From NCBI RefSeq assembly GCF_001579845.1, contig NZ_CP007440.1, forward strand, positions 4,362,029 to 4,426,028: a stretch of 64,000 nt of DNA. The letters are read 5' to 3'. The notes under the pieces were generated by a model that saw only the letters and a program-made list of their open reading frames with translations, was not told the origin of the DNA and searched no databases. A program made the position numbers and the translations under genes. Shown one piece after another: positions 1-64,000 of the stretch (the first letter of the stretch is position 1; every line of letters begins with the position of its first letter). This stretch comes from Rhodoplanes sp. Z2-YC6860. Lineage in GTDB: Bacteria > Pseudomonadota > Alphaproteobacteria > Rhizobiales > Xanthobacteraceae.

Positions 1-91
1 GAAGGACTTCCAGCAGGCGCTCGATGAACTTTCGGGTGAGGACGAGCCGACCAAGCCGCCGGCCAAGCCTCCAGTTGCCGCACGGCGATGA
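1..91 (+). CDS. nrdR: NrdR transcriptional repressor, C-terminal end only (partial)
   Basis: The first 91 bases read as the last 29 codons of a protein that begins before the window, starting KDFQQALDEL and ending in a Pro/Lys-rich tail before TGA. The KDF...EL pattern resembles the end of the ATP-cone repressor NrdR, which controls ribonucleotide reductase genes, and nrdR directly precedes ribD in many alphaproteobacteria. The stop overlaps the ribD start (ATGA), so the two are probably translationally coupled. The identification rests mostly on synteny and a short tail; the zinc ribbon and ATP-cone are outside the window. Confidence 0.65.
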   Translation, partial: KDFQQALDELSGEDEPTKPPAKPPVAARR

Positions 92-1227
92 CGAGCGCGG
101 CCGAAACACCAGCGGTCGCAACCGCGGCGGCTTCTTCCGACGATTGGCGTTTCATGCAGCTCGCGCTGGCGCTTGGCCGCCGCGGGCTCGGCCGGACCTG
201 GCCGAACCCGGCGGTCGGCGCCGTGGTGGTGAAGGACGGCGTGATCGTCGGCCGCGGCTGGACCCAGCCCGGCGGCCGTCCCCACGCCGAAACCGAAGCG
301 CTCAAGCGCGCCGGCCGGGACGCCAAGGGCGCGACGATGTACGTGACGCTGGAGCCGTGCTCGCATCATGGCAAGACGCCGCCGTGTGCGGACGCGATCA
401 TCCGCGCGGGTGTCGCCCGCGTGGTTTCGGCGCTGGAGGACGTCAATCCGCAGGTCGCCGGGCAGGGTTACGCGAAGCTTCGCGAGCGCGGTATCGTCGT
501 CGACACCGGGCTCGGCCGCGAGGAGGCGAGGCATGACCACGCCGGCCATTCGCGGCGGATGCGCGACGGCAGGCCTCATGTGCTGCTGAAGCTTGCCGCG
601 TCGTCCGACGGCAAGGCCGGGCTCCCCGGACGGAAACCCGTCGCCATCACCGGAGAAGCAGCACGCCAGCGCGTGCATCTGATGCGCGCCGAGGCGGACG
701 CCATTCTCGTTGGCATCGGCACGGTGCTGGCCGACGATCCGCACCTGACCTGCCGGCTGCCCGGCATGTTCGAGCTCTCGCCGGTGCGCGTGGTGCTCGA
801 TGCCAAGCTCCGCATTCCGCTGTCGACTGCGATCGTCGGCACCGCGCGCGACGTGCCGGTCTGGGTGTTCGGCGCGACGGGCGCTTCGCCGATCGCCGAA
901 GACATTCTGAAGGCCAAAGGCGTCGAGGTGTTTCGGGTCGACGCGACGGACGGCCGGCTCGACCTGCATCAGGTTGTGAAAGCGCTGGCCGAGCGCGGCA
1001 TCACGCGATTGATGGTCGAAGGCGGCCCGATCGTTGCGGCGTCATTCCTTGCGGCCGATCTGGTCGACGAGGCCGCACTGTTCCGCTCGCCGAACGAAAT
1101 CGGCCCGACCGGCATCGACGTGCTGGAGGGCATGCCGCTAGGCGCGCTGACACAGTCGGCGCAGCTCACCAGGGTGGCGACCGAGGCGGTCGGGGACGAT
1201 ACACTGACGAAGTACGAACGGGCGTAA
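88..1227 (+). CDS. ribD: Bifunctional diaminohydroxyphosphoribosylaminopyrimidine deaminase / 5-amino-6-(5-phosphoribosylamino)uracil reductase
   Basis: Catalyses the second and third steps of riboflavin synthesis from GTP in the cytoplasm. At 379 residues it has the usual two-domain length. The N-terminal cytidine-deaminase-like domain (about 1-150) carries the zinc motif HAE (His66, Glu68) and PCSHHGKTPPC (Cys91, Cys100). The C-terminal NADPH-dependent reductase domain (about 155-375) begins near VLLKLAASSDGKAG and includes the GGP motif of the RibD reductase family. The ATG overlaps the end of nrdR by four bases, and ribE follows after seven bases, so this is the start of a rib operon. No FMN riboswitch can be expected here because the gene lies inside an operon. 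Confidence 0.97.
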   Translation: MTSAAETPAVATAAASSDDWRFMQLALALGRRGLGRTWPNPAVGAVVVKDGVIVGRGWTQPGGRPHAETEALKRAGRDAKGATMYVTLEPCSHHGKTPPCADAIIRAGVARVVSALEDVNPQVAGQGYAKLRERGIVVDTGLGREEARHDHAGHSRRMRDGRPHVLLKLAASSDGKAGLPGRKPVAITGEAARQRVHLMRAEADAILVGIGTVLADDPHLTCRLPGMFELSPVRVVLDAKLRIPLSTAIVGTARDVPVWVFGATGASPIAEDILKAKGVEVFRVDATDGRLDLHQVVKALAERGITRLMVEGGPIVAASFLAADLVDEAALFRSPNEIGPTGIDVLEGMPLGALTQSAQLTRVATEAVGDDTLTKYERA

Positions 1228-1234
1228 TTCCCAG

Positions 1235-1840
1235 ATGTTTACAGGTATTGTCAGCGATGTGGGTGAGGTGGTCGCGGTCGAGCCGCGGGCCGAAGGCTTG
1301 CGCAGGCTCAAGGTCGCTTGCGGCTATCCGGTGGAGTCCATTGCGATCGGCGCGTCGATCTCGCATTCCGGCGTCTGCCTCACTGTCGTCGAAGCCGCCA
1401 AGCTCGGCAATCGCACGGCGGTTTCGGTCGATGCCGCGGCAGAGACGCTCAGGCTCACCACGGCGGGCGATTGGAACGCCGGTACGCGGCTCAATCTCGA
1501 GCGCGCGATGAAAGTCGGTGACGAGCTCGGCGGCCATATTGTGGCAGGTCACGTCGACGGCGTGGCTGAGCTCGTCGCGCGCGAGGATCTGCCCGATATG
1601 GCGCGGCTCACGCTGCGTGCACCCAAGGAACTGATGCGCTTTGTCGCAACCAAGGGCTCGGTCGCGCTCGACGGCATTTCGCTTACCGTCAACGAGGTCA
1701 CCGACGAAACCTTTTCGGTGCTGATCATTCCGCACACGCTTGCGGTCACAACGCTCGGTGTCGCCAAAACCGGTGACCGGATGAACCTGGAGATCGATTT
1801 GATGGCGCGCTACGCGGCGCGTTTGATGGAGACGCGGTGA
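1235..1840 (+). CDS. ribE: Riboflavin synthase, alpha chain
   Basis: Converts two molecules of 6,7-dimethyl-8-ribityllumazine into riboflavin and a pyrimidinedione that RibH re-uses. The protein starts with the diagnostic MFTGIV and has 201 residues, the normal size for two lumazine-binding barrel repeats. The repeats are visible as ISHSGVCLTV in the first half and VALDGISLTVNEV in the second. HIVAGHVDGVAEL is the conserved segment linking them. The gene follows ribD by seven bases and precedes a small secreted-protein gene, with ribH about 430 bases downstream. Assignment is secure; the gene is also called ribC in some species. Confidence 0.97.
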   Translation: MFTGIVSDVGEVVAVEPRAEGLRRLKVACGYPVESIAIGASISHSGVCLTVVEAAKLGNRTAVSVDAAAETLRLTTAGDWNAGTRLNLERAMKVGDELGGHIVAGHVDGVAELVAREDLPDMARLTLRAPKELMRFVATKGSVALDGISLTVNEVTDETFSVLIIPHTLAVTTLGVAKTGDRMNLEIDLMARYAARLMETR

Positions 1841-1872
1841 CATTTGACCGCTTGGGAGGGGGAGGATTGCAC

Positions 1873-2175
1873 ATGCGTACAGCGTTGTTGCCGGTGCTCG
1901 TGGTGTTCGGCGGCGTCCTTGCCGAGGACGCCAAAGCCCAGACCTTCTGCGCAGTGAACAGCCAGGGTGCGACCAACTGCTCTTTCACGTCGATTACGGC
2001 TTGCCGCGACGAGGTCAGAGGCGACGGCGGCTTTTGCCTGCCACAGGCGCCGATCGGGCACCGCCAGCCGCGCGCCGCCGACGTCACCGGCAGCGGTGAC
2101 GACACGATCAATCCGCGCCAGGATCAGCGCAATCGCAGGCTCGACCGCTCGCTGCAGCTCTGCCGTGGGTGCTGA
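1873..2175 (+). CDS. Small secreted protein, DUF3551-like
   Basis: A 100-residue product with a clear signal peptide (MRTALLPVLVVFGGVLAEDAKA, cleavage near A22-Q23). The mature start has paired cysteines: TFCAVN, NCSF, ACRDEV, GGFCLP. This spacing resembles the short cysteine-containing DUF3551 proteins common in Bradyrhizobium and relatives, whose function is unknown. I chose the ATG at 1873 because GGAGG lies just upstream and the signal peptide starts there; the frame extends to a GTG at 1837 that overlaps the ribE stop. The C-terminal third is basic and low in complexity and may not be conserved. It sits between ribE and ribH, an unusual place for a secreted protein. Confidence 0.6.
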   Translation: MRTALLPVLVVFGGVLAEDAKAQTFCAVNSQGATNCSFTSITACRDEVRGDGGFCLPQAPIGHRQPRAADVTGSGDDTINPRQDQRNRRLDRSLQLCRGC

Positions 2176-2267
2176 ACGATACATGACACGAATGTCACGC
2201 AAGGCGATGCGCTCTTGTTAGCAGGCACCCCGCTTGCTACTGACGCGGCCCAAACAGTGAGGAACGA

Positions 2268-2765
2268 ATGGCCGCACCGAAACGCAAGCCGTCAGCCAAG
2301 CCCGCAAAGCCCTCGGGCGCACGCATTCTGATTGTCGAGGCGCGGTTTTATAACGACATCGCCGACGCGCTTCTCGCGGGCGCCATCGCGGCGCTGGACG
2401 AGGCTCAGGCGACCTTCGAGGTGGTCACCGTCCCCGGTTCGCTCGAGATCGTTCCGGCCATCGCCATCGCGCTCGATGCCGCCGCGAAGCAGAAAAGGCC
2501 CTACGACGGCGTGGTTGCGCTCGGCTGTGTGATCCAGGGCGAAACGTTCCATTTCGACATCGTGTCGATGCAGTCGGCCCGCGCGTTGCTGGATTATTCG
2601 ATCGCGCACCAGATTCCCTGCGGCAACGGCATTCTGACCACCGACACCGAGGCGCAGGCCTGGGCGCGCGCCCGCAAGACCGAGCAGGACAAGGGCGGCG
2701 ACGCTGCGCGCGCCACGCTTGCGCTGATCACGTTGAAGAACCAAGTCGGGCAGAAGCAGAAGTAA
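2268..2765 (+). CDS. ribH: 6,7-dimethyl-8-ribityllumazine synthase
   Basis: Condenses 5-amino-6-ribitylaminouracil with dihydroxybutanone phosphate to give the lumazine substrate of RibE. The 165-residue protein has the family order: RILIVEARFYNDIADAL near the N-terminus, VVTVPGSLEIVPAI, then VALGCVIQGETFHFDIV, which contains the catalytic-site His, and GNGILTTDTEAQAWAR near the C-terminus. The first 20 residues are a Lys/Ala/Pro-rich extension often seen in alphaproteobacterial RibH. It is followed by nusB after four bases, typical of ribH-nusB pairs. Confidence 0.97.
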   Translation: MAAPKRKPSAKPAKPSGARILIVEARFYNDIADALLAGAIAALDEAQATFEVVTVPGSLEIVPAIAIALDAAAKQKRPYDGVVALGCVIQGETFHFDIVSMQSARALLDYSIAHQIPCGNGILTTDTEAQAWARARKTEQDKGGDAARATLALITLKNQVGQKQK

Positions 2766-2769
2766 CCGG

Positions 2770-3261
2770 ATGGCCCGAACCGCACCATCGAAGGACGGCC
2801 CCCGCGCCAACAAGCGCGGCGCGGCGCGTTTGGCCGCGGTGCAGGCGCTCTATCAGATGGATCTCGCGGCGACCCCGCTGAACGACATCCTGGGCGAGTT
2901 CGAGGCGCATTGGATGGGGCAGGAGGTCGAGGGCGAAAAATACCTGCCGGCCGAGGCCAATTTCTTCCGCGACGTCGTGAAGGGCGTGGTCGCCGAGCAG
3001 CGCAGGCTCGACCCGATGATCGACGCGGTCCTGTCCAAAGGCTGGCCGTTGGTTCGGATCGAAACCGTGTTGCGCGCCATCCTGCGCGCAGGCGCCTATG
3101 AGCTCGACCGCAAACCGGAGGTTCCGGCGCGCGTTGTGGTGTCTGAATATGCCGACATCGCGCATGCGTTTGTCGAGCGCGACGAAACGGGTCTCGTCAA
3201 CGCCGTGCTCGACCAGCTCGCGCGGCAATTGCGGGCTGGCGAGTTCGAAGGAGCGCGCTGA
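2770..3261 (+). CDS. nusB: Transcription antitermination factor NusB
   Basis: NusB joins NusE (S10) at boxA RNA to promote antitermination on rRNA operons. The 163-residue protein carries the arginine-rich RNA-binding start (RANKRGAARLAAVQALYQMDLA) split by short linkers, and the C-terminal signature RAILRAGAYEL and ARVVVSEYADIAHAFV..ETGLVNAVLD, which is highly typical of NusB. It lies four bases after ribH and five bases before thiL. Assignment is secure from sequence and synteny. Confidence 0.96.
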   Translation: MARTAPSKDGPRANKRGAARLAAVQALYQMDLAATPLNDILGEFEAHWMGQEVEGEKYLPAEANFFRDVVKGVVAEQRRLDPMIDAVLSKGWPLVRIETVLRAILRAGAYELDRKPEVPARVVVSEYADIAHAFVERDETGLVNAVLDQLARQLRAGEFEGAR

Positions 3262-3265
3262 CGCC

Positions 3266-4273
3266 ATGGCGAAGCGCCGGACCCCAAAGCAGTCTGGCGA
3301 AGACCTCCTGATCGCCGACTATTTCAAGCCGATTGCGCGCCACCCTGGTGCCCGCGACCTGGTGGATGACGCGGCGTATTTGACACCGCCTAAGGGGCAC
3401 GAACTGGTGCTCAAGACCGACGCCATCGTCGGCAGCGTGCATTTCTTCATCGAAGATCCGCCGGACACCGTGGCGCGCAAGGCACTCGGGGTGAACCTGT
3501 CGGATCTGGCTTCGAAAGGCGCCAAGCCCGCAGGTTTCCTGCTGACGCTGGCGCTGCCGAAGGATTACAGCCACGACTGGCTCAAAGCGTTCGCGCGGGG
3601 GCTCGGCGCCATGGCCAGACGCTATGATTGTCCGCTGCTGGGTGGCGACACCGTGATGACGCCGGGGCCGGTGACGATCTCGATCGCGGCGTTCGGAACC
3701 TTGCCGAAGGGCACAGGCGTGGAGCGCTCCGGCGCCAGGGTCGGCGACGTCATCGTGGTGACGGGCACGATCGGTGACGCGGCGCTGGGTCTGAAGCTCC
3801 GCACCGACATCGGCGCCATCCATCGTTGGCATCTCGACGCCCGGTTGAAGGCGCATCTGGCAAAACGTTACCTGGTGCCGCAACCGCGCAACGCCGTGGC
3901 TGAGGCGGTGCGCCGTTACGCTCATGGCGCGATGGATGTGTCCGACGGGCTCGCCGGCGATCTTGGCAAGCTCGTGCTCGCCTCGGGCGTCGGCGCCGAG
4001 GTTGAAGCCAAACGCGTTCCGCTGTCGCGTGCGGCACGCCATGCGCTTGCGGTCGATCCGGGTGCTCTGGAGACCATCCTGACCGGCGGTGACGACTTCG
4101 AAGTGCTGGCCACGGTCCCGCCGAAGCAGCTCGCTGGCTTTATGGCCGCGGCGCGTCGCGCCCGCGTGCGGGCGACCGCAATCGGCCGGGTCACCGCGGC
4201 GCAGGGCACGCGTTTCATCGGGTTCGACGGCGAGGAGCTCCGCTTTCACCGCGCCTCATTCAGCCATTTTTGA
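3266..4273 (+). CDS. thiL: Thiamine-monophosphate kinase
   Basis: Phosphorylates thiamine monophosphate to the active cofactor thiamine diphosphate. The ATG at 3266, five bases after the nusB stop, gives 335 residues, the usual size. The start EDLLIADYFKPIA, then DDAAYL, LKTDAIVGSVHF and ALGVNLSDLASKGAKP are the ATP/Mg-binding segments of the PurM/ThiL fold; GGDTV and MDVSDGLAGDL follow, and TGGDDFEVLATV is the classic C-terminal motif. An upstream ATG at 3098 in this frame lies inside nusB and is not credible. Last gene of the rib-nusB-thiL operon. Confidence 0.96.
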   Translation: MAKRRTPKQSGEDLLIADYFKPIARHPGARDLVDDAAYLTPPKGHELVLKTDAIVGSVHFFIEDPPDTVARKALGVNLSDLASKGAKPAGFLLTLALPKDYSHDWLKAFARGLGAMARRYDCPLLGGDTVMTPGPVTISIAAFGTLPKGTGVERSGARVGDVIVVTGTIGDAALGLKLRTDIGAIHRWHLDARLKAHLAKRYLVPQPRNAVAEAVRRYAHGAMDVSDGLAGDLGKLVLASGVGAEVEAKRVPLSRAARHALAVDPGALETILTGGDDFEVLATVPPKQLAGFMAAARRARVRATAIGRVTAAQGTRFIGFDGEELRFHRASFSHF

Positions 4274-4333
4274 AGGGGCTCGCCGCGCTATACTCCCGCT
4301 GCCACAGAACACCGAAAAAGGGTTGGGGACGTT

Positions 4334-5569
4334 ATGCACGACATTACTGCCATCGCAGCCGCAAAGCCCGGCGCGACCCGATCACCGAACTTCCAGAAGC
4401 ACCAGCGCTGGTATCCGACGATTTATGACCTCCGTCGCGGCGCCAAGCGCCGGCTGCCGCATTTCGCCTTTGAATATGGCGACGGCGGCGCAGGCGACGA
4501 CACCGGCATCAAGCACAACTGGGCCGCGCTCGACGCCATCGAGATGGTGCCGCGCTACGGTGTGATGCCCGAGTTGCCGCCGGTGAACTGCGAGCTGTTC
4601 GGCCGGAAATATTCGGCACCGCTCGGCGTGGCGCCGATGGGCAGCCCGATCGTGGTGTGGCCCGGTGCCGACAAGCTTCTCGCCGCGGCCGCGCAGCGCG
4701 CCAAGGTGCCGTACACGCTGGGCGTCGCCGGCGGCGCCACGATCGAGGAGATCGCCAAGATCGCGCCCGACGTGATGTGGCTGCAGATGTACCGCTTCGC
4801 CAAGAACAACCACGCCATCGGCTTCGACCTGATGCGGCGCGCCGACGAGGCCGGCGTGCATGTGCTGATGCTCACGCTCGACGTACCGGTGCGCACCGTG
4901 CGCTCGCGCGAGGTGAAGGTGGGCATGGGCGGCGGCGGTTATTTCCGGCCGGACTGGCGCATGATGCTCGGAATGGTGAAGTGCCCGGGCTGGGCCATGG
5001 CGATGCTGGCCAACAATCTGCCGCGCTTTGCCAACATCCAGCCGTATGCAGGGCCTGGGGCAGGGCTCAACGAAACCATCAAGTACGCGCGCAACGAGAT
5101 GGGCGGCGCGTTCTCGTGGGATGAGGTCAAACGCTATCGCGACCGCTGGAAGAAGCCGCTTATTCTGAAGGGCATCTTGCATCCCGAGGACGCCGAGAAG
5201 GCGATCGAGATCGGAGCTGACGGCGTGCTGGTCTCCAACCACGGCGGACGCCAGATCGAGGCGCTGCCGCCGCCGATCGATTGCGTGCCGGCCGTGGTGA
5301 AGGCCGTCAACAAGCGCGCCACCGTGCTGTTCGACTCCGGCGTCCGCAGCGGCACCGATGTCGCCCGCGCGCTGGCGCTCGGCGCCGACGCGGCGCTGGC
5401 CGGCAAGGCGTTCCTGTGGGGCTTGGGCGCGCTCGGCTCCGACGGGCCGGGCCATGTCATCGACCTGATGATCGATGAACTTCGTTCCGCGCTCGGGCAG
5501 ATCGGCGCCCACTCGCCGGCCGAGGCCCGCAACGTTCGAGTCCGCCATTCCAGCGCGCTGCACTTCTGA
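4334..5569 (+). CDS. FMN-dependent alpha-hydroxy-acid oxidase / dehydrogenase (LldD family)
   Basis: A 411-residue member of the family that includes L-lactate dehydrogenase LldD, mandelate dehydrogenase and glycolate oxidase, which oxidise L-2-hydroxy acids with FMN. Visible landmarks are the N-terminal QKHQRWYPTIYDLRRGAKRRLP, the FMN-binding segment LGVAPMGSPIVVWPGADKLLA, the phosphate/lysine region KPLILKGILHPEDAEKAIE, and the catalytic VSNHGGRQIEALPPPID, where the His abstracts the alpha proton and the Arg binds the carboxylate. FDSGVRSGTDVARALALGADAALAGKAFLWG closes the barrel. The substrate cannot be told from sequence. Starts 60 bases after thiL; a terminator follows. Confidence 0.9.
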   Translation: MHDITAIAAAKPGATRSPNFQKHQRWYPTIYDLRRGAKRRLPHFAFEYGDGGAGDDTGIKHNWAALDAIEMVPRYGVMPELPPVNCELFGRKYSAPLGVAPMGSPIVVWPGADKLLAAAAQRAKVPYTLGVAGGATIEEIAKIAPDVMWLQMYRFAKNNHAIGFDLMRRADEAGVHVLMLTLDVPVRTVRSREVKVGMGGGGYFRPDWRMMLGMVKCPGWAMAMLANNLPRFANIQPYAGPGAGLNETIKYARNEMGGAFSWDEVKRYRDRWKKPLILKGILHPEDAEKAIEIGADGVLVSNHGGRQIEALPPPIDCVPAVVKAVNKRATVLFDSGVRSGTDVARALALGADAALAGKAFLWGLGALGSDGPGHVIDLMIDELRSALGQIGAHSPAEARNVRVRHSSALHF

Positions 5570-5597
5570 TCTGCGGCCAAGGCCATGGCTCAACAGC

Positions 5598-5632
5598 AAG
5601 GCGCCCGGTAGAACGGGCGCCTTGTCGTTTTT
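5598..5632 (+). terminator. Rho-independent terminator after the hydroxy-acid oxidase gene
   Basis: A perfect 10-bp stem (AAGGCGCCCG / CGGGCGCCTT) with a 6-base loop is followed by GTCGTTTTT. It lies 28 bases after the oxidase stop and before the MFS gene. Confidence 0.88.
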
Positions 5633-5671
5633 GATGCCACCGCTCCAAGTGTTCCTTGCTGGATCCTGCCG

Positions 5672-6889
5672 ATGTCGGTGATCGCCGATACTTCTCCCGT
5701 CGTCGCCGACGATCGCCTCGCGCGCAGGAACGCGATTGTGCTGTCGGCTGCGCAGGCCCTTGCCGGCGGCAACAACACCGTGATCGCCGCAACCGCGGGC
5801 ATCATCGGTACAATGCTCGCCCCCGACAAAGGGCTCGCGACCTTGCCGGTGTCCGTGATGGTCATCGGTATCTGGTTCGGCACGCTGCCGCTCGGCTACA
5901 TCACCCGCAACCACGGGCGGCGCTTCGCGCTGCAGACCGGCTCGGTGGTCGGAACGCTTGGCGGCCTCGTGTCCTGTGCCGCGGTGCTGATCGGCTCGTT
6001 CGAGCTGTTTCTCGTTGGCACGTTCGGTTGCGGCTTCTACTCGGCGGCGCACAATTCGTATCGGTTCGCGGTGTGCGATACGGCGAGCGATGCCTACAAG
6101 CCGAAGGGCATTTCCATGGTGCTCGCGGGCGGCACGCTGGCGGGCTTCATCGGCTCCGGAACCGTGATCGTCACCAAGGACCTGTGGGTGCCGCATCTGT
6201 TCGCCGCGACCTTCGTCGCTCAGGCTGTGCTCGCCGCGCTCGCGGGCCTGGTGCTGACGCGGCTGAAGTCGCCGCCGCCCGTGCCGCACGCAGAGCGCGA
6301 GGCGGGGCGGCCGCTGTCGGAAATCGCGCAGAACCCGCTTTTCATCGTGGCGGTCGCCTGCGGCGTCGTGAGCTATGTGGTGATGAACCTTCTGATGACG
6401 TCAGCGCCCATTGCCATGGTCGAATGCGGGCATTCCGTCACGGTGTCGACGCTGGGCATCCAGTGGCATGTGCTCGGCATGTACGCCCCGAGCTTTATCA
6501 CCGGACACCTGATCGCCCGATTCGGCGTGTTCAAGGTGATTTCGGTCGGGCTGGGGCTGCTGTTGCTCAGTGGTGCCGTCGGTATCGCCGGCCTTTCGGC
6601 CGCGCACTTCTGGATCAGCCTCACGCTTCTGGGCGTCGGATGGAACTTTGCCTTCATCGGTGCGACCACGCTGGTGACGCTTTGCCACCGTCCGGAGGAG
6701 CACAGCAAGGTCCAGTCGTTCAACGATTTCCTGATCTTCGGCACCATGGCGCTGGGGTCGTTCGCTTCGGGCAAACTGATGGCGACAGTGGGCTGGGAGT
6801 GGGTCAACATCGCTGCGTTCGTGCCCGTGCTGGTGGTAGTCTTGCTGCTCGGCTGGCTGAAGCTGCAGCGCCGTGGGCTGCCGGTTTGA
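5672..6889 (+). CDS. MFS transporter
   Basis: A 405-residue integral membrane protein with about twelve hydrophobic segments, starting near residue 20 (AIVLSAAQALAGGNNTVIAATAGIIG). The loop GYITRNHGRRFALQTG matches the conserved MFS loop 2-3 motif (G-x3-D/N-x2-GRR). The central loop around KSPPPVPHAEREAGRPL separates the two six-helix halves. The LANNNTVI..GTMLAP type start resembles YfkF/YcaD-like MFS members of unknown substrate. Single gene, downstream of a terminator and about 136 bases before hppA. Substrate unknown. Confidence 0.88.
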   Translation: MSVIADTSPVVADDRLARRNAIVLSAAQALAGGNNTVIAATAGIIGTMLAPDKGLATLPVSVMVIGIWFGTLPLGYITRNHGRRFALQTGSVVGTLGGLVSCAAVLIGSFELFLVGTFGCGFYSAAHNSYRFAVCDTASDAYKPKGISMVLAGGTLAGFIGSGTVIVTKDLWVPHLFAATFVAQAVLAALAGLVLTRLKSPPPVPHAEREAGRPLSEIAQNPLFIVAVACGVVSYVVMNLLMTSAPIAMVECGHSVTVSTLGIQWHVLGMYAPSFITGHLIARFGVFKVISVGLGLLLLSGAVGIAGLSAAHFWISLTLLGVGWNFAFIGATTLVTLCHRPEEHSKVQSFNDFLIFGTMALGSFASGKLMATVGWEWVNIAAFVPVLVVVLLLGWLKLQRRGLPV

Positions 6890-7025
6890 GGTCGATTTCC
6901 CTGAATTTCGGCCGGGTTAGCCACATCCGGCGTTGCGTCCATGACGGCTTTTTGGCAAATATCGCGCCACATTCTGCCGGGACGGGGGGCCGTGTCCGGA
7001 CCCCCTCATTCAATCGAGGATACCA

Positions 7026-9161
<2,136 letters not shown>

Positions 9162-9184
9162 GCGTCAGCTCACCGCAAAGAAAG

Positions 9185-9215
9185 AGCCCCGCGGCGTGAG
9201 CCGCGGGGCTTTTTG
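9185..9215 (+). terminator. Rho-independent terminator after hppA
   Basis: A perfect 10-bp GC-rich stem (AGCCCCGCGG / CCGCGGGGCT) with loop CGTGAG is followed by a run of five T. It lies 23 bases after the hppA stop and faces the convergent bamE-like gene. Confidence 0.9.
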
Positions 9216-9258
9216 TTGCAGTCGGACGATGTGAAACACGCCCGTGGTGTTTGCGGAA

Positions 9259-9732
9259 TTACGAGCCGATCGGCTTGGTGATCGAGAAGATGTAGTTGAG
9301 GTAGTTCAACTCGGTACCGCCGCTCGGCGTGGTGCGCGCGACGAAATCGAACACGCGGCCATCCTTGAGGCCGTAGTTGGCGATGCGCTGCACGCGGCGC
9401 TGCTTGTCGAAATAGACCGCAATCACGCGCTGGTTGGTCACCGTCTGCGGCATGAAGGCGAGCTTCTGCTCGGCGCGCTGCGAGATGTAATAGAACACCT
9501 CGCCGCTGACGGTCGCGACGGTCGAGGGCGTGCCGAGCACGATCAGCACCTGATCCTGGGTGGCGCCCAGCGGTACCTGCTCGAGCGCGCCTTCGGGCAG
9601 CACATAGCCGCGCTGATAGACCTGGGTGAAGCTGTCGCAGCCACCCAGCGTCAAGGTCGCAGCCAAGGCCACGGCGGCCCACAAGGGCCGCAGACGTGCG
9701 CGTTTCATCGGTCGAAGGCTCGTTGCCGTCAT
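9259..9732 (-). CDS. bamE: BamE/SmpA/OmlA-family outer-membrane assembly lipoprotein
   Basis: A 157-residue lipoprotein with a basic start, a hydrophobic stretch and a lipobox TLGGC, so the mature protein would begin at Cys32. After the lipobox, YQRGYVLPEGALEQVPLGATQDQVLIVLGTPS is the SmpA/OmlA signature (x-V-x-x-G-x-T-x-x-Q-V). BamE supports BamA/BamD during beta-barrel insertion in the outer membrane. The frame is open to an ATG at 9867, but that extension overlaps the divergent gene at 9827. MTATS at 9732 or MKRAR at 9708 is the better start, since both keep the signal peptide near the N-terminus. Convergent with hppA. Confidence 0.87.
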   Translation of the reverse strand: MTATSLRPMKRARLRPLWAAVALAATLTLGGCDSFTQVYQRGYVLPEGALEQVPLGATQDQVLIVLGTPSTVATVSGEVFYYISQRAEQKLAFMPQTVTNQRVIAVYFDKQRRVQRIANYGLKDGRVFDFVARTTPSGGTELNYLNYIFSITKPIGS

Positions 9733-9826
9733 TTTGCTTGCATCCAGGGCGTGAGCGGGCGTACCCGAGGTATCCCGAAAGTGCAACGAACAGCTTAACG
9801 CAGCCGTCACCGTCTCAGCGAACCCT

Positions 9827-10381
9827 ATGATTTCGCTCCCCTTTCGCCGCGCGTCCCAGAGCGGCAAGATCGACGCCCTCTATGGCATGATCGTGGCGCA
9901 GGCCCGAAGTCCCGAATTTTACCGGGATTACGGCGTGCCCGACACGGTCGACGGCCGGCTCGACATGATCCTGTTGCACCTCGTGCTGGTGCTTCGCCAG
10001 ATCACCAAAGCGCACGGCGCGCTGCCGCCCGCCGGCCAGCGGCTGTTCGACCGTTTTCTGCAAGACATGGACGCCAACTTCCGTGAAATGGGGGTCGGCG
10101 ACCTCACGGTACCCAAGCGGATGCAGAAGGTCGGCGAGGCCTATTACGGCCGCAGCAAGGTCTATGAGAGCGGTCTCGCGGACGACGATCCGTCGACGCT
10201 CGAAGCCGCAGTCGCACGGAATGTGTTTGGTGCGTCGGAGCCGACCCTCGGCGTGAAACGGCTTGCTGCCTATATGAGGGAGGCAGCCACGCGTCTTGAG
10301 CAGCAAAACGCCGACGCGATTGTGACTGCCGGATTCGAGTTTCCAGACCCGAAATCAACCGCAGAAAGCCGGCGACCGTAG
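9827..10381 (+). CDS. Ubiquinol-cytochrome c chaperone (CBP3) family protein
   Basis: A 184-residue protein related to mitochondrial CBP3/UQCC1, which helps make cytochrome b of the bc1 complex. Visible family features are ALYGMIVAQARSPEFYRDYGVPDTVDGRLDMI near the N-terminus, HLVLVLRQI, LFDRFLQDMDANFREMGVGDLTVPKRMQKVGEAYYGR in the middle, and AAYMREAATRL near the end. No signal peptide or membrane helix. It is divergent from the bamE-like gene and followed 11 bases later by the YceD/DUF177 gene, an arrangement typical of Rhizobiales. Its exact role in bacteria is less well documented than in mitochondria. Confidence 0.9.
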   Translation: MISLPFRRASQSGKIDALYGMIVAQARSPEFYRDYGVPDTVDGRLDMILLHLVLVLRQITKAHGALPPAGQRLFDRFLQDMDANFREMGVGDLTVPKRMQKVGEAYYGRSKVYESGLADDDPSTLEAAVARNVFGASEPTLGVKRLAAYMREAATRLEQQNADAIVTAGFEFPDPKSTAESRRP

Positions 10382-10392
10382 AAAGTCTAGCC

Positions 10393-11025
10393 ATGAAAGA
10401 TCGAGCGCCACCCGGCCGGACCAACAGAGGGAAGATTTCCAGGTCCGGCGACACGCACAAAACTGTGGAAAATCCGTCCATTGAGGCGGCCAAGGGGCCG
10501 TGGAGCGTGCCGGTCACGGTGGCCGAAGTGCCCGATACCGGACGCCATGTCGAACTCGTTCCGGACGAGGCCACGCGCGACGCCATCGCGCAGGAGGCCG
10601 GCCTGGTTGCGCTGCCGCGCTTGGTTGCCACATTCGATCTCGCGCGACGCGGCGCCGACAGCTTGCGTCTCGAAGGACGCGTCACCGCGACTGTGATTCA
10701 GAATTGCGTGGTGACGCTTGAGCCGATCGAAACCGAGATCGACGAGCCGGTGGAGCTGTTTTTCCGGCCTGAACCTGTAGGGGCAGCCGCATCCGGTGCG
10801 GAGGAGGGGTCCCATTCGTTCGAAGGCGAGGAGCCGCCGGAGACCTTGGTCAATGGGACGGTTGACCTCGGCATCATCGCGACCGAGTTCCTCAACCTCG
10901 GAATTGATCCTTACCCGAGGAAAGAAGGTGCTGTGTTCGATGAGCCAGTCGCACGCGATCCGGCGAGCCATCCGTTCGCGGCGCTCGCTGCCCTGAAGAA
11001 AGATCCAGGGTCGAAAGGCCATTGA
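10393..11025 (+). CDS. YceD/DUF177 family protein
   Basis: A 210-residue soluble protein of the YceD (DUF177) family, which is linked to the ribosomal RNA and fatty-acid gene neighbourhood. The core is SVPVTVAEVPDTGRHVELVPDE, then LRLEGRVTATVIQNCVVTLEPIETEIDEPVELFF, with one Cys of the otherwise two-Cys family motif, followed by an acidic stretch and DLGIIATEFLNLGIDPYPRKEGA. The first 35 residues are basic and poorly typical, so translation may begin at an internal GTG near 10463. The next gene, plsX, starts 175 bases downstream; yceD-plsX-fabH is conserved widely. Confidence 0.88.
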   Translation: MKDRAPPGRTNRGKISRSGDTHKTVENPSIEAAKGPWSVPVTVAEVPDTGRHVELVPDEATRDAIAQEAGLVALPRLVATFDLARRGADSLRLEGRVTATVIQNCVVTLEPIETEIDEPVELFFRPEPVGAAASGAEEGSHSFEGEEPPETLVNGTVDLGIIATEFLNLGIDPYPRKEGAVFDEPVARDPASHPFAALAALKKDPGSKGH

Positions 11026-11200
11026 TTCGGCCGTTTTCACCCGAAAATGCTTCAAATCCGCCGATTTTTGCCCACTGGTGTGGCCCCCAGCCGGCAAGGT
11101 ATGGTGAAATTTCATCCGGTCACGGCCGTGGGGGCAGGGTTTCGGCGTCGACCTTAAGCGCAGTTCCAATCGCTGTTCAGGCCGCCGATCAGGTCCAAGC

Positions 11201-12259
11201 ATGTCCAATACGATCCGTATCGCGCTCGACGCCATGGGGGGTGACCATGGCCCCTCCGTGGTCGTCTCGGGGGCGGAACTGGCGTTGGCCAGGCATCCCG
11301 ACAGCACCTTCATCCTGTTCGGTGACCAGGCCAAGATCGACCCGCTGCTGGCCTCGCACCCGCGGCTCAAGGCGAACTCCAAGCTCGTGCACACCGATGT
11401 CGCAGTCCGGATGGACGACAAGCCGAGCCAGGCGCTGCGCAACGGCCGCTGGAAATCGTCGATGTGGCTTGCCATCGACGCCGTCAAAAAAGGTGAGGCG
11501 GACGCCGCCGTCTCGGCCGGCAACACCGGCGCGCTGATGGCGATGGCCAAGTTTCACCTGCGCACGATGCCGGGCATCGAGCGGCCCGCGATCGCCGCAG
11601 TCTGGCCGACGCTCAAGGGCGAATGCATCGTGCTCGATCTCGGCGCTTCGATCGGCGCCGACGCCGAACATCTGTGCGACATGGCCGTGATGGGCAGCGC
11701 CATGGCGCGGGTGTTGTTCGATCTCGACCGCCCGACCGTAGGGCTTCTCAACATCGGGGTCGAAGAGGTCAAAGGCCTCGAAGCGGTGCGCGAAGCGGGC
11801 CGCATTCTGCGGGAGCAGCCGATCCCCCACATCGACTATGTCGGATTTGTCGAGGGCGATGACATCGGACGACACAAAGCCGACGTGGTGGTGACCGAAG
11901 GCTTTGCCGGCAACATTGCGCTCAAGGCCGCAGAGGGCACGGCCAAGCAGTTCGCTGAATATCTGCGCGGCGCGATCAAGAAATCGATCTGGTCGCAACT
12001 CGGTTATTTGCTGGCGCGGCCGGCGTTCCGGATGCTGCGCGACAAGATGGATCCACGCAAATCGAATGGCGGTGTTTTCTTGGGACTGAATGGCGTTGTC
12101 ATTAAGAGTCACGGTGGTACGGACGCGGAGGGTTTCGCGGCTGCGATCGACGTGGGATACGAAATGGTGCGTGAGGAATTGCTGGCCAAGATCGGCGAGA
12201 CCGTCGACCGGCATCACCAGGACATGACGGCGCAGGCCGCCGGCGGAGCGGCTTCGTGA
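11201..12259 (+). CDS. plsX: Phosphate acyltransferase PlsX
   Basis: Makes acyl-phosphate from acyl-ACP, the first step of the PlsX-PlsY phospholipid route. 352 residues, normal length. The start [24 protein letters not shown] is diagnostic; [27 protein letters not shown] and [13 protein letters not shown] follow, with [34 protein letters not shown] near the active site. The stop overlaps the GTG start of fabH by four bases (GTGA), indicating coupled translation. An alternative upstream start is not needed. Confidence 0.97.
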
Positions 12260-13233
12260 CGATGCTGCGTTCAGTCATTCTCGGCTGCGGCAGCGCGCTG
12301 CCGGCTCAGGTGCTCACCAACCAGGAACTTGCAGCCAAAGTCGACACCACCGACGAGTGGATCGTGCAGCGCACCGGCATCCGTCAGCGCCACATCGCGG
12401 CTGACGGCGAGCTCACTTCGGATCTCGCGATCCAGGCCGCCAAGGCAGCGCTTGCCAACGCCCATGTCGATCCCCAAACGATCGATCTGATCGTGCTCGG
12501 CACCTCGACGCCCGATAACACATTCCCGGCCACCGCCGTCACGGTGCAGGCCGGGCTAGGCATCACCCGCGGCGCGGCGTTCGACCTGCAGGCTGTCTGC
12601 TCAGGCTTCGTCTATGCGCTGTCCATCACCGACGGGCTCCTTCGCACCGGCACCTACACGCGCGCGCTTGTGATCGGCGCCGAAACCTTCTCTCGCATTC
12701 TCGACTGGAAGGACCGCACCACCTGCGTGCTGTTCGGCGACGGTGCCGGTGCCGTGGTGGTCGAGGCGCAGCAGCAGCCGGGCGAAAAAACCGACCGCGG
12801 CATTCTCACCACGCATTTGCGCTCCGACGGCCGGCACAAGTCGAAGCTCTATGTCGACGGCGGACCGTCGTCGACCATGACGGTGGGCCATCTGCGTATG
12901 GAAGGCCGCGCGGTGTTCAAGCACGCGGTGGCGATGATCACCGATGTGATCGAGGATGCTTTCCGTGCAACCGGTTACACCGCCTCCGACATCGACTGGT
13001 TCGTGCCGCATCAGGCCAACAAGCGCATCATTGACGACAGCGCCCATAAGCTCGGTATCGCGCCTGAGAAGGTGGTGATCACAGTCGACCAGCACGGCAA
13101 CACCTCGGCGGCGTCGATCCCGCTCGCGCTCAACGCCGCGGTTCGTGACGGCCGCATCAAGAAGGGCGATCTGGTTCTGCTGGAAGCGATGGGAGGTGGC
13201 TTCACTTGGGGATCGGCGCTGATCCGGTGGTAG
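12256..13233 (+). CDS. fabH: 3-oxoacyl-ACP synthase III (beta-ketoacyl-ACP synthase III)
   Basis: Starts fatty-acid synthesis by joining acetyl-CoA to malonyl-ACP. 325 residues. The catalytic triad of the family is visible: Cys in [12 protein letters not shown], His in [11 protein letters not shown], Asn in [19 protein letters not shown] and the final [13 protein letters not shown] are typical. I chose the GTG at 12256, which overlaps the plsX stop and lies seven bases after GGAG; an ATG at 12262 is the alternative and would remove two residues. Second gene of the plsX-fabH unit that leads into ihfA after 223 bases. Confidence 0.97.
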
Positions 13234-13456
13234 GTGCGGGCCGCACAAATCCGGTTTTCGGCCTGTTTCGGATCGCAATTGCGACATTGCGAGCCGAATT
13301 TTCGTCGGAAACGCGGGCCGGTCCCCATAGTTGCCGCCGCGCCACACTGTTGCGGCAAATGCCGGGGAACGCGATGTTGCCGTCGTTGACCGGGTAAACC
13401 CAGGCTAATATCGTTGGAAATTCAGCGGGATATAGTCGCCTTCACTGGGGCTGGCG

Positions 13457-13762
13457 ATGTCGGGCAAAACGATTACACGGGCTGACTTGTGCGAGGCGGT
13501 CTACCAGAAGGTCGGTCTGTCGCGGACAGAGTCGGCAGCACTGGTCGAGCTGGTATTGGACGAGATCACCAAATGCCTTGAACAGGGCGAAACGGTGAAA
13601 CTGTCCTCATTTGGCTCTTTTGTGGTTCGTAAAAAGGGTCAGAGAATCGGACGCAATCCCAAGACCGGCAAGGAAGTTCCCATTTCGCCGCGGCGCGTGA
13701 TGGTGTTCAAACCTTCGGCGATCTTGAAGCAACGCATCAACAACTCCGGCGGCGAAGGCTAG
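13457..13762 (+). CDS. ihfA: Integration host factor alpha subunit
   Basis: A 101-residue HU/IHF-fold DNA-bending protein; with IHF-beta it bends DNA by about 160 degrees at specific sites in recombination, replication and transcription. The sequence [26 protein letters not shown] and [45 protein letters not shown] is clearly IhfA rather than HU: the arm carries GRNPKTG with the Pro that intercalates into DNA. Position between fabH and a MerR gene is the standard alphaproteobacterial context. The upstream 223 bases probably hold its own promoter. Confidence 0.96.
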
Positions 13763-13838
13763 TCCGGGATAATACGAATTGTGGCCGCCAGGACAGGCGG
13801 GCAATTCAGACACAAATGGACAAAGGGGCACGGGGGCC

Positions 13839-14426
13839 GTGGAAAAAGCGCCAGACGCTTTCCGCACCATTAGTGAAGTCGCTGACGAACTCGACATCCC
13901 GCAACACGTCCTGCGTTTTTGGGAAAGCCGGTTTCCACAGATCAAGCCCATGAAGCGGGCTGGCGGGCGCCGTTACTACCGCCCCGACGACGTCGACCTG
14001 CTGAAGGGCATCAAATACCTGCTCTACACGCAGTGTTTGCGCATTGAAGGCGTGCAAAACGTTCTCCGGGACAAGGAGAAAGGACCGAAGTTCGTCCAGG
14101 CGGTTTGGCAGTCGAGCGCGGCACAACCTGCGGCCGAAGCCGCAGAGGATGCAGCTTATGAAGACGCGGAAACCGACGCCCAAGACGGGTCGGAGCAGGA
14201 AGAGGCACCGCGCACGCTGCTAGGACTATTCAAGGGCGCGGCATCCGGACGCAGGGACGCCGAAGCCGAAGCTGCCGAAGAGTCGGAATCGAACGCGAAA
14301 TCAGCAACTGCGCCGGCTGCGCCGCAGTTGTCCCGTGAGAATGTCCGCAAGCTGCAAAGCGCTTTGCACGAATTGCGCGAATGCCGACAGGCCATCGATC
14401 AAGCGCTCAAAGACGAAGCGGCCTAG
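13839..14426 (+). CDS. MerR-family transcriptional regulator (ihfA-linked)
   Basis: A 195-residue protein with an N-terminal MerR winged helix: [55 protein letters not shown]. The WESRF...GGRRYYR pattern is that of the short MerR proteins always found after ihfA in Rhizobiales. The C-terminal half is an acidic, Ala/Glu-rich linker ending in a helical [28 protein letters not shown] chose the GTG at 13839 because the preceding in-frame residues look non-coding and purine-rich GGGG lies upstream. The often-seen downstream tRNA-Pro is not present here. Regulatory target unknown. Confidence 0.88.
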
Positions 14427-14463
14427 CTTCGCGAACAGGAAGTCCATCCCCGCATGAAATCGA

Positions 14464-15477
14464 GTGAGTCAGATGCCCAGCGCTAAGCAGGCCACACTGA
14501 TCGTGTGGTTTACCGGCATGCTGGTGCTGGTCGGACTGACGGTGTGGTACGGCGCCGACCATGTCGGCGAAGCGATTGTCAGCGCCGGCTGGGCGGCGCT
14601 GCTGGTCGTCTTCGTCCGGGCTGCCGCCGTGGCGATCGCCGGGGCGGGCTGGTGGCTGCTGTTTCCGGTCGATCTGCGGCCGTCGGTCTTGCTCTGTATG
14701 GGACTGCGTTTCGTGCGCGAAGGCGCCAACGCGCTGCTGCCGCTCGCTCAGATCGGCGGCGACTTCATCGGCGCGCGCTGCCTCGCGCTGCGTGGCGTGA
14801 AGGGAACAGTCGCTGCGGCCAGCGTCATCGTCGACGTCCTGATGCAGGCGGTGAGTCAGTTGGTGTTTGCGCTGATCGGTCTTGTGCTGCTGATCGCGAT
14901 GGGTGGCAACGAACTCATCGTCTGGCCGATTGCCATCGGGCTTGCGCTTGCGCTGCCGGCGCTCGGCGGCTTCGTGTTGATGCAGGGCGAGCAAGGCCAG
15001 CGGCTCGTGAAGTGGGTGCTCGGCGCGGTTGCCGGCGACCGTCAGTGGGCAGCCTTTGGTGCGATCGACAATCTGTTTGCCAGCCTCGATAGGTTTTACG
15101 CGTATCGACGTGGCCTCATTCAAAGCGTGATCTGGCATCTCGGCGGCTGGTTCGTCGGCGCGCTTGAAATCTGGATCGTGCTCACCTTCATGGGCTACTC
15201 GATCGACTTCGGCGATGCCGTGCTGATCGAGAGCCTGATGCACGCGGTGCGCGGTGCGGCCTTCGCGGTGCCGGGCGCGCTCGGAGCTCAAGAGGGGGGG
15301 CTGATCATCCTTTGCGCGATTTTCGGCGTACCACCCGAGGCCGCGCTTGCGCTGTCGCTGGTCAAGCGCCTGCCGGATCTGGTGCTGGGCGTGCCTGGCC
15401 TGATCGCCTGGCAGGCCATAGAAGGCTGGCACTTCCACGACCGCGGTCGTGCGCAGGAACAGAAGGAACGGGCGTAG
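14464..15477 (+). CDS. hpnL: Hopanoid-cluster membrane protein HpnL (lysylphosphatidylglycerol synthase-like TM family)
   Basis: A 337-residue integral membrane protein of the UPF0104/LPG-synthase transmembrane fold with about seven to eight hydrophobic helices. The motif RFVREGANALLPLAQIGGDFIGAR and the C-terminal HAVRGAAFAVPGALGAQEGGLIIL and LSLVKRLPDLVLGVPGL match the HpnL group. HpnL is assigned to hopanoid loci by association and may move hopanoid or a lipid precursor; direct biochemical proof is lacking. It leads the hpnL-I-J-K operon, six bases before hpnI. The start may be GTG at 14464 or ATG at 14473. Confidence 0.85.
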   Translation: MSQMPSAKQATLIVWFTGMLVLVGLTVWYGADHVGEAIVSAGWAALLVVFVRAAAVAIAGAGWWLLFPVDLRPSVLLCMGLRFVREGANALLPLAQIGGDFIGARCLALRGVKGTVAAASVIVDVLMQAVSQLVFALIGLVLLIAMGGNELIVWPIAIGLALALPALGGFVLMQGEQGQRLVKWVLGAVAGDRQWAAFGAIDNLFASLDRFYAYRRGLIQSVIWHLGGWFVGALEIWIVLTFMGYSIDFGDAVLIESLMHAVRGAAFAVPGALGAQEGGLIILCAIFGVPPEAALALSLVKRLPDLVLGVPGLIAWQAIEGWHFHDRGRAQEQKERA

Positions 15478-15483
15478 GCGACA

Positions 15484-16641
15484 ATGTTCCAGGACCTCGT
15501 GCTGATTGCGTTGTTCGCCGCCGCCTCGGCTGGACTACTTTACATGGCGCTTGGTGCGGCGCTCGCGCCGCCCGGTCCGCGTCCAGCGCGACCGACCGGC
15601 CGCGCCGAACCGGCCGTGACGATCCTCAAGCCGCTGCACGGTGACGAGCCGGGCCTCCTCGAAAATCTCGCGTCATTCTGCGACCAGACTTATTCCGGTG
15701 AGGTGCAGATCGTATTCGGCGTGTCACGCGCCGACGATGCCGCCTTGGCTGCGGTCGAGCAGCTTCGCGCCATGTATCCGCACAAGGTGCTGGAGGTGGT
15801 GGTCGACGACACCGTCCACGGAACCAATCCAAAGGTCTCCAACCTCATCAACATGAGCGCGCGCATCGCGCATGACATCATCGTTCTTGCCGACAGCGAC
15901 ATCCGCGTGCGTCCGGACTACCTGTCGCGCCTGGTCAGGAGGCTCGAACGACGAGGTGGCGTGGTCACCGCGCCGTATTACGGCATCTCCACCGGCAGCT
16001 TCTGGTCGAAGCTGGCCCAGTTGAACATCGATGGACATTTCCTGCCGGGGGTGCTGGTCGGCGCGCGCTTCTCGCTTTCGCGGCCTTGCCTCGGCTCGAC
16101 CATCGCGTTGCATCGGAAGTCGCTTGTCGCAATCGGCGGCTTCGAGGCGATCGCCGATTGCCTCGCCGACGATTACGAAATCGGGGCGCTGGCGGCCGCG
16201 CGGGGCGAACCGGTCTCGCTGCTGCACTCGGCGGTGGGCCACGTCTGTGACGAGCGATCTTTTGCCGAATTGTGGCGGCACGAGGTGCGGTGGGCCATGA
16301 CCATCCGCCTAGTCGATCCGGTCGGTTATTCCGGCTGGATCATCACGCACTCGTTCCCGCTGGCGCTGTTCGCCTGGGGCCTGGGCGGCGAAGAAATCGC
16401 GATCTGCCTTGCGGTTGGAGCGCTCGCCTGTCGGGCTGTCCTGATTTATGCCATAGAGCGCGGCTATGGCCTGCCGCCGCGGCCATATTGGCTCATCCCG
16501 CTGCGTGATCTATTATCGTTTGCCGTGTTTATCACCGGCTTCCTGGCACGCGACTTGAGCTGGAAGGGACGTCGCTACTCGCTGATGTCCGAAGGAACAA
16601 TGCTACCCGAGCTACCTGAACGGAGAACGCCGTCGCCATGA
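15484..16641 (+). CDS. hpnI: Hopanoid biosynthesis glycosyltransferase HpnI
   Basis: A 385-residue family-2 glycosyltransferase with an N-terminal membrane helix (residues about 3-23) and three helices at the C-terminus, as in ceramide glucosyltransferase-like enzymes. GT motifs are VTILKPLHGDEPGLLENLASFCDQTY, then VLADSDIRVRPDYL (the D-x-D-like metal site) and LADDYEIGALAAARGEPV. The RHEVRWAMTIR segment matches the Q/RxxRW product-site motif. Published work on Burkholderia HpnI shows transfer of N-acetylglucosamine to bacteriohopanetetrol. It overlaps hpnJ by four bases (ATGA). Confidence 0.93.
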   Translation: MFQDLVLIALFAAASAGLLYMALGAALAPPGPRPARPTGRAEPAVTILKPLHGDEPGLLENLASFCDQTYSGEVQIVFGVSRADDAALAAVEQLRAMYPHKVLEVVVDDTVHGTNPKVSNLINMSARIAHDIIVLADSDIRVRPDYLSRLVRRLERRGGVVTAPYYGISTGSFWSKLAQLNIDGHFLPGVLVGARFSLSRPCLGSTIALHRKSLVAIGGFEAIADCLADDYEIGALAAARGEPVSLLHSAVGHVCDERSFAELWRHEVRWAMTIRLVDPVGYSGWIITHSFPLALFAWGLGGEEIAICLAVGALACRAVLIYAIERGYGLPPRPYWLIPLRDLLSFAVFITGFLARDLSWKGRRYSLMSEGTMLPELPERRTPSP

Positions 16642-18068
16642 TGAGGACCCTGTTTCTGCAAGCACCGTCGTTCGAAGGTTTCGACGGTGGCGCAGGCGCC
16701 CGCTATCAGAACCGGCGCGAGATCAAATCGTTCTGGTATCCGACTTGGCTCGCCCAGCCGGCCGCGATGGTCGAGGGCTCCAAGCTCATCGACGCGCCGC
16801 CGCACCGGCTGTCGCTCGCCGATGTGTTGCCGGAGGTGAAGGACCGCGATCTCGTGGTGCTTCACACCTCGACGCCGTCGTTCTCATCGGACGTCAAGAC
16901 CGTCCGCGCCCTAAAGGCCGCCAATCCCAACCTTAAGGTCGGGATGATCGGCGCCAAGGTCGCGGTCGACGCCGCTGGCTCGCTGGATTCCTGCCAGGAA
17001 CTCGACTTCGTCGCCCGCAACGAGTTTGACTTCACCATCAAGGAAGTCGCTGAGGGACGCGACTTCGGAAGCATTGACGGTCTGTCTTATCGCGGCCGTG
17101 ACGGCCGCATCGTCCACAACAAGGAGCGCCAGCTCCTGCACAACATGGACGAGCTGCCGTTCGTGTCACCGGTGTACAAACGCGATCTCGTCATCGAGAA
17201 CTATTTCATCGGCTATATGCGGCACCCGTATCTGTCGTTCTATACCGGGCGCGGCTGCAAATCGCGCTGCACCTTCTGCCTGTGGCCGCAGACCGTCGGC
17301 GGGCATGCTTACCGTACCCGCAGCGTCGGTCATGTGATCGAGGAACTGAAATACGCGAAGCAGGCCTTCCCGCAGGTGAGGGAAATTTTCTTCGACGACG
17401 ACACGTTGACTGACAACCTGCCGCGCGTCGAGGAGCTCGCCCGCGAGATCGGCAAGCTCGGCATCACCTGGGCCTGTAACGCCAAGGGCAATGTGCCGCG
17501 CAAGACCCTCGAGGTAATGGCCGCGAACGGCTGCCGGCTCTTCGTGGTCGGCTACGAGTCCGGCAATCAGCAGATCCTGCACAACATCAAGAAGGGCATG
17601 CTGATCGACGTCGCCAAGAAGTTCACCAAGGACTGCCACGAGCTTGGCATCAAGATCCACGGCACCTTCATTCTCGGCCTCCCGGGCGAGACCAAGGAGA
17701 CGATCCAGCAGACCATCAAGTTCGCGACCGAGATCAATCCGCACACGATCCAGATCTCCCTCGCGGCGCCGTATCCGGGCACCCACCTCTACAAGGAGGC
17801 GAAGGAAAACGGCTGGTTCGACACCAACAACGCGGACCTGGTCGACGAGAACGGCATCCAGATCGCGCCGCTGCACTATCCGCATCTGAGCCACAGCGAG
17901 ATTTTCCACTCGGTCGAGGACTTCTATAAGAAGTTCTACTTCCGGGCTCCGAAGATCGCCTCCATCGTCAACGAGATGGTTCGTTCGCCGCAGATGATGA
18001 AGCGCCGGCTGCGCGAAGGCGTCGAGTTCTTCCAGTTCCTGAAAGAGCGCCGCGAGGCGGCGCTCTGA
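16638..18068 (+). CDS. hpnJ: Hopanoid biosynthesis radical SAM protein HpnJ
   Basis: A 476-residue B12-binding-like plus radical SAM protein. The N-terminal 180 residues resemble the cobalamin-binding fold; the radical SAM cluster is GRGCKSRCTFC (Cys207, Cys211, Cys214), followed by LWPQTVGG, the FDDDTLTDN strand and GYESGNQQIL. HpnJ is reported to contract the glucosamine ring of glucosaminyl-bacteriohopanetetrol to the cyclitol ether head group. The opening FLQAPSFEGFDGGAGARYQNRREIKSFWYPTWLAQPA is diagnostic. The ATG overlaps hpnI and the TGA overlaps the proposed CTG start of hpnK. Confidence 0.95.
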   Translation: MMRTLFLQAPSFEGFDGGAGARYQNRREIKSFWYPTWLAQPAAMVEGSKLIDAPPHRLSLADVLPEVKDRDLVVLHTSTPSFSSDVKTVRALKAANPNLKVGMIGAKVAVDAAGSLDSCQELDFVARNEFDFTIKEVAEGRDFGSIDGLSYRGRDGRIVHNKERQLLHNMDELPFVSPVYKRDLVIENYFIGYMRHPYLSFYTGRGCKSRCTFCLWPQTVGGHAYRTRSVGHVIEELKYAKQAFPQVREIFFDDDTLTDNLPRVEELAREIGKLGITWACNAKGNVPRKTLEVMAANGCRLFVVGYESGNQQILHNIKKGMLIDVAKKFTKDCHELGIKIHGTFILGLPGETKETIQQTIKFATEINPHTIQISLAAPYPGTHLYKEAKENGWFDTNNADLVDENGIQIAPLHYPHLSHSEIFHSVEDFYKKFYFRAPKIASIVNEMVRSPQMMKRRLREGVEFFQFLKERREAAL

Positions 18069-18898
18069 GGCGTCTGGTCGTCACGGCCGACGATTTCGGC
18101 CTGGCCTTCGAGGTCAACGAGGCTGTCGAGATCGCGCATCGCGACGGCATTCTTTCCGCAGCGAGCCTGATGGTGGCGGGAGCGGCCGCGTCCGACGCGG
18201 TCGCGCGCGCCCGGCGGCTGCCGAAGCTTCGTGTCGGCCTGCATGTCGTGCTGGTCGAAGGCGAGCCGAAGCTGCCGCCTGAAAAGCTCCCCGATCTCGT
18301 CGACAGCTCCGGGTATTTCCGCACCGATATGGCGCGGCTTGGCTTCGATATTTTCGCCAAGCCCGCGGCGCGGGCGCAGCTTCTTGCCGAAGTCGAGGCG
18401 CAGTTCGCAGCCTATGCGGCGACCGGGCTGCCGCTCGATCACGTCAACGCCCACAAGCACTTTCACCTGCATCCGACCATCGCCGGCGCCATCATCGCGA
18501 TCGGCCGCCGCTATGGCATGAACGCGTTGCGTGTCCCGGTCGAGCCGCGCGGCGTGCTCGCGAAAATCGAACCCGCGCCGATCGGTGTGTCCTGGATCAC
18601 CGGGCCCTATGCGTCGCTGCTCGGCCGCGCGGCGCGGCGTGCAGGCTTGCAGACCGCTGATGCCGTGTTCGGACTCGCCTGGTCGGGCGCAATGACCGCG
18701 CCGCGCGTCGAAGGCGTACTGCGGCACTTGCCGGAAGGCCGCACCGAAATCTACACGCATCCCGGGACGGCCGGCGGTTTCGCCGGCCACGCTCCGGGTT
18801 ATCGCTATGCCGATGAACTTGCGGCGCTCACAACGCCTGAAGCCGTCGCGCTGGTGAAACGCGGCGACATCGCGCTCGGCGGCTACGCCGACCTGTAG
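18065..18898 (+). CDS. hpnK: Hopanoid biosynthesis deacetylase HpnK (YdjC-like), proposed CTG start
   Basis: A 277-residue YdjC/ChbG-fold deacetylase that should remove acetyl from N-acetylglucosaminyl-bacteriohopanetetrol. The metal-site TADDFG (residues 7-12) and VNAHKHFHLHP are present, with HPG near the end. There is no ATG, GTG or TTG between the last part of hpnJ and this motif. A CTG at 18065, overlapping the hpnJ stop as CTGA, gives MRRLVVTADDFG, which aligns exactly with the usual MKRL-VTADDFG beginning; GAGG precedes it. The first ATG, at 18170, would delete the catalytic aspartates and cannot give an active enzyme. Confidence 0.9.
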   Translation: MRRLVVTADDFGLAFEVNEAVEIAHRDGILSAASLMVAGAAASDAVARARRLPKLRVGLHVVLVEGEPKLPPEKLPDLVDSSGYFRTDMARLGFDIFAKPAARAQLLAEVEAQFAAYAATGLPLDHVNAHKHFHLHPTIAGAIIAIGRRYGMNALRVPVEPRGVLAKIEPAPIGVSWITGPYASLLGRAARRAGLQTADAVFGLAWSGAMTAPRVEGVLRHLPEGRTEIYTHPGTAGGFAGHAPGYRYADELAALTTPEAVALVKRGDIALGGYADL

Positions 18899-18906
18899 AG
18901 TTGGCG

Positions 18907-19962
18907 CTAGGCGTTGCGCAGTTCGCGTGGGCGCTTCATGTAGCCCGCGCCCGCGAACCAGTCGATCGCCTCGACCAATCCATCGCGATAGGGCCTCGAC
19001 GTGTAGCCGAGCTCGCGGCGCGCCTTGGTGTCGTCGAAGTGCATGTGATAGCGCGCCATGCGAAGCCCATCGACCGTCGCGAATGGCTCCTTGCCGGTGA
19101 AGCGCGCGGCGAACTCCGCGCCATAGGCAATCGGATAGATCACGGCGCGAGGGAGCTTCATCAGCGGCGGCCGGCCGCCCACGATCCAGGCGATGTCGGT
19201 CAGCACCTGCCGCAGTGTCACGTTCTCTCCGCCGAGGATATAGCGCTCGCCGATCGCGCCGCGATGAAGCGCGGCGAGGTGGCCGACCGCGACGTCCTCG
19301 ACATGGGCGAAGTTCAGGCCGGTCTCGACAAAGGCCGGCATCCGGCCGGACGCAGCCTCGATGATGATGCGGCCGGTCGGCGTTGGCCGCACGTCACGCG
19401 GCCCGATCGGGGTAGACGGGTTGACGATCACGGCAGGCAGGCGCTCCCGCGCTACCATGTCGATGACCACGTCCTCCGCCAGAACCTTGCTGCGCTTATA
19501 GGCACCGATCGCGGCGTCGGCCGGGAGCTTGCGGGTTTCGTCGGCGATGCCGCCGGCGCGCAGATCGAAGGTCGCGACCGAACTGGTGTAGACCACACGC
19601 TCGAGACCCGCGCGCAGCGCCTCTTCCATTATGATGCGCGTGCCTTCGACATTGGCGCGGATGATGTCGTCGGGCGAGGGGGCCCAGAGCCGATAGTCCG
19701 CCGCGACATGCACGAGATAGCGTGTGCCTTTGAGCGCACCCGCGACCGAGGCCCGGTCGCGCATGTCGCCGATAAAGACCTGGTCGGCCGGATCGATATT
19801 GGTCCGCGGGCTCGATGCCCGGACCAGGACGCGGACGGGAAAGCCTTCGCGGCGGAACACGTTCGCGACGGCCGCGCCGACAAATCCGCTGGCGCCCGTG
19901 ACCAGCACCGGGCCACGGCTTTGCGAAGCTGGCTGCGCTTCCGGAGTCATCAACGATTTCAT
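18907..19962 (-). CDS. hpnA: Hopanoid-associated sugar epimerase HpnA
   Basis: A 351-residue extended short-chain dehydrogenase/reductase. The Rossmann motif is VTGASGFVG (residues 21-29), then YLVHVAADYRLWAPSPDDI, which is the HpnA signature, TSSVATFDLR and the catalytic YKRSK. Its exact substrate in hopanoid metabolism is not settled. I start at MKSLM (19962); MTPEA at 19950 is possible, and the open frame up to 20274 has no family similarity. It converges on hpnK with eight bases between the stops, so it belongs to the cluster but not to the operon. Confidence 0.92.
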   Translation of the reverse strand: MKSLMTPEAQPASQSRGPVLVTGASGFVGAAVANVFRREGFPVRVLVRASSPRTNIDPADQVFIGDMRDRASVAGALKGTRYLVHVAADYRLWAPSPDDIIRANVEGTRIIMEEALRAGLERVVYTSSVATFDLRAGGIADETRKLPADAAIGAYKRSKVLAEDVVIDMVARERLPAVIVNPSTPIGPRDVRPTPTGRIIIEAASGRMPAFVETGLNFAHVEDVAVGHLAALHRGAIGERYILGGENVTLRQVLTDIAWIVGGRPPLMKLPRAVIYPIAYGAEFAARFTGKEPFATVDGLRMARYHMHFDDTKARRELGYTSRPYRDGLVEAIDWFAGAGYMKRPRELRNA

Positions 19963-20440
19963 CCCATATGCGGCGGCACGACTAAGGCGGCGCGGCCCAA
20001 CCCGGGTTGTTGAAGGCAATAAACCGAACGCCGTCAACAGGGGCGCTCGCGCCCGAAACAGCCACAGCCGGCTGAAACTCGGCCTGGAGCTTGCGGTGCC
20101 AACGGAAATCTTTACCGGCCGTGCTCGTATTCGAAGATGCGCCGGCAGCTTCGGGATTGAACCGAGACCGAAGTGATGACCGCCGCTTGCCCGACGGCCG
20201 CCCGCACTTGGCGTCGGGTCATGCAGCGTCGTCCGCCGCCAATCACCGAAAATGACTGTAAATTCTGGCAACATTATCTGGTCGCGGCTGGAGTCTTGTG
20301 TGGCCTAGCTCACACAAAGCTCCGACTGCGCAGCCTACCATCACACCGCCATTGAGCAGGACCAGCGATCGACCTGTTCAATCGGCGAGGGTACGGCCGG
20401 GGGGCCGGCGGATGGGCATCCAAACCGATGGGGCAAAGCC
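19963..20440. other. 478-base intergenic region between hpnA and a small ORF
   Basis: No convincing gene is visible here. It must contain the hpnA promoter on the minus strand. One clear inverted repeat lies at 20296-20317: TTGTGTG, 8 bases, CACACAA. A short open frame at 20173-20355 lacks a ribosome-binding site and family features. Confidence 0.5.
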
Positions 20441-20629
20441 ATGAACATCATCGATACCAAGTTCGCTGAAGACACGACGTCAGACTCCCAGATGCTGATT
20501 GTTTTCCTACATTATGCCCTTGAGGACGTGCGCAAGCTCAGCATGCGCAGTGCGGTACTTCTGGAGCAAGCCATCTCGGCGCTGGCAGACGAGGCCGTGA
20601 CAATCGCACCGCCACAAGTCCTATCGTAG
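20441..20629 (+). CDS. Small hypothetical protein (62 aa)
   Basis: I do not recognise this protein. It has an ATG with GGGG about eight bases upstream, no signal peptide, and a mostly helical look: QMLIVFLHYALEDVRKLSMRSAVLLEQAISALADEA. There are no cysteines and the middle forms an amphipathic helix with regularly spaced Leu, so it could be a small partner protein. It stands alone between the 478-base gap and the XRE regulator. Codon use is similar to its neighbours. Moderate confidence that it is translated. Confidence 0.5.
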   Translation: MNIIDTKFAEDTTSDSQMLIVFLHYALEDVRKLSMRSAVLLEQAISALADEAVTIAPPQVLS

Positions 20630-20707
20630 CGGCGCGCTGAGCCAGGCGTTCAGGTTTCGGACGCGTCCCGGGGTTGTCTCACGCCAGCGCAGCAATTGGT
20701 CTGCTGC

Positions 20708-20761
20708 AATACCGAATGGTATTTTCCCTGACATCTTGGCCAATGCCGCTCATTGGCCAAG
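20708..20761 (+). promoter_or_regulatory. Two inverted repeats upstream of the XRE regulator
   Basis: AATACC-GAAT-GGTATT (20708-20723) is followed by a perfect 11-bp repeat CTTGGCCAATG-CCGCT-CATTGGCCAAG (20735-20761). There is no T-run, so a terminator is unlikely. Their position 120-170 bases before the regulator start fits operators, perhaps for autoregulation; this is inference. Confidence 0.45.
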
Positions 20762-20879
20762 AGCTTCGGACCTGCCTATACTCGCGACCGACTCTTGGAT
20801 TGTCGCCAGCGGCGAAGAGTCCAAGGGGGCGGGGCGGGGCATCGCGGGGGCGATCGAACGCAGGCTCAAAGGGAAAATC

Positions 20880-21275
20880 GTGGCAAAGTCTCCGAGTCCG
20901 ACGGATAAGCATGTGGGCGCGCGCGTACGCATGCGCCGTTTGATGCTCGGTTTGAGCCAGGAAAAGCTCGCCGACGGTCTCGGGCTGACGTTCCAGCAAG
21001 TTCAGAAGTACGAGAAGGGCACCAACCGAATCGGTGCGAGCCGGCTTCAACAGATTGCCAACATCTTGAAGGTGCCGCCCCAGTTCTTCTTCGAGGAATT
21101 GCCCAAGGGCCGCACCGCCTCCCACGATGCGGCCCCCTCGACCGCCTATATCAACGAGTTCGTCGCATCGAGCGATGGGTTGGCGCTGATCAAGGCCTTC
21201 ATGGCCATTGAGAGCACCGCGCTACGGCGCAGCATCGTGCACGTCGTCGAGCAGATCAGCGACACGAAAGGTTGA
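20880..21275 (+). CDS. XRE/Cro-CI family helix-turn-helix regulator
   Basis: A 131-residue regulator. The HTH covers residues about 13-67: HVGARVRMRRLMLGLSQEKLADGL, then LTFQQVQKYEKGTNRIGASRLQQIANILKV. This SQEKLA...TFQQVQKYEKGTNRIGASRL block is characteristic of a conserved Hyphomicrobiales XRE group. The C-terminal 60 residues (YINEFVASSDGLALIKAFMAI..RRSIVHVVEQI) form a small helical domain. I chose the GTG at 20880 because AAAGGGA lies just upstream and MAKSPSPTDKHVG is the usual start of this group; the frame extends up to 20736 without support. Targets unknown. Confidence 0.88.
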   Translation: MAKSPSPTDKHVGARVRMRRLMLGLSQEKLADGLGLTFQQVQKYEKGTNRIGASRLQQIANILKVPPQFFFEELPKGRTASHDAAPSTAYINEFVASSDGLALIKAFMAIESTALRRSIVHVVEQISDTKG

Positions 21276-21543
21276 GCCAGCGCGGAGTTCGCGGTCGACC
21301 ATCGCGTCGCCGTTCCTGAGACCGGCTGTATTTTTCCAGAATCCTCAAAGAGCGATCATCGTCCTTCCGCGGAGGAGCGGTGACGTTTGCCGCGTTGTCC
21401 GGCGCGCCTGCTGCGCGCATTTGCGGCTTTGAGCCGGTTTTCGTGTGGCCGGTATGCTGTGCCGTAATGGCAACGGATATTGGCCAAGCGGCCAACCAAT
21501 GGCATGGGAATTGCCAAGCGGTCGGCTCAAAAAGGATCTAAAA

Positions 21544-22521
21544 ATGAAGTCTCTGATCTCGGCTCTCGTCGTGGCGCTCGCTTGCGTCCTCGGCGTTTCC
21601 TCGGCGTTCGCCGACACCTATCCCAGCAAGCCGATCACCATCGTGGTGCCGTTTGCGCCGGGCGGCGCGACAGACGTGCTGCCGCGGCTGTTTGCTGAAC
21701 GCCTTCAGGCGGAGCTCGGTACGCCCATCGTCATCGAGAATGTCAGCGGCGCGGGCGGGACCATCGGCATGCAGCGCGTCGCGCGCGCCACTCCCGATGG
21801 CTACACCATCGTGTGCGGCAACTGGACCACGTTCGTGTCCAACGGCGCGATCATGAAAACCTCCTACGACGTCGTCACCGACTTCGAGCCGGTCATTCTG
21901 CTGCCCGGCAACTCCCATGTCATCGCTGCGCGAAAGGATTTGCCGGCAAACAATCTGGCTGAGCTGGTGACATGGCTGAAGGCCAATCAGGACAAGGTCT
22001 CGATGGCGACGGCCGGCGTCGGCACCGGCGGCCATTTTGGCGCAGTGCTGCTGCAGAATCTGACTCACACCGAATTCCCATTGGTGCACTACCGCGGCGG
22101 CGGGCCGGCGCTGGCGGACCTGCTCGCCGGACATATCGATCTCACCACCAACCAGGCGACTGTGTTCCTGCCGTATATGCGTAATGGCATGCTGAAGGTC
22201 TTCGCGGTGCTTGCCGATCATAAGCTTGCGCAGGCGCCGGAGATTCCGACCGCCGACGAGGCCGGCCTGCCGGGATATCACGTGTCCAACTGGAACGGGT
22301 TCTGGGCGCCCAAGGGGACGCCGAAGGACGTCGTCGCGAAGCTCAACGCCGCGGTCATGAAGGTGTTGGCCGATCCCGCAATGACGCAGAAGCTTCTGAA
22401 TCTGACCTATGAGATTCCGTCCGTCGACCAGCAGACGCCCGCGGCGTTGGCCAAGATTCAAAAGGACGAGATCGAGAAGTGGTGGCCGATCATCAAGGCC
22501 GCCAAGATCACCGGCAACTGA
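21544..22521 (+). CDS. Bug-family tripartite tricarboxylate transporter substrate-binding protein
   Basis: A 325-residue exported protein with signal peptide MKSLISALVVALACVLGVSSAFA. The Bug signature is YPSKPITIVVPFAPGGATDVLPRLFAERL, then GTPIVIENVSGAGGTIGMQRVARATPDGYT and HYRGGGPALADLLAGHIDLTTNQA. Bug proteins bind carboxylate or amide compounds in the periplasm and feed TctA/TctB membrane partners, but no tctAB gene is near. The start at 21544 is set by the signal peptide. Stands alone between the XRE regulator and an HU-like gene. Ligand unknown. Confidence 0.93.
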   Translation: MKSLISALVVALACVLGVSSAFADTYPSKPITIVVPFAPGGATDVLPRLFAERLQAELGTPIVIENVSGAGGTIGMQRVARATPDGYTIVCGNWTTFVSNGAIMKTSYDVVTDFEPVILLPGNSHVIAARKDLPANNLAELVTWLKANQDKVSMATAGVGTGGHFGAVLLQNLTHTEFPLVHYRGGGPALADLLAGHIDLTTNQATVFLPYMRNGMLKVFAVLADHKLAQAPEIPTADEAGLPGYHVSNWNGFWAPKGTPKDVVAKLNAAVMKVLADPAMTQKLLNLTYEIPSVDQQTPAALAKIQKDEIEKWWPIIKAAKITGN

Positions 22522-22764
22522 CCGCCGAACATCTGAGGACCTGAGTCGGGCGGCCGCAGGCCGGTGCGGCGGATGCCGACTCGGGGCCGCATAAAATGCT
22601 CGATTGGCGAGGTGTGCTGCCGAAAAAATGAGGAAAAGCCGGCAAAAATGGCCAAAAAAGCCCGGTTTGACCGCAAATATCCTGTGTGCGAATCACTGGA
22701 CCCCTATTTTTATAGGTTTTTTCCGCCATAAGGTGGGGTCATCACTCATGCCATGGGAGCAACA

Positions 22765-23064
22765 ATGCCCGCCTATATGACGAAGTCGCAACTGGTCACC
22801 AAGATCGCCGAACTGCAGGAACTCGCCAAGAAAGACGTGAAGGCCATGATGGAGACCTTGACGGAGGTCGGCCACAAAGAGCTGAAGAAGACCGGCATCT
22901 TCGTTGTTCCGGGCTTCGCCAAGTTCGTTGTGGTGAAGAAGCCAGCCACCAAGGCGCGCAAGGGCAAGAACCCGTTCACCGGCGAAGAGATGATGTTCAA
23001 GGCCAAGCCGGCGCGGAAGATCGTCCGTGCGCGGCCGGTCAAGGCCGTCAAGGAAGCGGTCTGA
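22765..23064 (+). CDS. HU-family DNA-binding protein (Rhizobiales-type)
   Basis: A 99-residue histone-like protein with the HU/IHF fold. It begins MTKSQLVTKIAELQELAKKDVKAMMETLTEVGHKEL and has the beta-arm KTGIFVVPGFAKFVVVKKPATKARKGKNPFTGEEMMFKAKPARK, where NPFTGE matches the arm tip. The C-terminus is basic (VRARPVKAVKEAV). It is more divergent than canonical HupB and lacks IHF features. Start at 22765 (MPAYMTK); the ATG at 22753 is also possible. Followed by a strong terminator, so a single-gene unit. Confidence 0.9.
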   Translation: MPAYMTKSQLVTKIAELQELAKKDVKAMMETLTEVGHKELKKTGIFVVPGFAKFVVVKKPATKARKGKNPFTGEEMMFKAKPARKIVRARPVKAVKEAV

Positions 23065-23086
23065 TCAACGTCATCACGTTGAGGTT

Positions 23087-23116
23087 TAAGGGCCCCGCAA
23101 GGGGCCCTTAGCTTTT
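23087..23116 (+). terminator. Rho-independent terminator after the HU-like gene
   Basis: A perfect 10-bp stem (TAAGGGCCCC / GGGGCCCTTA) with a GCAA tetraloop is followed by GCTTTT. Lies 22 bases after the stop and between convergent genes. Confidence 0.85.
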
Positions 23117-23134
23117 GGGCCTCGTGCGCGGCCG

Positions 23135-25588
23135 TCAGAATGTCAGCTTGCCCTGCACCACATAGGTCCGCTGCGGGAACGGGTGAAACAGGAAGTATTT
23201 CTCGTTGAAAACGTTGTCGACGCCGAAAGCGAGCGAGCCTCGTTCGCTGACCTGGTATTGGACCCGCAAGTCGAACACGAGGTAGGGATCGAACGCCTGA
23301 TAGACGTGCGCGACGTTGTCGGTGTTGTCGAGCGTCGAATAGATCTTGCTCTGATAGCGCCCGACCACGGTGAAGGACCATGCATCGGTCGGCCGGTACG
23401 TGGCGCCGAAGGTGGCGCGCCATTTCGGCACGTTCGGCACCATCTTTCCGGTCGATGCGGTGCCGGTGGTGCTCACGAAGGACGGATTGCTCAAGATCAC
23501 CGAGTCCACGTAGGTCACGCTGCCGAACATTTCGAGCCGCGGCACGAAGACGTTGTCCTTTTGCACGGCAAGCTCGACGCCGCGATTTCGCACCTCGTCG
23601 ACATTGATATTGAACGACGCAAGGGTGGTCGAGTTCGGCAAGGTGGCTTGTTGTGAGATGATCATGTCTTTCGTGTTTTCTTGAAACAGCGAAAGCCTGA
23701 TCTTGCCGTCGTTGAATTTTCGGATCGCCGCAAGTTCGGTGACGAGCGACTGCTCCGGCTTGAGATTGGGATTGGGGTTCTGGACGAGACCGGGAATCGT
23801 ATTGTTGATCTGATAAAGCTCGGTCACGGTCGGAAAGCGGTTGGCGATGCCGACCGATGCCGTGTACTCCCACTGCTTGTTTGGCTCGAAGCTCAGCGCA
23901 CCCTTCGGCGAGAAGCGGGTGGCGCCAAGCTCCTGTTGGACAATTCCCGTCGCGCTGGTGATGTTGCCGGCGTTGTTCGTGCCTGTGACCAGGTTGAAGC
24001 CGTCGAACGACCGCCAATGTTCTAAGCGCCCACCCGTCGTCAGTTTCCACATAGGCGCCAGGCGCCATGCGTCCTGGACCCACAGCGCTTGTGTCTCGGT
24101 CTCGCCCCGGCTGTTGCTGTAGAGCTGGCTCGATGAATCCGGTCCGGCCGTCCAACTGCCGGTCTTGTAGACAGGATTGATCAGCGTGTAGTTGTCGAAG
24201 TGATAGCCGAAGCTCACCTCGTGAGGCCCGCTTGGTCCTGTCGGCCGCGAGATGCCTTTGGCATCGACGGTCGTCCAGTTGCTGCCGTCCATCCGGGTGA
24301 TGCGGCCGGTGTCGGTAAAGCCCAGCCCGTTGCCGGTGACATTGAATGGGTTGCGCTGGATGTCCGACAGATAGTCGTAACGGGTAAAGACCAGGTCCCA
24401 GTCCCAGTTGCCTTTGGTGTCAGTCTTGAACGCCAGCGCGTTGGCGAGATTCTGCTGGTTGAGATTGAACCTGCCGCTGGCGAACGGGTTGTTGGAGTTC
24501 TGCGGCCCGAATGTCGCTGCGCCTCCAGCAGCCCGCAAATAGCTGTCCACGTTCGACGACTGGTCGTTGTTCCAGAAGCCGAGCGTGTAGGTGGCGGTGA
24601 GCCACGGCGTGATGTCGAGCGTGAACTTGCCTTTCACGTTCGTCATCTCGGTGTGCAGGAGCCCGGTCGCGCCCATCACGTTGGCCACTCCGCCGGTCCG
24701 GCTTGGCTGCTGGATCAGGCCGCCGGCCACGCCCGCGAGCGTATTGCTGGTGGTGGTCGCAAAGCCGAGCGGCTGGCTGAAGCTGTTCTGGTAGTTGAAC
24801 GTGACAAGCGCCGAGAGGTCGCCCCAGCGATTGCCGACCGAGGCATTGGTCTGGTCGGTGCGGAACGTGCCGTTGGTGTTGTACAGGCTGAAGTTCTGGA
24901 AGGATTCCGACTGCTTCAGCGTCGACTCGAATTTGTTCGGCATCCGCGTCGTGAACTTCAGCACGCCGCCCATCGAGTTTCCGGGATACATCGCCGCGAA
25001 TGGTCCGTAGAGGAAATCGACCCAGGCGATCTCCTCGGGTGAGATCATGCTCCAGCGCGGCGTGCCATTGGTGTTGTTGTTGCCGATCAACGCCGAGAGC
25101 AGGATATCGTCGGCATAGACCAGCGTGCGGGCGCTGGAGTTGAGCCCCCAGACGCGCGACGCCAGCACGGTCTGATTGTCGCCGGCGTTGCGCTTGCGAA
25201 GCGACAGGCTTGGCAGATATTTCACCGCGTCTTCGCTGTCGACCATGTTGACGGTCTGCTCGAGCCGTTTGGCGGTGATGCCTTCCGAAGTCTGCGGCAG
25301 TTGAAAGCGCTGCTTGTCCGGTGACGGACCGGCCAGGTTCGAGGCGGTCGCGGGTTGAGAGGTGGGCTGCGTTGCAGGGCGAGGCCGGGCCGGCGCGGGC
25401 GGTCGGCTCTGGGCGGTACGCTGCGTCCGCCGCGGCGGCTTGGCGCGACGCTGGACGTTGATCTTCGGCAGCGTCACCGATGGCTCGGTTTGCGGCACAG
25501 ACTGGGCGAACGCAGATGTTATAGGAACAGGGCACAGCGCCGCGATCGCCGCAAACGGCGCGCAGCCCCACAGGTACAGTCGTGGCAC
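23135..25588 (-). CDS. TonB-dependent outer-membrane receptor
   Basis: An 817-residue receptor with a signal peptide (MPRLYLWGCAPFAAIAALCPVPITSAFA), a candidate TonB box VTLPKINV, and a Pro/Ala-rich linker of about 50 residues. The plug follows (about 95-230: TVNMVDSEDAVKYLPSLSLRKR..LVYADDIL..ISPEEIAWVDFLYGPFAAMYPGNSMGGVLKFTTRMP), then the 22-strand barrel, which ends QGKLTF with the terminal aromatic residue needed for Bam recognition. The ligand is not clear; the plug is not a typical FepA or BtuB type. A DUF2946-like gene lies 57 bases upstream on the same strand, suggesting metal (copper or similar) uptake. Confidence 0.92.
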   Translation of the reverse strand: MPRLYLWGCAPFAAIAALCPVPITSAFAQSVPQTEPSVTLPKINVQRRAKPPRRTQRTAQSRPPAPARPRPATQPTSQPATASNLAGPSPDKQRFQLPQTSEGITAKRLEQTVNMVDSEDAVKYLPSLSLRKRNAGDNQTVLASRVWGLNSSARTLVYADDILLSALIGNNNTNGTPRWSMISPEEIAWVDFLYGPFAAMYPGNSMGGVLKFTTRMPNKFESTLKQSESFQNFSLYNTNGTFRTDQTNASVGNRWGDLSALVTFNYQNSFSQPLGFATTTSNTLAGVAGGLIQQPSRTGGVANVMGATGLLHTEMTNVKGKFTLDITPWLTATYTLGFWNNDQSSNVDSYLRAAGGAATFGPQNSNNPFASGRFNLNQQNLANALAFKTDTKGNWDWDLVFTRYDYLSDIQRNPFNVTGNGLGFTDTGRITRMDGSNWTTVDAKGISRPTGPSGPHEVSFGYHFDNYTLINPVYKTGSWTAGPDSSSQLYSNSRGETETQALWVQDAWRLAPMWKLTTGGRLEHWRSFDGFNLVTGTNNAGNITSATGIVQQELGATRFSPKGALSFEPNKQWEYTASVGIANRFPTVTELYQINNTIPGLVQNPNPNLKPEQSLVTELAAIRKFNDGKIRLSLFQENTKDMIISQQATLPNSTTLASFNINVDEVRNRGVELAVQKDNVFVPRLEMFGSVTYVDSVILSNPSFVSTTGTASTGKMVPNVPKWRATFGATYRPTDAWSFTVVGRYQSKIYSTLDNTDNVAHVYQAFDPYLVFDLRVQYQVSERGSLAFGVDNVFNEKYFLFHPFPQRTYVVQGKLTF

Positions 25589-25645
25589 GAATGGACTCCA
25601 TCAGAACGGCTTGAATCGGATCGGTCTGGAAGGACCGGTTGCGGT

Positions 25646-26044
25646 TCAGGCGTTCTGCGGAGGGGCGCGGCTGAGACCGGCGCGGGCTTGATGATAGGCG
25701 ACGCAGGCGTCGACGCTGACGAACGCCAAGCGCACCGAGAATGCTGCCGGCGTCCCTGGCAGCGCGACGACATCAGGCACGGTCGCGGCACCAAAGCTCG
25801 CAGTCGTGCAGATCGGGCAATGGGTGTTGAGCTTCAGCTTGGCTTGATCGCCGTCCGGCGCATCAGATGCATCATGCGACGAGCAGATGACGAAAAACGC
25901 GCCCGAGAAGGACGCGGGGTCCTGCGCGGCAGCTTGCGTCGCCATGCTGTAGGCGAGGAAGGCTTGCAGCACGAGCGCGTATGCCGCGATCATCCCAATC
26001 GCGCCACGCCAGCCCCGCCGGTGAAACCTTCGAAACATCGCCAC
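25646..26044 (-). CDS. DUF2946-like exported protein, metal-associated
   Basis: A 132-residue protein with an N-terminal membrane segment (about 15-40: GAIGMIAAYALVLQAFLAYSMATQAAA) that may be a signal peptide or anchor. It has a short His/Cys motif HCPICTTASFG (about residues 75-85), one Cys-Ser-Ser-His group earlier (ICSSHDA), and ends ARAGLSRAPPQNA. A CPxC-containing middle and a final RAPP are typical of DUF2946 proteins, found beside TonB receptors and copper genes. It is probably cotranscribed with the receptor downstream. Function is inferred from neighbours only. Confidence 0.7.
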   Translation of the reverse strand: MAMFRRFHRRGWRGAIGMIAAYALVLQAFLAYSMATQAAAQDPASFSGAFFVICSSHDASDAPDGDQAKLKLNTHCPICTTASFGAATVPDVVALPGTPAAFSVRLAFVSVDACVAYHQARAGLSRAPPQNA

Positions 26045-26107
26045 CCACAGCCTTCGCTTGCCTTATAGCGTAGCGGTGCAGCGCTGACGAGTCGGGCAGG
26101 GCGGAGA

Positions 26108-26695
26108 TCAGGCCGGCCAGGCCCTCATGGCCATGTCGCCGACCTTGTACAAATCCTCGCGGCCCGCACCGGCCGCGGCCCGCACCGACATGCCCTCCAG
26201 AACCGTCATCATGTAGCGGACGAAATCTTCTGTCGCGAAGTCGGCGGGCAATTCGCCGCTCTGCTTGGCGGCCTCGAAACGTTCGCGCAACATCACTTCG
26301 CCCATGGCGCGCCGCGCCGCGAGCTCTCGCTCCATGGATTCTTCGGCAGCGCTGCATTGCAGAGCGCTCCGCACCAGCATGCAGCCCCGTGGATTGCACT
26401 CATCGGTGAGAAAATCGGCGCTGGCGCGCAACAGATGCTCGACCATGCCGCGCGCGGTCGGCTTTTCGCGCGCTTCATTCCAGAAGTTGGTGCGCTGTTG
26501 GACGTAACGATCAAGCGCTTTGCGGAACAGCTTCTCTTTGTTGCCAAACGCCGAATAGAGGCTCGGCGGATTGATACCCATCGCGTCGGTCAGGTCGGCG
26601 ATGGAGGTGCCTTCATACCCGTTGCGCCAGAACACGTTCAGCGCCTTGTCCAGCGCCAGCTCGACGTCGAATTCCCTGGGCCGTCCCATTTTCAT
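26108..26695 (-). CDS. TetR-family transcriptional regulator
   Basis: A 195-residue repressor. The HTH is REFDVELALDKALNVFWRNGYEGTSIADLTDAMGINPPSLYSAFGNKEKLFRKAL (residues about 5-60), the class close to AcrR/ComR types. The C-terminal ligand domain has CNPRGCMLVRSALQ, a Cys-containing segment seen in TetR_C members that sense small electrophiles or drugs. The ATG at 26695 has AGGA upstream; the frame extends to 26731. It is divergent from the RND efflux genes, which it probably represses, and lies upstream of the DUF2946/TonB genes on the same strand. Confidence 0.9.
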   Translation of the reverse strand: MKMGRPREFDVELALDKALNVFWRNGYEGTSIADLTDAMGINPPSLYSAFGNKEKLFRKALDRYVQQRTNFWNEAREKPTARGMVEHLLRASADFLTDECNPRGCMLVRSALQCSAAEESMERELAARRAMGEVMLRERFEAAKQSGELPADFATEDFVRYMMTVLEGMSVRAAAGAGREDLYKVGDMAMRAWPA

Positions 26696-26768
26696 GGTCG
26701 CATTCCTCGTCGCCTGTGACTTTAGGCACAAGCCAAACTTGTTTTTTATTGATCGCTATATAAGTCGC

Positions 26769-26810
26769 TTGACAGTCTCCGTCCACCGAACAATATGTAG
26801 CGAACGTTAC
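26769..26810 (+). promoter_or_regulatory. Probable promoter and operator of the RND efflux operon
   Basis: TTGACA (26769-26774) and AATATG (26792-26797) have a 17-base spacer. GTAGCG-AA-CGTTAC (26797-26810), an imperfect 14-base palindrome, overlaps the end of the -10 region, a position suitable for TetR repression. The reading is from sequence only. Confidence 0.5.
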
Positions 26811-26835
26811 AAAATTCGGAATTCGGAGAAATCCC

Positions 26836-28065
26836 ATGGCTGGTCTGTCTTTTCGCAAGCCTCTGCTGGGGGCCGGGGCGGCGTTGGCTGCGGTGACGGT
26901 CCTCGGCACCATCGTCCTCACGATCATCCCCTCGACCACCTCACGTTCGAACAGCCCGGCCAATGCGGTCCCGGCCGCGACCCCCGCGTCGGTGGCCGTC
27001 GTCGAACCCCGCGAGACCAATTACTGGGACGAGTTTTCCGGCCGGCTCGAGGCAGTCGAACGCGTCGAGGTCCGCTCCCGTGTCGCGGGCGCGGTGCAAG
27101 CCGTGCATTTCCGTGAGGGCGCGCTGGTCAATGTGGGCGACCGCCTGATCACCATCGATCCCGCACCGTACCAGGCCGAAGTCGACCGCGCTGACGCGCA
27201 GGTTGTCGCCGCACAGGCGCGGCTGGCGCTCACCAAAAATGACTACGAGCGCGGTCAGCAGCTTTGGGGCTCGCGCACGGTGTCGGAGCGCGATCTTGAT
27301 CAGCGTATCAACGCCTATCATGAGGCCGAGGCCAATCTGCGCGCCGCGCAAGCCGCGCTGCAGTCCGCAAAACTCAATCTCGGCTACACCGAGGTGGTCG
27401 CGCCAGTCTCCGGCCGTGTCGGCAAGATCGAGATCACCGTCGGCAATCTCATCGCCGCCGGACCCGGCGCGCCGGTGCTGACCACGCTGGTGTCGGTTGA
27501 CCCGATGTACGCCAGCTTCAACGCCGACGAAGAAGCCGTTTCGCGCGCGCTCAAGTCGCTCGGCGCCGATGCCAAAAATCTGACGTCGCAGATCGATCGC
27601 ATTCCGGTGCGGATGGTCACCGCGACCAGCGACGAGACCTTCGAAGGCCGCTTGCAACTCATCGACAACCAGGTCGATGCCAAGAACGGCACGGTTCGCG
27701 TCCGCGCGGTGTTCGGCAACAAGGACGGCCGGCTGATGCCGGGCCAGTTCGCCCGGCTGAGCATGGGCCAGGCCAACACCAGGCCCGCACTGATGGTCAA
27801 CGAGCGCGCCATCGGCACCGACCAGAACAAGCGTTTCGTGATGCTCATCGGCGCCGACAACAAGGCTGAATACCGCGAAGTCACGCTGGGCGCGCTCATC
27901 GATGGCCTGCGCGTCGTCACCAACGGCCTCAGTTCAGGCGATCGCATCATCGTCAACGGCCTGCAACGCGTCCGGCCGGGCGCAGTGATCGCGCCGGAGC
28001 GCGTCACCATGACCGACCGGCCTGAATTACGAGCTGAAAACGTCACCGGCACGATCAAACGCTAA
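26836..28065 (+). CDS. RND efflux periplasmic adaptor (MFP) subunit
   Basis: A 409-residue membrane-fusion protein joining the RND pump to an outer-membrane channel. The N-terminal membrane segment covers about residues 10-35. The order is lipoyl half-motif (SGRLEAVERVEVRSRVAGAVQAVHFREGALVNVGDRL), alpha-hairpin coiled coil (about 95-155), second lipoyl half (LGYTEVVAPVSGRVGKIEITVGNLI), beta-barrel and membrane-proximal domain (MVNERAIGTDQNKRFVML). This is AcrA/MexE-like. No lipobox Cys is seen, so it is probably held by an uncleaved N-terminal helix. Fifty bases before the RND pump gene. Confidence 0.94.
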   Translation: MAGLSFRKPLLGAGAALAAVTVLGTIVLTIIPSTTSRSNSPANAVPAATPASVAVVEPRETNYWDEFSGRLEAVERVEVRSRVAGAVQAVHFREGALVNVGDRLITIDPAPYQAEVDRADAQVVAAQARLALTKNDYERGQQLWGSRTVSERDLDQRINAYHEAEANLRAAQAALQSAKLNLGYTEVVAPVSGRVGKIEITVGNLIAAGPGAPVLTTLVSVDPMYASFNADEEAVSRALKSLGADAKNLTSQIDRIPVRMVTATSDETFEGRLQLIDNQVDAKNGTVRVRAVFGNKDGRLMPGQFARLSMGQANTRPALMVNERAIGTDQNKRFVMLIGADNKAEYREVTLGALIDGLRVVTNGLSSGDRIIVNGLQRVRPGAVIAPERVTMTDRPELRAENVTGTIKR

Positions 28066-28115
28066 GTGCAAGCGCACTAAAGTCATCCTGCCGGTGCATC
28101 CTTCTGGGGCGCACC

Positions 28116-31100
28116 ATGAATCTGTCCAAGTTTTTTATCGATCGTCCGATTTTTGCCGGTGTTCTTTCGGTCCTGATCTTTCTCTCAGGCCTCCTGGCGC
28201 TGCGCGTCATGCCGATCTCCGAATATCCGGAGGTCGTGCCGCCGCAGGTCGTGGTGCGCGCCAATTTCCCGGGCGCCAATCCGAAGGTCATTGCCGAAAC
28301 CGTCGCCACGCCGATCGAGGAGCAGATCAACGGCGTCGACGGCATGCTCTATATGTTCAGCCAGGCGACCAGCGACGGGCTGATGACGCTGACCGTCACC
28401 TTCAAGCTCGGCACCGATCCCGACAAGGCACAGCAGCTCGTGCAGAACCGCGTCTCGCAGGCCGAGCCGCGGCTGCCGCCCGAGGTGCAGACGCTCGGCG
28501 TCACCACGGTGAAGAGCTCGCCCGACCTGACCATGGTGGTGCACCTGCTGTCGCCCAACGGCCGCTATGACATGACGTACCTCCGCAACTACGCGGTGCT
28601 GAACGTCAAGGACCGGCTGGCGCGGATCGACGGCGTCGGTCAGGTGCAGCTGTTCGGTTCAGGCGACTATTCGATGCGCATCTGGCTCGACCCGCAGAAG
28701 GTCGCCGAGCGCGGCCTGTCGGCGAGCGACATCGTCCGCGAGATCCGGGCGCAGAACGTCCAGGCCGCCGGCGGCTTCGTCGGCGCCTCGCCCAACCGGA
28801 TCGGCATCGACCTGCAGCTTGCGCTCAACGCGCAAGGGCGGCTGCAAAGCGAGGAAGAATTCGCCGACATCGTCGTCAAGACCGGCGCCAATGGCGAGGT
28901 CACGCGGTTACGCGACGTATCGCGGATCGAGCTCGGCGCCGCCGAATACGCGCTGCGCTCGCTGCTCGACAACAAGTCGGCCGTGGCCATCCCGATCTTC
29001 CAATCGCCCGGCTCGAACGCCCTTTCAATCTCAGACAATGTTCGCGCCACCATGGCGGAACTCAAAAAGAACATGCCCGAAGGCATGGACTATTCGATCG
29101 TTTATGACCCGACGCAGTTCGTGCGCGCCTCGATCGAGGCCGTGATCCACACGCTGCTCGAGGCCATCGCGCTGGTCGTGCTGGTGGTGATCCTGTTCCT
29201 GCAGACATGGCGGGCCTCGATCATCCCGCTTCTTGCTGTTCCGGTTTCGACAATCGGCACCTTCGCGGTGATGTATCTGTTCGGCTTCTCCATCAACGCG
29301 CTGAGCCTGTTCGGCTTGGTGCTGGCGATCGGCATCGTGGTCGACGACGCCATCGTGGTGGTCGAGAATGTCGAGCGCAACATCGAGAACGGGCTGTCAG
29401 CCCGCGAGGCCACGTACCGCGCCATGCGCGAGGTGTCGGGGCCGATCATCGCCATTGCGCTGGTGCTGGTTGCCGTCTTCGTGCCACTCGCCTTCGTCAG
29501 CGGGCTGACAGGACAGTTCTACCGACAGTTTGCTTTGACCATCGCGATCTCGACCGTGATCTCGGCGATCAACTCGTTGACGCTGTCACCGGCGCTCGCC
29601 GCGATGCTGCTGAAATCCCACGGCGAGCCGAAGGATGCGTTGACCCGCGGCATGGACCGAGCGCTTGGCTGGTTCTTCCGTGGCTTCAACCGTGCCTTCG
29701 GCTCAGGCATCAAGGCCTATAGCGGCGCGGTTGGCGGTGTGATTTCGCGCAAGGCCGTGGTGATGGGCGTCTACCTGATCCTGGCTGGCGTCACCTTCGG
29801 CCTGTTCAGGACCGTGCCGGGCGGCTTCGTGCCGCCTCAGGACAAGCAATATCTGGTTGGCTTCGCGCAGCTGCCGGACGGCGCCACCATCGACCGCACC
29901 GAAGACGTCATCCGCCGCATGAGCGACATCGCGCTCAAAACGCCTGGCGTTGAATCAGCCGTGGCGTTTCCCGGTCTGTCGATCAACGGTTTCACCAACA
30001 GCCCCAATTCCGGCATTGTGTTTGCGACCTTGAAGCCGTTCGAAGAGCGCAAGAGCAAGGACCTCAGCGGGCCTGCGATCGCAGCCCAGCTGAATCAGAA
30101 GTATGCCAGCATCAAGGAGGCGTTCATCGCCATGTTCCCGCCGCCCCCCGTGCAGGGGCTCGGCACCATCGGCGGCTTCAAGCTGCAGATCGAGGACCGC
30201 GCCGGTCTCGGCTACACGGCGCTGAATGACGCCACCAAGGCGTTCATGGCCAAGGCCGCGACCACGCCGGAATTGGCCGGATTGTTCACCAGCTATCAGG
30301 TCAACGTGCCGCAGCTCTATGCCGACCTCGACCGCACCAAGGCGCGGCAGCTCGGCGTTGCGGTGACCGACGTATTCGACACGCTGCAGATCTATCTCGG
30401 CTCGCTCTATGTGAACGACTTCAACAAGTTCGGCCGGGTCTATTCGGTGCGGGTGCAGGCCGACGCGCAGTTCCGCGAGAACGCCGATGACGTCGGCAAG
30501 CTCAAGGTTCGTTCCAACACCGGCGAGATGGTGCCGCTCGCAGCTCTTTTGAGGGTCAGTCAGACCTCGGGGCCGGAGCGCGCCATGCGCTACAACGGAT
30601 TCTTGTCGGCCGACATCAACGGCAATGCGGCGCCGGGCTACTCGTCAGGCCAGGCCCAAGAGGCGGTGAACCGCATCGCTGCGGAAACGCTGCCGCGCGG
30701 CTTCAGCTTCGAATGGACCGAGCTGACTTATCAGGACATCCTCGCCGGCAGTTCAGGTCTGGTTGTCTATCCGATTGCGATCCTGCTGGTGTTTCTGGTG
30801 CTCGCGGCACTCTACGAGAGCCTCGTCTTGCCGCTCTCGATCCTCATGATCGTGCCGATGGGGCTGCTCGCCGCCATGACCGGTGTCTGGCTCACGGCCG
30901 GCGACAACAACGTCTTCACCCAGATTGGGCTGATCGTGTTGGTGGGATTGTCGGCGAAGAACGCCATTCTGATCGTCGAGTTCGCCCGCGAACTGGAATT
31001 TGCCGGCCGCACGCCGCTCGAGGCGGCGATCGCCGCGAGCAGGCTCAGGCTCCGTCCGATCCTGATGACGTCGCTGGCCTTCGTGATGGGCGTGGTGCCG

Positions 31101-31301
31101 CTGGTGATCTCGACCGGTGCCGGCGCCGAGATGCGCCATGCCATGGGCATCGCTGTGTTCGCCGGCATGATCGGCGTGACGCTGTTCGGCATCTTCCTCA
31201 CGCCGGTGTTCTACGTGCTGCTGCGGCAGCTCTCCGGCAACCGGCCGCTGAAGCAGCACGGCGAGGCGCAGCAACATCACGACGATCTGGTGCTGTCGTA
31301 G
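28116..31301 (+). CDS. RND multidrug efflux permease (HAE1 family, MexF/AcrB-like)
   Basis: A 1061-residue inner-membrane pump with 12 helices and two large periplasmic loops. FIDRPIFAGVLSVLIFLSGLLALRVMPISEYPEVVPPQVVV is the family start. The fourth helix contains LAIGIVVDDAIVVVENVERN with the two proton-relay aspartates, and the partner Lys in LVGLSAKNAILIVEFARE. The short periplasmic motif of the MexF group (PPPPVQGLGTIGGFKLQIEDR) is visible. No outer-membrane channel gene follows, so it must share a TolC-like protein encoded elsewhere. Substrates unknown; drugs or plant aromatics are possible. Confidence 0.96.
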   Translation: MNLSKFFIDRPIFAGVLSVLIFLSGLLALRVMPISEYPEVVPPQVVVRANFPGANPKVIAETVATPIEEQINGVDGMLYMFSQATSDGLMTLTVTFKLGTDPDKAQQLVQNRVSQAEPRLPPEVQTLGVTTVKSSPDLTMVVHLLSPNGRYDMTYLRNYAVLNVKDRLARIDGVGQVQLFGSGDYSMRIWLDPQKVAERGLSASDIVREIRAQNVQAAGGFVGASPNRIGIDLQLALNAQGRLQSEEEFADIVVKTGANGEVTRLRDVSRIELGAAEYALRSLLDNKSAVAIPIFQSPGSNALSISDNVRATMAELKKNMPEGMDYSIVYDPTQFVRASIEAVIHTLLEAIALVVLVVILFLQTWRASIIPLLAVPVSTIGTFAVMYLFGFSINALSLFGLVLAIGIVVDDAIVVVENVERNIENGLSAREATYRAMREVSGPIIAIALVLVAVFVPLAFVSGLTGQFYRQFALTIAISTVISAINSLTLSPALAAMLLKSHGEPKDALTRGMDRALGWFFRGFNRAFGSGIKAYSGAVGGVISRKAVVMGVYLILAGVTFGLFRTVPGGFVPPQDKQYLVGFAQLPDGATIDRTEDVIRRMSDIALKTPGVESAVAFPGLSINGFTNSPNSGIVFATLKPFEERKSKDLSGPAIAAQLNQKYASIKEAFIAMFPPPPVQGLGTIGGFKLQIEDRAGLGYTALNDATKAFMAKAATTPELAGLFTSYQVNVPQLYADLDRTKARQLGVAVTDVFDTLQIYLGSLYVNDFNKFGRVYSVRVQADAQFRENADDVGKLKVRSNTGEMVPLAALLRVSQTSGPERAMRYNGFLSADINGNAAPGYSSGQAQEAVNRIAAETLPRGFSFEWTELTYQDILAGSSGLVVYPIAILLVFLVLAALYESLVLPLSILMIVPMGLLAAMTGVWLTAGDNNVFTQIGLIVLVGLSAKNAILIVEFARELEFAGRTPLEAAIAASRLRLRPILMTSLAFVMGVVPLVISTGAGAEMRHAMGIAVFAGMIGVTLFGIFLTPVFYVLLRQLSGNRPLKQHGEAQQHHDDLVLS

Positions 31302-31337
31302 AGCCGGGGCAGGGCGCGGCCGATCTTATTGCCGGAT

Positions 31338-31871
31338 TCAGAAGGCTGCTTGTCGGTTCCGCTCCCAGTCGGACCTGACCACGGTGCCTTCGAGATTCGC
31401 GACCTGCTTGTCGACAAAGGCAAGGATCTCCTCGTCCGACTTCAACAGATCGATGTCCGTGCGGCACGGCTGCGGGACGTGCCATTTCGTGTCGATGAAC
31501 ACTTCCAGCCGGTTGCCTTCGGGGTCACGGAAATAGCAGGAGATTGCATTGCCGTGCGACACCGGCCCAAGCTCGGTGATCGGCTCTTTCTTGAGAGCGA
31601 GATAAGTCTGCCGAAGAGCTTCCAAGCTCGGCGCTCGGAAGGACAGTTGCTGAATCATGTTGTAGGCCAAGTCCGCAGGCCGGCCGCTCGCAAACACGAC
31701 CTGATGATGCTCGCTCGGGTCGAGGGTGAGGAACGCGATCTCGCGCCCATCGGGATACACGTCGCGGTCGGACACCACGAGCCCAAGCACGCGCGTGTAG
31801 AAATCCACCATACGCGGAAGGTCGGCGACAAAGATACCGACATGCGCAAATGAAAGCTTCGTGTCTCGCAT
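31338..31871 (-). CDS. VOC/glyoxalase-family dioxygenase-like protein
   Basis: A 177-residue single-repeat vicinal oxygen chelate protein. The beta-alpha-beta unit starts KLSFAHVGIFVADLPRMVDFYTRVLGLVVSD, with a metal-ligand His at about residue 10; EHHQVVF supplies a central His, and ISCYFRDPEGNRLEVFIDTKWHV ends with the Glu ligand. This pattern fits extradiol ring-cleavage enzymes or glyoxalases. It converges with the RND gene and lies next to a CoA ligase of the presumed hydroxycinnamate region, so an aromatic ring-cleavage role is reasonable but not shown. Confidence 0.8.
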   Translation of the reverse strand: MRDTKLSFAHVGIFVADLPRMVDFYTRVLGLVVSDRDVYPDGREIAFLTLDPSEHHQVVFASGRPADLAYNMIQQLSFRAPSLEALRQTYLALKKEPITELGPVSHGNAISCYFRDPEGNRLEVFIDTKWHVPQPCRTDIDLLKSDEEILAFVDKQVANLEGTVVRSDWERNRQAAF

Positions 31872-31957
31872 GGATCACCCGTTGAATGGATGCTCCGGAT
31901 GTTGCCGGAAACAGCAAGACGGGTCGAGAGGCTTGCTGGGCCAGGAGACTTGCCGGG

Positions 31958-33517
31958 TTAGGACACTTGCCGGTCGCGGCCCTGCCAGTAAGGCGCCCGC
32001 AGGGCCTTCTTGTCGATCTTGCCGTTGAACAGCCGCGGCAGGCTTTCGACGAAGTCGACGGTTCTGGGCTTCTTGTAGCTCGCAATCCGCGTGCGCGCGT
32101 ACTCGATCAGTTCGGCTTCGCTCGAACTTTTGCCCTGCCGCATCTGCACGCAGGCTTTCACAGACTCGCCCCAGACCTGGTCGGGCACGGCGATGACCGC
32201 GACCTCGGCCACGTCGGGGTGCGAGCGCAGCGCCTCCTCGACCTCCCAGGAATAGATGTTCTCGCCGCCCGAGATGATCATGTCCTTCTTGCGGTCCACC
32301 ACGTAGATGAACTGGCTCTTGTCTGCGAAACCCAAGTCCTGGGTGTGCATCCAGCCGTCGCGGACGATCTCGGCGGTGAGCACGTTCTTGTTCCAGTAGC
32401 CGCTCATGACGGTCGGCGAACGAATGATGATCTCGCCGATCTCGCCCGGCTCGCAGGTGGTGCCGTCATCGCGCACGATCTTGATCTCGTTGCCCATCAG
32501 CGGCTGTCCGGCTGACGCGAGCCGCCTGCGCTGATCCTGCGAACCGTCCAGCAAATGCTCATGCGGCTTCAGGATCGTGCCGCAAAGACACTCCGTCATG
32601 CCGTAGACCTGGGCGAAGATCGGTCCCATCCGGTCGAGCGCGCGACGGAGCAGGGGAACGGGCATCGGGGCCGACGCATAGTGCACGATGCGAAGGGTGC
32701 TGACGTCGTAGGTCTTGGTGTCGAGCACATCGAGCATGCGCTGGATCATCAGCGGCGCGAAATGCGCGGCTGTCACCTTCTCGCGTTCGATCGTTTGAAG
32801 GATGTCCTCGGGATCGAAGGCGGTCTTCAGCACCACGGACGAGCCCATCATGCTGAAGTTCATCTGCTCGATCTTGCCGCCCAGATGAAACAGCGGCATC
32901 ACGACCAGCGCCTTGTCCTTCGAGGTCGTGCCGCATTCGTGCGATAGCATCCGCACGCCTTCGACCATGGCGGCATGGCTGATCATGACGCCTTTGGACC
33001 CGCCGGTCGTGCCGCTCGTGTACATCAGGTAGGCCATGTCGCCGGCCGATGGCGCCGTCGCCGGTTCCTCGGCGTTGGCCTCGGCGATCAGTTGCTCGTA
33101 GCTCAATTGCTCGTTGGCGCCGCCGTCGATACCGATACGGATGCGGATGCTGCCGACCTGCGCCGCAATGGCCTGCGCCTCCTTGGCGAAATCCTTGGCG
33201 AAGATCAGAATCGCCGGCTGGCTGTCCTGGCAGATTGCCGCCAATTCAGCCTGGGCGAGCCGGCTGTTGAGGTTGATCGCGACGAAGCCCGCGACCTCGC
33301 AGGCGCCAAAAATCTCGACGTACTCGCTGCAATTTCGCGCCAGGATTGCGACGCGCTCATGCTTCTTCAGGCCCTGCGCCAGCAGCGCGTTGGCGAGCCG
33401 GAATATCCGCGCGGCCTGCTCGGCAAACGTGAAAGTCCGGCCTTCGAACTGCAGCGCAAGCTGGTCGCCGTAGAGCGCACGTCCGCGCTTGATCAGATCC
33501 CCACACGTCAATGACAT
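31958..33517 (-). CDS. AMP-dependent acyl-CoA synthetase, probable aromatic-acid / feruloyl-CoA ligase
   Basis: A 519-residue ANL-family ligase that activates a carboxylic acid with ATP and CoA. The P-loop is YLMYTSGTTGGSKGVM, then VYGMTECLCGTI, SGYWNKNVLT.IVRDGWMHTQDLGF, DRKKDMIISGGENIYSWEVEE and the C-terminal LPRLFNGKIDKKALR with the catalytic Lys. The start MSLTCGDLIKRG at 33517 has AGGAAGG upstream; a longer frame to 33628 lacks support. Next to an IclR regulator and, across it, a hydroxycinnamoyl-CoA hydratase/lyase-like gene, so the likely substrate is ferulate or p-coumarate (inference). Confidence 0.87.
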   Translation of the reverse strand: MSLTCGDLIKRGRALYGDQLALQFEGRTFTFAEQAARIFRLANALLAQGLKKHERVAILARNCSEYVEIFGACEVAGFVAINLNSRLAQAELAAICQDSQPAILIFAKDFAKEAQAIAAQVGSIRIRIGIDGGANEQLSYEQLIAEANAEEPATAPSAGDMAYLMYTSGTTGGSKGVMISHAAMVEGVRMLSHECGTTSKDKALVVMPLFHLGGKIEQMNFSMMGSSVVLKTAFDPEDILQTIEREKVTAAHFAPLMIQRMLDVLDTKTYDVSTLRIVHYASAPMPVPLLRRALDRMGPIFAQVYGMTECLCGTILKPHEHLLDGSQDQRRRLASAGQPLMGNEIKIVRDDGTTCEPGEIGEIIIRSPTVMSGYWNKNVLTAEIVRDGWMHTQDLGFADKSQFIYVVDRKKDMIISGGENIYSWEVEEALRSHPDVAEVAVIAVPDQVWGESVKACVQMRQGKSSSEAELIEYARTRIASYKKPRTVDFVESLPRLFNGKIDKKALRAPYWQGRDRQVS

Positions 33518-33539
33518 GAGATGCACGTCCTTCCTGCCT

Positions 33540-34376
33540 CTAACGCTCCCGCGAAACCCAGCCGGTCGGCACCGCGCCCGACGCAAGCCGCATCTCGATC
33601 TGCTTCGCCGCCTCGCGCAGCGGGCCAAGGCAGCGTTTGATCTCTGCGGCTTTGATGGATGAAGTCGAAATCCAGTTGGCGTTTACAACACTCGCGACCG
33701 TCCCATCCTTGTTGCGGACCGGCACCGCGACGCCGACAATCCCAGGTGTCATCTCGCCGCGATTGAGCGCGTAGCCTTGCTCGCGGACTTCCGTGATCTC
33801 GCGGCGAAGTATGGCTGCCGAGGTCACTGTCTCTTTGGTATGCGCGACGCGGCGCACCGATGCGAGATATTCCTCAAGTTTGGTGTCGGAGAGACCGGCG
33901 AGCAGCACCTTGCCCATCGATCCCGCATATGCCGGCTGCCGTGCCCCGATCGAAATGAAAAACCCGAACAGCTTTTGCGAGAAGACCGAGCCGAGACAAA
34001 GCGTCTCGTTGTTGTCGAACACGGCGAAATGCGCCGCCGCATCGGTTGCTTCGGAGAGCCGTTGCAGGATGGGCTCGACGAATTCTTCGAGACGCGCCGA
34101 TGATACGAAGGCGTAGCCCAGTTCCAGAATGCGAGGCAGAGGATAGAACCACTCGTTCTCGGAGCCGACATAGCCGAGCGATTTCAGCGTCAGCAGATAG
34201 CGCCGCGCGGACGCTCGCGTCATGCCGGTCTTCGCCGCGACTTCGCTGATCCGCATCTTTGGCTGATCGCGATCGAACGCGCGCGCGACCTTGAGCCCGC
34301 GTGCCAGCGATTCTGAAAACCAGGCGGCCTTCTCGGTCAACGCATTCCTCCCGGCGCCCGCGATTGACAGCGCCAT
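33540..34376 (-). CDS. IclR-family transcriptional regulator (PcaR/PobR-like)
   Basis: A 278-residue regulator with an N-terminal winged helix (about 22-80: SESLARGLKVARAFDRDQPKMRISEVAAKTGMTRASARRYLLTLKSLGYVG) and a C-terminal GAF-like IclR effector domain (about 100-265: LSEATDAAAHFAVFDNNETLCLGSV, then RQPAYAGSMGKVLLAGLSD and GYALNRGEMTPGIVGVAVPVRNKDG). The RARRYLLTL-type helix resembles PcaU/PcaR/PobR, regulators of aromatic catabolism. Start at 34376. It is divergent from the hydratase/lyase gene, and two overlapping inverted repeats lie in the shared 78-base gap. Confidence 0.92.
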   Translation of the reverse strand: MALSIAGAGRNALTEKAAWFSESLARGLKVARAFDRDQPKMRISEVAAKTGMTRASARRYLLTLKSLGYVGSENEWFYPLPRILELGYAFVSSARLEEFVEPILQRLSEATDAAAHFAVFDNNETLCLGSVFSQKLFGFFISIGARQPAYAGSMGKVLLAGLSDTKLEEYLASVRRVAHTKETVTSAAILRREITEVREQGYALNRGEMTPGIVGVAVPVRNKDGTVASVVNANWISTSSIKAAEIKRCLGPLREAAKQIEMRLASGAVPTGWVSRER

Positions 34377-34400
34377 CTTGTACAGCGATGATCTGATATA

Positions 34401-34424
34401 GCACAAGTGTGCGATAAACGCACA
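34401..34424 (+). promoter_or_regulatory. Overlapping inverted repeats in the IclR / hydratase-lyase divergent region
   Basis: GCACA-AG-TGTGC (34401-34412) overlaps TGTGCG-ATAAA-CGCACA (34408-34424). Both have perfect arms. They share the half-site TGTGC/GCACA and sit between divergent starts at 34376 and 34455, the expected place for an IclR operator. Confidence 0.68.
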
Positions 34425-34454
34425 ATAGTCAAAACACAAGAAAGGCGCTTCGTC

Positions 34455-35273
34455 ATGACGTTCGACACCATCCTGGTGGACATCGCCGACGGCATTGCCA
34501 CGGTCACGCTCAACCGTCCGAAGAAGAAGAACGCGATGAATCCGGCGTTGCATCGCGATATGACGAAAGCGCTCGACATGCTGCGCTACGACGCCTCCGC
34601 GCGCGTCGTGATGATCACCGGCGCCGGCGACGCGTTCTGCGGCGGCATGGACCTCAAGGAGTTCTTCACCGACCTTAAGGACGACCCGGTCGAATACGAT
34701 CGCATCACCCGCATGGCCGTGGAATGGCGCGGGCGCACGCTGCGCTATTATCCGAAGCCCACGGTGGCGGTGATCAACGGTTTCTGCTTTGGCGGGGCGT
34801 TCTCGATCGTCGAGGGTTGCGATCTCGCGATCGCGGCGGAGGAAGCGACCTTTGGCTTGTCCGAAATCAACTTCAAACTGTTTCCCGGCGGTTCGGTCAG
34901 CAAGTCGCTCGCCAACCTGATGCGGCCGCGCGACGCGCTCTGGTACGGCATGACCGGCGAGCCGTTCAACGGCATCGTCGCGGCGGAGATCGGCTTCATC
35001 AACAAGGCGTTTCCTGCGGCGAAGCTCCGCGAAGAGGCCCGCAAGCTCGGGCTCAATCTGGCGCAGAAAGACCCGTGGGCGCTCAAGGCCACCAAGGACG
35101 GCTACCGCAACTCGCTCGACATGGGCTGGGACGCCGCCATGGACTATTCCAGCGCCAAGGAGATGGAATTGGTGCTTCGCCAGGGCGACAAGTTCCGCAA
35201 GGAAGGCATCGGCGACTTCCTCAAGGGCGAATACCGGCCTGGCTTGGAAAGCCACGGCTCGGCGCGCGGTTAG
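34455..35273 (+). CDS. Hydroxycinnamoyl-CoA hydratase/lyase-like enoyl-CoA hydratase (feruloyl-CoA type)
   Basis: A 272-residue crotonase-fold enzyme. Residues VTLNRPKKKNAM, then GGMDLKEFF, NGFCFGGAFSIVEGCDLAIAAEEATFGLSEINF and a C-terminal DYSSAK follow the pattern of bacterial p-hydroxycinnamoyl-CoA hydratase-lyase (Fcs/Ech pathway), which turns feruloyl-CoA into vanillin and acetyl-CoA. The general-base Glu in LSEIN and the Ser after FGGAF are kept, but the Tyr of the usual MDLKEYF is Phe here. Start at 34455 follows AAAGAAAGG; the frame reaches 34407. First gene of a likely operon with the MaoC-like gene. Confidence 0.8.
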   Translation: MTFDTILVDIADGIATVTLNRPKKKNAMNPALHRDMTKALDMLRYDASARVVMITGAGDAFCGGMDLKEFFTDLKDDPVEYDRITRMAVEWRGRTLRYYPKPTVAVINGFCFGGAFSIVEGCDLAIAAEEATFGLSEINFKLFPGGSVSKSLANLMRPRDALWYGMTGEPFNGIVAAEIGFINKAFPAAKLREEARKLGLNLAQKDPWALKATKDGYRNSLDMGWDAAMDYSSAKEMELVLRQGDKFRKEGIGDFLKGEYRPGLESHGSARG

Positions 35274-35286
35274 GGAGCCCGCGCCG

Positions 35287-35733
35287 GTGTTCTTTCACCA
35301 ACTGGAGATCGGCAGTGAGTTCGTCGGCAGCGGTCGCACCTTGACCGAGGCCGATCTGTCGATCGCCTGCATGGTGAGCGGCGATTGGCATCCGATCCAC
35401 TCCGATGAATCGTATGCCAAGAGCCGCGGACTGCGTGGCCGGCTGTTTCACGGCTCGTTCGGCATCTTCATCGCCACCGGGATGGCGACCACGCTGCCGA
35501 AATTCAGCGACGAGGTGGTGGGCGCAACCGGCATCCGCGAATGGACCTACCGGGCGCCGCTGTTCGTCGGCGACACCGTCCACGTGAAATCGACCATCCT
35601 CAACAAGCGCGTCACGTCCGATGGCCGCCGCGCGGTCATCGAACGAACGCTCGCGCTGATCAACCAGAGCGCGGCGGTCGTCCAGGAGGGCATTGCCGGC
35701 AGCATGGTTCGGCTGGCTTCAAACAGCAGCTGA
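35287..35733 (+). CDS. MaoC-like hotdog-fold dehydratase
   Basis: A 148-residue protein with the hydratase-2 / MaoC hotdog fold. The motif SGDWHPIHSDESYAKSRGLRGRLFHGSFGIFIATGM contains the catalytic Asp and His of the family (D-x-x-P-x-H). GTG start at 35287, 13 bases after the hydratase/lyase stop, so it is cotranscribed. It probably hydrates an unsaturated CoA ester in the same pathway. Length is normal for stand-alone MaoC domain proteins. Substrate is not visible. Confidence 0.88.
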   Translation: MFFHQLEIGSEFVGSGRTLTEADLSIACMVSGDWHPIHSDESYAKSRGLRGRLFHGSFGIFIATGMATTLPKFSDEVVGATGIREWTYRAPLFVGDTVHVKSTILNKRVTSDGRRAVIERTLALINQSAAVVQEGIAGSMVRLASNSS

Positions 35734-35793
35734 CGCAATCCAAACAACCGCCCGCGGAAGTCGGGCGGATCGATAAAACCACGGGAGCGAAAC

Positions 35794-36771
35794 ATGAAGC
35801 GGGGACTTTTCTTCTGCATTGCCACCTGGGCAATGCTGGTGTCCGGTGCGGCCGCTGCCCAGCAGGTGGCCGGTTATCCGAGCCGTCAGGTGCGCATCGT
35901 CGTGCCGTATCCGGCTGGCGGTCCGACCGATCTGATCGCACGCATACTCGCGCAGAAGCTCGGCGAACGGATGGGCCAGAGCTTCTATGTCGAGAACATC
36001 GGCGGCGCGAGCGGCGCGGTCGGCGCGGGTCAGGTGGCGCAAGCCGCACCCGACGGCCATACGCTCTTGGTCGTCACCAACGATTTCGCCGTGGCATCGG
36101 TCACCAACGCCAAGCTGCCATACGATCCGGTCAAGAACTTCGCGCCGGTCACCATCATCGCGTCTTCGCCGCAGGTCGTCGCGGTGCATCCGGATGTACC
36201 AGCCAAGACCATGAAAGAGATGGTCGACATGATCCATGCGGCGCCCGACAAGTACAACTATGCCGCCATGGGCATCGGCTTCGGCCAGCTCTCCGCCGAA
36301 CGGCTTTTCAAGCTCGGCCTGAAGCTCGACAGCCTGCCGCGGGTGCCGTTCAACGGAGCGGCGCCAGCGGTGAATTCGGCGCTGGCCGGGCAAACTCCCA
36401 TCATCATTCTCGGTCTGCCGCCGATTGCGCCGCATCTGACGTCGCACAAGCTCCGCGCCATCGCGGTCAGCAGCCCGACCCGCAGCCAGGCGTTTCCCGA
36501 TGTTCCGACCTTCGCGGAATCCGGCATCGCCCATCAAGAATCGGAACTGCAGATCGGTCTTGTCGCGCCGGCTGGGACCCCGCCAGCAATCGTCACGGCC
36601 CTCCAGAAACGCGTCGCCGAAATCGTCGCCTTGCCCGATGTGAAGTCGAGCCTCGACACCTTCAGCTTCCAGGCGGTCGCGAGCACGCCTGAGCAATATG
36701 CCGCCCAGATCAAGGATGACATCGCGGTCTGGGGCAAGGTGATGAAGGACGCCAACATCCCGGTCAATTGA
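35794..36771 (+). CDS. Bug-family substrate-binding protein
   Basis: A 325-residue exported protein with signal peptide MKRGLFFCIATWAMLVSGAAA (cleavage near AA-QQ). The Bug core is YPSRQVRIVVPYPAGGPTDLIARILAQKLGERMGQSFYVENIGGASGAVGAGQVAQAAPDGHT and, later, VPFNGAAPAVNSALAGQTPIIILGLPP. It follows the MaoC gene by 60 bases and precedes a second Bug gene, so the pair may serve one aromatic-acid uptake system. No TctA or TctB gene is present in the window. The ligand is likely an aromatic carboxylate (inference from neighbours). Confidence 0.93.
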   Translation: MKRGLFFCIATWAMLVSGAAAAQQVAGYPSRQVRIVVPYPAGGPTDLIARILAQKLGERMGQSFYVENIGGASGAVGAGQVAQAAPDGHTLLVVTNDFAVASVTNAKLPYDPVKNFAPVTIIASSPQVVAVHPDVPAKTMKEMVDMIHAAPDKYNYAAMGIGFGQLSAERLFKLGLKLDSLPRVPFNGAAPAVNSALAGQTPIIILGLPPIAPHLTSHKLRAIAVSSPTRSQAFPDVPTFAESGIAHQESELQIGLVAPAGTPPAIVTALQKRVAEIVALPDVKSSLDTFSFQAVASTPEQYAAQIKDDIAVWGKVMKDANIPVN

Positions 36772-36805
36772 CGCGGGCGGCGGTCATCAAGACGGGGAGG
36801 GCGAG

Positions 36806-37771
36806 ATGAAACGAACAGGCGCAGCCGTGCTGGCGGCGTTGCTGCTGGGACTGGCAAGCCCGAGCTTTGCGCAAAGCTGGCCGACGCGGCCGATCCAAAT
36901 CGTGGTGTCGTCGGGTGCGGGCGGCACCGCCGACATCATGGCGCGGATCATCGGCGACAGGCTGTCGCCGGTTCTCGGCCAGCCGATCGTGATCGAGAAC
37001 CGCCTTGGCGCCGGCGGCCATGTCGGCGCGACCTCGGTCGCACGCGCCAATCCGGACGGCTACACCCTGCTGATGAGCGGGCAACCCACCCATTCGGTCG
37101 GACCTTATCTGTTCAAGAACCTGCAGTACGATCCGATGCGGGATGTGCCGCCGGTTGCGATGATCGCGGTTGCGCCCAACCTCCTGGTGGTCAACGCCTC
37201 GTCGCCGATCAAGTCGGTGTCCGACCTCGTCAGGCTTGCGCGCGAGAGGCCCGGCACGCTGACCTACACGTCGGCAGGCATCGGCACCTCGGGCTATCTC
37301 GCAGGCGAACTGCTCAAGTCTAGAGCCAGCCTCGATATGGAACACATTCCCTACAAGAGCGGCCCTGAGGCTGTGACCGGCGTGCTGACCGGCAATGTGA
37401 GCTTCGTGTTCTTCACGCTGCCCGCACTGCTGCCCCAGGTCGAAGCCGGCAAGCTTCGCGCGCTGGCGATCGCCAGCGCCGAGCGAAGCGCGCTGGTGCC
37501 CAACGTGCCGACCATTGCGGAGGAAGGCTTTCCCGGGTTCGACGTGATCGCATGGTTTGCATTGTTCGCGCCGCGCGGCACGCCGGAATCCGTTGTGGCT
37601 CGCCTCAGCGCCGAGATCGAAAAAATCGTGGCGCAGCCGGACGTCCGCGCTCAGATGGCCAAGCTCGGCGCCGAGCCGAGGTATCTGCCGCCCAAAGGCG
37701 TTGTGGATTTTGTCGCGGCCGAGCAGCCGCAATGGGCTAAGCTTCTCAAGGACGTCAAACCAGCCAACTAG
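36806..37771 (+). CDS. Bug-family substrate-binding protein
   Basis: A 321-residue exported protein (signal peptide MKRTGAAVLAALLLGLASPSFA) with the Bug domain: WPTRPIQIVVSSGAGGTADIMARIIGDRLSPVLGQPIVIENRLGAGGHVGATSVARANPDGYT and HIPYKSGPEAVTGVLTGNVSFVFFTLP. It differs clearly from the Bug protein just upstream, so this is not a recent duplication. Thirty-four bases separate the two genes; the enolase-superfamily gene starts 18 bases after. Feeds an unknown TctAB pair encoded elsewhere. Confidence 0.93.
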   Translation: MKRTGAAVLAALLLGLASPSFAQSWPTRPIQIVVSSGAGGTADIMARIIGDRLSPVLGQPIVIENRLGAGGHVGATSVARANPDGYTLLMSGQPTHSVGPYLFKNLQYDPMRDVPPVAMIAVAPNLLVVNASSPIKSVSDLVRLARERPGTLTYTSAGIGTSGYLAGELLKSRASLDMEHIPYKSGPEAVTGVLTGNVSFVFFTLPALLPQVEAGKLRALAIASAERSALVPNVPTIAEEGFPGFDVIAWFALFAPRGTPESVVARLSAEIEKIVAQPDVRAQMAKLGAEPRYLPPKGVVDFVAAEQPQWAKLLKDVKPAN

Positions 37772-37789
37772 CCCAAACCTGCGAGCAAC

Positions 37790-38872
37790 ATGCGGCTCAC
37801 CGAACTCAAGCTCTACAGCTATCAGCTTCGCTATGCCCGGCCGGTCCGCTGGAGCGACATTGTCGAGGAGGCGGCGCCCTTCGTGTTGCTGCGGCTGACG
37901 GCAGACACGGGCGAGACCGGTATCGCCGAGATCACCCCGAAGCCGACCTGGTGTGGCGTCAACGCCAAGACACTGATCGCGGCCATCGAAGACATCTTCG
38001 CTCCGATGCTGATGAAGCTCGATCTCGACGACCCGGCCAGGGTGCGGACGGCACTCGACATCGTTCCGGAAAACCACGCCGCCAAGACGCTGATCGACAA
38101 CGCCTGCTGGGACCTCTATGCGGCCCGCGAGCGCCGGCCGCTCTGGCAGATCTGGCGCGGACAGCAACGAGTCGAGTTGTCCTGGGCTGTGACACGGCAG
38201 GCGCCGGCCGCGATGGCGGCCGAGGCTGTACAGATGGTGGAGCGTTATGGCTTTCGCACTCTGAAGGTCAAAGGCGGGCAGGGCGTTGAAATCGACGTCG
38301 CCGGCATCCGGGAAATCCGGACGGCGGTTGGCGAACGCGTCCGTCTCTATGTCGATGCCAACGGCGCCTATCCGGCCGATCAGGCAGCAAAGTACGCGCG
38401 TGCGATGGCCGACGCGGGCGTTTCGATCCTCGAAGATCCGTGCGCGATGGCGCCCGATGCGCGGTTCCGCGCTCTGCGCGAAGCCAGCACGATCCCGATT
38501 CTCGTGGACTTCGGCTGCACGTCGCTGCGCGACGCGGGCTTATTCCTCGAGCAAGGCGCACGTGCGCTCAGCATCAAGCCCGGCCGCTTCGGCCTGTCGC
38601 ATTCGCGCGCCATGCTGGCGCTCGCGCAGCAGAACGGCTGTCGTCCGGTTGTCGGGCTGATGGGCGAGAGCGCGCTTGGCACGCTCTCAGGCCTGCAGTT
38701 CGCAGCGTCGCTTGCGTCGCCGATCCTACCGGCCGAGCTCACCTGGTATCTGGCGATGACCGAGCAAGTGATCAAAGCCGTGCCGGCCATCGCTGATGGC
38801 ATGCTGGAGCTGCCGGACGCGCCGAGCCTTGCGTCACTGGTCGATTGGGACGCTGTCGCCAAGGCGCATTGA
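37790..38872 (+). CDS. Mandelate racemase / muconate-lactonizing enzyme family protein
   Basis: A 360-residue enolase-superfamily enzyme: N-terminal capping domain to about residue 120, then the barrel. Catalytic residues: KVKGGQG gives the K-x-K motif, VDANGAYP the first metal Asp, ILEDPC the Glu, LVDFG the third metal ligand, and SIKPGRFG a further Lys. Two Lys on opposite barrel faces point to the MLE subgroup (cycloisomerase, epimerase or o-succinylbenzoate-like chemistry). It lies 18 bases after the second Bug gene, so the operon likely handles an acid sugar or aromatic lactone intermediate. Substrate unknown. Confidence 0.88.
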   Translation: MRLTELKLYSYQLRYARPVRWSDIVEEAAPFVLLRLTADTGETGIAEITPKPTWCGVNAKTLIAAIEDIFAPMLMKLDLDDPARVRTALDIVPENHAAKTLIDNACWDLYAARERRPLWQIWRGQQRVELSWAVTRQAPAAMAAEAVQMVERYGFRTLKVKGGQGVEIDVAGIREIRTAVGERVRLYVDANGAYPADQAAKYARAMADAGVSILEDPCAMAPDARFRALREASTIPILVDFGCTSLRDAGLFLEQGARALSIKPGRFGLSHSRAMLALAQQNGCRPVVGLMGESALGTLSGLQFAASLASPILPAELTWYLAMTEQVIKAVPAIADGMLELPDAPSLASLVDWDAVAKAH

Positions 38873-38874
38873 GC

Positions 38875-39866
38875 TCAGGACGGGTTGAGCTTGATCCCCG
38901 TGCGGCCGATGAAGGTCTTCCACTTCTTCTGTTCGGCATCGACGAACTGCGCGAAGGCCGCGGCATCGCTGCCGACGGGCTCGATGCCCGCACCACGGAT
39001 GCGCGCCTGAAGCTCGGGATTCTTGCCGACCTTGACCAGCGCCCCCGCAAGCTTTTGGCGGATATCGTCCGGCAGCCCTGCCGGACCGAAAATGCCCATC
39101 CAGCTCGAGAGCTGGAAGTCCGGGAAACCGGCCTCGACCATCGTCGGCAGATTGGGCAGTTCTTCGAGCCGCTTCTGGCTGAGCACCGCGAGCATTTTCA
39201 GGCGCGGGCTGTCGACGTAGGAGCGCACCGCCGGCATGCTCTGGAAGTTGATATCGAGATTGCCTGCGAGCAGATCGTTCAGAGCCGCAGGCGAGCTGCG
39301 GTAGGGCACATGCACCATCTTGGATTGGGTGAGCAGGCTCAAGTATTCGCCTGCGATGTGCGCCTGTGTGCCGACTCCCGAGGATCCGAATGACAGCTTG
39401 CCTGGATTGGCACGCAGATATGTCACCAGTTCCTGCACCGTGGCGACCGGCAGCTCTCTCTTTACGATCAGTGTGTGCTGGAACTGGCCGGACAGCGAAA
39501 CCGGCACAAAATCCTTGGTCACATCGAGCGGAAAGCTCGCGTCCAGTAAAGGCAACAGGACGTGGTTGCTCTCGCTCGATAGGATGATGGTGAGGCCGTC
39601 GGGCGCGGCGCTCGCAGCCTGTCGCATGGCCAGCAGGCCACTCGCGCCGGGCTTGTTGTCAACGATGATGGTCTGACCGAGCTCGGTGCGAAGCCGTCGG
39701 CGAGCACGCGCGCGATCAGATCGAGCGCGCCACCAGCGCCGAACGGTACCACCAGCGTGATCGGCTTTTGCGGAAAGCTCGTCTGGGCGCTTCCCTGGGC
39801 AGAGGCTGGCGAAGGAGCAAAGGCGAGAAGAGAGAGCAGAGCAGCGAAAAATCGAAGCAGATGCAT
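38875..39866 (-). pseudogene. Frameshifted Bug-family substrate-binding protein gene
   Basis: The N-terminal part (MHLLRFFAALLSLLAFAPSPASAQ, then FPQKPITLVVPFGAGGALDLIARVLADG) and the rest (LRTELGQTIIVDNKPGASGLLAMRQ onward to the stop at 38875) are in different frames. They join at about 39694, where one base seems lost: a C run on the plus strand is one short. The two parts together make a normal Bug protein of about 330 residues with signal peptide. It may be a real pseudogene or a sequencing error. It faces the enolase-superfamily gene convergently and is divergent from the cysteine hydrolase gene. Confidence 0.88.
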
Positions 39867-39954
39867 AGGTCCCATTCCGTTAGGTCGGCGGGATTGAGTT
39901 TGGCACGGCTGACACCGGTGTCCTACCCTCCGCGCGCGCATGAGGGATATCGAA

Positions 39955-40689
39955 ATGCCAATGATGCATAAGATCGAGCTGTCGCCAGACATGATCGCGC
40001 GCGTGAAGAAGCGGCGCGGCGGCAAGATGCACGCCTACGACCGGATCGATCCGAAGAAGACCGCTCTGATCGTCATCGACATGCAGAATGTCTGGGTCAA
40101 GCAAGGCATGCCGGCGTATACGCCCTATTGCGAAGCCATCGTGCCAAACATCAACCGGCTTGCGGACGCGATGCGCAAGGCCGGGGGCTCGGTGTGGTGG
40201 GTGCGTGCCATCTATGGCGACGACGCGCCGCGCACCTGGTCGGCCTATATGGAGTTCCTGTCCCCGGAATTCCTCGGCGATATGCTGAGCGCGCTCACCG
40301 AAGGCAATGTCGGCGCCGAACTTTGGCACGGGCTCGACGTTCAGCCCGGCGATCGGCACGTCATCAAGCGGCGTTTCAGCGCGCTCATTCAAGGCTCGAG
40401 CGACCTCGGCGAGCGGCTGGAGGCTGAAGGCATCGACACGCTGATCATCACCGGCACCGCGACCAACATCTGCTGCGAGTCGACGGCGCGCGATGCCTTC
40501 ATGCTGAACTACCGTCCGCTGGTGATCTCGGATGGCAACGCCACGGTGTCCGACGAAGCCCACAACGCGTCGCTCAACGCGCTCCTGACCCGTTTCGCCG
40601 ACGTGTTCTCGACAGATGAAGTCGTCGAACTGCTGGCGGCTTGCGGCAAAGCGGCGGCCGCGAAGGAGTTGGCCGCTTCTGAAGCTTGA
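39955..40689 (+). CDS. Isochorismatase-family cysteine hydrolase
   Basis: A 244-residue cytoplasmic hydrolase of the isochorismatase/RutB/N-carbamoylsarcosine amidase family. The triad is visible as Asp in ALIVIDMQN, Lys in HVIKRRFSAL and Cys in TATNICCESTARDAFM. Start at 39955 (MPMMHK) is preceded by GAGGGAT at six bases; a longer start at 39940 is possible. The frameshifted Bug gene is divergent, which suggests the pair once took up and hydrolysed an amide. Substrate not predictable. Confidence 0.88.
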   Translation: MPMMHKIELSPDMIARVKKRRGGKMHAYDRIDPKKTALIVIDMQNVWVKQGMPAYTPYCEAIVPNINRLADAMRKAGGSVWWVRAIYGDDAPRTWSAYMEFLSPEFLGDMLSALTEGNVGAELWHGLDVQPGDRHVIKRRFSALIQGSSDLGERLEAEGIDTLIITGTATNICCESTARDAFMLNYRPLVISDGNATVSDEAHNASLNALLTRFADVFSTDEVVELLAACGKAAAAKELAASEA

Positions 40690-40789
40690 TCGCACGCGGC
40701 TCGGCATTTGTCGGGCGAGCGTCGTATGGTTGTCATGACCTGCGTGAGACTTTGCGCTGATGCCGTAAGCCATCAGCGAGTGAGCAGAC

Positions 40790-40954
40790 ATGAAGCCCGT
40801 GATTTACAGCCCGCCGCGGCCCGGCTTGCCGTATCTCGTGGTCATATTTTCCGGAGACAAAGTGGAAGCATTGCCCGCTCCGGATCGCCATCAGGCGCGG
40901 CTGATGCTGGCGCAGCTCGCGCCATCGCACAAATCAAAGGACCCAAAAGCCTAA
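40790..40954 (+). CDS. Small conserved-type hypothetical protein (54 aa)
   Basis: An ATG at 40790 opens a 54-residue frame: MKPVIYSPPRPGLPYLVVIFSG, then a short polar part rich in Ala/Lys. The PPRPGLPYLVV start recalls very small proteins in many Bradyrhizobium-group genomes, of unknown function. Its stop overlaps the end of the DUF6496 gene on the other strand by four bases. No strong ribosome-binding site is present (GTGAGC upstream). I give moderate confidence. Confidence 0.5.
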   Translation: MKPVIYSPPRPGLPYLVVIFSGDKVEALPAPDRHQARLMLAQLAPSHKSKDPKA

Positions 40955-41424
40955 CGCAGCGCGTTTTCGAGCTGCCGCTTGGTCATCCTTGAGCGTCCGG
41001 GAATGTGCCGGGCCTTGGCTTTCTTGTAGAGCTGCTGCTTGGTCGCGCCATTGTGTCCGTTGCGCGCTCGGCTCCGCGCGGCCTTGCTGCCCCGCACGGT
41101 CCGACGCGTGGCATTGCGGCCACCCATGGCGCGGCTGCTTTCGCGATGACCACGAGCGCCGACATGGGATTTACCCTCGCGCTCCTGCTGATAGGTCTCG
41201 CCACGAGCTTCCTTGCGTTCCGTTCTTGCGAGGTTTCTGCTGTTCTCGCTCTCGCTTTCGTATTTCGAGGCGCCGGCCTCCTTCAGGGCGATGGCGATAG
41301 CTTGACGGCGGTTCGTAACTTTGCCGCCGCGGCCACTCCGCAATTCCCCGTGCTCGAATTCGTGCATGACGCGTCCCATCGTCTTGCGTTGCCGGGGCGA
41401 TGTTCTTCCGGTGGTTCTGGCCAT
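40951..41424 (-). CDS. DUF6496-type basic protein with Rho-N/SAP-like tail
   Basis: A 157-residue, very basic protein. Residues 15-45, MGRVMHEFEHGELRSGRGGKVTNRRQAIAIALKEAG, match the DUF6496 pattern (histone-like or stress-associated small proteins). The middle is Arg/Ser/Gly-rich and low complexity. The last 30 residues, ATKQQLYKKAKARHIPGRSRMTKRQLENALR, are a Rho-N/SAP-type helix pair, usually nucleic-acid binding. ATG at 41424; a longer frame to 41556 lacks support. A possible EcfG-type promoter lies upstream, fitting a stress role. Confidence 0.75.
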   Translation of the reverse strand: MARTTGRTSPRQRKTMGRVMHEFEHGELRSGRGGKVTNRRQAIAIALKEAGASKYESESENSRNLARTERKEARGETYQQEREGKSHVGARGHRESSRAMGGRNATRRTVRGSKAARSRARNGHNGATKQQLYKKAKARHIPGRSRMTKRQLENALR

Positions 41425-41463
41425 GCCAATCCTCGCTGATTTTGGAAGCGGCTGTGCGGGTTG

Positions 41464-41488
41464 AACCCGGCCTCGGTGCGGATGTTCC
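41464..41488 (-). promoter_or_regulatory. Weak EcfG-like promoter upstream of the DUF6496 gene
   Basis: On the minus strand GGAAC (41488-41484), 16 bases, then GGTT (41467-41464). The EcfG consensus is GGAAC-N16/17-CGTT, so one base of the -10 element differs. About 40 bases upstream of the start. Confidence 0.3.
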
Positions 41489-41667
41489 GTCACGCTGGAT
41501 GTTGTCGCCGCCACGCTCTGAGCAGCAGACCCCGCCCTAAGTGGCTTGCCGCACACGTGTGCTTTTTTTGGCGCACCGCAAAATTTCCTTGGAAGAACTC
41601 CAGTCTACCGGAACGACGGTCGTGACTTCGTGTTCGGCCCTATAGTCGGAATTTTCGGGGTAGAAAC

Positions 41668-41853
41668 GTGAACCGGGAAGAAGAATACCTCCGCAATGCC
41701 AAGGACGCGCAAGAATGGGCAGACCGAGCCGCCACCGAGGAAGACCGCCGGAGCTGGCTCAAGATCGCGCAGGGCTGGCTCAACCTGTTCACGCGATGGA
41801 CCGCGGAGCAACGCGGGCCGAAACCAGCGGGCAGCGCTGATCCCGACGCTTGA
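41668..41853 (+). CDS. Small hypothetical protein (61 aa)
   Basis: A 61-residue protein, MNREEEYLRNAKDAQEWADRA, then EEDRRSWLKIAQGWLNL. The alternating charged and aromatic residues form a likely long helix pair (W-x-x-x-A-x-GWL). Similar short helical proteins with the DRRSWLKIAQGWL pattern are common in Rhizobiales; function is unknown. GTG start at 41668 with GGGGTA nearby. The end is Pro/Ala-rich. Single-gene unit between the DUF6496 and NUDIX genes. Confidence 0.65.
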   Translation: MNREEEYLRNAKDAQEWADRAATEEDRRSWLKIAQGWLNLFTRWTAEQRGPKPAGSADPDA

Positions 41854-42061
41854 ACGGCGCACCGTCTCTCAGAACTGCATCGCGCTCTGACGCCGGCATG
41901 GGGCAGGGCAGCCCGCGCTCTGCTGCGTCGGCAGCATGCGACGGAACCGATGCCGCATGGATCGTCAGGGCTAGAGGAAACGCCGAAACGTGATTTCGAT
42001 CACACCAAGCGAGACCAGAATCACCCACCATGAGAGTGGGAAATAACGGACGGAACTTGAA

Positions 42062-42442
42062 ATGGCGCAGTCTTCGAAGCTCGTGGTGACGAGGGGTAGC
42101 CGCGTTCTTCTGGTCCGGCGCAAGCGTGATGGTCGCTGGACCTTTCCGGGTGGCAAACGCAAAGGCCGGGGCGAAAACGCCAAAGGCTGTCTGCGGCGCG
42201 AACTTGCGGAGGAGTTACCGGGCCTGCGCTGTCGCGGCGCCCGGATCTGGCAGAAGGTCAAGGCTACCAATCCGGCCACCGGCCGGCGCATTAACCATAT
42301 GATTTTTACCGCCCGGGCCGTATCTGGTGTCCTTGAGATCGGAGACGTCGGCGAACTCGATCGCGCCGAATGGCGCGATCCGTGGAGTATCCGACTCGCT
42401 CCCAACACTCGCTTCGTCCGCGACCTGCTGCTGGCGCGCTAA
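42062..42442 (+). CDS. NUDIX hydrolase
   Basis: A 126-residue NUDIX protein, likely removing nucleoside diphosphate-linked compounds. The strand VLLVRRKRDGRWTFPGGKRKG leads into a Nudix helix with E-N-A-K-G-C-L-R-RELAEEL. The REL-AEE core is intact, but the first Gly is one residue further away than in the 23-residue consensus and the Gly after EE-x is Pro. It may therefore have altered activity. ATG at 42062, 208 bases after the previous small gene. Substrate unknown. Confidence 0.82.
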   Translation: MAQSSKLVVTRGSRVLLVRRKRDGRWTFPGGKRKGRGENAKGCLRRELAEELPGLRCRGARIWQKVKATNPATGRRINHMIFTARAVSGVLEIGDVGELDRAEWRDPWSIRLAPNTRFVRDLLLAR

Positions 42443-42532
42443 CCGGCTTTACCGGCGCCGGCTGTGTGCGATAGCGCACTTGGTGATTGGCCGGGGACGC
42501 CTATCGTCCACTTACAAATGGGAGTGGCGGTC

Positions 42533-42742
42533 ATGGTCTTGGAAGTCATGTCCTCCGATTCGAAGTCCAGCGAGCCTGCGGTGCTTTGCGAGCGTTGCGG
42601 CACATCGGCCAGCCTGGAAACCGTGGTGCAGCCGCTCGGCAACGAGCCCGGTGCGCAGCTCTATCACTGCCCGGCCTGCAAGCATCTGACCTGGGTCCAA
42701 TGGTGGGGTTGGCACGGCCGTCCGGCAGCAGACCAACTATAA
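42533..42742 (+). CDS. Small zinc-ribbon protein (69 aa)
   Basis: A 69-residue protein with CERCG and CPACK, two Cys pairs 30 residues apart, which form a zinc ribbon; LTWVQWWGWHGRP follows. Start at 42533 (MVLEVM) has GGGAG eight bases upstream; the frame begins earlier at 42464. Small soluble zinc-ribbon proteins of this type are widespread in Rhizobiales; role unknown, perhaps protein or nucleic-acid binding. The stop overlaps the end of the convergent cvpA-like gene by six bases. Confidence 0.72.
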   Translation: MVLEVMSSDSKSSEPAVLCERCGTSASLETVVQPLGNEPGAQLYHCPACKHLTWVQWWGWHGRPAADQL

Positions 42743-43261
42743 ACCGCGGTCGCGCTTCAAGCGGTCGATATATTCGGTGGTCTCGGGCGGCAGGGATTTG
42801 AGGCCGCGCTGCGCGGCGAGCGACAACAACGGCCGCGTTTTGGATCCCTTCAGAAACGCCGGATCGTGACCGGCCGGAATGATCCGGTCGAAGATCAGCA
42901 CGATAGTGACGGCGACCAGGAGCGCACGTGCGGCGCCGAGCACGAGGCCCGCACAGCGGTCGAACAGCAGGATGTCGTTGCCGGCGAGCCCCGCCACCAT
43001 CTGGCGCATCAACTGGGCGAGCAGAAACCCGCCGATCAGGAACAGCCCGAAGAACATCAACGAACTCGTGCCGAACGGGGAGGACGCCACGGCCGTCCGT
43101 CCCGCCGCGGCCGAACTGAAGTAAGGCGTCAGCGCCACGGCGAGCGGTGCGGCGGCGACAAATCCCAGGATGTCGGCCAGGCTCCGCAGCAATCCGGCGC
43201 GAAAACCCATGACCGCGAGCGTGAGCACCACGATCACAACCGCCGCGTCGAAATGATTCAT
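42737..43261 (-). CDS. CvpA-family membrane protein
   Basis: A 174-residue membrane protein with four helices: AAVVIVVLTLAVMGFRAGLLRSLADILGFVAAAPLAVAL, a small cytoplasmic linker, SLMFFGLFLIGGFLLAQLMRQMV and GLVLGAARALLVAVTIVLIFDRI. The FRAGLLRSL and RCAGLVLGAARALLV patterns are those of CvpA (colicin V production family). CvpA-like proteins affect envelope stress and bile tolerance in enteric bacteria. Start at 43261 (MNHFDA), with no strong ribosome-binding site; the frame extends to 43312. A 20-base dyad lies 50 bases upstream. Confidence 0.86.
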   Translation of the reverse strand: MNHFDAAVVIVVLTLAVMGFRAGLLRSLADILGFVAAAPLAVALTPYFSSAAAGRTAVASSPFGTSSLMFFGLFLIGGFLLAQLMRQMVAGLAGNDILLFDRCAGLVLGAARALLVAVTIVLIFDRIIPAGHDPAFLKGSKTRPLLSLAAQRGLKSLPPETTEYIDRLKRDRGL

Positions 43262-43311
43262 CGTTGTCGCTCCCGACTGAATGTCACGCTCTCCGGCGGG
43301 AGCACCGCGCA

Positions 43312-43331
43312 AACATCGGATGTCCGATGTT
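43312..43331. promoter_or_regulatory. 20-base perfect-arm dyad upstream of cvpA
   Basis: AACATCGGA-TG-TCCGATGTT: nine-base arms, two-base centre. It lies 50 bases upstream of the cvpA start and not near any regulator gene. Fits an operator for an unidentified dimeric regulator. Confidence 0.5.
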
Positions 43332-43461
43332 CCACTCCTGACTCCGGTTTGTTCCAGAAGAACGAATCGAAATCTCCCCGATCATGTCGATGCGTGTCTT
43401 AACAAGACCTTCCCGGTGCGCACGGAATCGGTGCAGGTAGAGCGAGTTCGGGGAGCAACGC

Positions 43462-43569
43462 ATGCGACAATGGTGGCGCGAGATCGTTCGGTTCTTCGTC
43501 GAAGGTCTGCTTGACGATCCGGAATCGCAAGGCGTCGCGGCTCAAGCGGCGGCGCATCGGCCGAAATAA
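43462..43569 (+). CDS. Very small possible protein (35 aa)
   Basis: An ATG at 43462 opens a 35-residue frame (MRQWWREIVRFFVEGLLDDP, then GVAAQAAAHRPK) with GGGAGC ten bases upstream. The N-terminal 20 residues form an aromatic-basic amphipathic helix, as in small membrane-bound regulators. Not recognised; it may be a chance frame. Lies between the cvpA-like gene and an acyltransferase gene on the other strand. Confidence 0.33.
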   Translation: MRQWWREIVRFFVEGLLDDPESQGVAAQAAAHRPK

Positions 43570-43590
43570 ACCGACGTATTCGTGAAATCG

Positions 43591-44736
43591 CTATCGTGAT
43601 ACCGGCGAAGCCGTGGACGTTCGCGTCGCAATGAAACCGATGCGACCGGCGAGCCGGCTCAGCGCCATCTTCGTCCAGCGCTGCATGGGCGGCTCGGCAA
43701 AACGCCAGATCGCCCAGCACAGCGTCACGATCACGAATTGGATCGCCGCAACCAGCGTTGCGGGATGGGCGACCGGTCCGATCCGCTCGAACAGCGTATA
43801 TCCGAGCTGCTGATGCAGCAGGTAAAGCGGATAGGTGATGCCGCCGATCGCGAGCACCAGCGCCGGGGGGAGCGGCAGAGATCGGATGCGCGTCGCGAGC
43901 AGAATGGCCGCAATCGAAACAAGGCAGATCGCCGTGACGATCCAGTTGTTGAACGGTTCGCCGCTGTGTTGGCGGAGCCATTGGAGATTGTGAATGGCAT
44001 GAAATATCGCAGTTGCAACCGCGGCGGCCATCAGGCACTGCAGCAGAGCGTCGCGCCGGCCACGGTGAAACTGATAGATCATGATGCCGGTGGCGAAGAA
44101 GCCGCTGTAATCGGCGAGCAGCAACTTCCCGATGAGCTTGATGTCCAAGGTCAATTCATTGAGCAGCGAGACGCCAAGCCAGATCGCTACGATGAAATCG
44201 GTGCGCCTCGGGAATAGCCCGAGCCGGATGAAGAGCGTCACCCACGCATAGAAGACGATCTCGACCGCGAGCGACCAGTAGGCGCTGTCCATGTAGGGAC
44301 GCGGCACCGCGGGCATCAGCAGGTTCGCGGCCCACTGCATGAGGCTCGTTCCGAACAGCGGCGCACCGAACAACAGTACGCCCAGGAACGTCAGCGTCAT
44401 GCAGAGCACGTAGGTTGGATAGATCCGGGCGAAGCGCGCAATGGCGAAGCTCGAGGCGGTTCGCCCCTCCGCCGAATAGGCGATGACAAAGCCGCTGATG
44501 ACGAAGAATATCGACACGCCGATAAAGCCGTAGTGGCCGATCGGAGCAAGCTCCGGCAGCGCCGCGTAGGTGGCGTCCTGCGTGGTCGGCCCGCGATAGC
44601 CATAGTGGAACGCCATCACCCCCAAAACCGCAACGAGGCGGAGCAGGTCCAGAAGAGGGACCCTGTTAGGGGCGTGCGCGTGCGCTGCGTCCAATGGAAG
44701 CATCGGCGCATCTACACCGCAGGTGGTGAAAATCAC
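43591..44736 (-). CDS. Acyltransferase-3 family membrane protein (OafA/YrhL-like)
   Basis: A 381-residue membrane enzyme with about ten helices that transfers acetyl or other acyl groups to sugars, lipids or glycans. The signature is PLLDLLRLVAVLGVMAFHYGYRG, with the catalytic His in the first helix, followed by GFIGVSIFFVISGFVIAYSAEGRTASSFAIARFARIYPTYVLC (the R-x10-R-x-RI-P motif). The GTG at 44736 or the ATG at 44703 (MLPLDA) could be the start. It is divergent from nothing obvious and stands alone, so the acceptor is unknown; it could decorate an O-antigen or exopolysaccharide. Confidence 0.88.
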   Translation of the reverse strand: MIFTTCGVDAPMLPLDAAHAHAPNRVPLLDLLRLVAVLGVMAFHYGYRGPTTQDATYAALPELAPIGHYGFIGVSIFFVISGFVIAYSAEGRTASSFAIARFARIYPTYVLCMTLTFLGVLLFGAPLFGTSLMQWAANLLMPAVPRPYMDSAYWSLAVEIVFYAWVTLFIRLGLFPRRTDFIVAIWLGVSLLNELTLDIKLIGKLLLADYSGFFATGIMIYQFHRGRRDALLQCLMAAAVATAIFHAIHNLQWLRQHSGEPFNNWIVTAICLVSIAAILLATRIRSLPLPPALVLAIGGITYPLYLLHQQLGYTLFERIGPVAHPATLVAAIQFVIVTLCWAIWRFAEPPMQRWTKMALSRLAGRIGFIATRTSTASPVSR

Positions 44737-44804
44737 CTGAATCCAGGTCTAAAAAGGCGGTGCTCCATTGCGGTTCACCGACAATGTTATGGTTATTAAG
44801 GCGT

Positions 44805-45812
44805 CTACGCCGGTTGCAGCAACACTTGATCGCTGAATAGCGCGGGTTCGCTCCGGGTCACGGCATAGTCGGCGCGAGCGGCAAGGGGCGTAATCCCTTC
44901 GAGACCACGCGGATAGAGCTTGAAACGGGTCTGCGCGATCATCTGCTTCCGCAGTTCGATCCCGCTCGTGACCGATCCGGCGACGATGGCCACGCCGCCT
45001 TGGCGGAGCGAGGTGAGGTTTGTGACGATAGCGTCGTCGCTGCCGTACTCGAACAGCCCGCCTTCGGACGAGGCGGCGACGACGGCGCCGCGCATGTCTT
45101 CAAGAAGGGAGCGCAGCGCCGCCGTGTCATTCCAGTCATACGGTCGATGCGTGAAGGCAATGTCGAGTCCATGCAGCGGAGCACCAGGTGCCTGAAGCGC
45201 CACGAGTGCGTTGGCGCCAAAGCTTGGTCCTTCGGTCTGCGCGTCCATGACGTCGATTGCGATCGGCCGCTCCAGGAGTTTCGCATCGGAGCGGTTGAGC
45301 AAGATCAGCGCGTTGATGCTGTCGAGCGCGGGACCGCCCGCGATATTGACGAGATGCAGCGGTGCGTTGGGGTTGCGGGCCAGAGGCTCACGCAACGCCT
45401 CGGCAAGGAGCTTGGCGATCTGCTGCATCCGCAGCCGCAGCAGCGGGGCATGGGGTGTATCGGCGACCTTGCGGTCCACCGGACTGTCGAAGCCTGCGGG
45501 CAGGTGGTTGCCGCCAAGCTTCATGATGTAAGTGGTGATGCTGTCGAGATAGCCCTGGTCCGATTGAAACAGCGTCCGCAGCAGTCGTGAACGCCGGGCG
45601 GCCAGCCGCATCATGAGCTTGGTGAGGAAACGCGGCACTCTTTGTTGTTTGCGGATCCATTCGACGAACGTGTTGCGCAGTTCGGCATTGCTGGCCGGAT
45701 CGTCGGGTACCGCGAAAGGCGGACGCGACACGTCGATGACCGGAAGCAGAAGGCCGTCGCCGGTCTTGGCGTAGACGAGGCCGTCACTTGCGTGGCTGGT
45801 GTCGGTCGGCAT
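44805..45812 (-). CDS. Uncharacterised protein with possible SAM-methyltransferase fold
   Basis: A 335-residue protein of unclear function. LHLVNIAGGPALDSINALILLN followed by PIAIDVMDAQ resembles the glycine-rich and acidic motifs I and II of class I methyltransferases. RLRMQQIAKLLAEALREPLARN precedes it as a helical region. The C-terminal half (IAFTHRPYDWNDTAALRSLLEDM, VTNLTSLRQGGVAIVAGSVTSG) is compatible with the remaining strands. No signal peptide. Start at 45812 (MPTDTS); a longer form to 45827 is possible. Not clearly related to the genes around it. Confidence 0.72.
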   Translation of the reverse strand: MPTDTSHASDGLVYAKTGDGLLLPVIDVSRPPFAVPDDPASNAELRNTFVEWIRKQQRVPRFLTKLMMRLAARRSRLLRTLFQSDQGYLDSITTYIMKLGGNHLPAGFDSPVDRKVADTPHAPLLRLRMQQIAKLLAEALREPLARNPNAPLHLVNIAGGPALDSINALILLNRSDAKLLERPIAIDVMDAQTEGPSFGANALVALQAPGAPLHGLDIAFTHRPYDWNDTAALRSLLEDMRGAVVAASSEGGLFEYGSDDAIVTNLTSLRQGGVAIVAGSVTSGIELRKQMIAQTRFKLYPRGLEGITPLAARADYAVTRSEPALFSDQVLLQPA

Positions 45813-45918
45813 GGCTCGCGGGCACAACGCGGGAGGGGCCTTCGATATATAGGCCTTCAGCCAACCATCCGCTGCACCGGGGACTTTTTTTTCGGAGGCG
45901 GCAGCGGTTCAAGACCGC

Positions 45919-46098
45919 TTAGTCTTGTCCGGTGATTTCGCCGTCCACCACCATGAAAGTATGACGGTCTCTGCACACCGGGCAGCGCAGGATCATCTGC
46001 GCGTCACGTGGCATCTTCTGCATTTCGGCGCGGGTCGATAGAAACCCCGTGTCAAATTTCTGACCGGTCGCCGGACATTTGAAAACGAGATTTCCCAC
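45919..46098 (-). CDS. Small zinc-binding protein (59 aa), GTG start
   Basis: A short gene that standard ATG-only calls would miss. The GTG at 46098 follows AAGGGA at seven bases and encodes MGNLVFKCPATGQKFDTGF, then TRAEMQKMPRDAQMILRCPVCRDRHTFMV. FKCPATG and CPVC form a zinc ribbon with His and Cys ligands. The VFKCPATG.KxxTG and CPVCxxxH pattern is widespread in Rhizobiales as tiny zinc-ribbon proteins of unknown function. Two short ATG frames nearby are less good because they lack the Cys pattern. Confidence 0.78.
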   Translation of the reverse strand: MGNLVFKCPATGQKFDTGFLSTRAEMQKMPRDAQMILRCPVCRDRHTFMVVDGEITGQD

Positions 46099-46176
46099 GA
46101 CGCATTCCCTTCAGCATATCGCGGGGGCGACGATGAGATTCCCAGCGCCATGCAGCGCCGCGATAATGAAGAAAAA

Positions 46177-46204
46177 GGTCCTGCTCCCCCCCGGAAGCAG
46201 GACC
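46177..46204 (-). terminator. Rho-independent terminator of the small minus-strand gene
   Basis: A perfect 9-bp stem (GGTCCTGCT / AGCAGGACC) with a 10-base C-rich loop. Read on the minus strand it is followed by a T-run (TTTTTCTTC), so it ends transcription from the gene at 46234-46422. Confidence 0.72.
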
Positions 46205-46233
46205 CTCAAGGTGTGTCTGCCAAGTCGCGCTTC

Positions 46234-46422
46234 TTAGGCTGCGGTTCTTTTAAGGAAGCTCTGACTTTGTGCCCGTTCGGCGAGTTCGATGCTCATCTGA
46301 CGCAATTCATCGGCGGTAATTTTGTCCGGGCATTCATCTGCCAGGCGCTCGCACCAGAGAGCGTAGAACCGGAGATCAAGGCTGCTGTCGACCATATGTC
46401 TTTGATACTGGACGAATGCCAC
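46234..46422 (-). CDS. Small hypothetical protein (62 aa)
   Basis: A 62-residue soluble protein: LRFYALWCERLADECPDKITADELRQMSIELAERAQSQ. The two-helix look with RFYALWCERLA and an aliphatic second helix is like other rhizobial helical micro-proteins (W-C-x-x-L-A). No known function. The start at 46422 (MAFVQY) has no strong ribosome-binding site, so an internal start is possible. A terminator lies just after the stop, which supports a separate transcript. Confidence 0.62.
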   Translation of the reverse strand: MAFVQYQRHMVDSSLDLRFYALWCERLADECPDKITADELRQMSIELAERAQSQSFLKRTAA

Positions 46423-46614
46423 GTCGGGTATCCGTACAACTACGAACGAAACGGTGGCCGGTGTTCGAGGCTCTTATCCGCCAGGCGTTATCGAGATCAT
46501 TGCAGGATGTTCCGTTTGGCGGGACGCCTCATGCTCAATGCTGCGATGTTGATGGGTCCTGACTGCAGGCTTCACGTCCCGGCCACATTAAATTCCGGAC
46601 ATGCGCCAAAACGC

Positions 46615-46639
46615 GGAACTGCTTCAGCTAGGCTACGTT
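46615..46639 (+). promoter_or_regulatory. EcfG-type general stress promoter
   Basis: GGAAC (46615-46619), 16 bases, CGTT (46636-46639): a full match to the alphaproteobacterial sigma-EcfG consensus. It lies 33 bases before the start of the small exported protein. Confidence 0.78.
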
Positions 46640-46672
46640 GTCGGGGGCGTCGCAATCCGAGGAGATCGTCTG

Positions 46673-46876
46673 ATGACCAATCTTGCGAAACTGGCGCTCG
46701 CGGTGGCTCTCACTGTCGGTATCTGCAGCGGCGGTGCGATGGCCCAGAGCACCCCTTCTTCCGATCCGGCCAAGGCCGACACATCCGATCCGGGCAGCAC
46801 GCCCAAGGCGAAGCCCGCACCGGCCAAGGCCAAGAAGGCGGCCCATCACTCCAAGAAACAGCACAAGTCGATGTAG
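46673..46876 (+). CDS. Small exported Lys/Pro/Ala-rich protein (67 aa)
   Basis: A 67-residue protein with signal peptide MTNLAKLALAVALTVGICSGGAMA (cleavage before QS). The mature part is Ser/Thr/Pro/Asp-rich and then Lys-rich (KAKPAPAKAKKAAHHSKKQHKSM). The ATG has AGGAG 12 bases upstream. A perfect EcfG-type promoter precedes it and a strong terminator follows, so it is likely a single-gene general-stress-response unit. Many Rhizobiales have such tiny exported basic proteins with unknown function; binding to polyanions is possible. Codon bias agrees with the neighbourhood. Confidence 0.75.
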   Translation: MTNLAKLALAVALTVGICSGGAMAQSTPSSDPAKADTSDPGSTPKAKPAPAKAKKAAHHSKKQHKSM

Positions 46877-46900
46877 CGCATCGCGCCTGTTTGAGTTGGA

Positions 46901-46925
46901 AAGACCGCCCCTCGGGCGGTCTTTT
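46901..46925 (+). terminator. Rho-independent terminator after the small exported protein
   Basis: AAGACCGCCC-CTC-GGGCGGTCTT: perfect 10-bp stem, three-base loop, then TTCGTTTTTG. Lies 25 bases after the stop. Confidence 0.88.
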
Positions 46926-47057
46926 CGTTTTTGAACTCTGCCGCAACGTGGAGGATCGCACGCATGCCTCGTTTCCGGCCGCGGGCCGCCTCGCATAGGA
47001 TCCAGTAAGCTTCCAGGCGCCATGGGCTACCACCGTTCCGCGGTGTAAAACGGCGGG

Positions 47058-48686
47058 ATGATTGACAAGACTCCAGGCTCTGCATCGATCGGCCCATCTG
47101 CAGCGTCCATTTCCTCTTGGGCGCCATTCCGCCATCCGGTCTTTGCGATCCTCTGGATCGCGACGGTGATCTCCAACATTGGCACCTGGATGCAGAATGC
47201 CGCGGCCGGCTGGCTGATGACCGGCCTCAATCCGGATCCGCTGATTGTCTCGCTGGTGCAGGTTGCGACCACGTTGCCGATGTTCCTGTTCGGCATTCCG
47301 GCAGGCGCCTTGGCCGACATCCTCGATCGGCGCAAGCTCTTGATCGCCGTGCAGCTCTTGCTCACGATCCTCGTCGCAGGCTTTTCGCTGCTGGTCTGGC
47401 TCAACCGGATCACGCCGGCTTCGCTCCTCGGCTTCACCTTCGTGATGGGCGTTGGCGCTGCGCTGATTGCGCCGGCCTGGCAGTCGATCGTGCCGCAACT
47501 CGTGCCGCGTGAGGAACTGTCGCCCGCGGTCGCCGCGAACAGCGTCGGCATCAATGTCAGCCGCGCCGTCGGGCCTGCACTGGCGGGCCTGCTGATCGGC
47601 GCGCTCGGGATTGCCGCGCCATTCTGGATCAATGCGGTCACCAGCCTTGGGGTGATCGCAGCGCTGATCTGGTGGCGGCCGCAGGAGCGCATATCGAAGA
47701 GCCTGCCGCCAGAGCGCTTCGGCAGCGCCATGCTGGTCGGTTTGCGTCATGCGCGGCGCAACCCGCATCTGCGCGCGACGCTCATCCGCGCGATCGGATT
47801 CTTCATCTTCGCCAGCGCCTACTGGGCGCTGCTGCCGCTCGTCGCACGCAACCAGGTGCAGGGCGGTCCCACGCTTTACGGCATCCTGCTTGGCGCGATC
47901 GGAGGCAGCGCGGTGATCGGTGCGCTCGTGTTGCCGCTGATCAGGGACCGTCTCGGCGCAGACGGATTGGCTTCGGCCGGCACCGTGGGAACGGCCGTGG
48001 CGCTTGCGCTGTTCGGGCTCGCACGCAATCCCGCGACAGCGCTGGTTGCAAGCTTCGTCGCCGGCCTGTCGTGGATCGCCGTGCTCGCGACCATCAATGT
48101 CTCCGCGCAGATGAGCCTGCCGGCCTGGGTGCGGGGCAGAGGGCTGGCGCTGTTCGTCACCGTGATGTTCGGCGCGATGAGTCTCGGCAGCATGGCCTGG
48201 GGGCAGGTGGCGGCGCATGTCGGATTGCCGGCGAGCCATATCATCGCGGCCGCGGCGCTCGTCATCGCGCTCGTCGCGTTGCGGCGCTGGAAGCTGCAGA
48301 CCGGTGCGGGCGTCGATCTCAATCCATCGATGCACTGGCCTGCGCCGGTGCTCGCCCAGAACATCGACAGCGATCGTGGGCCGGTGCTGGTGACGATCGA
48401 GTACCGCATCGACCCGAACGACCGGGACGCGTTCCTCGACGCATTGCTCGCGCTGTCCGATCAGCGCCGCCGCGACGGCGCCTTCGAGTGGGGCGTGTTC
48501 GAGGACGTGGCCGAACCGGACAAGTTCGTGGAGACTTTCCTGATCGCATCCTGGATCGAGCACCTGCGCCAGCATGAGCGGGTGACCCAGGAGGGGCGGG
48601 ACCTGCAGGAGCGGGTGCAGGCGTTTCATAAGGGGGCGACGCCGCCAGCGGTGGCGCATCTGATCGCCGCTGAAATCGGGGCTTAA
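47058..48686 (+). CDS. MFS exporter fused to an antibiotic-biosynthesis-monooxygenase-like domain
   Basis: A 542-residue protein. Residues about 15-425 form a 12-helix MFS domain of the EntS/MFS_3 type (PVFAILWIATVISNIGTWMQNAAAGWLM, then LADILDRRKLLIAVQ). The last 100 residues are soluble: GPVLVTIEYRIDPNDRDAFLDALLALSDQRRRDGAFEWGVFED and a His-rich LRQHERVTQEGRDLQERVQ, a ferredoxin-like ABM domain. This combination is recurrent in proteobacteria. Likely a small-molecule exporter; what the ABM part does is unknown. It stands alone upstream of a GntR gene. Confidence 0.9.
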   Translation: MIDKTPGSASIGPSAASISSWAPFRHPVFAILWIATVISNIGTWMQNAAAGWLMTGLNPDPLIVSLVQVATTLPMFLFGIPAGALADILDRRKLLIAVQLLLTILVAGFSLLVWLNRITPASLLGFTFVMGVGAALIAPAWQSIVPQLVPREELSPAVAANSVGINVSRAVGPALAGLLIGALGIAAPFWINAVTSLGVIAALIWWRPQERISKSLPPERFGSAMLVGLRHARRNPHLRATLIRAIGFFIFASAYWALLPLVARNQVQGGPTLYGILLGAIGGSAVIGALVLPLIRDRLGADGLASAGTVGTAVALALFGLARNPATALVASFVAGLSWIAVLATINVSAQMSLPAWVRGRGLALFVTVMFGAMSLGSMAWGQVAAHVGLPASHIIAAAALVIALVALRRWKLQTGAGVDLNPSMHWPAPVLAQNIDSDRGPVLVTIEYRIDPNDRDAFLDALLALSDQRRRDGAFEWGVFEDVAEPDKFVETFLIASWIEHLRQHERVTQEGRDLQERVQAFHKGATPPAVAHLIAAEIGA

Positions 48687-48741
48687 GCGAGCTCAATTCA
48701 GTCAGGGCTTTGTAGGATCCTGCGGGAGGAGGCATGTCGGC

Positions 48742-48788
48742 TTGACAGCCTCAAACAAAATCTCGATAAAAATACCCAACATCGAGAT
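48742..48788 (+). promoter_or_regulatory. Promoter with overlapping operator of the GntR gene
   Basis: TTGACA (48742-48747), 17 bases, GATAAA (48765-48770). A perfect 8-bp repeat ATCTCGAT (48760-48767) and ATCGAGAT (48781-48788) with 13 bases between overlaps the -10 element, suiting negative autoregulation by the GntR protein that starts nine bases later. Confidence 0.65.
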
Positions 48789-48796
48789 ATTGGCAG

Positions 48797-49540
48797 ATGT
48801 TAGAGGAAACGGACCAAGCGAGTAAGGCGTCGACCCTGGCCGTCCAAGCATTTGACCGGCTGCGCGCCGACATCATCAGCGCCAAACTCAAGCCCGGCGA
48901 GAAGATGCTCGTGGAGCATCTGCGCGAAGCCTACGGAGTCGGCGCCACGCCGCTGCGCGAGGCGTTGTCCAAGCTCACCTCGCTTGAGCTTGTCACCGCG
49001 GAGGGCCAGCGCGGCTTTCGCGTGGCTCCTGTGTCGGTCGAGAACCTGCTCGACATCACCAAGACCCGCGCTTGGGTCGAGGGCGCGGCGTTGCGCGCGG
49101 CCATCGACCGGGGCGACCGGGCCTGGGAGGCCGAGATCATCGCCGCGGCACACCGGCTGCGCGGATGCCCAAAACAGGACGGCGAGAAGCTCAGCGACCC
49201 GTGGTATCGCGGCAATCGCGAGTTTCATGACGCGCTGGTCGGCGCCTGCCAGTCGCGCCAGACCATGAATTTCCGCGCCCAACTCTACGATCTCAGCGAC
49301 CGCTACCGGCGTCTCTCGGTGCAACACGGCCTCGGCGGCCGTGACTTCGACCTGGAGCACCAGCGCATCATGGAAGCGGCGCTCGCGCGTGATGCGAATG
49401 CCGCCATCACGTTCACGGCCGAGCATTTCATCGAGACCACGCGGGTGATCCTGGCGGGCGAGGAGCGAGGCGAGGATTTCGTCGCGCGCACCATTTCGGG
49501 CCTTCGGCGCGACGTCCGCTCAGGTCTCGGCCTGCCGTGA
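48797..49540 (+). CDS. GntR-family regulator (FCD subfamily)
   Basis: A 247-residue regulator. The winged helix is AFDRLRADIISAKLKPGEKMLVEHLREAYGVGATPLREALSKLTSLELVTAEGQRGFRVAP (residues about 12-80). The FCD effector domain follows (about 85-225); RGNREFHDALVGACQSR contains the metal-ligand Asp and the ILAGEERGEDFVARTISGLRR tail. Transcribed together with the cyclase and Bug gene that follow; probably senses the substrate or product of that cassette. It has its own TTGACA promoter and an operator over the -10 element. Confidence 0.93.
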   Translation: MLEETDQASKASTLAVQAFDRLRADIISAKLKPGEKMLVEHLREAYGVGATPLREALSKLTSLELVTAEGQRGFRVAPVSVENLLDITKTRAWVEGAALRAAIDRGDRAWEAEIIAAAHRLRGCPKQDGEKLSDPWYRGNREFHDALVGACQSRQTMNFRAQLYDLSDRYRRLSVQHGLGGRDFDLEHQRIMEAALARDANAAITFTAEHFIETTRVILAGEERGEDFVARTISGLRRDVRSGLGLP

Positions 49541-49562
49541 GCCAATTCAACGGGGAATATCC

Positions 49563-50255
49563 ATGATCCAGTACGGCAAGATCGTCGACATCAGCCTTGA
49601 GCTCGATCCGAAGAACTTCGGCATGCGCACGCCGGCAGGCTTCAAGAAAGACATGCAGTTCGAGATGGAGGTCATCAAGGAGCACGACGCGCCGGGCGGC
49701 GCCGGTCAGATCGTGCGTGGCGTGCACATGCGGCTCCACGCCGGAAGCCACGTCGACGCGCCGGAGCACAACGTGCGCGGCGGCACGCAGATCCATCAGT
49801 TGCCCTTGGACCTGTTCATCGGCGACGCCGTCATCGCCGACTTCCGCCACAAGCTGCCGAGCAAAGCGATCACCGAGAAGGACATGGAGAACTCGCTCGG
49901 CAACCGTATCCGCAAGGGCGATCGGTTGTTGCTGCGCACCGACCATAACAACACTTATGACGGTGGCTCAGAGAAATGGATGGTTGAATCGCCGTATCTC
50001 ACCATCGGCGCCACGATGTGGTGCATCGACAAGGGCGTGGTGATCGTCGGTTACGATTTCTATCACGGCAATGACGAGCCCAACGCGCCGCGCACCTTCC
50101 ACAATTCGCGTACGCTCAGCGAGCACGGCATCATCACCATGCCGTATCTGAAGAACCTCGACCGCATCGAGAAAGAGCGCTTCACGCTGATCGGCCTGCC
50201 ACTCAATCTGATCGGCGCCGAAGCCTCGCCGATCCGCGCCGTCGCGCTCTGCTGA
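49563..50255 (+). CDS. Cyclase-family metal hydrolase (kynurenine formamidase-like)
   Basis: A 230-residue hydrolase of the cyclase superfamily (PF04199), which includes kynurenine formamidase and isatin hydrolase. The metal motif HAGSHVDAPEH (His-x-Gly-x-His-x-Asp-x-Pro) is visible near residue 60, preceded by VHMRL; a downstream His in NSRTLSEHGI may be a ligand. The ATG at 49563 is 23 bases after the GntR stop. With a Bug binding protein 38 bases after, the cassette probably takes up and opens an amide or lactam ring. The substrate cannot be decided. Confidence 0.88.
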   Translation: MIQYGKIVDISLELDPKNFGMRTPAGFKKDMQFEMEVIKEHDAPGGAGQIVRGVHMRLHAGSHVDAPEHNVRGGTQIHQLPLDLFIGDAVIADFRHKLPSKAITEKDMENSLGNRIRKGDRLLLRTDHNNTYDGGSEKWMVESPYLTIGATMWCIDKGVVIVGYDFYHGNDEPNAPRTFHNSRTLSEHGIITMPYLKNLDRIEKERFTLIGLPLNLIGAEASPIRAVALC

Positions 50256-50292
50256 TTTCGAACGAACAACAAATGAACCGGGAGGGAATACC

Positions 50293-51258
50293 ATGCGCGT
50301 CATCGCGCTGCTTGCTGCTTTGCTGGCCGGATGGATGGGGCTTGCCACGCAAGCCCGCGCCGAGGATCAGTATCCTTCGCGTGTCATCACGATCGTTGCA
50401 CCGATCACCGCGGGCACCACCATCGACATCCTGGCGCGTCTCTATGCCGATCGGTTGTCGGTGAAACTCGGTCAGCAGGTGGTGGTGCTGAATCGCCCGG
50501 GCGCTGGAGGTCTCATCGGCGCGCAGGCGGTCGCAACCGCTCCGGCTGACGGCTATACGCTGCTGTTCGCCAACTCCGGGCACGCCATCCTCGGCACCCT
50601 GAACAAGAATCTGCCATTCGATCCGGTGCGGGATTTCTCCGGCGTGGCGCTGGTTGGCGAGGCGCCGACTGTCGTGACCGTGGCGCCTTCGCTCGGCGTC
50701 TCGAACCTCAAGGAGTTTGTCGCGCTCGCGAAGTCCAAACCTGGTGAGGTGAACTACGGTTCGGCCGGCATCGGCACTGCGACGCATCTCGCCGGCGCTT
50801 ATTTCGCGCTGAAGACGGGCACCGACATGGTGCATGTGCCCTACACGGTGAGCGCCACGATCATTGCCGACCTGCTCGGTGGACGCATCCAAGCCTCGTT
50901 CGTGCCGGTGGCCTTCGTGCAGCAACTGTTGGCCGACGGGCGGCTGCGCGCGCTCGCGGTCTCGTCGAAAGAACCGGTGACCGAGCCGGTCGCGATCCCG
51001 ACCGCGCTGTCGCAGGGCGTCGATTATACGAATGCCACCTGGTACGGCATCCTGGCGTCCGCCAAGACGCCCAAGCCGATCCTGAAAAAGCTCAGCGAAG
51101 CGATTTCCGAAGTCGGCAAGGACGCCGAGTTGCAGGCGAAGATCCGGGCGCAAGCGATCGAGCCGCGTGATATGCCGCTGGAAAAATTCGATCAGAGCAT
51201 CCTGGCCGACATGGCCCGGCTCGATCCGCTGCTCAAGGCCATTGCCGAGAAAAGGTAG
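50293..51258 (+). CDS. Bug-family substrate-binding protein
   Basis: A 321-residue exported protein (signal peptide MRVIALLAALLAGWMGLATQARA). The Bug core YPSRVITIVAPITAGTTIDILARLYADRLSVKLGQQVVVLNRPGAGGLIGAQAVATAPADGYT differs from the usual VPFPAGG start by PITAGTT, so the ligand pocket may differ. Later part: HVPYTVSATIIADLLGGRIQASFVP. It closes the GntR-cyclase-Bug cassette. No TctAB partner in the window. Confidence 0.92.
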   Translation: MRVIALLAALLAGWMGLATQARAEDQYPSRVITIVAPITAGTTIDILARLYADRLSVKLGQQVVVLNRPGAGGLIGAQAVATAPADGYTLLFANSGHAILGTLNKNLPFDPVRDFSGVALVGEAPTVVTVAPSLGVSNLKEFVALAKSKPGEVNYGSAGIGTATHLAGAYFALKTGTDMVHVPYTVSATIIADLLGGRIQASFVPVAFVQQLLADGRLRALAVSSKEPVTEPVAIPTALSQGVDYTNATWYGILASAKTPKPILKKLSEAISEVGKDAELQAKIRAQAIEPRDMPLEKFDQSILADMARLDPLLKAIAEKR

Positions 51259-51321
51259 CCGGTTGAGCGATTGTAACGGGGCGCGCTCAGGCCTAAAGCT
51301 CTGGGCCGGGAGGGTTGCCCC

Positions 51322-51948
51322 ATGACGACGCCGGAGACGACGCCGAAAACATCGCGGGACGCGGCCGCGACGCTGGCCGTACCACCGCCGGCCCCTGCGG
51401 CACCGGCGGCCGTGTCCGCGCCCTGGTATTCGCGCTTCGGCAACCTTGCGCAGATCGCCTCAGCCGTGATCGCGCTGGTCGGCTTCGCGGTGGTGATCTT
51501 TCAACTCAACGACAACCGCAAGAAATCGGAAGCTGAGGCTTATCGCGCCGAACTCGCCGACGCGCGGCGCAACTACGCAACCTACAGCGACGCGATCTTG
51601 CGCTATCCGCATCTGTCCGATCCCGACTATGCGGCGCTGATGCGCAACCATAATGAGTACCTGCGCTACCAGGCCTTCGTGAGCCACATGATCTACGCCT
51701 ACGATGACATCTTGAATGTTGTGCGAGGCGGCGGCGACAACGAGGGCATCAAGGAATGGCTGACGGCGTTCCAGGTGGATATCAGGCTCCACCGCCGCTA
51801 CCTGTGTCATCCGGCCGACAAGCGCTTTACCGAAACCTACCGGCCGTTCATGCAAAAGCTTTTGAAAGACGCTGCCGGCGACTGCAAGGATGTGCCGGAG
51901 TTGGTGGAAGCCACAAAGCCGCAAGGCTCGCCTGCCGTCAACGATTGA
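51322..51948 (+). CDS. Uncharacterised membrane-anchored protein
   Basis: A 208-residue protein not recognised as any family. The first 35 residues are Pro/Ala/Thr-rich (APAAPAAVSAPW), then one membrane helix IASAVIALVGFAVVIFQL (about 46-63) and a basic-acidic coiled region NDNRKKSEAEAYRAELADARRNY. The remaining 110 residues are soluble and helical, with aromatic and charged residues (HNEYLRYQAFVSHMIYAYDDILNVV) and two Cys. Looks like a single-pass anchor with a cytoplasmic helical domain. Sixty-three bases after the Bug gene; may be separate. Confidence 0.7.
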   Translation: MTTPETTPKTSRDAAATLAVPPPAPAAPAAVSAPWYSRFGNLAQIASAVIALVGFAVVIFQLNDNRKKSEAEAYRAELADARRNYATYSDAILRYPHLSDPDYAALMRNHNEYLRYQAFVSHMIYAYDDILNVVRGGGDNEGIKEWLTAFQVDIRLHRRYLCHPADKRFTETYRPFMQKLLKDAAGDCKDVPELVEATKPQGSPAVND

Positions 51949-51996
51949 CACCGCCCGCCAAGCGGTAGCAAAAGACGCCTGTCGGCATCGCGCCGG

Positions 51997-52029
51997 CCCG
52001 GTCGCAGCCTACCCGGTAAAAACAAGGAG
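51997..52029 (+). promoter_or_regulatory. Candidate class I preQ1 riboswitch upstream of queD-queE
   Basis: The sequence has a 4-bp P1 stem (CCGG at 51998-52001 with CCGG at 52013-52016), loop UCGCAG-CCUAC, and an A-rich tail UAAAAACAAGGAG. The loop start UCGCAG and the tail CAAGG match the well-known Thermoanaerobacter preQ1-I aptamer. The pseudoknot pairs G52007-C52023 and C52005-G52026 are available, and C52012, just before the P1 3' strand, fits the preQ1-pairing cytosine. Here the tail contains the AAGGAG ribosome-binding site for the leader ORF, so ligand binding would hide it and reduce queDE translation. Confidence 0.7.
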
Positions 52030-52035
52030 CCCAGT

Positions 52036-52131
52036 ATGAGATTTCCGGCCCGTTGGGTCGGGCACGGCGGCATTGTCCGCCGGCCTGATCTCCACGTCGT
52101 CCACCCGCGCTTCGCCCGCCCGGCGAACTAG
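52036..52131 (+). CDS. 31-codon leader ORF, in frame with queD
   Basis: ATG at 52036 stands six bases after the AAGGAG in the riboswitch tail. The frame encodes 31 residues (MRFPARWVGHGGIVRRP, then DLHVVHPRFARPAN) and ends at TAG (52129-52131). queD begins nine bases later in the same frame. The peptide has no recognisable family. It may be a translated leader that couples riboswitch control to queD by re-initiation, or an N-terminal extension lost by the amber codon. Translation is inferred from the ribosome-binding site. Confidence 0.5.
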   Translation: MRFPARWVGHGGIVRRPDLHVVHPRFARPAN

Positions 52132-52140
52132 CGGTGGCCC

Positions 52141-52497
52141 ATGTATACGATCTGCAAACGCTTTGCGTTCTCGGCCTCGCACGTCATCGGCGGGCTTGCT
52201 CCCGACCATCCCTGCGGACGACTGCACGGTCACAACTACCAAGTCGAGGTGAACCTGCAATCCAGCGCGCTCGACGACACGGGTTTCGTGCGTGACTTTC
52301 ATGAACTTGCCGCCCTGAAGCAGTTCATCGACGGCACGCTCGACCACAAGCACCTCAACGACGTTCTTGGCCACGATCGCACCACCACGGAGGTGATCTG
52401 CAAGTGGCTGTATGACTGGTGCAAGACGCGATGGCCGGAGGTCACGGCCGTGCGTGTCAGCGAAACGCCCAACACTTGGGCCGAATATCGGCCATGA
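52141..52497 (+). CDS. queD: 6-carboxy-5,6,7,8-tetrahydropterin synthase QueD
   Basis: Makes 6-carboxytetrahydropterin from dihydroneopterin triphosphate, an early step to queuosine. The 118-residue protein has the zinc ligands His14, His29 and His31 (FSASH and CGRLHGHN), with catalytic Cys25, and a typical LDHKHLND segment followed by PTTE-like [35 protein letters not shown]. The direct ribosome-binding site before its ATG (GGTGG) is weak, while a strong one lies in the riboswitch tail upstream of the leader ORF, suggesting coupled translation. Its stop overlaps queE by four bases. Confidence 0.95.
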
Positions 52498-53225
52498 AGG
52501 AGACCATCCGGATCAGCGAGATCTTCGGGCCGACCGTGCAAGGTGAGGGTCCGCTGATCGGCAGGCCGGCCGTGTTCGTCCGCACCGGCGGCTGCGATTA
52601 CCGCTGCGCGTGGTGCGATACGCTTTACGCTGTGCTGCCCGAATACCGCAGCGAATGGACGCCGATGACACCCGAGCAAATCGTCGCGCGCATCGATGAT
52701 CTGACCGCGGGCCATCCGATCCCGGTCACGCTCACCGGCGGCAACCCGGCCACACAGCCGCTCGAGCCGTTGATCGAACTCGGACGCGCGCGGGGTCACG
52801 GCTTCGCGGTGGAGACTCAGGGCAGCGTGGCGGCGCCCTGGTTCGCTGCGCTCGATTGGCTGATCCTGAGCCCAAAGCCGCCGTCATCGGGCATGACAAC
52901 CGATTGGGATGCTCTCGATGCCTGCCTTGGCGCAGCCGGGCAGGGACCGCGCGTGGTGCTGAAGGTCGTTGTGTTCGACGACGCCGACTTCGCCTATGCC
53001 AAGGATTTGTCGAGCCGCCACCCGACGCTCCCGGTGTACCTTCAGGTCGGCAATCCGGCGCCATTGATCGCGGCTGACGGCCGGCAATCTGAAGACGCCG
53101 ACATGGATGATCTTGGCGCACGCCTGCGCTGGCTGATCGGACGGGTGACGGACGATCGCTGGTTCAGCGCGACCGTGCTGCCGCAGCTTCACGTGCTGGC
53201 CTGGGGCAACAGGCGCGGCGTCTGA
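52494..53225 (+). CDS. queE: 7-carboxy-7-deazaguanine synthase QueE
   Basis: A 243-residue radical SAM enzyme that rearranges 6-carboxytetrahydropterin to 7-carboxy-7-deazaguanine. The cluster motif is [10 protein letters not shown] (Cys34, Cys38, Cys41), the QueE type C-x3-C-x2-C, after [32 protein letters not shown] and AVETQGS are the SAM and substrate segments; [10 protein letters not shown] follows. The ATG at 52494 overlaps the queD stop (ATGA). queC, the next step, is not present in the window and must be elsewhere. Confidence 0.95.
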
Positions 53226-53227
53226 AC

Positions 53228-54070
53228 CTAACCTGCAGGCGCGACCATGCCGCTGTCGACGCCGCGTGTCGCCCAACCGGTCATGCGGCGCTCGATAATG
53301 CTTGCAACCGCATACATCAGAATGCCCATCACGCCGGTGACCAGAAGCCCGGCGAAGGCGAGCGGCACCTCGAAGCGCGACGATGCAACCAGCATCAGAT
53401 TGCCGATGCCTTTGTTCGATCCCACGGTCTCGGCCACGATCGAGCCGACAAAAGCCACCGTGATCGCAACTTTCAGCGAGGCGAAGAAATAAGGCATCGA
53501 ACGCGGCAGCCCGACCTTTTTGATCACCTGCCAACGAGAAGCGCCGAGCGCGCGGAGAACGTCCTGTAATTCCGGCTCCACGGTGGCGATCCCGGTCGCG
53601 ACATTCACCAGGATGGGGAAGAATGCCAGCAGGAACGCCGTGATGATCGCCGGCACCGTGCCGATGCCGAACCAAATGATTAGGATCGGCACCACGGCGA
53701 CCTTCGGAATGGTGTTGAAGCCGATCAGTGCCGGGTAGAAGCCGTCATAGACCAGCGTCGACGAGCCGATCGCGATGCCGCCGAGCAGCCCCACCACGAT
53801 CGCGAACAGGCAGCCGACCGCGGTGGTCATGAAGGTCTGCCAGGCGTTGTCGAGGATCGGGCCATGCCATTGCCAGCCGGCGGCGAAGATCGCGCTGGGC
53901 GCGGGCAGCACGAAGGGTTCGATGCGCAACCCAGTGACCAGCACCTGCCAGAGCCCGAAGATTGCGGCCACGACAAGCCAGGGCAGCACCCGCCGGAACG
54001 CTTTGTTGCGAGAAAGCTTCCGCCGTCTCTTCTTGCGAACCGGCGTCGCGTCGAGGGCGGCGTCGGTCAT
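53228..54070 (-). CDS. ABC transporter permease (nitrate/taurine/SsuC-type)
   Basis: A 280-residue permease of the BPD_transp_1 class. An N-terminal basic start, then about six helices, and the EAA loop LRALGASRWQVIKKVGLPRSMPYFFASLKVAITVAFVGSIVAETVGSNKGIGNL. It overlaps the ATPase gene by four bases and is divergent from a binding-protein gene at 55113. It would make the channel of an importer for sulfonate, pyrimidine-precursor or aromatic-type compounds. Ligand not decided. Confidence 0.92.
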   Translation of the reverse strand: MTDAALDATPVRKKRRRKLSRNKAFRRVLPWLVVAAIFGLWQVLVTGLRIEPFVLPAPSAIFAAGWQWHGPILDNAWQTFMTTAVGCLFAIVVGLLGGIAIGSSTLVYDGFYPALIGFNTIPKVAVVPILIIWFGIGTVPAIITAFLLAFFPILVNVATGIATVEPELQDVLRALGASRWQVIKKVGLPRSMPYFFASLKVAITVAFVGSIVAETVGSNKGIGNLMLVASSRFEVPLAFAGLLVTGVMGILMYAVASIIERRMTGWATRGVDSGMVAPAG

Positions 54071-54858
54071 GCGGCCTTCCTTGCGGCGCTGATGTGCTCG
54101 CGTAGCTCCTGCACGAGGCCGACCGCGTAAGGCTCATAGGTCATCGGCAGGGCGCGAGGACGAGGAAGATTCACCACGCGCTCGGCGACGATCCGGCCGG
54201 GCCGCGCGCTCATGACGAGAATGCGGTCGGATAGGAAAACGGCTTCGCGGAGATCGTGCGTCACCAGGATCACGGTTGGCTTGCGATTGAGCCACAGGTC
54301 CTGCATCGCCAGCCACAGTTCTTCGCGAGTGAACATGTCGAGCGCGCCGAACGGCTCGTCGAGCATCAGGAGCGACGGATCGTGGATCAGCGCCCGGCAG
54401 ATCGAGGCACGCTGTTGCATGCCGCCGGAGAGTTGCCAGGGGAATTTGTCCTCGAAACCTTTCAGACCCACGAGTTCCAGAAGCTCGCGCGCCTTGGCTT
54501 CGTAGCTTGCGCGCTCGCGGCGCAGCCGCGAGGCATGTGGCTCCGCGATCTCCAAGGGCAGCATGACGTTGTCGAGCGTGGTCCGCCACGGCAGCAGCGT
54601 CGGGTTTTGGAACGCCATGCCGGTGATGCTGAGGGGCTTATCGACCTCGCGATTGTTGACGATGACGCCGCCGCGCGAGGGCGGCCATAGTCCGGTGACC
54701 ACCTTCATGAGAGTCGACTTGCCGCAGCCCGAGGGGCCGACCACCGCGACGAACTCGCCGCTGTCGACCCGCATCGACATGTCCTGCAGCGCCAGCGTGC
54801 CGTCCTCATCGTCGCCATAGCGCAACCAGACGCGGTCGAGATCGACGAAGTTTTTCAA
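54067..54858 (-). CDS. ABC transporter ATP-binding protein (SsuB/TauB-type)
   Basis: A 263-residue ATPase. Walker A is VGPSGCGKST, the signature is LSGGMQQRASICRAL, Walker B is LLMLDEPFGALD, followed by the H-loop LVTHDLREAVFLSD. I chose a TTG start at 54858 (LKNFVDLDRVWLRY) because GAGGA lies at suitable distance and the family usually begins here; an ATG at 54951 would add 31 unlikely residues. The gene lies upstream of the permease and is divergent from the binding-protein gene. Confidence 0.92.
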   Translation of the reverse strand: MKNFVDLDRVWLRYGDDEDGTLALQDMSMRVDSGEFVAVVGPSGCGKSTLMKVVTGLWPPSRGGVIVNNREVDKPLSITGMAFQNPTLLPWRTTLDNVMLPLEIAEPHASRLRRERASYEAKARELLELVGLKGFEDKFPWQLSGGMQQRASICRALIHDPSLLMLDEPFGALDMFTREELWLAMQDLWLNRKPTVILVTHDLREAVFLSDRILVMSARPGRIVAERVVNLPRPRALPMTYEPYAVGLVQELREHISAARKAA

Positions 54859-55112
54859 GACGCGTCCTCGCGTTGCTTTCTGCCCAGCGGATCGACGCCA
54901 TGGCCTGCGGCCCAAGACATCGCCCACGCCGCTTCCCACGCTGTTGTCCATGACCAGGTCGAAAGACCCTCAAGGTCTGCGAATTGCTTGATTGCGCGCC
55001 ACATGATGCCGCGAAGGCTTGCAACGAGCGTGCCAAGCTTGTGACAAGCCCATGTCCGGGCATGCTTCTTGCTTCGACGCGAACGCCGGCGGCTCACGAG
55101 GGATCAATCGCG

Positions 55113-56210
55113 ATGGTCGCAAAATACATGAAATTTCGCGGACACGGCCCGGCAAACTGCGGGGATCGGCGTCAAGTCAGCCGGCGTACCATACTGCTCG
55201 GCGCCGCCGCCACAGTGCTCATCGCTCCGGCATCGTTCACTCGTCGCGCCGTGGCGGAAACCAAATCCGTCAAGATCATGATGGACTGGATCATCCAGGG
55301 CACGCACGCGCCTTACTTCCTTGCGCAGCAGAAGGGTTACTTCAAGGACGCAGGAGTCGTCGTCGACGCGCTCGATGCCGGCAAGGGCGCCACCAACGTG
55401 GCGGTGAGCGTGGCGGGCGGTGCCTATCAGTTCGGCTGGGTCGATATGCCGTCGATGGTGCGCTTCAACGCCATGAACCCGTCGTCGCCGCTGCTTGCGG
55501 TCTATATCAGCTTTGACGATTCACCGCTCGCGGTCGTCACCCGCAAGGACGCAGGCATCCGCAAGCCAGCCGACCTCGACGGCAAAAAGATTGCGGGCGG
55601 CCCCGGCACCGCCGTGCACGACACAGTGTCGATTCTGCTCAAGGCGGCCAAAGCCGAGAACGTCAAGATTGAATGGATCAACGTGCAGCCCCAGCTCTTC
55701 GGCCCGATGCTGAAGCGCGGCGAGGTGGCCGGCACCGGCGGTTTCACAAATTCGAACATCCCGGCGGCGCTCGAGCTTGGCATGACGATGGACGATCTGT
55801 CGGTGCTGAAATATTCCGAATTCGGCGCCAACATGTACGGCCTTGCGCTCGTTACGACGAAGAAGTTCGCGGACGAGAATCCGGAGACCGTGAAGGGCGT
55901 GGTCGCAGCGCTGAACAGAGGCACCAAGGATACCGTCGCGGATCCCGACGCGGGTCTCGCAGTGCTCAAAGCCCGCGATCCCATGATGAAGCTCGACATC
56001 GAGAAGGTGCGGCTTGGTTTGGCTCTGGAATTGACCAAGACCGCCGCGGTCATGAAGAACGGGCTGAGTGTGGTCGATCCCGCGAAGCTGCAATTCACCA
56101 TCGACGCGATCTGCGAGGCCTACAGCCTCGCGACCAAGCCAGCACCCGGCGATGTGTACACGGAAAAATTTCTGCCGCCGTTGGCGGAACGGATGCTGTC
56201 CAAAACTTGA
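55113..56210 (+). CDS. NMT1/THI5-like ABC substrate-binding protein with Tat-type signal
   Basis: A 365-residue binding protein. The N-terminus holds a twin-arginine-like signal (QVSRRTILLGAAATVLIA, residues about 24-42, with two Arg before a hydrophobic stretch). The domain SVKIMMDWIIQGTHAPYFLAQQKGYFKDAGVVVDALDAGKGATNVAVSVAGGAYQFGWVDMPSM belongs to the NMT1/THI5 type that binds pyrimidines, sulfonates or aromatics. ATG at 55113 has GAGGGAT upstream. It is divergent from ATPase and permease genes, so the three form one importer. Confidence 0.9.
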   Translation: MVAKYMKFRGHGPANCGDRRQVSRRTILLGAAATVLIAPASFTRRAVAETKSVKIMMDWIIQGTHAPYFLAQQKGYFKDAGVVVDALDAGKGATNVAVSVAGGAYQFGWVDMPSMVRFNAMNPSSPLLAVYISFDDSPLAVVTRKDAGIRKPADLDGKKIAGGPGTAVHDTVSILLKAAKAENVKIEWINVQPQLFGPMLKRGEVAGTGGFTNSNIPAALELGMTMDDLSVLKYSEFGANMYGLALVTTKKFADENPETVKGVVAALNRGTKDTVADPDAGLAVLKARDPMMKLDIEKVRLGLALELTKTAAVMKNGLSVVDPAKLQFTIDAICEAYSLATKPAPGDVYTEKFLPPLAERMLSKT

Positions 56211-56352
56211 AAGCTTGATTGCGGGCGCTTATCGCACAATGCGCGGCACGAATTTGCAACCAGCCACCTCCCGCTAGCCGAAAAGGATCGGTAGACTTCT
56301 CATGCCGATCTAAGAGATCAGGCGTCCAATAAAAAACATTGGGAGGTCTGTC

Positions 56353-57102
56353 ATGAAAGCATCCGCGATTCGTTTGTGCGCGTCCTTGGCCGGCCTTGCC
56401 GTGATGTGCGCGGCTGGTCCGACGCGCGCCGAGCCGCTGCCGCCCGTTGCGACGACATTGAAGGCCAGTGAAACCGCCATCATCCTGGTCGACTTCCAGG
56501 CCAACTTCACTTCGCCGGACGGCGCCTGGTACGGAAAGTTCAAGGAACACTACGCCAAGACGCATATGCTCGAACGTACCGTCGATCTCGTGAAGAAAGC
56601 TCGCGCCAAAGGCGTGCTCGTTGTGCACGTCACCGAGGGTTACACCCAGGACTATCGCGAGCTCGATCCGACCAATCCTGGCGGCTTCCACCGCGGCCAG
56701 ATCAACCGCGGCGCCTGGAAGGTCGGCTCCAAGGAGGCTGCATACTACGAACCGCTGCGCCCCGGCCCAGGCGACCGCGACTTGTTCCTGCCGCCACGTG
56801 TCCAGGTCAGTGCGTTCGGCGGCACCGGTCTGAACGACATCCTGCGATCGAAAGGCATCAAGAACGTCGCCATCGCGGGCTTCACCAGCGATGTCTGCGT
56901 TTATGCGTCCGTTATCTCAGCCTATGACCTCGGCTATCACGTCTACGCGCTGCGCGAGGGCACCATCGGTTTCTTCGATCAGATGGCTGAGCAGATGGTC
57001 AACAGCGTTTATCCGATGTGGTCGCAGGTCGTCGGTCACGACGAGTTCGACAACATGCTGCAATCGGAAACAGGCGAGCCGAAACGGGCGTCGGCGAATT
57101 AG
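56353..57102 (+). CDS. Exported isochorismatase-fold cysteine hydrolase-like protein
   Basis: A 249-residue protein with signal peptide MKASAIRLCASLAGLAVMCAAGPTRA, so it should work in the periplasm, unlike most members of this family. The Asp (ILVDFQANF) and Cys (TSDVCVYASV) of the triad are present. The Lys of the usual K-x-x-x-SAF motif is Arg here (PPRVQVSAFGGTGL), which could lower or alter activity. It lies between an NMT1 binding protein and a convergent FAD hydroxylase. It may cleave an amide of a heterocycle before uptake. The stop overlaps the FAD gene by four bases. Confidence 0.85.
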   Translation: MKASAIRLCASLAGLAVMCAAGPTRAEPLPPVATTLKASETAIILVDFQANFTSPDGAWYGKFKEHYAKTHMLERTVDLVKKARAKGVLVVHVTEGYTQDYRELDPTNPGGFHRGQINRGAWKVGSKEAAYYEPLRPGPGDRDLFLPPRVQVSAFGGTGLNDILRSKGIKNVAIAGFTSDVCVYASVISAYDLGYHVYALREGTIGFFDQMAEQMVNSVYPMWSQVVGHDEFDNMLQSETGEPKRASAN

Positions 57103-58244
57103 GTCGCTCTCACGGGCTGCGGGGCGGCAAGCGGTGCGGTGCAGGCATCGTAGCAGTAGAACCAATCGGTTTCGGTCGGACCGCCCATCCAGGTGTTCTC
57201 GACGGAGATGCGCTGGACGTCGCCGACACGAGCCTGCCGTGTCGCCTCATAGCTGCGGAAGGCTGCGGCTGGGGTATCGAACTCAAAAAGACAGCGGCTC
57301 AGGATTGCCGCATCCTCAATGGCCATGGCGCCCCCGGCCGCCATGAACGGCCTCACCGGATGGCAGGCGTCGCCGAGAAGCGCGACACGGCCGCCGCTCC
57401 ATCGGTCGTTGCGTTCGCGGTCGAAGACTGGCCACACACTCGCGTCTCGCACGACATTGAGCACACGCTGCAAATCGGGATGGAAATGCCCGAATCCTTC
57501 GAACAGCGCCTCACGCGAACTGGGCAACGACGCCGCTTCGGTGTCCCAGCTTTTCCGTGGCATTACGCCGATTACATAGACTTCATCGCGTCGGTGCGTC
57601 ATGAAATAGACCAGGAGATGCCTGTCCGGCCCCCACCATTTGGTGCAATCGGGAATCTTGTATCCGCCGAGCAGTTCGGTCGGGAAAATTGCGCGATGCG
57701 CTATCTTGCCAATGAAGCGCGGCGGCTCGAAGCCGATGAGATGCTCTCGGACCTTGGAGTTCACGCCGTCAGCGCCGATGACGATGTCGGCTTCGACCGT
57801 CACACCGTTGTCGAAGCGCAATCGCACCGCGTCTGCGCTTTCTTTGACTTCGAGAAGCCGGTGATTGAAAGCGACGGCGCTTGGCTCAACCACACTATGG
57901 ATGACGGCATGCAGGTCGCCGCGATGAATGTTGACATAGGGCCCGCCAAATCGGGCCTCGCTCTCGGCATCGAACCAGATGTCATAGATCGTTTTGCCGG
58001 TATCCCAGGCCCGACTGATATAACAATCTGCCTTGATACCGGTGTCGACCAGCATCTGCTCGACACCGAGCCGGCGTAGCACCTTGGTGGCATTGGAAGT
58101 CAGAATGATGCCTGCGCCGATGCGCGAGAACGACGGCGCCTGCTCATAGACGATCACGGGAAAGCCTGCGCGTTGCAGGAAGCCAGCGACGGTCATCCCG
58201 CCAAGGCCCGCGCCCACCACTGCGATCCTCGTCTTGCGATCCAT
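57099..58244 (-). CDS. FAD-dependent aromatic hydroxylase, NicC-like (6-hydroxynicotinate 3-monooxygenase type)
   Basis: A 381-residue class A flavoprotein hydroxylase. FAD motifs: VVGAGLGGMTVAGFLQRAG (start), VIGADGVNSKVRE (DG region) and VALLGDACHPVRPFMAAGGAMAIEDAA (GD motif). The overall pattern, including EQAPSFSRIGAGI, VNIHRGDLHAV, KWWGPDRHLLVYFMT..RDEVYVIGVMP and FEGFGHFHPDLQ, closely follows bacterial 6-hydroxynicotinate 3-monooxygenase NicC. This points to nicotinate or a related pyridine as substrate. It is convergent with the exported hydrolase and divergent from the SDR. Other nic genes are not in the window. Confidence 0.85.
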   Translation of the reverse strand: MDRKTRIAVVGAGLGGMTVAGFLQRAGFPVIVYEQAPSFSRIGAGIILTSNATKVLRRLGVEQMLVDTGIKADCYISRAWDTGKTIYDIWFDAESEARFGGPYVNIHRGDLHAVIHSVVEPSAVAFNHRLLEVKESADAVRLRFDNGVTVEADIVIGADGVNSKVREHLIGFEPPRFIGKIAHRAIFPTELLGGYKIPDCTKWWGPDRHLLVYFMTHRRDEVYVIGVMPRKSWDTEAASLPSSREALFEGFGHFHPDLQRVLNVVRDASVWPVFDRERNDRWSGGRVALLGDACHPVRPFMAAGGAMAIEDAAILSRCLFEFDTPAAAFRSYEATRQARVGDVQRISVENTWMGGPTETDWFYCYDACTAPLAAPQPVRAT

Positions 58245-58386
58245 GACTTCACTCTGACGAGCGTCCTATCTTGCAAATTCTATGCTGCGGCTGAGACGGC
58301 AGGAAAAATGCAGAGATGGCGTGCACACCACGCATGGCGAGCTCTTCATTTGAAGGCTATCACACAGCAAAGCCGGAGATAGAGCG

Positions 58387-59118
58387 ATGCAGATCGAAGG
58401 AAGCGTGGCACTGGTCACCGGCACCAACCGGGGTCTGGGCAAGGCCTATGCGATGGCGTTGCTGGCTGCGGGAGCCGCAAAGGTCTATGCGGCGGCGCGC
58501 GATCCTTCGGCTGTTACCGATCCTAGGCTCGTGCCGGTCCGGCTCGATGTCACCAAGCCGGACGAAATTGCAGCGGCCGCGGCTCACTGCGGGGACGTCA
58601 ATCTCCTCATCAACAATGCGGGCGTGATGCATTCGAGCCCGATGATGACCGAAGGCTCCGAGGTGGCAATGCGTGCCGAGATGGAGGTCAACGTCTATGG
58701 CGTGCTCGGGATGATCCGCGCCTTTGCGCCGGTGCTGAAGCGGAACGGCGGCGGCGCCATCGTCAATGTGCTGTCGGTCGTGAGCTGGTTCACGTTGCCG
58801 TTCAACGCCACCTACGGCGCCTCGAAACGTGCGGCCCTCGCGGTCACCGAGAGCGCACGCATCGAACTCAAGGCACAACGCACGCGGGTGCTCTCCGTTC
58901 ACGCAGGTTATATCGATACCGACATGGCAGCCGATATAAGCCAGCCGAAAACGTCGCCGCAGCAGGTCGCCGCGCGCACGCTCGAAGCACTGCGTAGCGG
59001 CAACGACCTCGTGCTTGCCGACGATCGCGCCCAACACGTATGGCAGGCGACGAGGGCCGATCCATTCGGTTTTGCGGAAAGCATGCAGAAGCTCTGGGAC
59101 GAACGCCAGCCAAAATAG
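58387..59118 (+). CDS. Short-chain dehydrogenase/reductase
   Basis: A 243-residue classical SDR. The NAD(P) motif is VTGTNRGLGKAYA (residues about 10-22), LLINNAGVMH in the middle, and the catalytic YGASKRAAL with a preceding Ser in VLSVVSW. The Arg in AAARDPS suggests NADP preference. It is divergent from the NicC-like gene with a 142-base gap and lies upstream of the second ABC importer. It could act on an alcohol or ketone in the same pathway. Substrate unknown. Confidence 0.9.
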   Translation: MQIEGSVALVTGTNRGLGKAYAMALLAAGAAKVYAAARDPSAVTDPRLVPVRLDVTKPDEIAAAAAHCGDVNLLINNAGVMHSSPMMTEGSEVAMRAEMEVNVYGVLGMIRAFAPVLKRNGGGAIVNVLSVVSWFTLPFNATYGASKRAALAVTESARIELKAQRTRVLSVHAGYIDTDMAADISQPKTSPQQVAARTLEALRSGNDLVLADDRAQHVWQATRADPFGFAESMQKLWDERQPK

Positions 59119-59287
59119 CGGGCGGCCGCCGCGTTGGTGCTCCGCGCGCGCCAAGTGTCGGAAATATCGCTGCTTTCACGCCGATTGCGACAGCGCGGCC
59201 AACGCTGCTAGCCTGTCCGCTGGCATAAGACTTGTATGCAGCCGCTGGTACTTCGGACAGGCCGATGGGCCGCAAGGAGGGTCGCAG

Positions 59288-60313
59288 GTGTCTCGCTGGA
59301 TCGCCGGAAAGTCTTCCATTCTTCACGCCGCCATCGTCGCGGGTCTCGCGCTGTCATGCTTGCCCGCCCAGGCGCAGAAGAAGGACGTGACGCTGCGCCT
59401 CGACTGGATCTACCAGGGCCCGAATTCAGGTTTCGTGGTGGCGAAGGACAAGGGCTTCTACGACGAGGCTGGTCTCAACGTCGATCTCGGCCCAGGGAAG
59501 GGCTCCGGCAGCACCGCGCAGCTGGTTGCGAGCAAAGCCACCATGTTCGGTTTCGCCGACGGCTTCGTGGTCGGCGCCGGCGTGTCGAAGGGCATGAACC
59601 TCACGATGGTCGGCGCGATCTATCGGCGCAACCCCACGGCGTTGATCGTGCTCAAGGAGTCTGGGATCAAAACACCCAAGGACCTCGAAGGCAAAGCCGT
59701 TGGCATCGCGCCCGGCGGCACGCAGTTCCAGCAGTGGCCGGCTTTCGTGAAAGGCTGCAAGCTTGATAGCAGCAAGATCCAGGTGATCAACGTCGATCCC
59801 GCCGGCACGGTGCCGGCACTCGTTGCCAACAAGGTCCAGGGGGTGGCGAGCTACGCCCAGGGGACGGTGCCCGGCATCGAAGTCCGCTCCAAGAAAGAGA
59901 CGACGTCATTCATGTACGCGGACTGCGGCGTGACCGCGGTCAGCAACGGCATCATCGTTCATAACGATCTTCTGAAGCAGGATCCCAACCTGGTGAAGGC
60001 GTTCGTGCGTGCGACGCTCAAGGGCTTCCTCTACGCCCGTCAACACACCGACGAGGCGATTGCCATCACCAAAAAGTACGCCCCGGAGGTCGTGCCCGAA
60101 ATCGCCAAGCGCGAGTTCGAGATGACCGTTCTCAACTGGAACACGCCGAACACTATGGGCAAGCCGCTCGGCTGGATGTCCGACAAGGATTGGGACGCCA
60201 CGGTCGAGACGCTCAAGGAATATGGCGGTGTCACCACGCCACTGAAGGCGGCCGACCTCTACACCAACGATTTCGTTCCGACTGAGAGCGAGTTCGTTCC
60301 GCCGGCCAACTGA
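59288..60313 (+). CDS. NMT1/THI5-like ABC substrate-binding protein
   Basis: A 341-residue exported binding protein. The GTG at 59288 has AAGGAGGG at six bases, an excellent ribosome-binding site, and gives signal peptide MSRWIAGKSSILHAAIVAGLALSCLPAQA. The domain VTLRLDWIYQGPNSGFVVAKDKGFYDEAGLNVDLGPGKGSGSTAQLVASKATMFGFADGF is of the NMT1/THI5 family. First gene of a binding-protein, ATPase, permease, dihydroorotate-dehydrogenase-like operon. The ligand may be a pyrimidine or pyrimidine-like heterocycle. Confidence 0.92.
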   Translation: MSRWIAGKSSILHAAIVAGLALSCLPAQAQKKDVTLRLDWIYQGPNSGFVVAKDKGFYDEAGLNVDLGPGKGSGSTAQLVASKATMFGFADGFVVGAGVSKGMNLTMVGAIYRRNPTALIVLKESGIKTPKDLEGKAVGIAPGGTQFQQWPAFVKGCKLDSSKIQVINVDPAGTVPALVANKVQGVASYAQGTVPGIEVRSKKETTSFMYADCGVTAVSNGIIVHNDLLKQDPNLVKAFVRATLKGFLYARQHTDEAIAITKKYAPEVVPEIAKREFEMTVLNWNTPNTMGKPLGWMSDKDWDATVETLKEYGGVTTPLKAADLYTNDFVPTESEFVPPAN

Positions 60314-60327
60314 GCGACATCACGCAC

Positions 60328-61173
60328 ATGGCTTTGATCGCGAATGCCGCCTATGACCGGAACGGCGGCCCTGCCGGCTCCACAAGCTCACGCGGCGACG
60401 AGCCGTATCTGGAGTTTCGCGGGCTGTCGAAAATCTACGCTGCCGATGATGGCCCGGTGCGGGCGCTGGATGGCATCTCGATCGAACAGAAGCAACGCGA
60501 ATTCTTGTCGATCCTGGGGCCGAGCGGCTGCGGCAAGAGCACGCTCCTGATGATCGCTGCGGGGCTGATCCCGGCCTCGCACGGCCAGGTGGCGGTGCAA
60601 GGCGAGAGCATCGTCAAGCCGCGCACCGACGTCGGTATCGTATTCCAGAATCCCGTGCTGCTCGAATGGCGCACGGCACTCGGCAACATCATGCTGCAGG
60701 CCGAGGCGCGCAAGCTTGACGGCGCTGCGTCGGAAAAACGCGCCTATGAACTGCTCGACTCGGTCGGCCTCAAGGGCTTCGAGCACAAATACCCCGACCA
60801 GCTTTCCGGCGGCATGCGGCAGCGCGTGTCGATCTGCCGGGCGCTGATCCACAATCCGCCGCAGCTCCTGATGGACGAGCCTTTCGGGGCGCTAGACGCG
60901 CTCACACGGGACCAGCTCGTCCTGGACATCCAGCGCATCTGGAACGAGGCGCGGATGACGGTGCTGTTCATCACCCACAGCGTGGCGGAGGCGGTGTTTC
61001 TCTCCGACCGTGTCATCGTGATGACGCCGCGCCCCGGCCGCATCGACCGCATCATCGACATCGATCTCCCGCGACCTCGGACGCTTGCGATGCGTGAAAC
61101 GCCCCAGTTCGCGCATTACAACCGCGAGATCATGGATCTCCTGCTGGCCCGTGGCGTGCTGCGCGAACACTGA
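60328..61173 (+). CDS. ABC transporter ATP-binding protein
   Basis: A 281-residue ATPase with Walker A LGPSGCGKST, signature LSGGMRQRVSICRAL, Walker B LLMDEPFGALDALTRDQ and H-loop FITHSVAEAVFLSD. The first 25 residues are a weak extension, so translation could begin further in. It lies 15 bases after the binding-protein gene and 13 bases before the permease. Related to, but clearly distinct from, the ATPase at 54067. Confidence 0.94.
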   Translation: MALIANAAYDRNGGPAGSTSSRGDEPYLEFRGLSKIYAADDGPVRALDGISIEQKQREFLSILGPSGCGKSTLLMIAAGLIPASHGQVAVQGESIVKPRTDVGIVFQNPVLLEWRTALGNIMLQAEARKLDGAASEKRAYELLDSVGLKGFEHKYPDQLSGGMRQRVSICRALIHNPPQLLMDEPFGALDALTRDQLVLDIQRIWNEARMTVLFITHSVAEAVFLSDRVIVMTPRPGRIDRIIDIDLPRPRTLAMRETPQFAHYNREIMDLLLARGVLREH

Positions 61174-61185
61174 GGAGCGGCCGTC

Positions 61186-62079
61186 ATGAGCGACGCGATA
61201 GGGGCGGGAATGAAGGTTCGCAATGACCGCGACGAAGCTCTCTCCATCGAGCAGGTCGAGGCCCGCGAGAAGGACCGCCGCGCCAAGCGTCAGGCCTATG
61301 ACCGCATATCCTCGATCGTGTATCCGGTGGTGACCCTCGCCGGCGCCATTCTGCTCTGGGAGGTCGGCGTTCGCGTCTTCAACGTACCGCCGTTTCTTGC
61401 GCCGCCGCCGAGCCTGGTGGTCGGCACCATGATCGAGCATTCCACGCTGATCCTGCATAACACCTGGCACACCACCATCGAGATCCTGCTCGGTTACTTC
61501 GCCAGCATTGCGATCGGTGTGCCGCTCGCCTTCGGCATCTTTATGTGGCCGTCCTTCGCGCGCACCGTGCTGCCGCTGCTGATTTCCTCACAGGCCATCC
61601 CCAAGGTCGCGATCGCGCCGCTGCTCCTGGTCTGGTTCGGTTTCGGTCTGTTCCCGAAGGTGCTGATTGCGTTTTTGATTGCGTTCTTTCCGGTGGTGAT
61701 CTCGACCGCGGTCGGGCTTTCCTCGATCGAACCGGAGAAGATCTATCTGGCCCGCTCCATGGGTCTCAGTGCCACCTCGACCTTCTTCAAGATCAGGTTG
61801 CCGAACGCGCTGCCGTCGATTTTCGCTGGGCTGAAAATTTCCATCACGCTCGCGGTCGTTGGCGCCGTGGTCGGCGAATTCGTCGGCGGCGAGGCTGGGC
61901 TCGGCTATATGCTGATGGTCGCCAACGGCAGCATGGACACGCCGTTGCTGTTTGCCGGCCTGATCGCGCTGACCGTTCAGGGCGTCGTGCTCTACATGTT
62001 GGTCGAATGGGCCGAATACCTCGTCATCCCGCGCAGGAATTCGGCCGCAAGCGCCGCTCTGCAGAACATGGCAGCATAA
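61186..62079 (+). CDS. ABC transporter permease
   Basis: A 297-residue permease with a charged cytoplasmic start of about 40 residues and then six helices. The EAA loop IYLARSMGLSATSTFFKIRLPNALPSIFAGLKISITLAVVGAVVGEFVGGEAGLGYMLMVANG is the ATPase docking site. It closes the transporter; the dihydroorotate-dehydrogenase-like gene begins 31 bases later. An internal ATG at 61210 is an alternative start. Confidence 0.94.
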   Translation: MSDAIGAGMKVRNDRDEALSIEQVEAREKDRRAKRQAYDRISSIVYPVVTLAGAILLWEVGVRVFNVPPFLAPPPSLVVGTMIEHSTLILHNTWHTTIEILLGYFASIAIGVPLAFGIFMWPSFARTVLPLLISSQAIPKVAIAPLLLVWFGFGLFPKVLIAFLIAFFPVVISTAVGLSSIEPEKIYLARSMGLSATSTFFKIRLPNALPSIFAGLKISITLAVVGAVVGEFVGGEAGLGYMLMVANGSMDTPLLFAGLIALTVQGVVLYMLVEWAEYLVIPRRNSAASAALQNMAA

Positions 62080-62109
62080 CCAACCGAAGCCACGACCGGA
62101 CTGAACCGC

Positions 62110-63159
62110 ATGTCCGTCTACGAGCACATTCTCCGACCGGCGCTGTTTTGTCTGCCGCCCGATACGACGAATTCGCTGGCGCACGCAGCGCTGCGCGCAG
62201 GCGCGCCGTGGCAGGCGCTGGGCGCGCTCGCGCAACTCGAGGTCACGGACCCGATCCTTGAAACCCGTTTCGCTGGGGTGACGCTGAAAAGCCCCGTCGG
62301 GCTGGCCGCGGGTTTCGACAAGGATTGCGAGTTGATCCCGGCGCTGTCGGCCCTCGGCTTCGGCTTTCTCACCGTGGGCTCGATCATGCCTCAACCGAGG
62401 CCCGGACACGCCTTTCCGCGCCTGGTCCGCTATGCCGACACGGAGTCGCTCGCCGATTCCATGGGCCTGCCAAGCCGAGGACTTGCCTATGGAGTCGAAC
62501 GACTGCGCAAACTCGAGCGATCTCGCGTGCCGCTGTTCGCCAACATCGGCGGCTTTTCGGCCGGCGAGATCGCTGAAAGTCTGTTCGCCGTCGAACCTTA
62601 CGTCGACGGCGTCGAAATCAGTCTGATGTGTCCGAACGTCCTGAAAGCGGGCGAGACGTTCGATGACGTCGGTCTCCTGGTCCAAATCCTCGGGCGCATC
62701 AGCGGCCGCACCAAGCCCGCGATCGTCCGCGTGCCCAACGACACCGCGCGCAGCGACCGACTCAAGGACCTGATCGAATGCTGCATCGATGGCGGCATCG
62801 ACGGCATCAAGATCGCCGGCGGACGCCCGGTCGAAGAGCCGCGGCTGGGCGCGAAGCGCGGCACGCTGCATGGCGCCATGGTGTTCGACGGGGCACTCGA
62901 CAATCTCAAGCGGGCCGCTGCCTTTGCCCGCGGCCGCATTCCGATCAAGGCCAATGGCGGCGTGCGCTCCGGCCGCGACGTGTTCATGATGCTCCAGGCC
63001 GGCGCCACATGCGTCGATCTCTATTCGGCCTTCATCTATCAGGGTTGGAGCGTGGCGCGGCGGATCAACCTGGAACTTGCGGCACTCCTTCGCGCGCAGA
63101 ACGTTGACGCTGCAGCGGTTGCGGTGCCCACGACCCGGGCGAACGCTGCGGCTCGCTAG
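62110..63159 (+). CDS. Dihydroorotate dehydrogenase-like enzyme, class 2 fold with class 1-type cysteine
   Basis: A 349-residue FMN barrel enzyme. The N-terminal helix MSVYEHILRPALFCLPPDTTNSLAHAAL and LKSPVGLAAGFDKDCELIPALSALGFGFLTVGSIMPQPRPG are class 2 (membrane, quinone-linked) features. The catalytic segment is ISLMCPNVLK: Cys stands directly before PN where class 2 enzymes have Ser and class 1 enzymes have Cys. The R in the class 2 NTPGLR loop is missing. FMN phosphate segments IPIKANGGVRSGRDVFMMLQAGATCVDLYSAF are present. It lies downstream of an ABC importer, so it may reduce or oxidise an imported pyrimidine rather than make UMP. Confidence 0.82.
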   Translation: MSVYEHILRPALFCLPPDTTNSLAHAALRAGAPWQALGALAQLEVTDPILETRFAGVTLKSPVGLAAGFDKDCELIPALSALGFGFLTVGSIMPQPRPGHAFPRLVRYADTESLADSMGLPSRGLAYGVERLRKLERSRVPLFANIGGFSAGEIAESLFAVEPYVDGVEISLMCPNVLKAGETFDDVGLLVQILGRISGRTKPAIVRVPNDTARSDRLKDLIECCIDGGIDGIKIAGGRPVEEPRLGAKRGTLHGAMVFDGALDNLKRAAAFARGRIPIKANGGVRSGRDVFMMLQAGATCVDLYSAFIYQGWSVARRINLELAALLRAQNVDAAAVAVPTTRANAAAR

Positions 63160-63251
63160 GTTTGCCGCACCTTTCCGACTCTTTGGCATTCCCGGATGCG
63201 TCGGGTAACATTGGCCCACGATCCCTGTGGAACATCAAAGGCCGGCGCATC

Positions 63252-64000
63252 ATGAAGGCTGTCTACATCGAACAAACGGGCGGACCGGAAGTCCTGAAAT
63301 ACGGCGATCAGCCTGATCCGATTGCCGGACCGGGACAGATCGTTGTCGACACGGTAGCCGCAACCGTAAACGGCGCCGACTGGAAGGTGCGCGCGGGCCA
63401 CTACGGCGGCCAGCCCAGATTTCCCCTGATCCTGGGCCGCGATTTCTCCGGCGTGGTCAGCGCGGTGGGCTCTGGCGTCACGGACCTGCGCGTCGGCGAC
63501 GAGGTGTTCGGCGTGCTGGAGGCGGGCCGGGAAGGGGCCTACGCCGAGAAGATCGCGATCGGCGCTGCGATCGTCGCGAAGAAGCCCGCCGCGCTGTCGC
63601 ATGTCGACGCCGCGGCGCTGGCGCTCACCGGCCTGACGGCGCTCTGCGCGGTCGAGGACTCGTTGAAGCTGAAATCCGGCGAGACCATCCTGATCCAAGG
63701 CGGCGCCGGCGGCGTCGCGAGCTTTGCCATCCAACTCGCCAAGCACATCGGCGCCCATGTCATCACCACGGCGAGCGCCAAGAACGTCGACTATCTGCGC
63801 GACATCGGCGCCGACGAAGTGATCGACTACAACGCCACCGACTTCACCAAGGTCGTGAAGAACTGCGATGCGGTGTTCGACACCGTCGGCGGCGATGTGG
63901 CGACGCAGTCTTTCTCGGTGCTCAAGCCCGGCGGCCGGGCGGCTTTCATCGCCTCAGGCGCCAAGGCGCCGCAGCCTGAGAGAAGCGACGTGACCTCGCT
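63252..64000 (+). CDS. Quinone oxidoreductase-like zinc-free alcohol dehydrogenase family protein (partial, 3' end beyond window)
   Basis: An open frame from ATG 63252 to the window edge, 249 codons without a stop. MKAVYIEQTGGPEVLKYGDQPDPIAGPGQIVV, then LGRDFSGVVSAVGSGV and the NADP motif IQGGAGGVASFAIQLAKHIGAHVITTASAKN belong to the medium-chain reductase family, quinone oxidoreductase branch. Structural zinc cysteines are absent. Family length is about 320-330 residues, so roughly 80 residues lie outside. No link to the ABC operon is clear; the gap after the dehydrogenase-like gene is 92 bases. Confidence 0.9.
   Translation, partial: MKAVYIEQTGGPEVLKYGDQPDPIAGPGQIVVDTVAATVNGADWKVRAGHYGGQPRFPLILGRDFSGVVSAVGSGVTDLRVGDEVFGVLEAGREGAYAEKIAIGAAIVAKKPAALSHVDAAALALTGLTALCAVEDSLKLKSGETILIQGGAGGVASFAIQLAKHIGAHVITTASAKNVDYLRDIGADEVIDYNATDFTKVVKNCDAVFDTVGGDVATQSFSVLKPGGRAAFIASGAKAPQPERSDVTS

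Follow-up and report, generated by a model that had tools for sequence, protein, structure and literature searches.

Does the short element ahead of queD and queE in Rhodoplanes sp. Z2-YC6860 sense preQ1, and if so, how could it govern genes whose start codons it does not adjoin? An earlier note on the window (the whole 64,000-nucleotide stretch of DNA analysed here) had read a class I preQ1 riboswitch at this place. Here, we propose that the element is very probably a preQ1-sensing riboswitch of class I, type II-like, that acts on translation, a reading drawn from sequence comparison. It agrees with the class assignment of the earlier note, which is supported by covariation in the P1 stem, the AC before its 3' strand, the A-rich L3, the Shine-Dalgarno sequence in the tail and the link to queuosine (que) genes.

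The element in the window and its subtype

The 4-bp P1, UCGCAG loop, A-rich tail and CAAGG that had been claimed can all be read, letter by letter, on the forward strand at 51998-52029. The 5' strand of P1 (CCGG, 51998-52001) is followed by L1 (UCGCAG, 52002-52007), the expected partner of the tail, by L2 (CCUA, 52008-52011) and by the specificity C at 52012, the predicted preQ1 partner, with an A before it. Then come the 3' strand of P1 (CCGG, 52013-52016), L3 (UAAAAA, that is a U and then five A, 52017-52022; its length varies among relatives) and the tail CAAGGAG (52023-52029), expected to be at once the 3' side of the pseudoknot and the Shine-Dalgarno sequence (AAGGAG, 52024-52029). The expression platform of A-rich L3 and Shine-Dalgarno sequence is present in the window as UAAAAACAAGGAG, with an ATG 8 nt behind AAGG. 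P1 is indeed one pair short, as had been noted, the fifth pair being an unpaired C.U. We have high confidence in the element as a candidate preQ1-I riboswitch, with binding predicted from these features.

Some computed properties weigh against the candidate. Pseudoknot-free folding of the window leader did not choose P1 and was no better than shuffles (z=+0.67), in a nested calculation that is blind to a ligand-bound pseudoknot, and a promoter scan found none. No intrinsic terminator was found on the forward strand, the single terminator-like site being on the minus strand. Upstream of the element lies a 208-aa ORF (51322-51948), for which Pfam and NCBIfam gave nothing at E<=0.001.

To which subtype would such an element belong? 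The three preQ1-I subtypes were reportedly defined by McCown in 2014. According to PMC11625349, they are distinguished by the letters before the P1 3' strand, UC in type I and AC in type II; type III likewise has AC, but also a pyrimidine-rich loop and a UU beside the 5' strand. The window has A52011 and C52012, as the type II rule states and not the UC of type I, and it has UC and UCGCAG where type III would have UU and a pyrimidine-rich loop. Judged on its letters by the published rule, the candidate is a preQ1-I element of type II, with an additional CCU.

This CCU recurs at the end of L2. Among 65 real elements the ending is CCU in 54, CCC in 6, CUU in 4 and CUC in 1, and it adjoins AC even in elements with an insertion of as many as 4 nt ahead of it. 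We hypothesise that the CCU of L2 (52008-52010 in the window) could pair with the AGG of the Shine-Dalgarno sequence (52025-52027). C9-C10-U11 pair with A28-G29-G30 in this way in the type III structure from E. coli (PMC10622847). Five of the six CCC elements have GGG tails, but these are related to one another; three or more G are found with 39 of 145 CCU elements, and the CUC element (L005) misfits the CCU-AGG idea.

Covariation, annotation and distribution

If the element is a structured RNA, P1 should keep its pairing while its letters change. The set in which this was examined came from 201 places and, once L059, a coding match, had been dropped, contained 156 distinct elements; the scripts that gathered it demanded the tail, the specificity C and the inner two pairs of P1. 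Pairs 3 and 4 are each C-G, G-C or U-A, paired in 156/156 and 155/156 elements respectively, and pair 5 is paired in 105/156 with six pair types. All three are above the highest counts reached when the 3' partner was shuffled 1000 times (153, 138 and 95), a comparison that is generous because the elements are related; at pairs 6 and 7 the shuffles were not exceeded among the 156 distinct elements. Weighing against the covariation, sliding the 3' partner by one still left 140/156 paired at pair 3 and 142/156 at pair 4, a control that is weak because CCGG is self-similar. The invariant-looking CCGG/CCGG of the window's own P1, which adds no covariation, also weighs against it. On this alignment, compensatory changes have kept a short hairpin P1.

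L1 is UCGCAG in 148 of the 156 distinct elements (UCGCGG in 6, UCGUAG and UCGAAG in 1 each), a sequence that the search pattern imposed in 118 of the 201 places. With UCGCAG and ACAAGG both conserved, there is too little variation for covariation between them, and the one element with UCGAAG (L127) has an unchanged tail. The specificity C stands in the window and in all elements listed, for which it had been a requirement of both the scripts and the named-genome pattern.

In the loci tested, standard annotation passes over these elements. A scan with the Rfam PreQ1-I model, which the earlier note had proposed as a check, ended below the gathering score: RF00522 aligns on the window element at 14.7 bits (E=5.3), where 39 bits would be required. 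There was no Rfam match at threshold in the whole window, and of the three matches that 51500-52500 gave with E up to 10, none was to RF01054 (preQ1-II) or RF02680 (preQ1-III). At threshold, RF00522 recovered 0/20 and 0/18 related loci (one record, L117/L178, is in both sets) and none in 289 sampled class genomes; the B. subtilis control passes. When E up to 10 was allowed, it matched in 10 of 16 related loci at 21.1-28.5 bits, always on the element, and not in the other six; the best sub-threshold score among the tested loci was 28.5 bits. A gathering score is an annotation threshold and says nothing of the RNA property itself. Going by these alignments, the element belongs to a widespread group that is missed by standard annotation in the loci tested.

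How widespread is this group? A blastn search with 49 nt found near-identical elements on Microvirga replicons (E=7e-8) and, at 1e-5 to 4e-5, on Mesorhizobium (among the matches listed) and Sinorhizobium replicons, with Sinorhizobium meliloti at E=4e-5; the list of 146 plasmid records includes chance matches at its weak end. A repeat with 37 nt gave Pseudomonas and Roseomonas records at E=5, and a search of a phage collection gave no match. A match on a Pseudomonas mendocina plasmid sits among hypothetical genes and was taken as chance.

A gapped pattern scan of named genomes, in which UCGCAG, CCUACCC (with its CCU and AC) and the tail were imposed, returned at least 118 loci. For the 118 matches listed, the first queuosine gene within 600 nt downstream is queC in 106, queF in 6 and queD in 3, the first gene being a queuosine gene in 115; the other three are two loci cut at the end of the stretch (L180, and L253, which shows a queC start) and one shortened queC (L163). 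Among the matches listed, where queC comes first its start codon follows AAGG at a distance of 7-14 nt. The near-exclusive association with queC, queD, queE or queF is one of the grounds on which we favour a riboswitch.

Carriers among the matches listed are, with orders placed from genus names, presumably mostly Hyphomicrobiales and Rhodobacterales, and the group is for the greater part alphaproteobacterial. Further carriers among them are Kiloniella, a Micavibrio MAG and six gammaproteobacterial records, from Pseudomonas (L172, L204), Oceanimonas (L186), Zobellella (L210) and Oceanisphaera (L242, L244). The same element before queC in gammaproteobacterial genera suggests transfer of the operon together with its switch. 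By annotation, the element adjoins queC and a VUT-family gene in Microvirga, queC-queD-queE in Mesorhizobium and Aureimonas, and queC-queD-queE plus queF in Palleronia and Falsirhodobacter. Several records appear under two ids (L051/L190, L117/L178, L118/L156, L075/L162), such that places outnumber genomes. In PMC3766115, preQ1 switches are described as mostly confined to Firmicutes plus one or two proteobacterial lineages, and a survey table there gives 15 Rhizobiales and 15 Rhodobacterales genomes. We did not find the element described in titles and abstract openings of the open-licence literature; McCown 2014 may list some of the sequences.

A covariance model (R1), built from 17 elements with the window's own included, gave a single place at E<=0.5 in the window's 8.19-Mb genome, namely the window element. 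It matched 34/142 genomes of one distant order at E<=0.01, where queC adjoins the element at all 29 loci (L109-L137), and 2/43 genomes of a second order. Matches were found in 91/385 genomes of a class sample at E<=0.5; when que genes were looked for in all 30 listed loci of that sample (L072-L101), nine had one, the window among them, and all eight listed loci with E<=4.4e-4 have one, the window included. In a phylum sample, 14/299 genomes matched at E<=0.01, and the five matches outside the class (L145-L149) had no que gene nearby and were taken as chance. A pattern search found the full element at 24 of 39 places, the other 15 looking like chance, and a reversed-pattern control matched in 13/397 genomes.

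Starting from queC, the queC clade in question occurs in 9/289 class genomes and the canonical element in four of these nine, which weighs against; the rest comprise one possible divergent form (L274) and two without the element, with L275 and L276, in which the queC start was not located, left out of this reading. The possible divergent form (L274, G716), just 5' of queC, reads CCUG UCGUAG C AC CAGG, and its tail, AAAAACACGAAAG, is without AAGG. Five other loci (L080, L082, L084, L086, L150) have the hairpin part with no tail and no que genes; from their translation (PVAAYP), we have taken these hairpins for coding sequence of other genes. Among ten same-genus genomes, the window's queD had no match better than E=6e-5, and close relatives are uninformative. 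The earlier note had looked to conservation in relatives as a check of its claim, and the element proves to be kept before queuosine genes far beyond close relatives.

A probable relay to queD and queE

In light of this association, what might the element control in the window? Queuosine genes do lie downstream, as had been claimed, with both models over cut-off: queD (52141-52497, forward strand; TIGR03367 at 91.6 bits, cut-off 89.25; PF01242) and queE (52494-53225, forward strand; TIGR03365 at 323.7 bits, cut-off 206.1), whose start overlaps the queD stop (ATGA). The further claim of the earlier note, that the element controls queD-queE, stands as to the genes that follow but not as to the site, the Shine-Dalgarno sequence serving a 31-codon ORF (52036-52131, forward strand) and not queD. 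This ORF begins at the ATG behind AAGG, stops 9 nt before queD and has no Pfam or NCBIfam match. Since the element is not at queD and its Shine-Dalgarno sequence serves the 31-codon ORF, control of queD and queE is probably relayed by translational coupling through this ORF. Elsewhere in the genome lie queC (TIGR00364 over cut-off), followed by a Vut_1 gene, and also queF and tgt.

The element is likely to be a translational OFF switch. Abundant preQ1 would pair with C52012, upon which the tail would fold onto the loop, AAGG would be hidden and initiation would stop. In most relatives, queC and its operon would be switched off directly. With queC elsewhere in the genome, the hidden site in the window would be that of the 31-codon ORF; ribosomes finishing this ORF would reinitiate at queD, and queD and queE would still follow preQ1.

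Of the distinct loci read that are without an intact queC behind the element, 10/10 have a relay ORF, by a criterion that was fixed after the first cases had been seen and with the 65-codon shortened queC of L163 excluded from the count. In a Xanthobacteraceae MAG (L159) the ORF has 30 codons and ends 9 nt before the next gene. Four sequences from another family (L051-L054) have ORFs of 33, 50, 38 and 44 codons, each with a stop that overlaps the next start, as is also seen in Thioclava (L106, 26 codons) and in L081 (G729, 10 codons); the gene after the latter is a PTPS (PF01242, 70.8 bits) under the QueD cut-off. For two Microvirga plasmids (L031, 4055-4252; L032, 4044-4310) the reading frame is the head of a truncated queC, 65 codons long in the one and 88 in the other, and its stop runs into the start of queE (TIGR04508 over cut-off). 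The 88-codon queC head passes the QueC cut-off (28.6 vs 22), and the 65-codon head aligns to QueC at E=1e-13. Shuffled spacers yield a relay-type ORF at a frequency of 0.005-0.020 (7 loci tested, from about four lineages). The 31-codon ORF and the L159 ORF share no sequence, for which reason we do not take the former to encode a functional leader peptide.

Weighing against a general relay, such an ORF fits in 1/6 queF-first loci among the matches listed (L216); the ORF of L218 overlaps queF further in, and the other four have none. The output of the switch may differ at queF-first loci. These loci (L213, L218, L220 (Ochrobactrum-type Brucella), L173, L216 and L228) have spacers of about 57-95 nt, often with hairpins.

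Tentatively, and at somewhat short of even chances, we extend these observations to a large proteobacterial subgroup of preQ1-I that would have both a type II loop (UCGCAG) and an anti-Shine-Dalgarno CCU resembling that of type III, such that the whole AAGG could be locked, and that would keep a shortened queC or a short ORF as a relay to the next cistron when queC leaves the operon. The queC-less loci suggest that an operon can lose its first gene yet retain riboswitch control.

Might the short ORF be a shield and not a relay? The same aptamer would then hide the Shine-Dalgarno sequence when preQ1 is bound, and Rho-dependent termination in the untranslated leader would silence queD-queE. An absence of shared sequence between the 31-codon and L159 ORFs is what one would expect if only translation counts, and no forward-strand intrinsic terminator was found that could act instead. 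The ORF stop, however, overlaps the next start in 8/10 loci and lies 9 nt before it in the other two, which points to coupling, and we consider termination by Rho unlikely, if worth keeping in mind.

Other readings and related systems

Other readings concern the candidate switch itself, beginning with its ligand. It is improbable that a different 7-deazaguanine, for instance preQ0, and not preQ1, is the main ligand of the aptamer. The products of the downstream queC-queD-queE do make preQ0, and type II aptamers are reported in PMC10622847 to bind preQ0 too, more weakly. On the other hand, queF, which converts preQ0 to preQ1, comes first behind 6/118 listed elements and is in the operon of others, and preQ1 is the ligand for which the type II pocket is known.

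We give still less credence to the idea that a queuosine regulator binds the conserved stretch, either as an operator in the DNA or as a leader recognised by protein, and that there is no aptamer. CCGG...CCGG is palindromic at the DNA level too, and conservation alone cannot separate DNA from RNA. What argues against this idea is the compensatory change in P1, the variation in loop and linker lengths while both halves stay, the fixed position just before a start codon with the Shine-Dalgarno sequence as the last part of the element, and the sub-threshold matches of an independent Rfam aptamer model, which fall on the element. Chance resemblance, which might be argued from an Rfam score far under threshold, folding no better than shuffles and the incomplete motifs at loci lacking que genes (L080, L082, L084, L086, L150), can be dismissed as exceedingly improbable given that the full-tail element is conserved over families and orders beside queuosine genes.

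Among known systems, the riboswitch reading places the element closest to preQ1-I type II (Thermoanaerobacter tengcongensis, Bacillus subtilis; RF00522), with which it shares the AC, the A-rich L3, a tail Shine-Dalgarno sequence and que genes. Its loop UCGCAG and tail ACAAGG are presumably those of the T. tengcongensis aptamer. Unlike known type II switches, the group often has a P1 of 4 bp (the fifth pair is present in 105/156), an L2 that ends in CCU or CCC beside AC, tested copies that fall under the Rfam threshold and, at loci lacking queC, a relay ORF. Going by what PMC10622847 gives for type III (E. coli yhhQ), the two have in common the AC, AAGG in the tail and a CCU available for AGG, but the present element has UC and not UU beside the P1 5' strand, a loop that is not pyrimidine-rich, an ACAAGG tail with its C and, downstream, mostly queC and not yhhQ.

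The window-type ORF also invites comparison with other short reading frames. In translationally coupled leaders, a short ORF has a stop that overlaps or just precedes the next start. The stop of the window-type ORF likewise overlaps or closely precedes the next start; unlike such leaders, its Shine-Dalgarno sequence is the tail of a candidate riboswitch, and the Microvirga version is visibly a truncated queC.

With a covariance model made for the group, a switch would be annotated in rhizobia, Ochrobactrum-type Brucella and roseobacters, in whose tested loci the Rfam model gave none. S. meliloti depends on queuosine synthesis genes for its nitrogen-fixing symbiosis with Medicago, as seen from the symbiotic defects of queC, queF and tgt mutants in PMC3568095, a paper that renames exsBCD as queCDE and in which the word "riboswitch" does not occur. 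On pSymB of S. meliloti 1021 the element stands immediately 5' of queC, queD and queE, and with the element directly before queCDE, its regulation is testable in that species.
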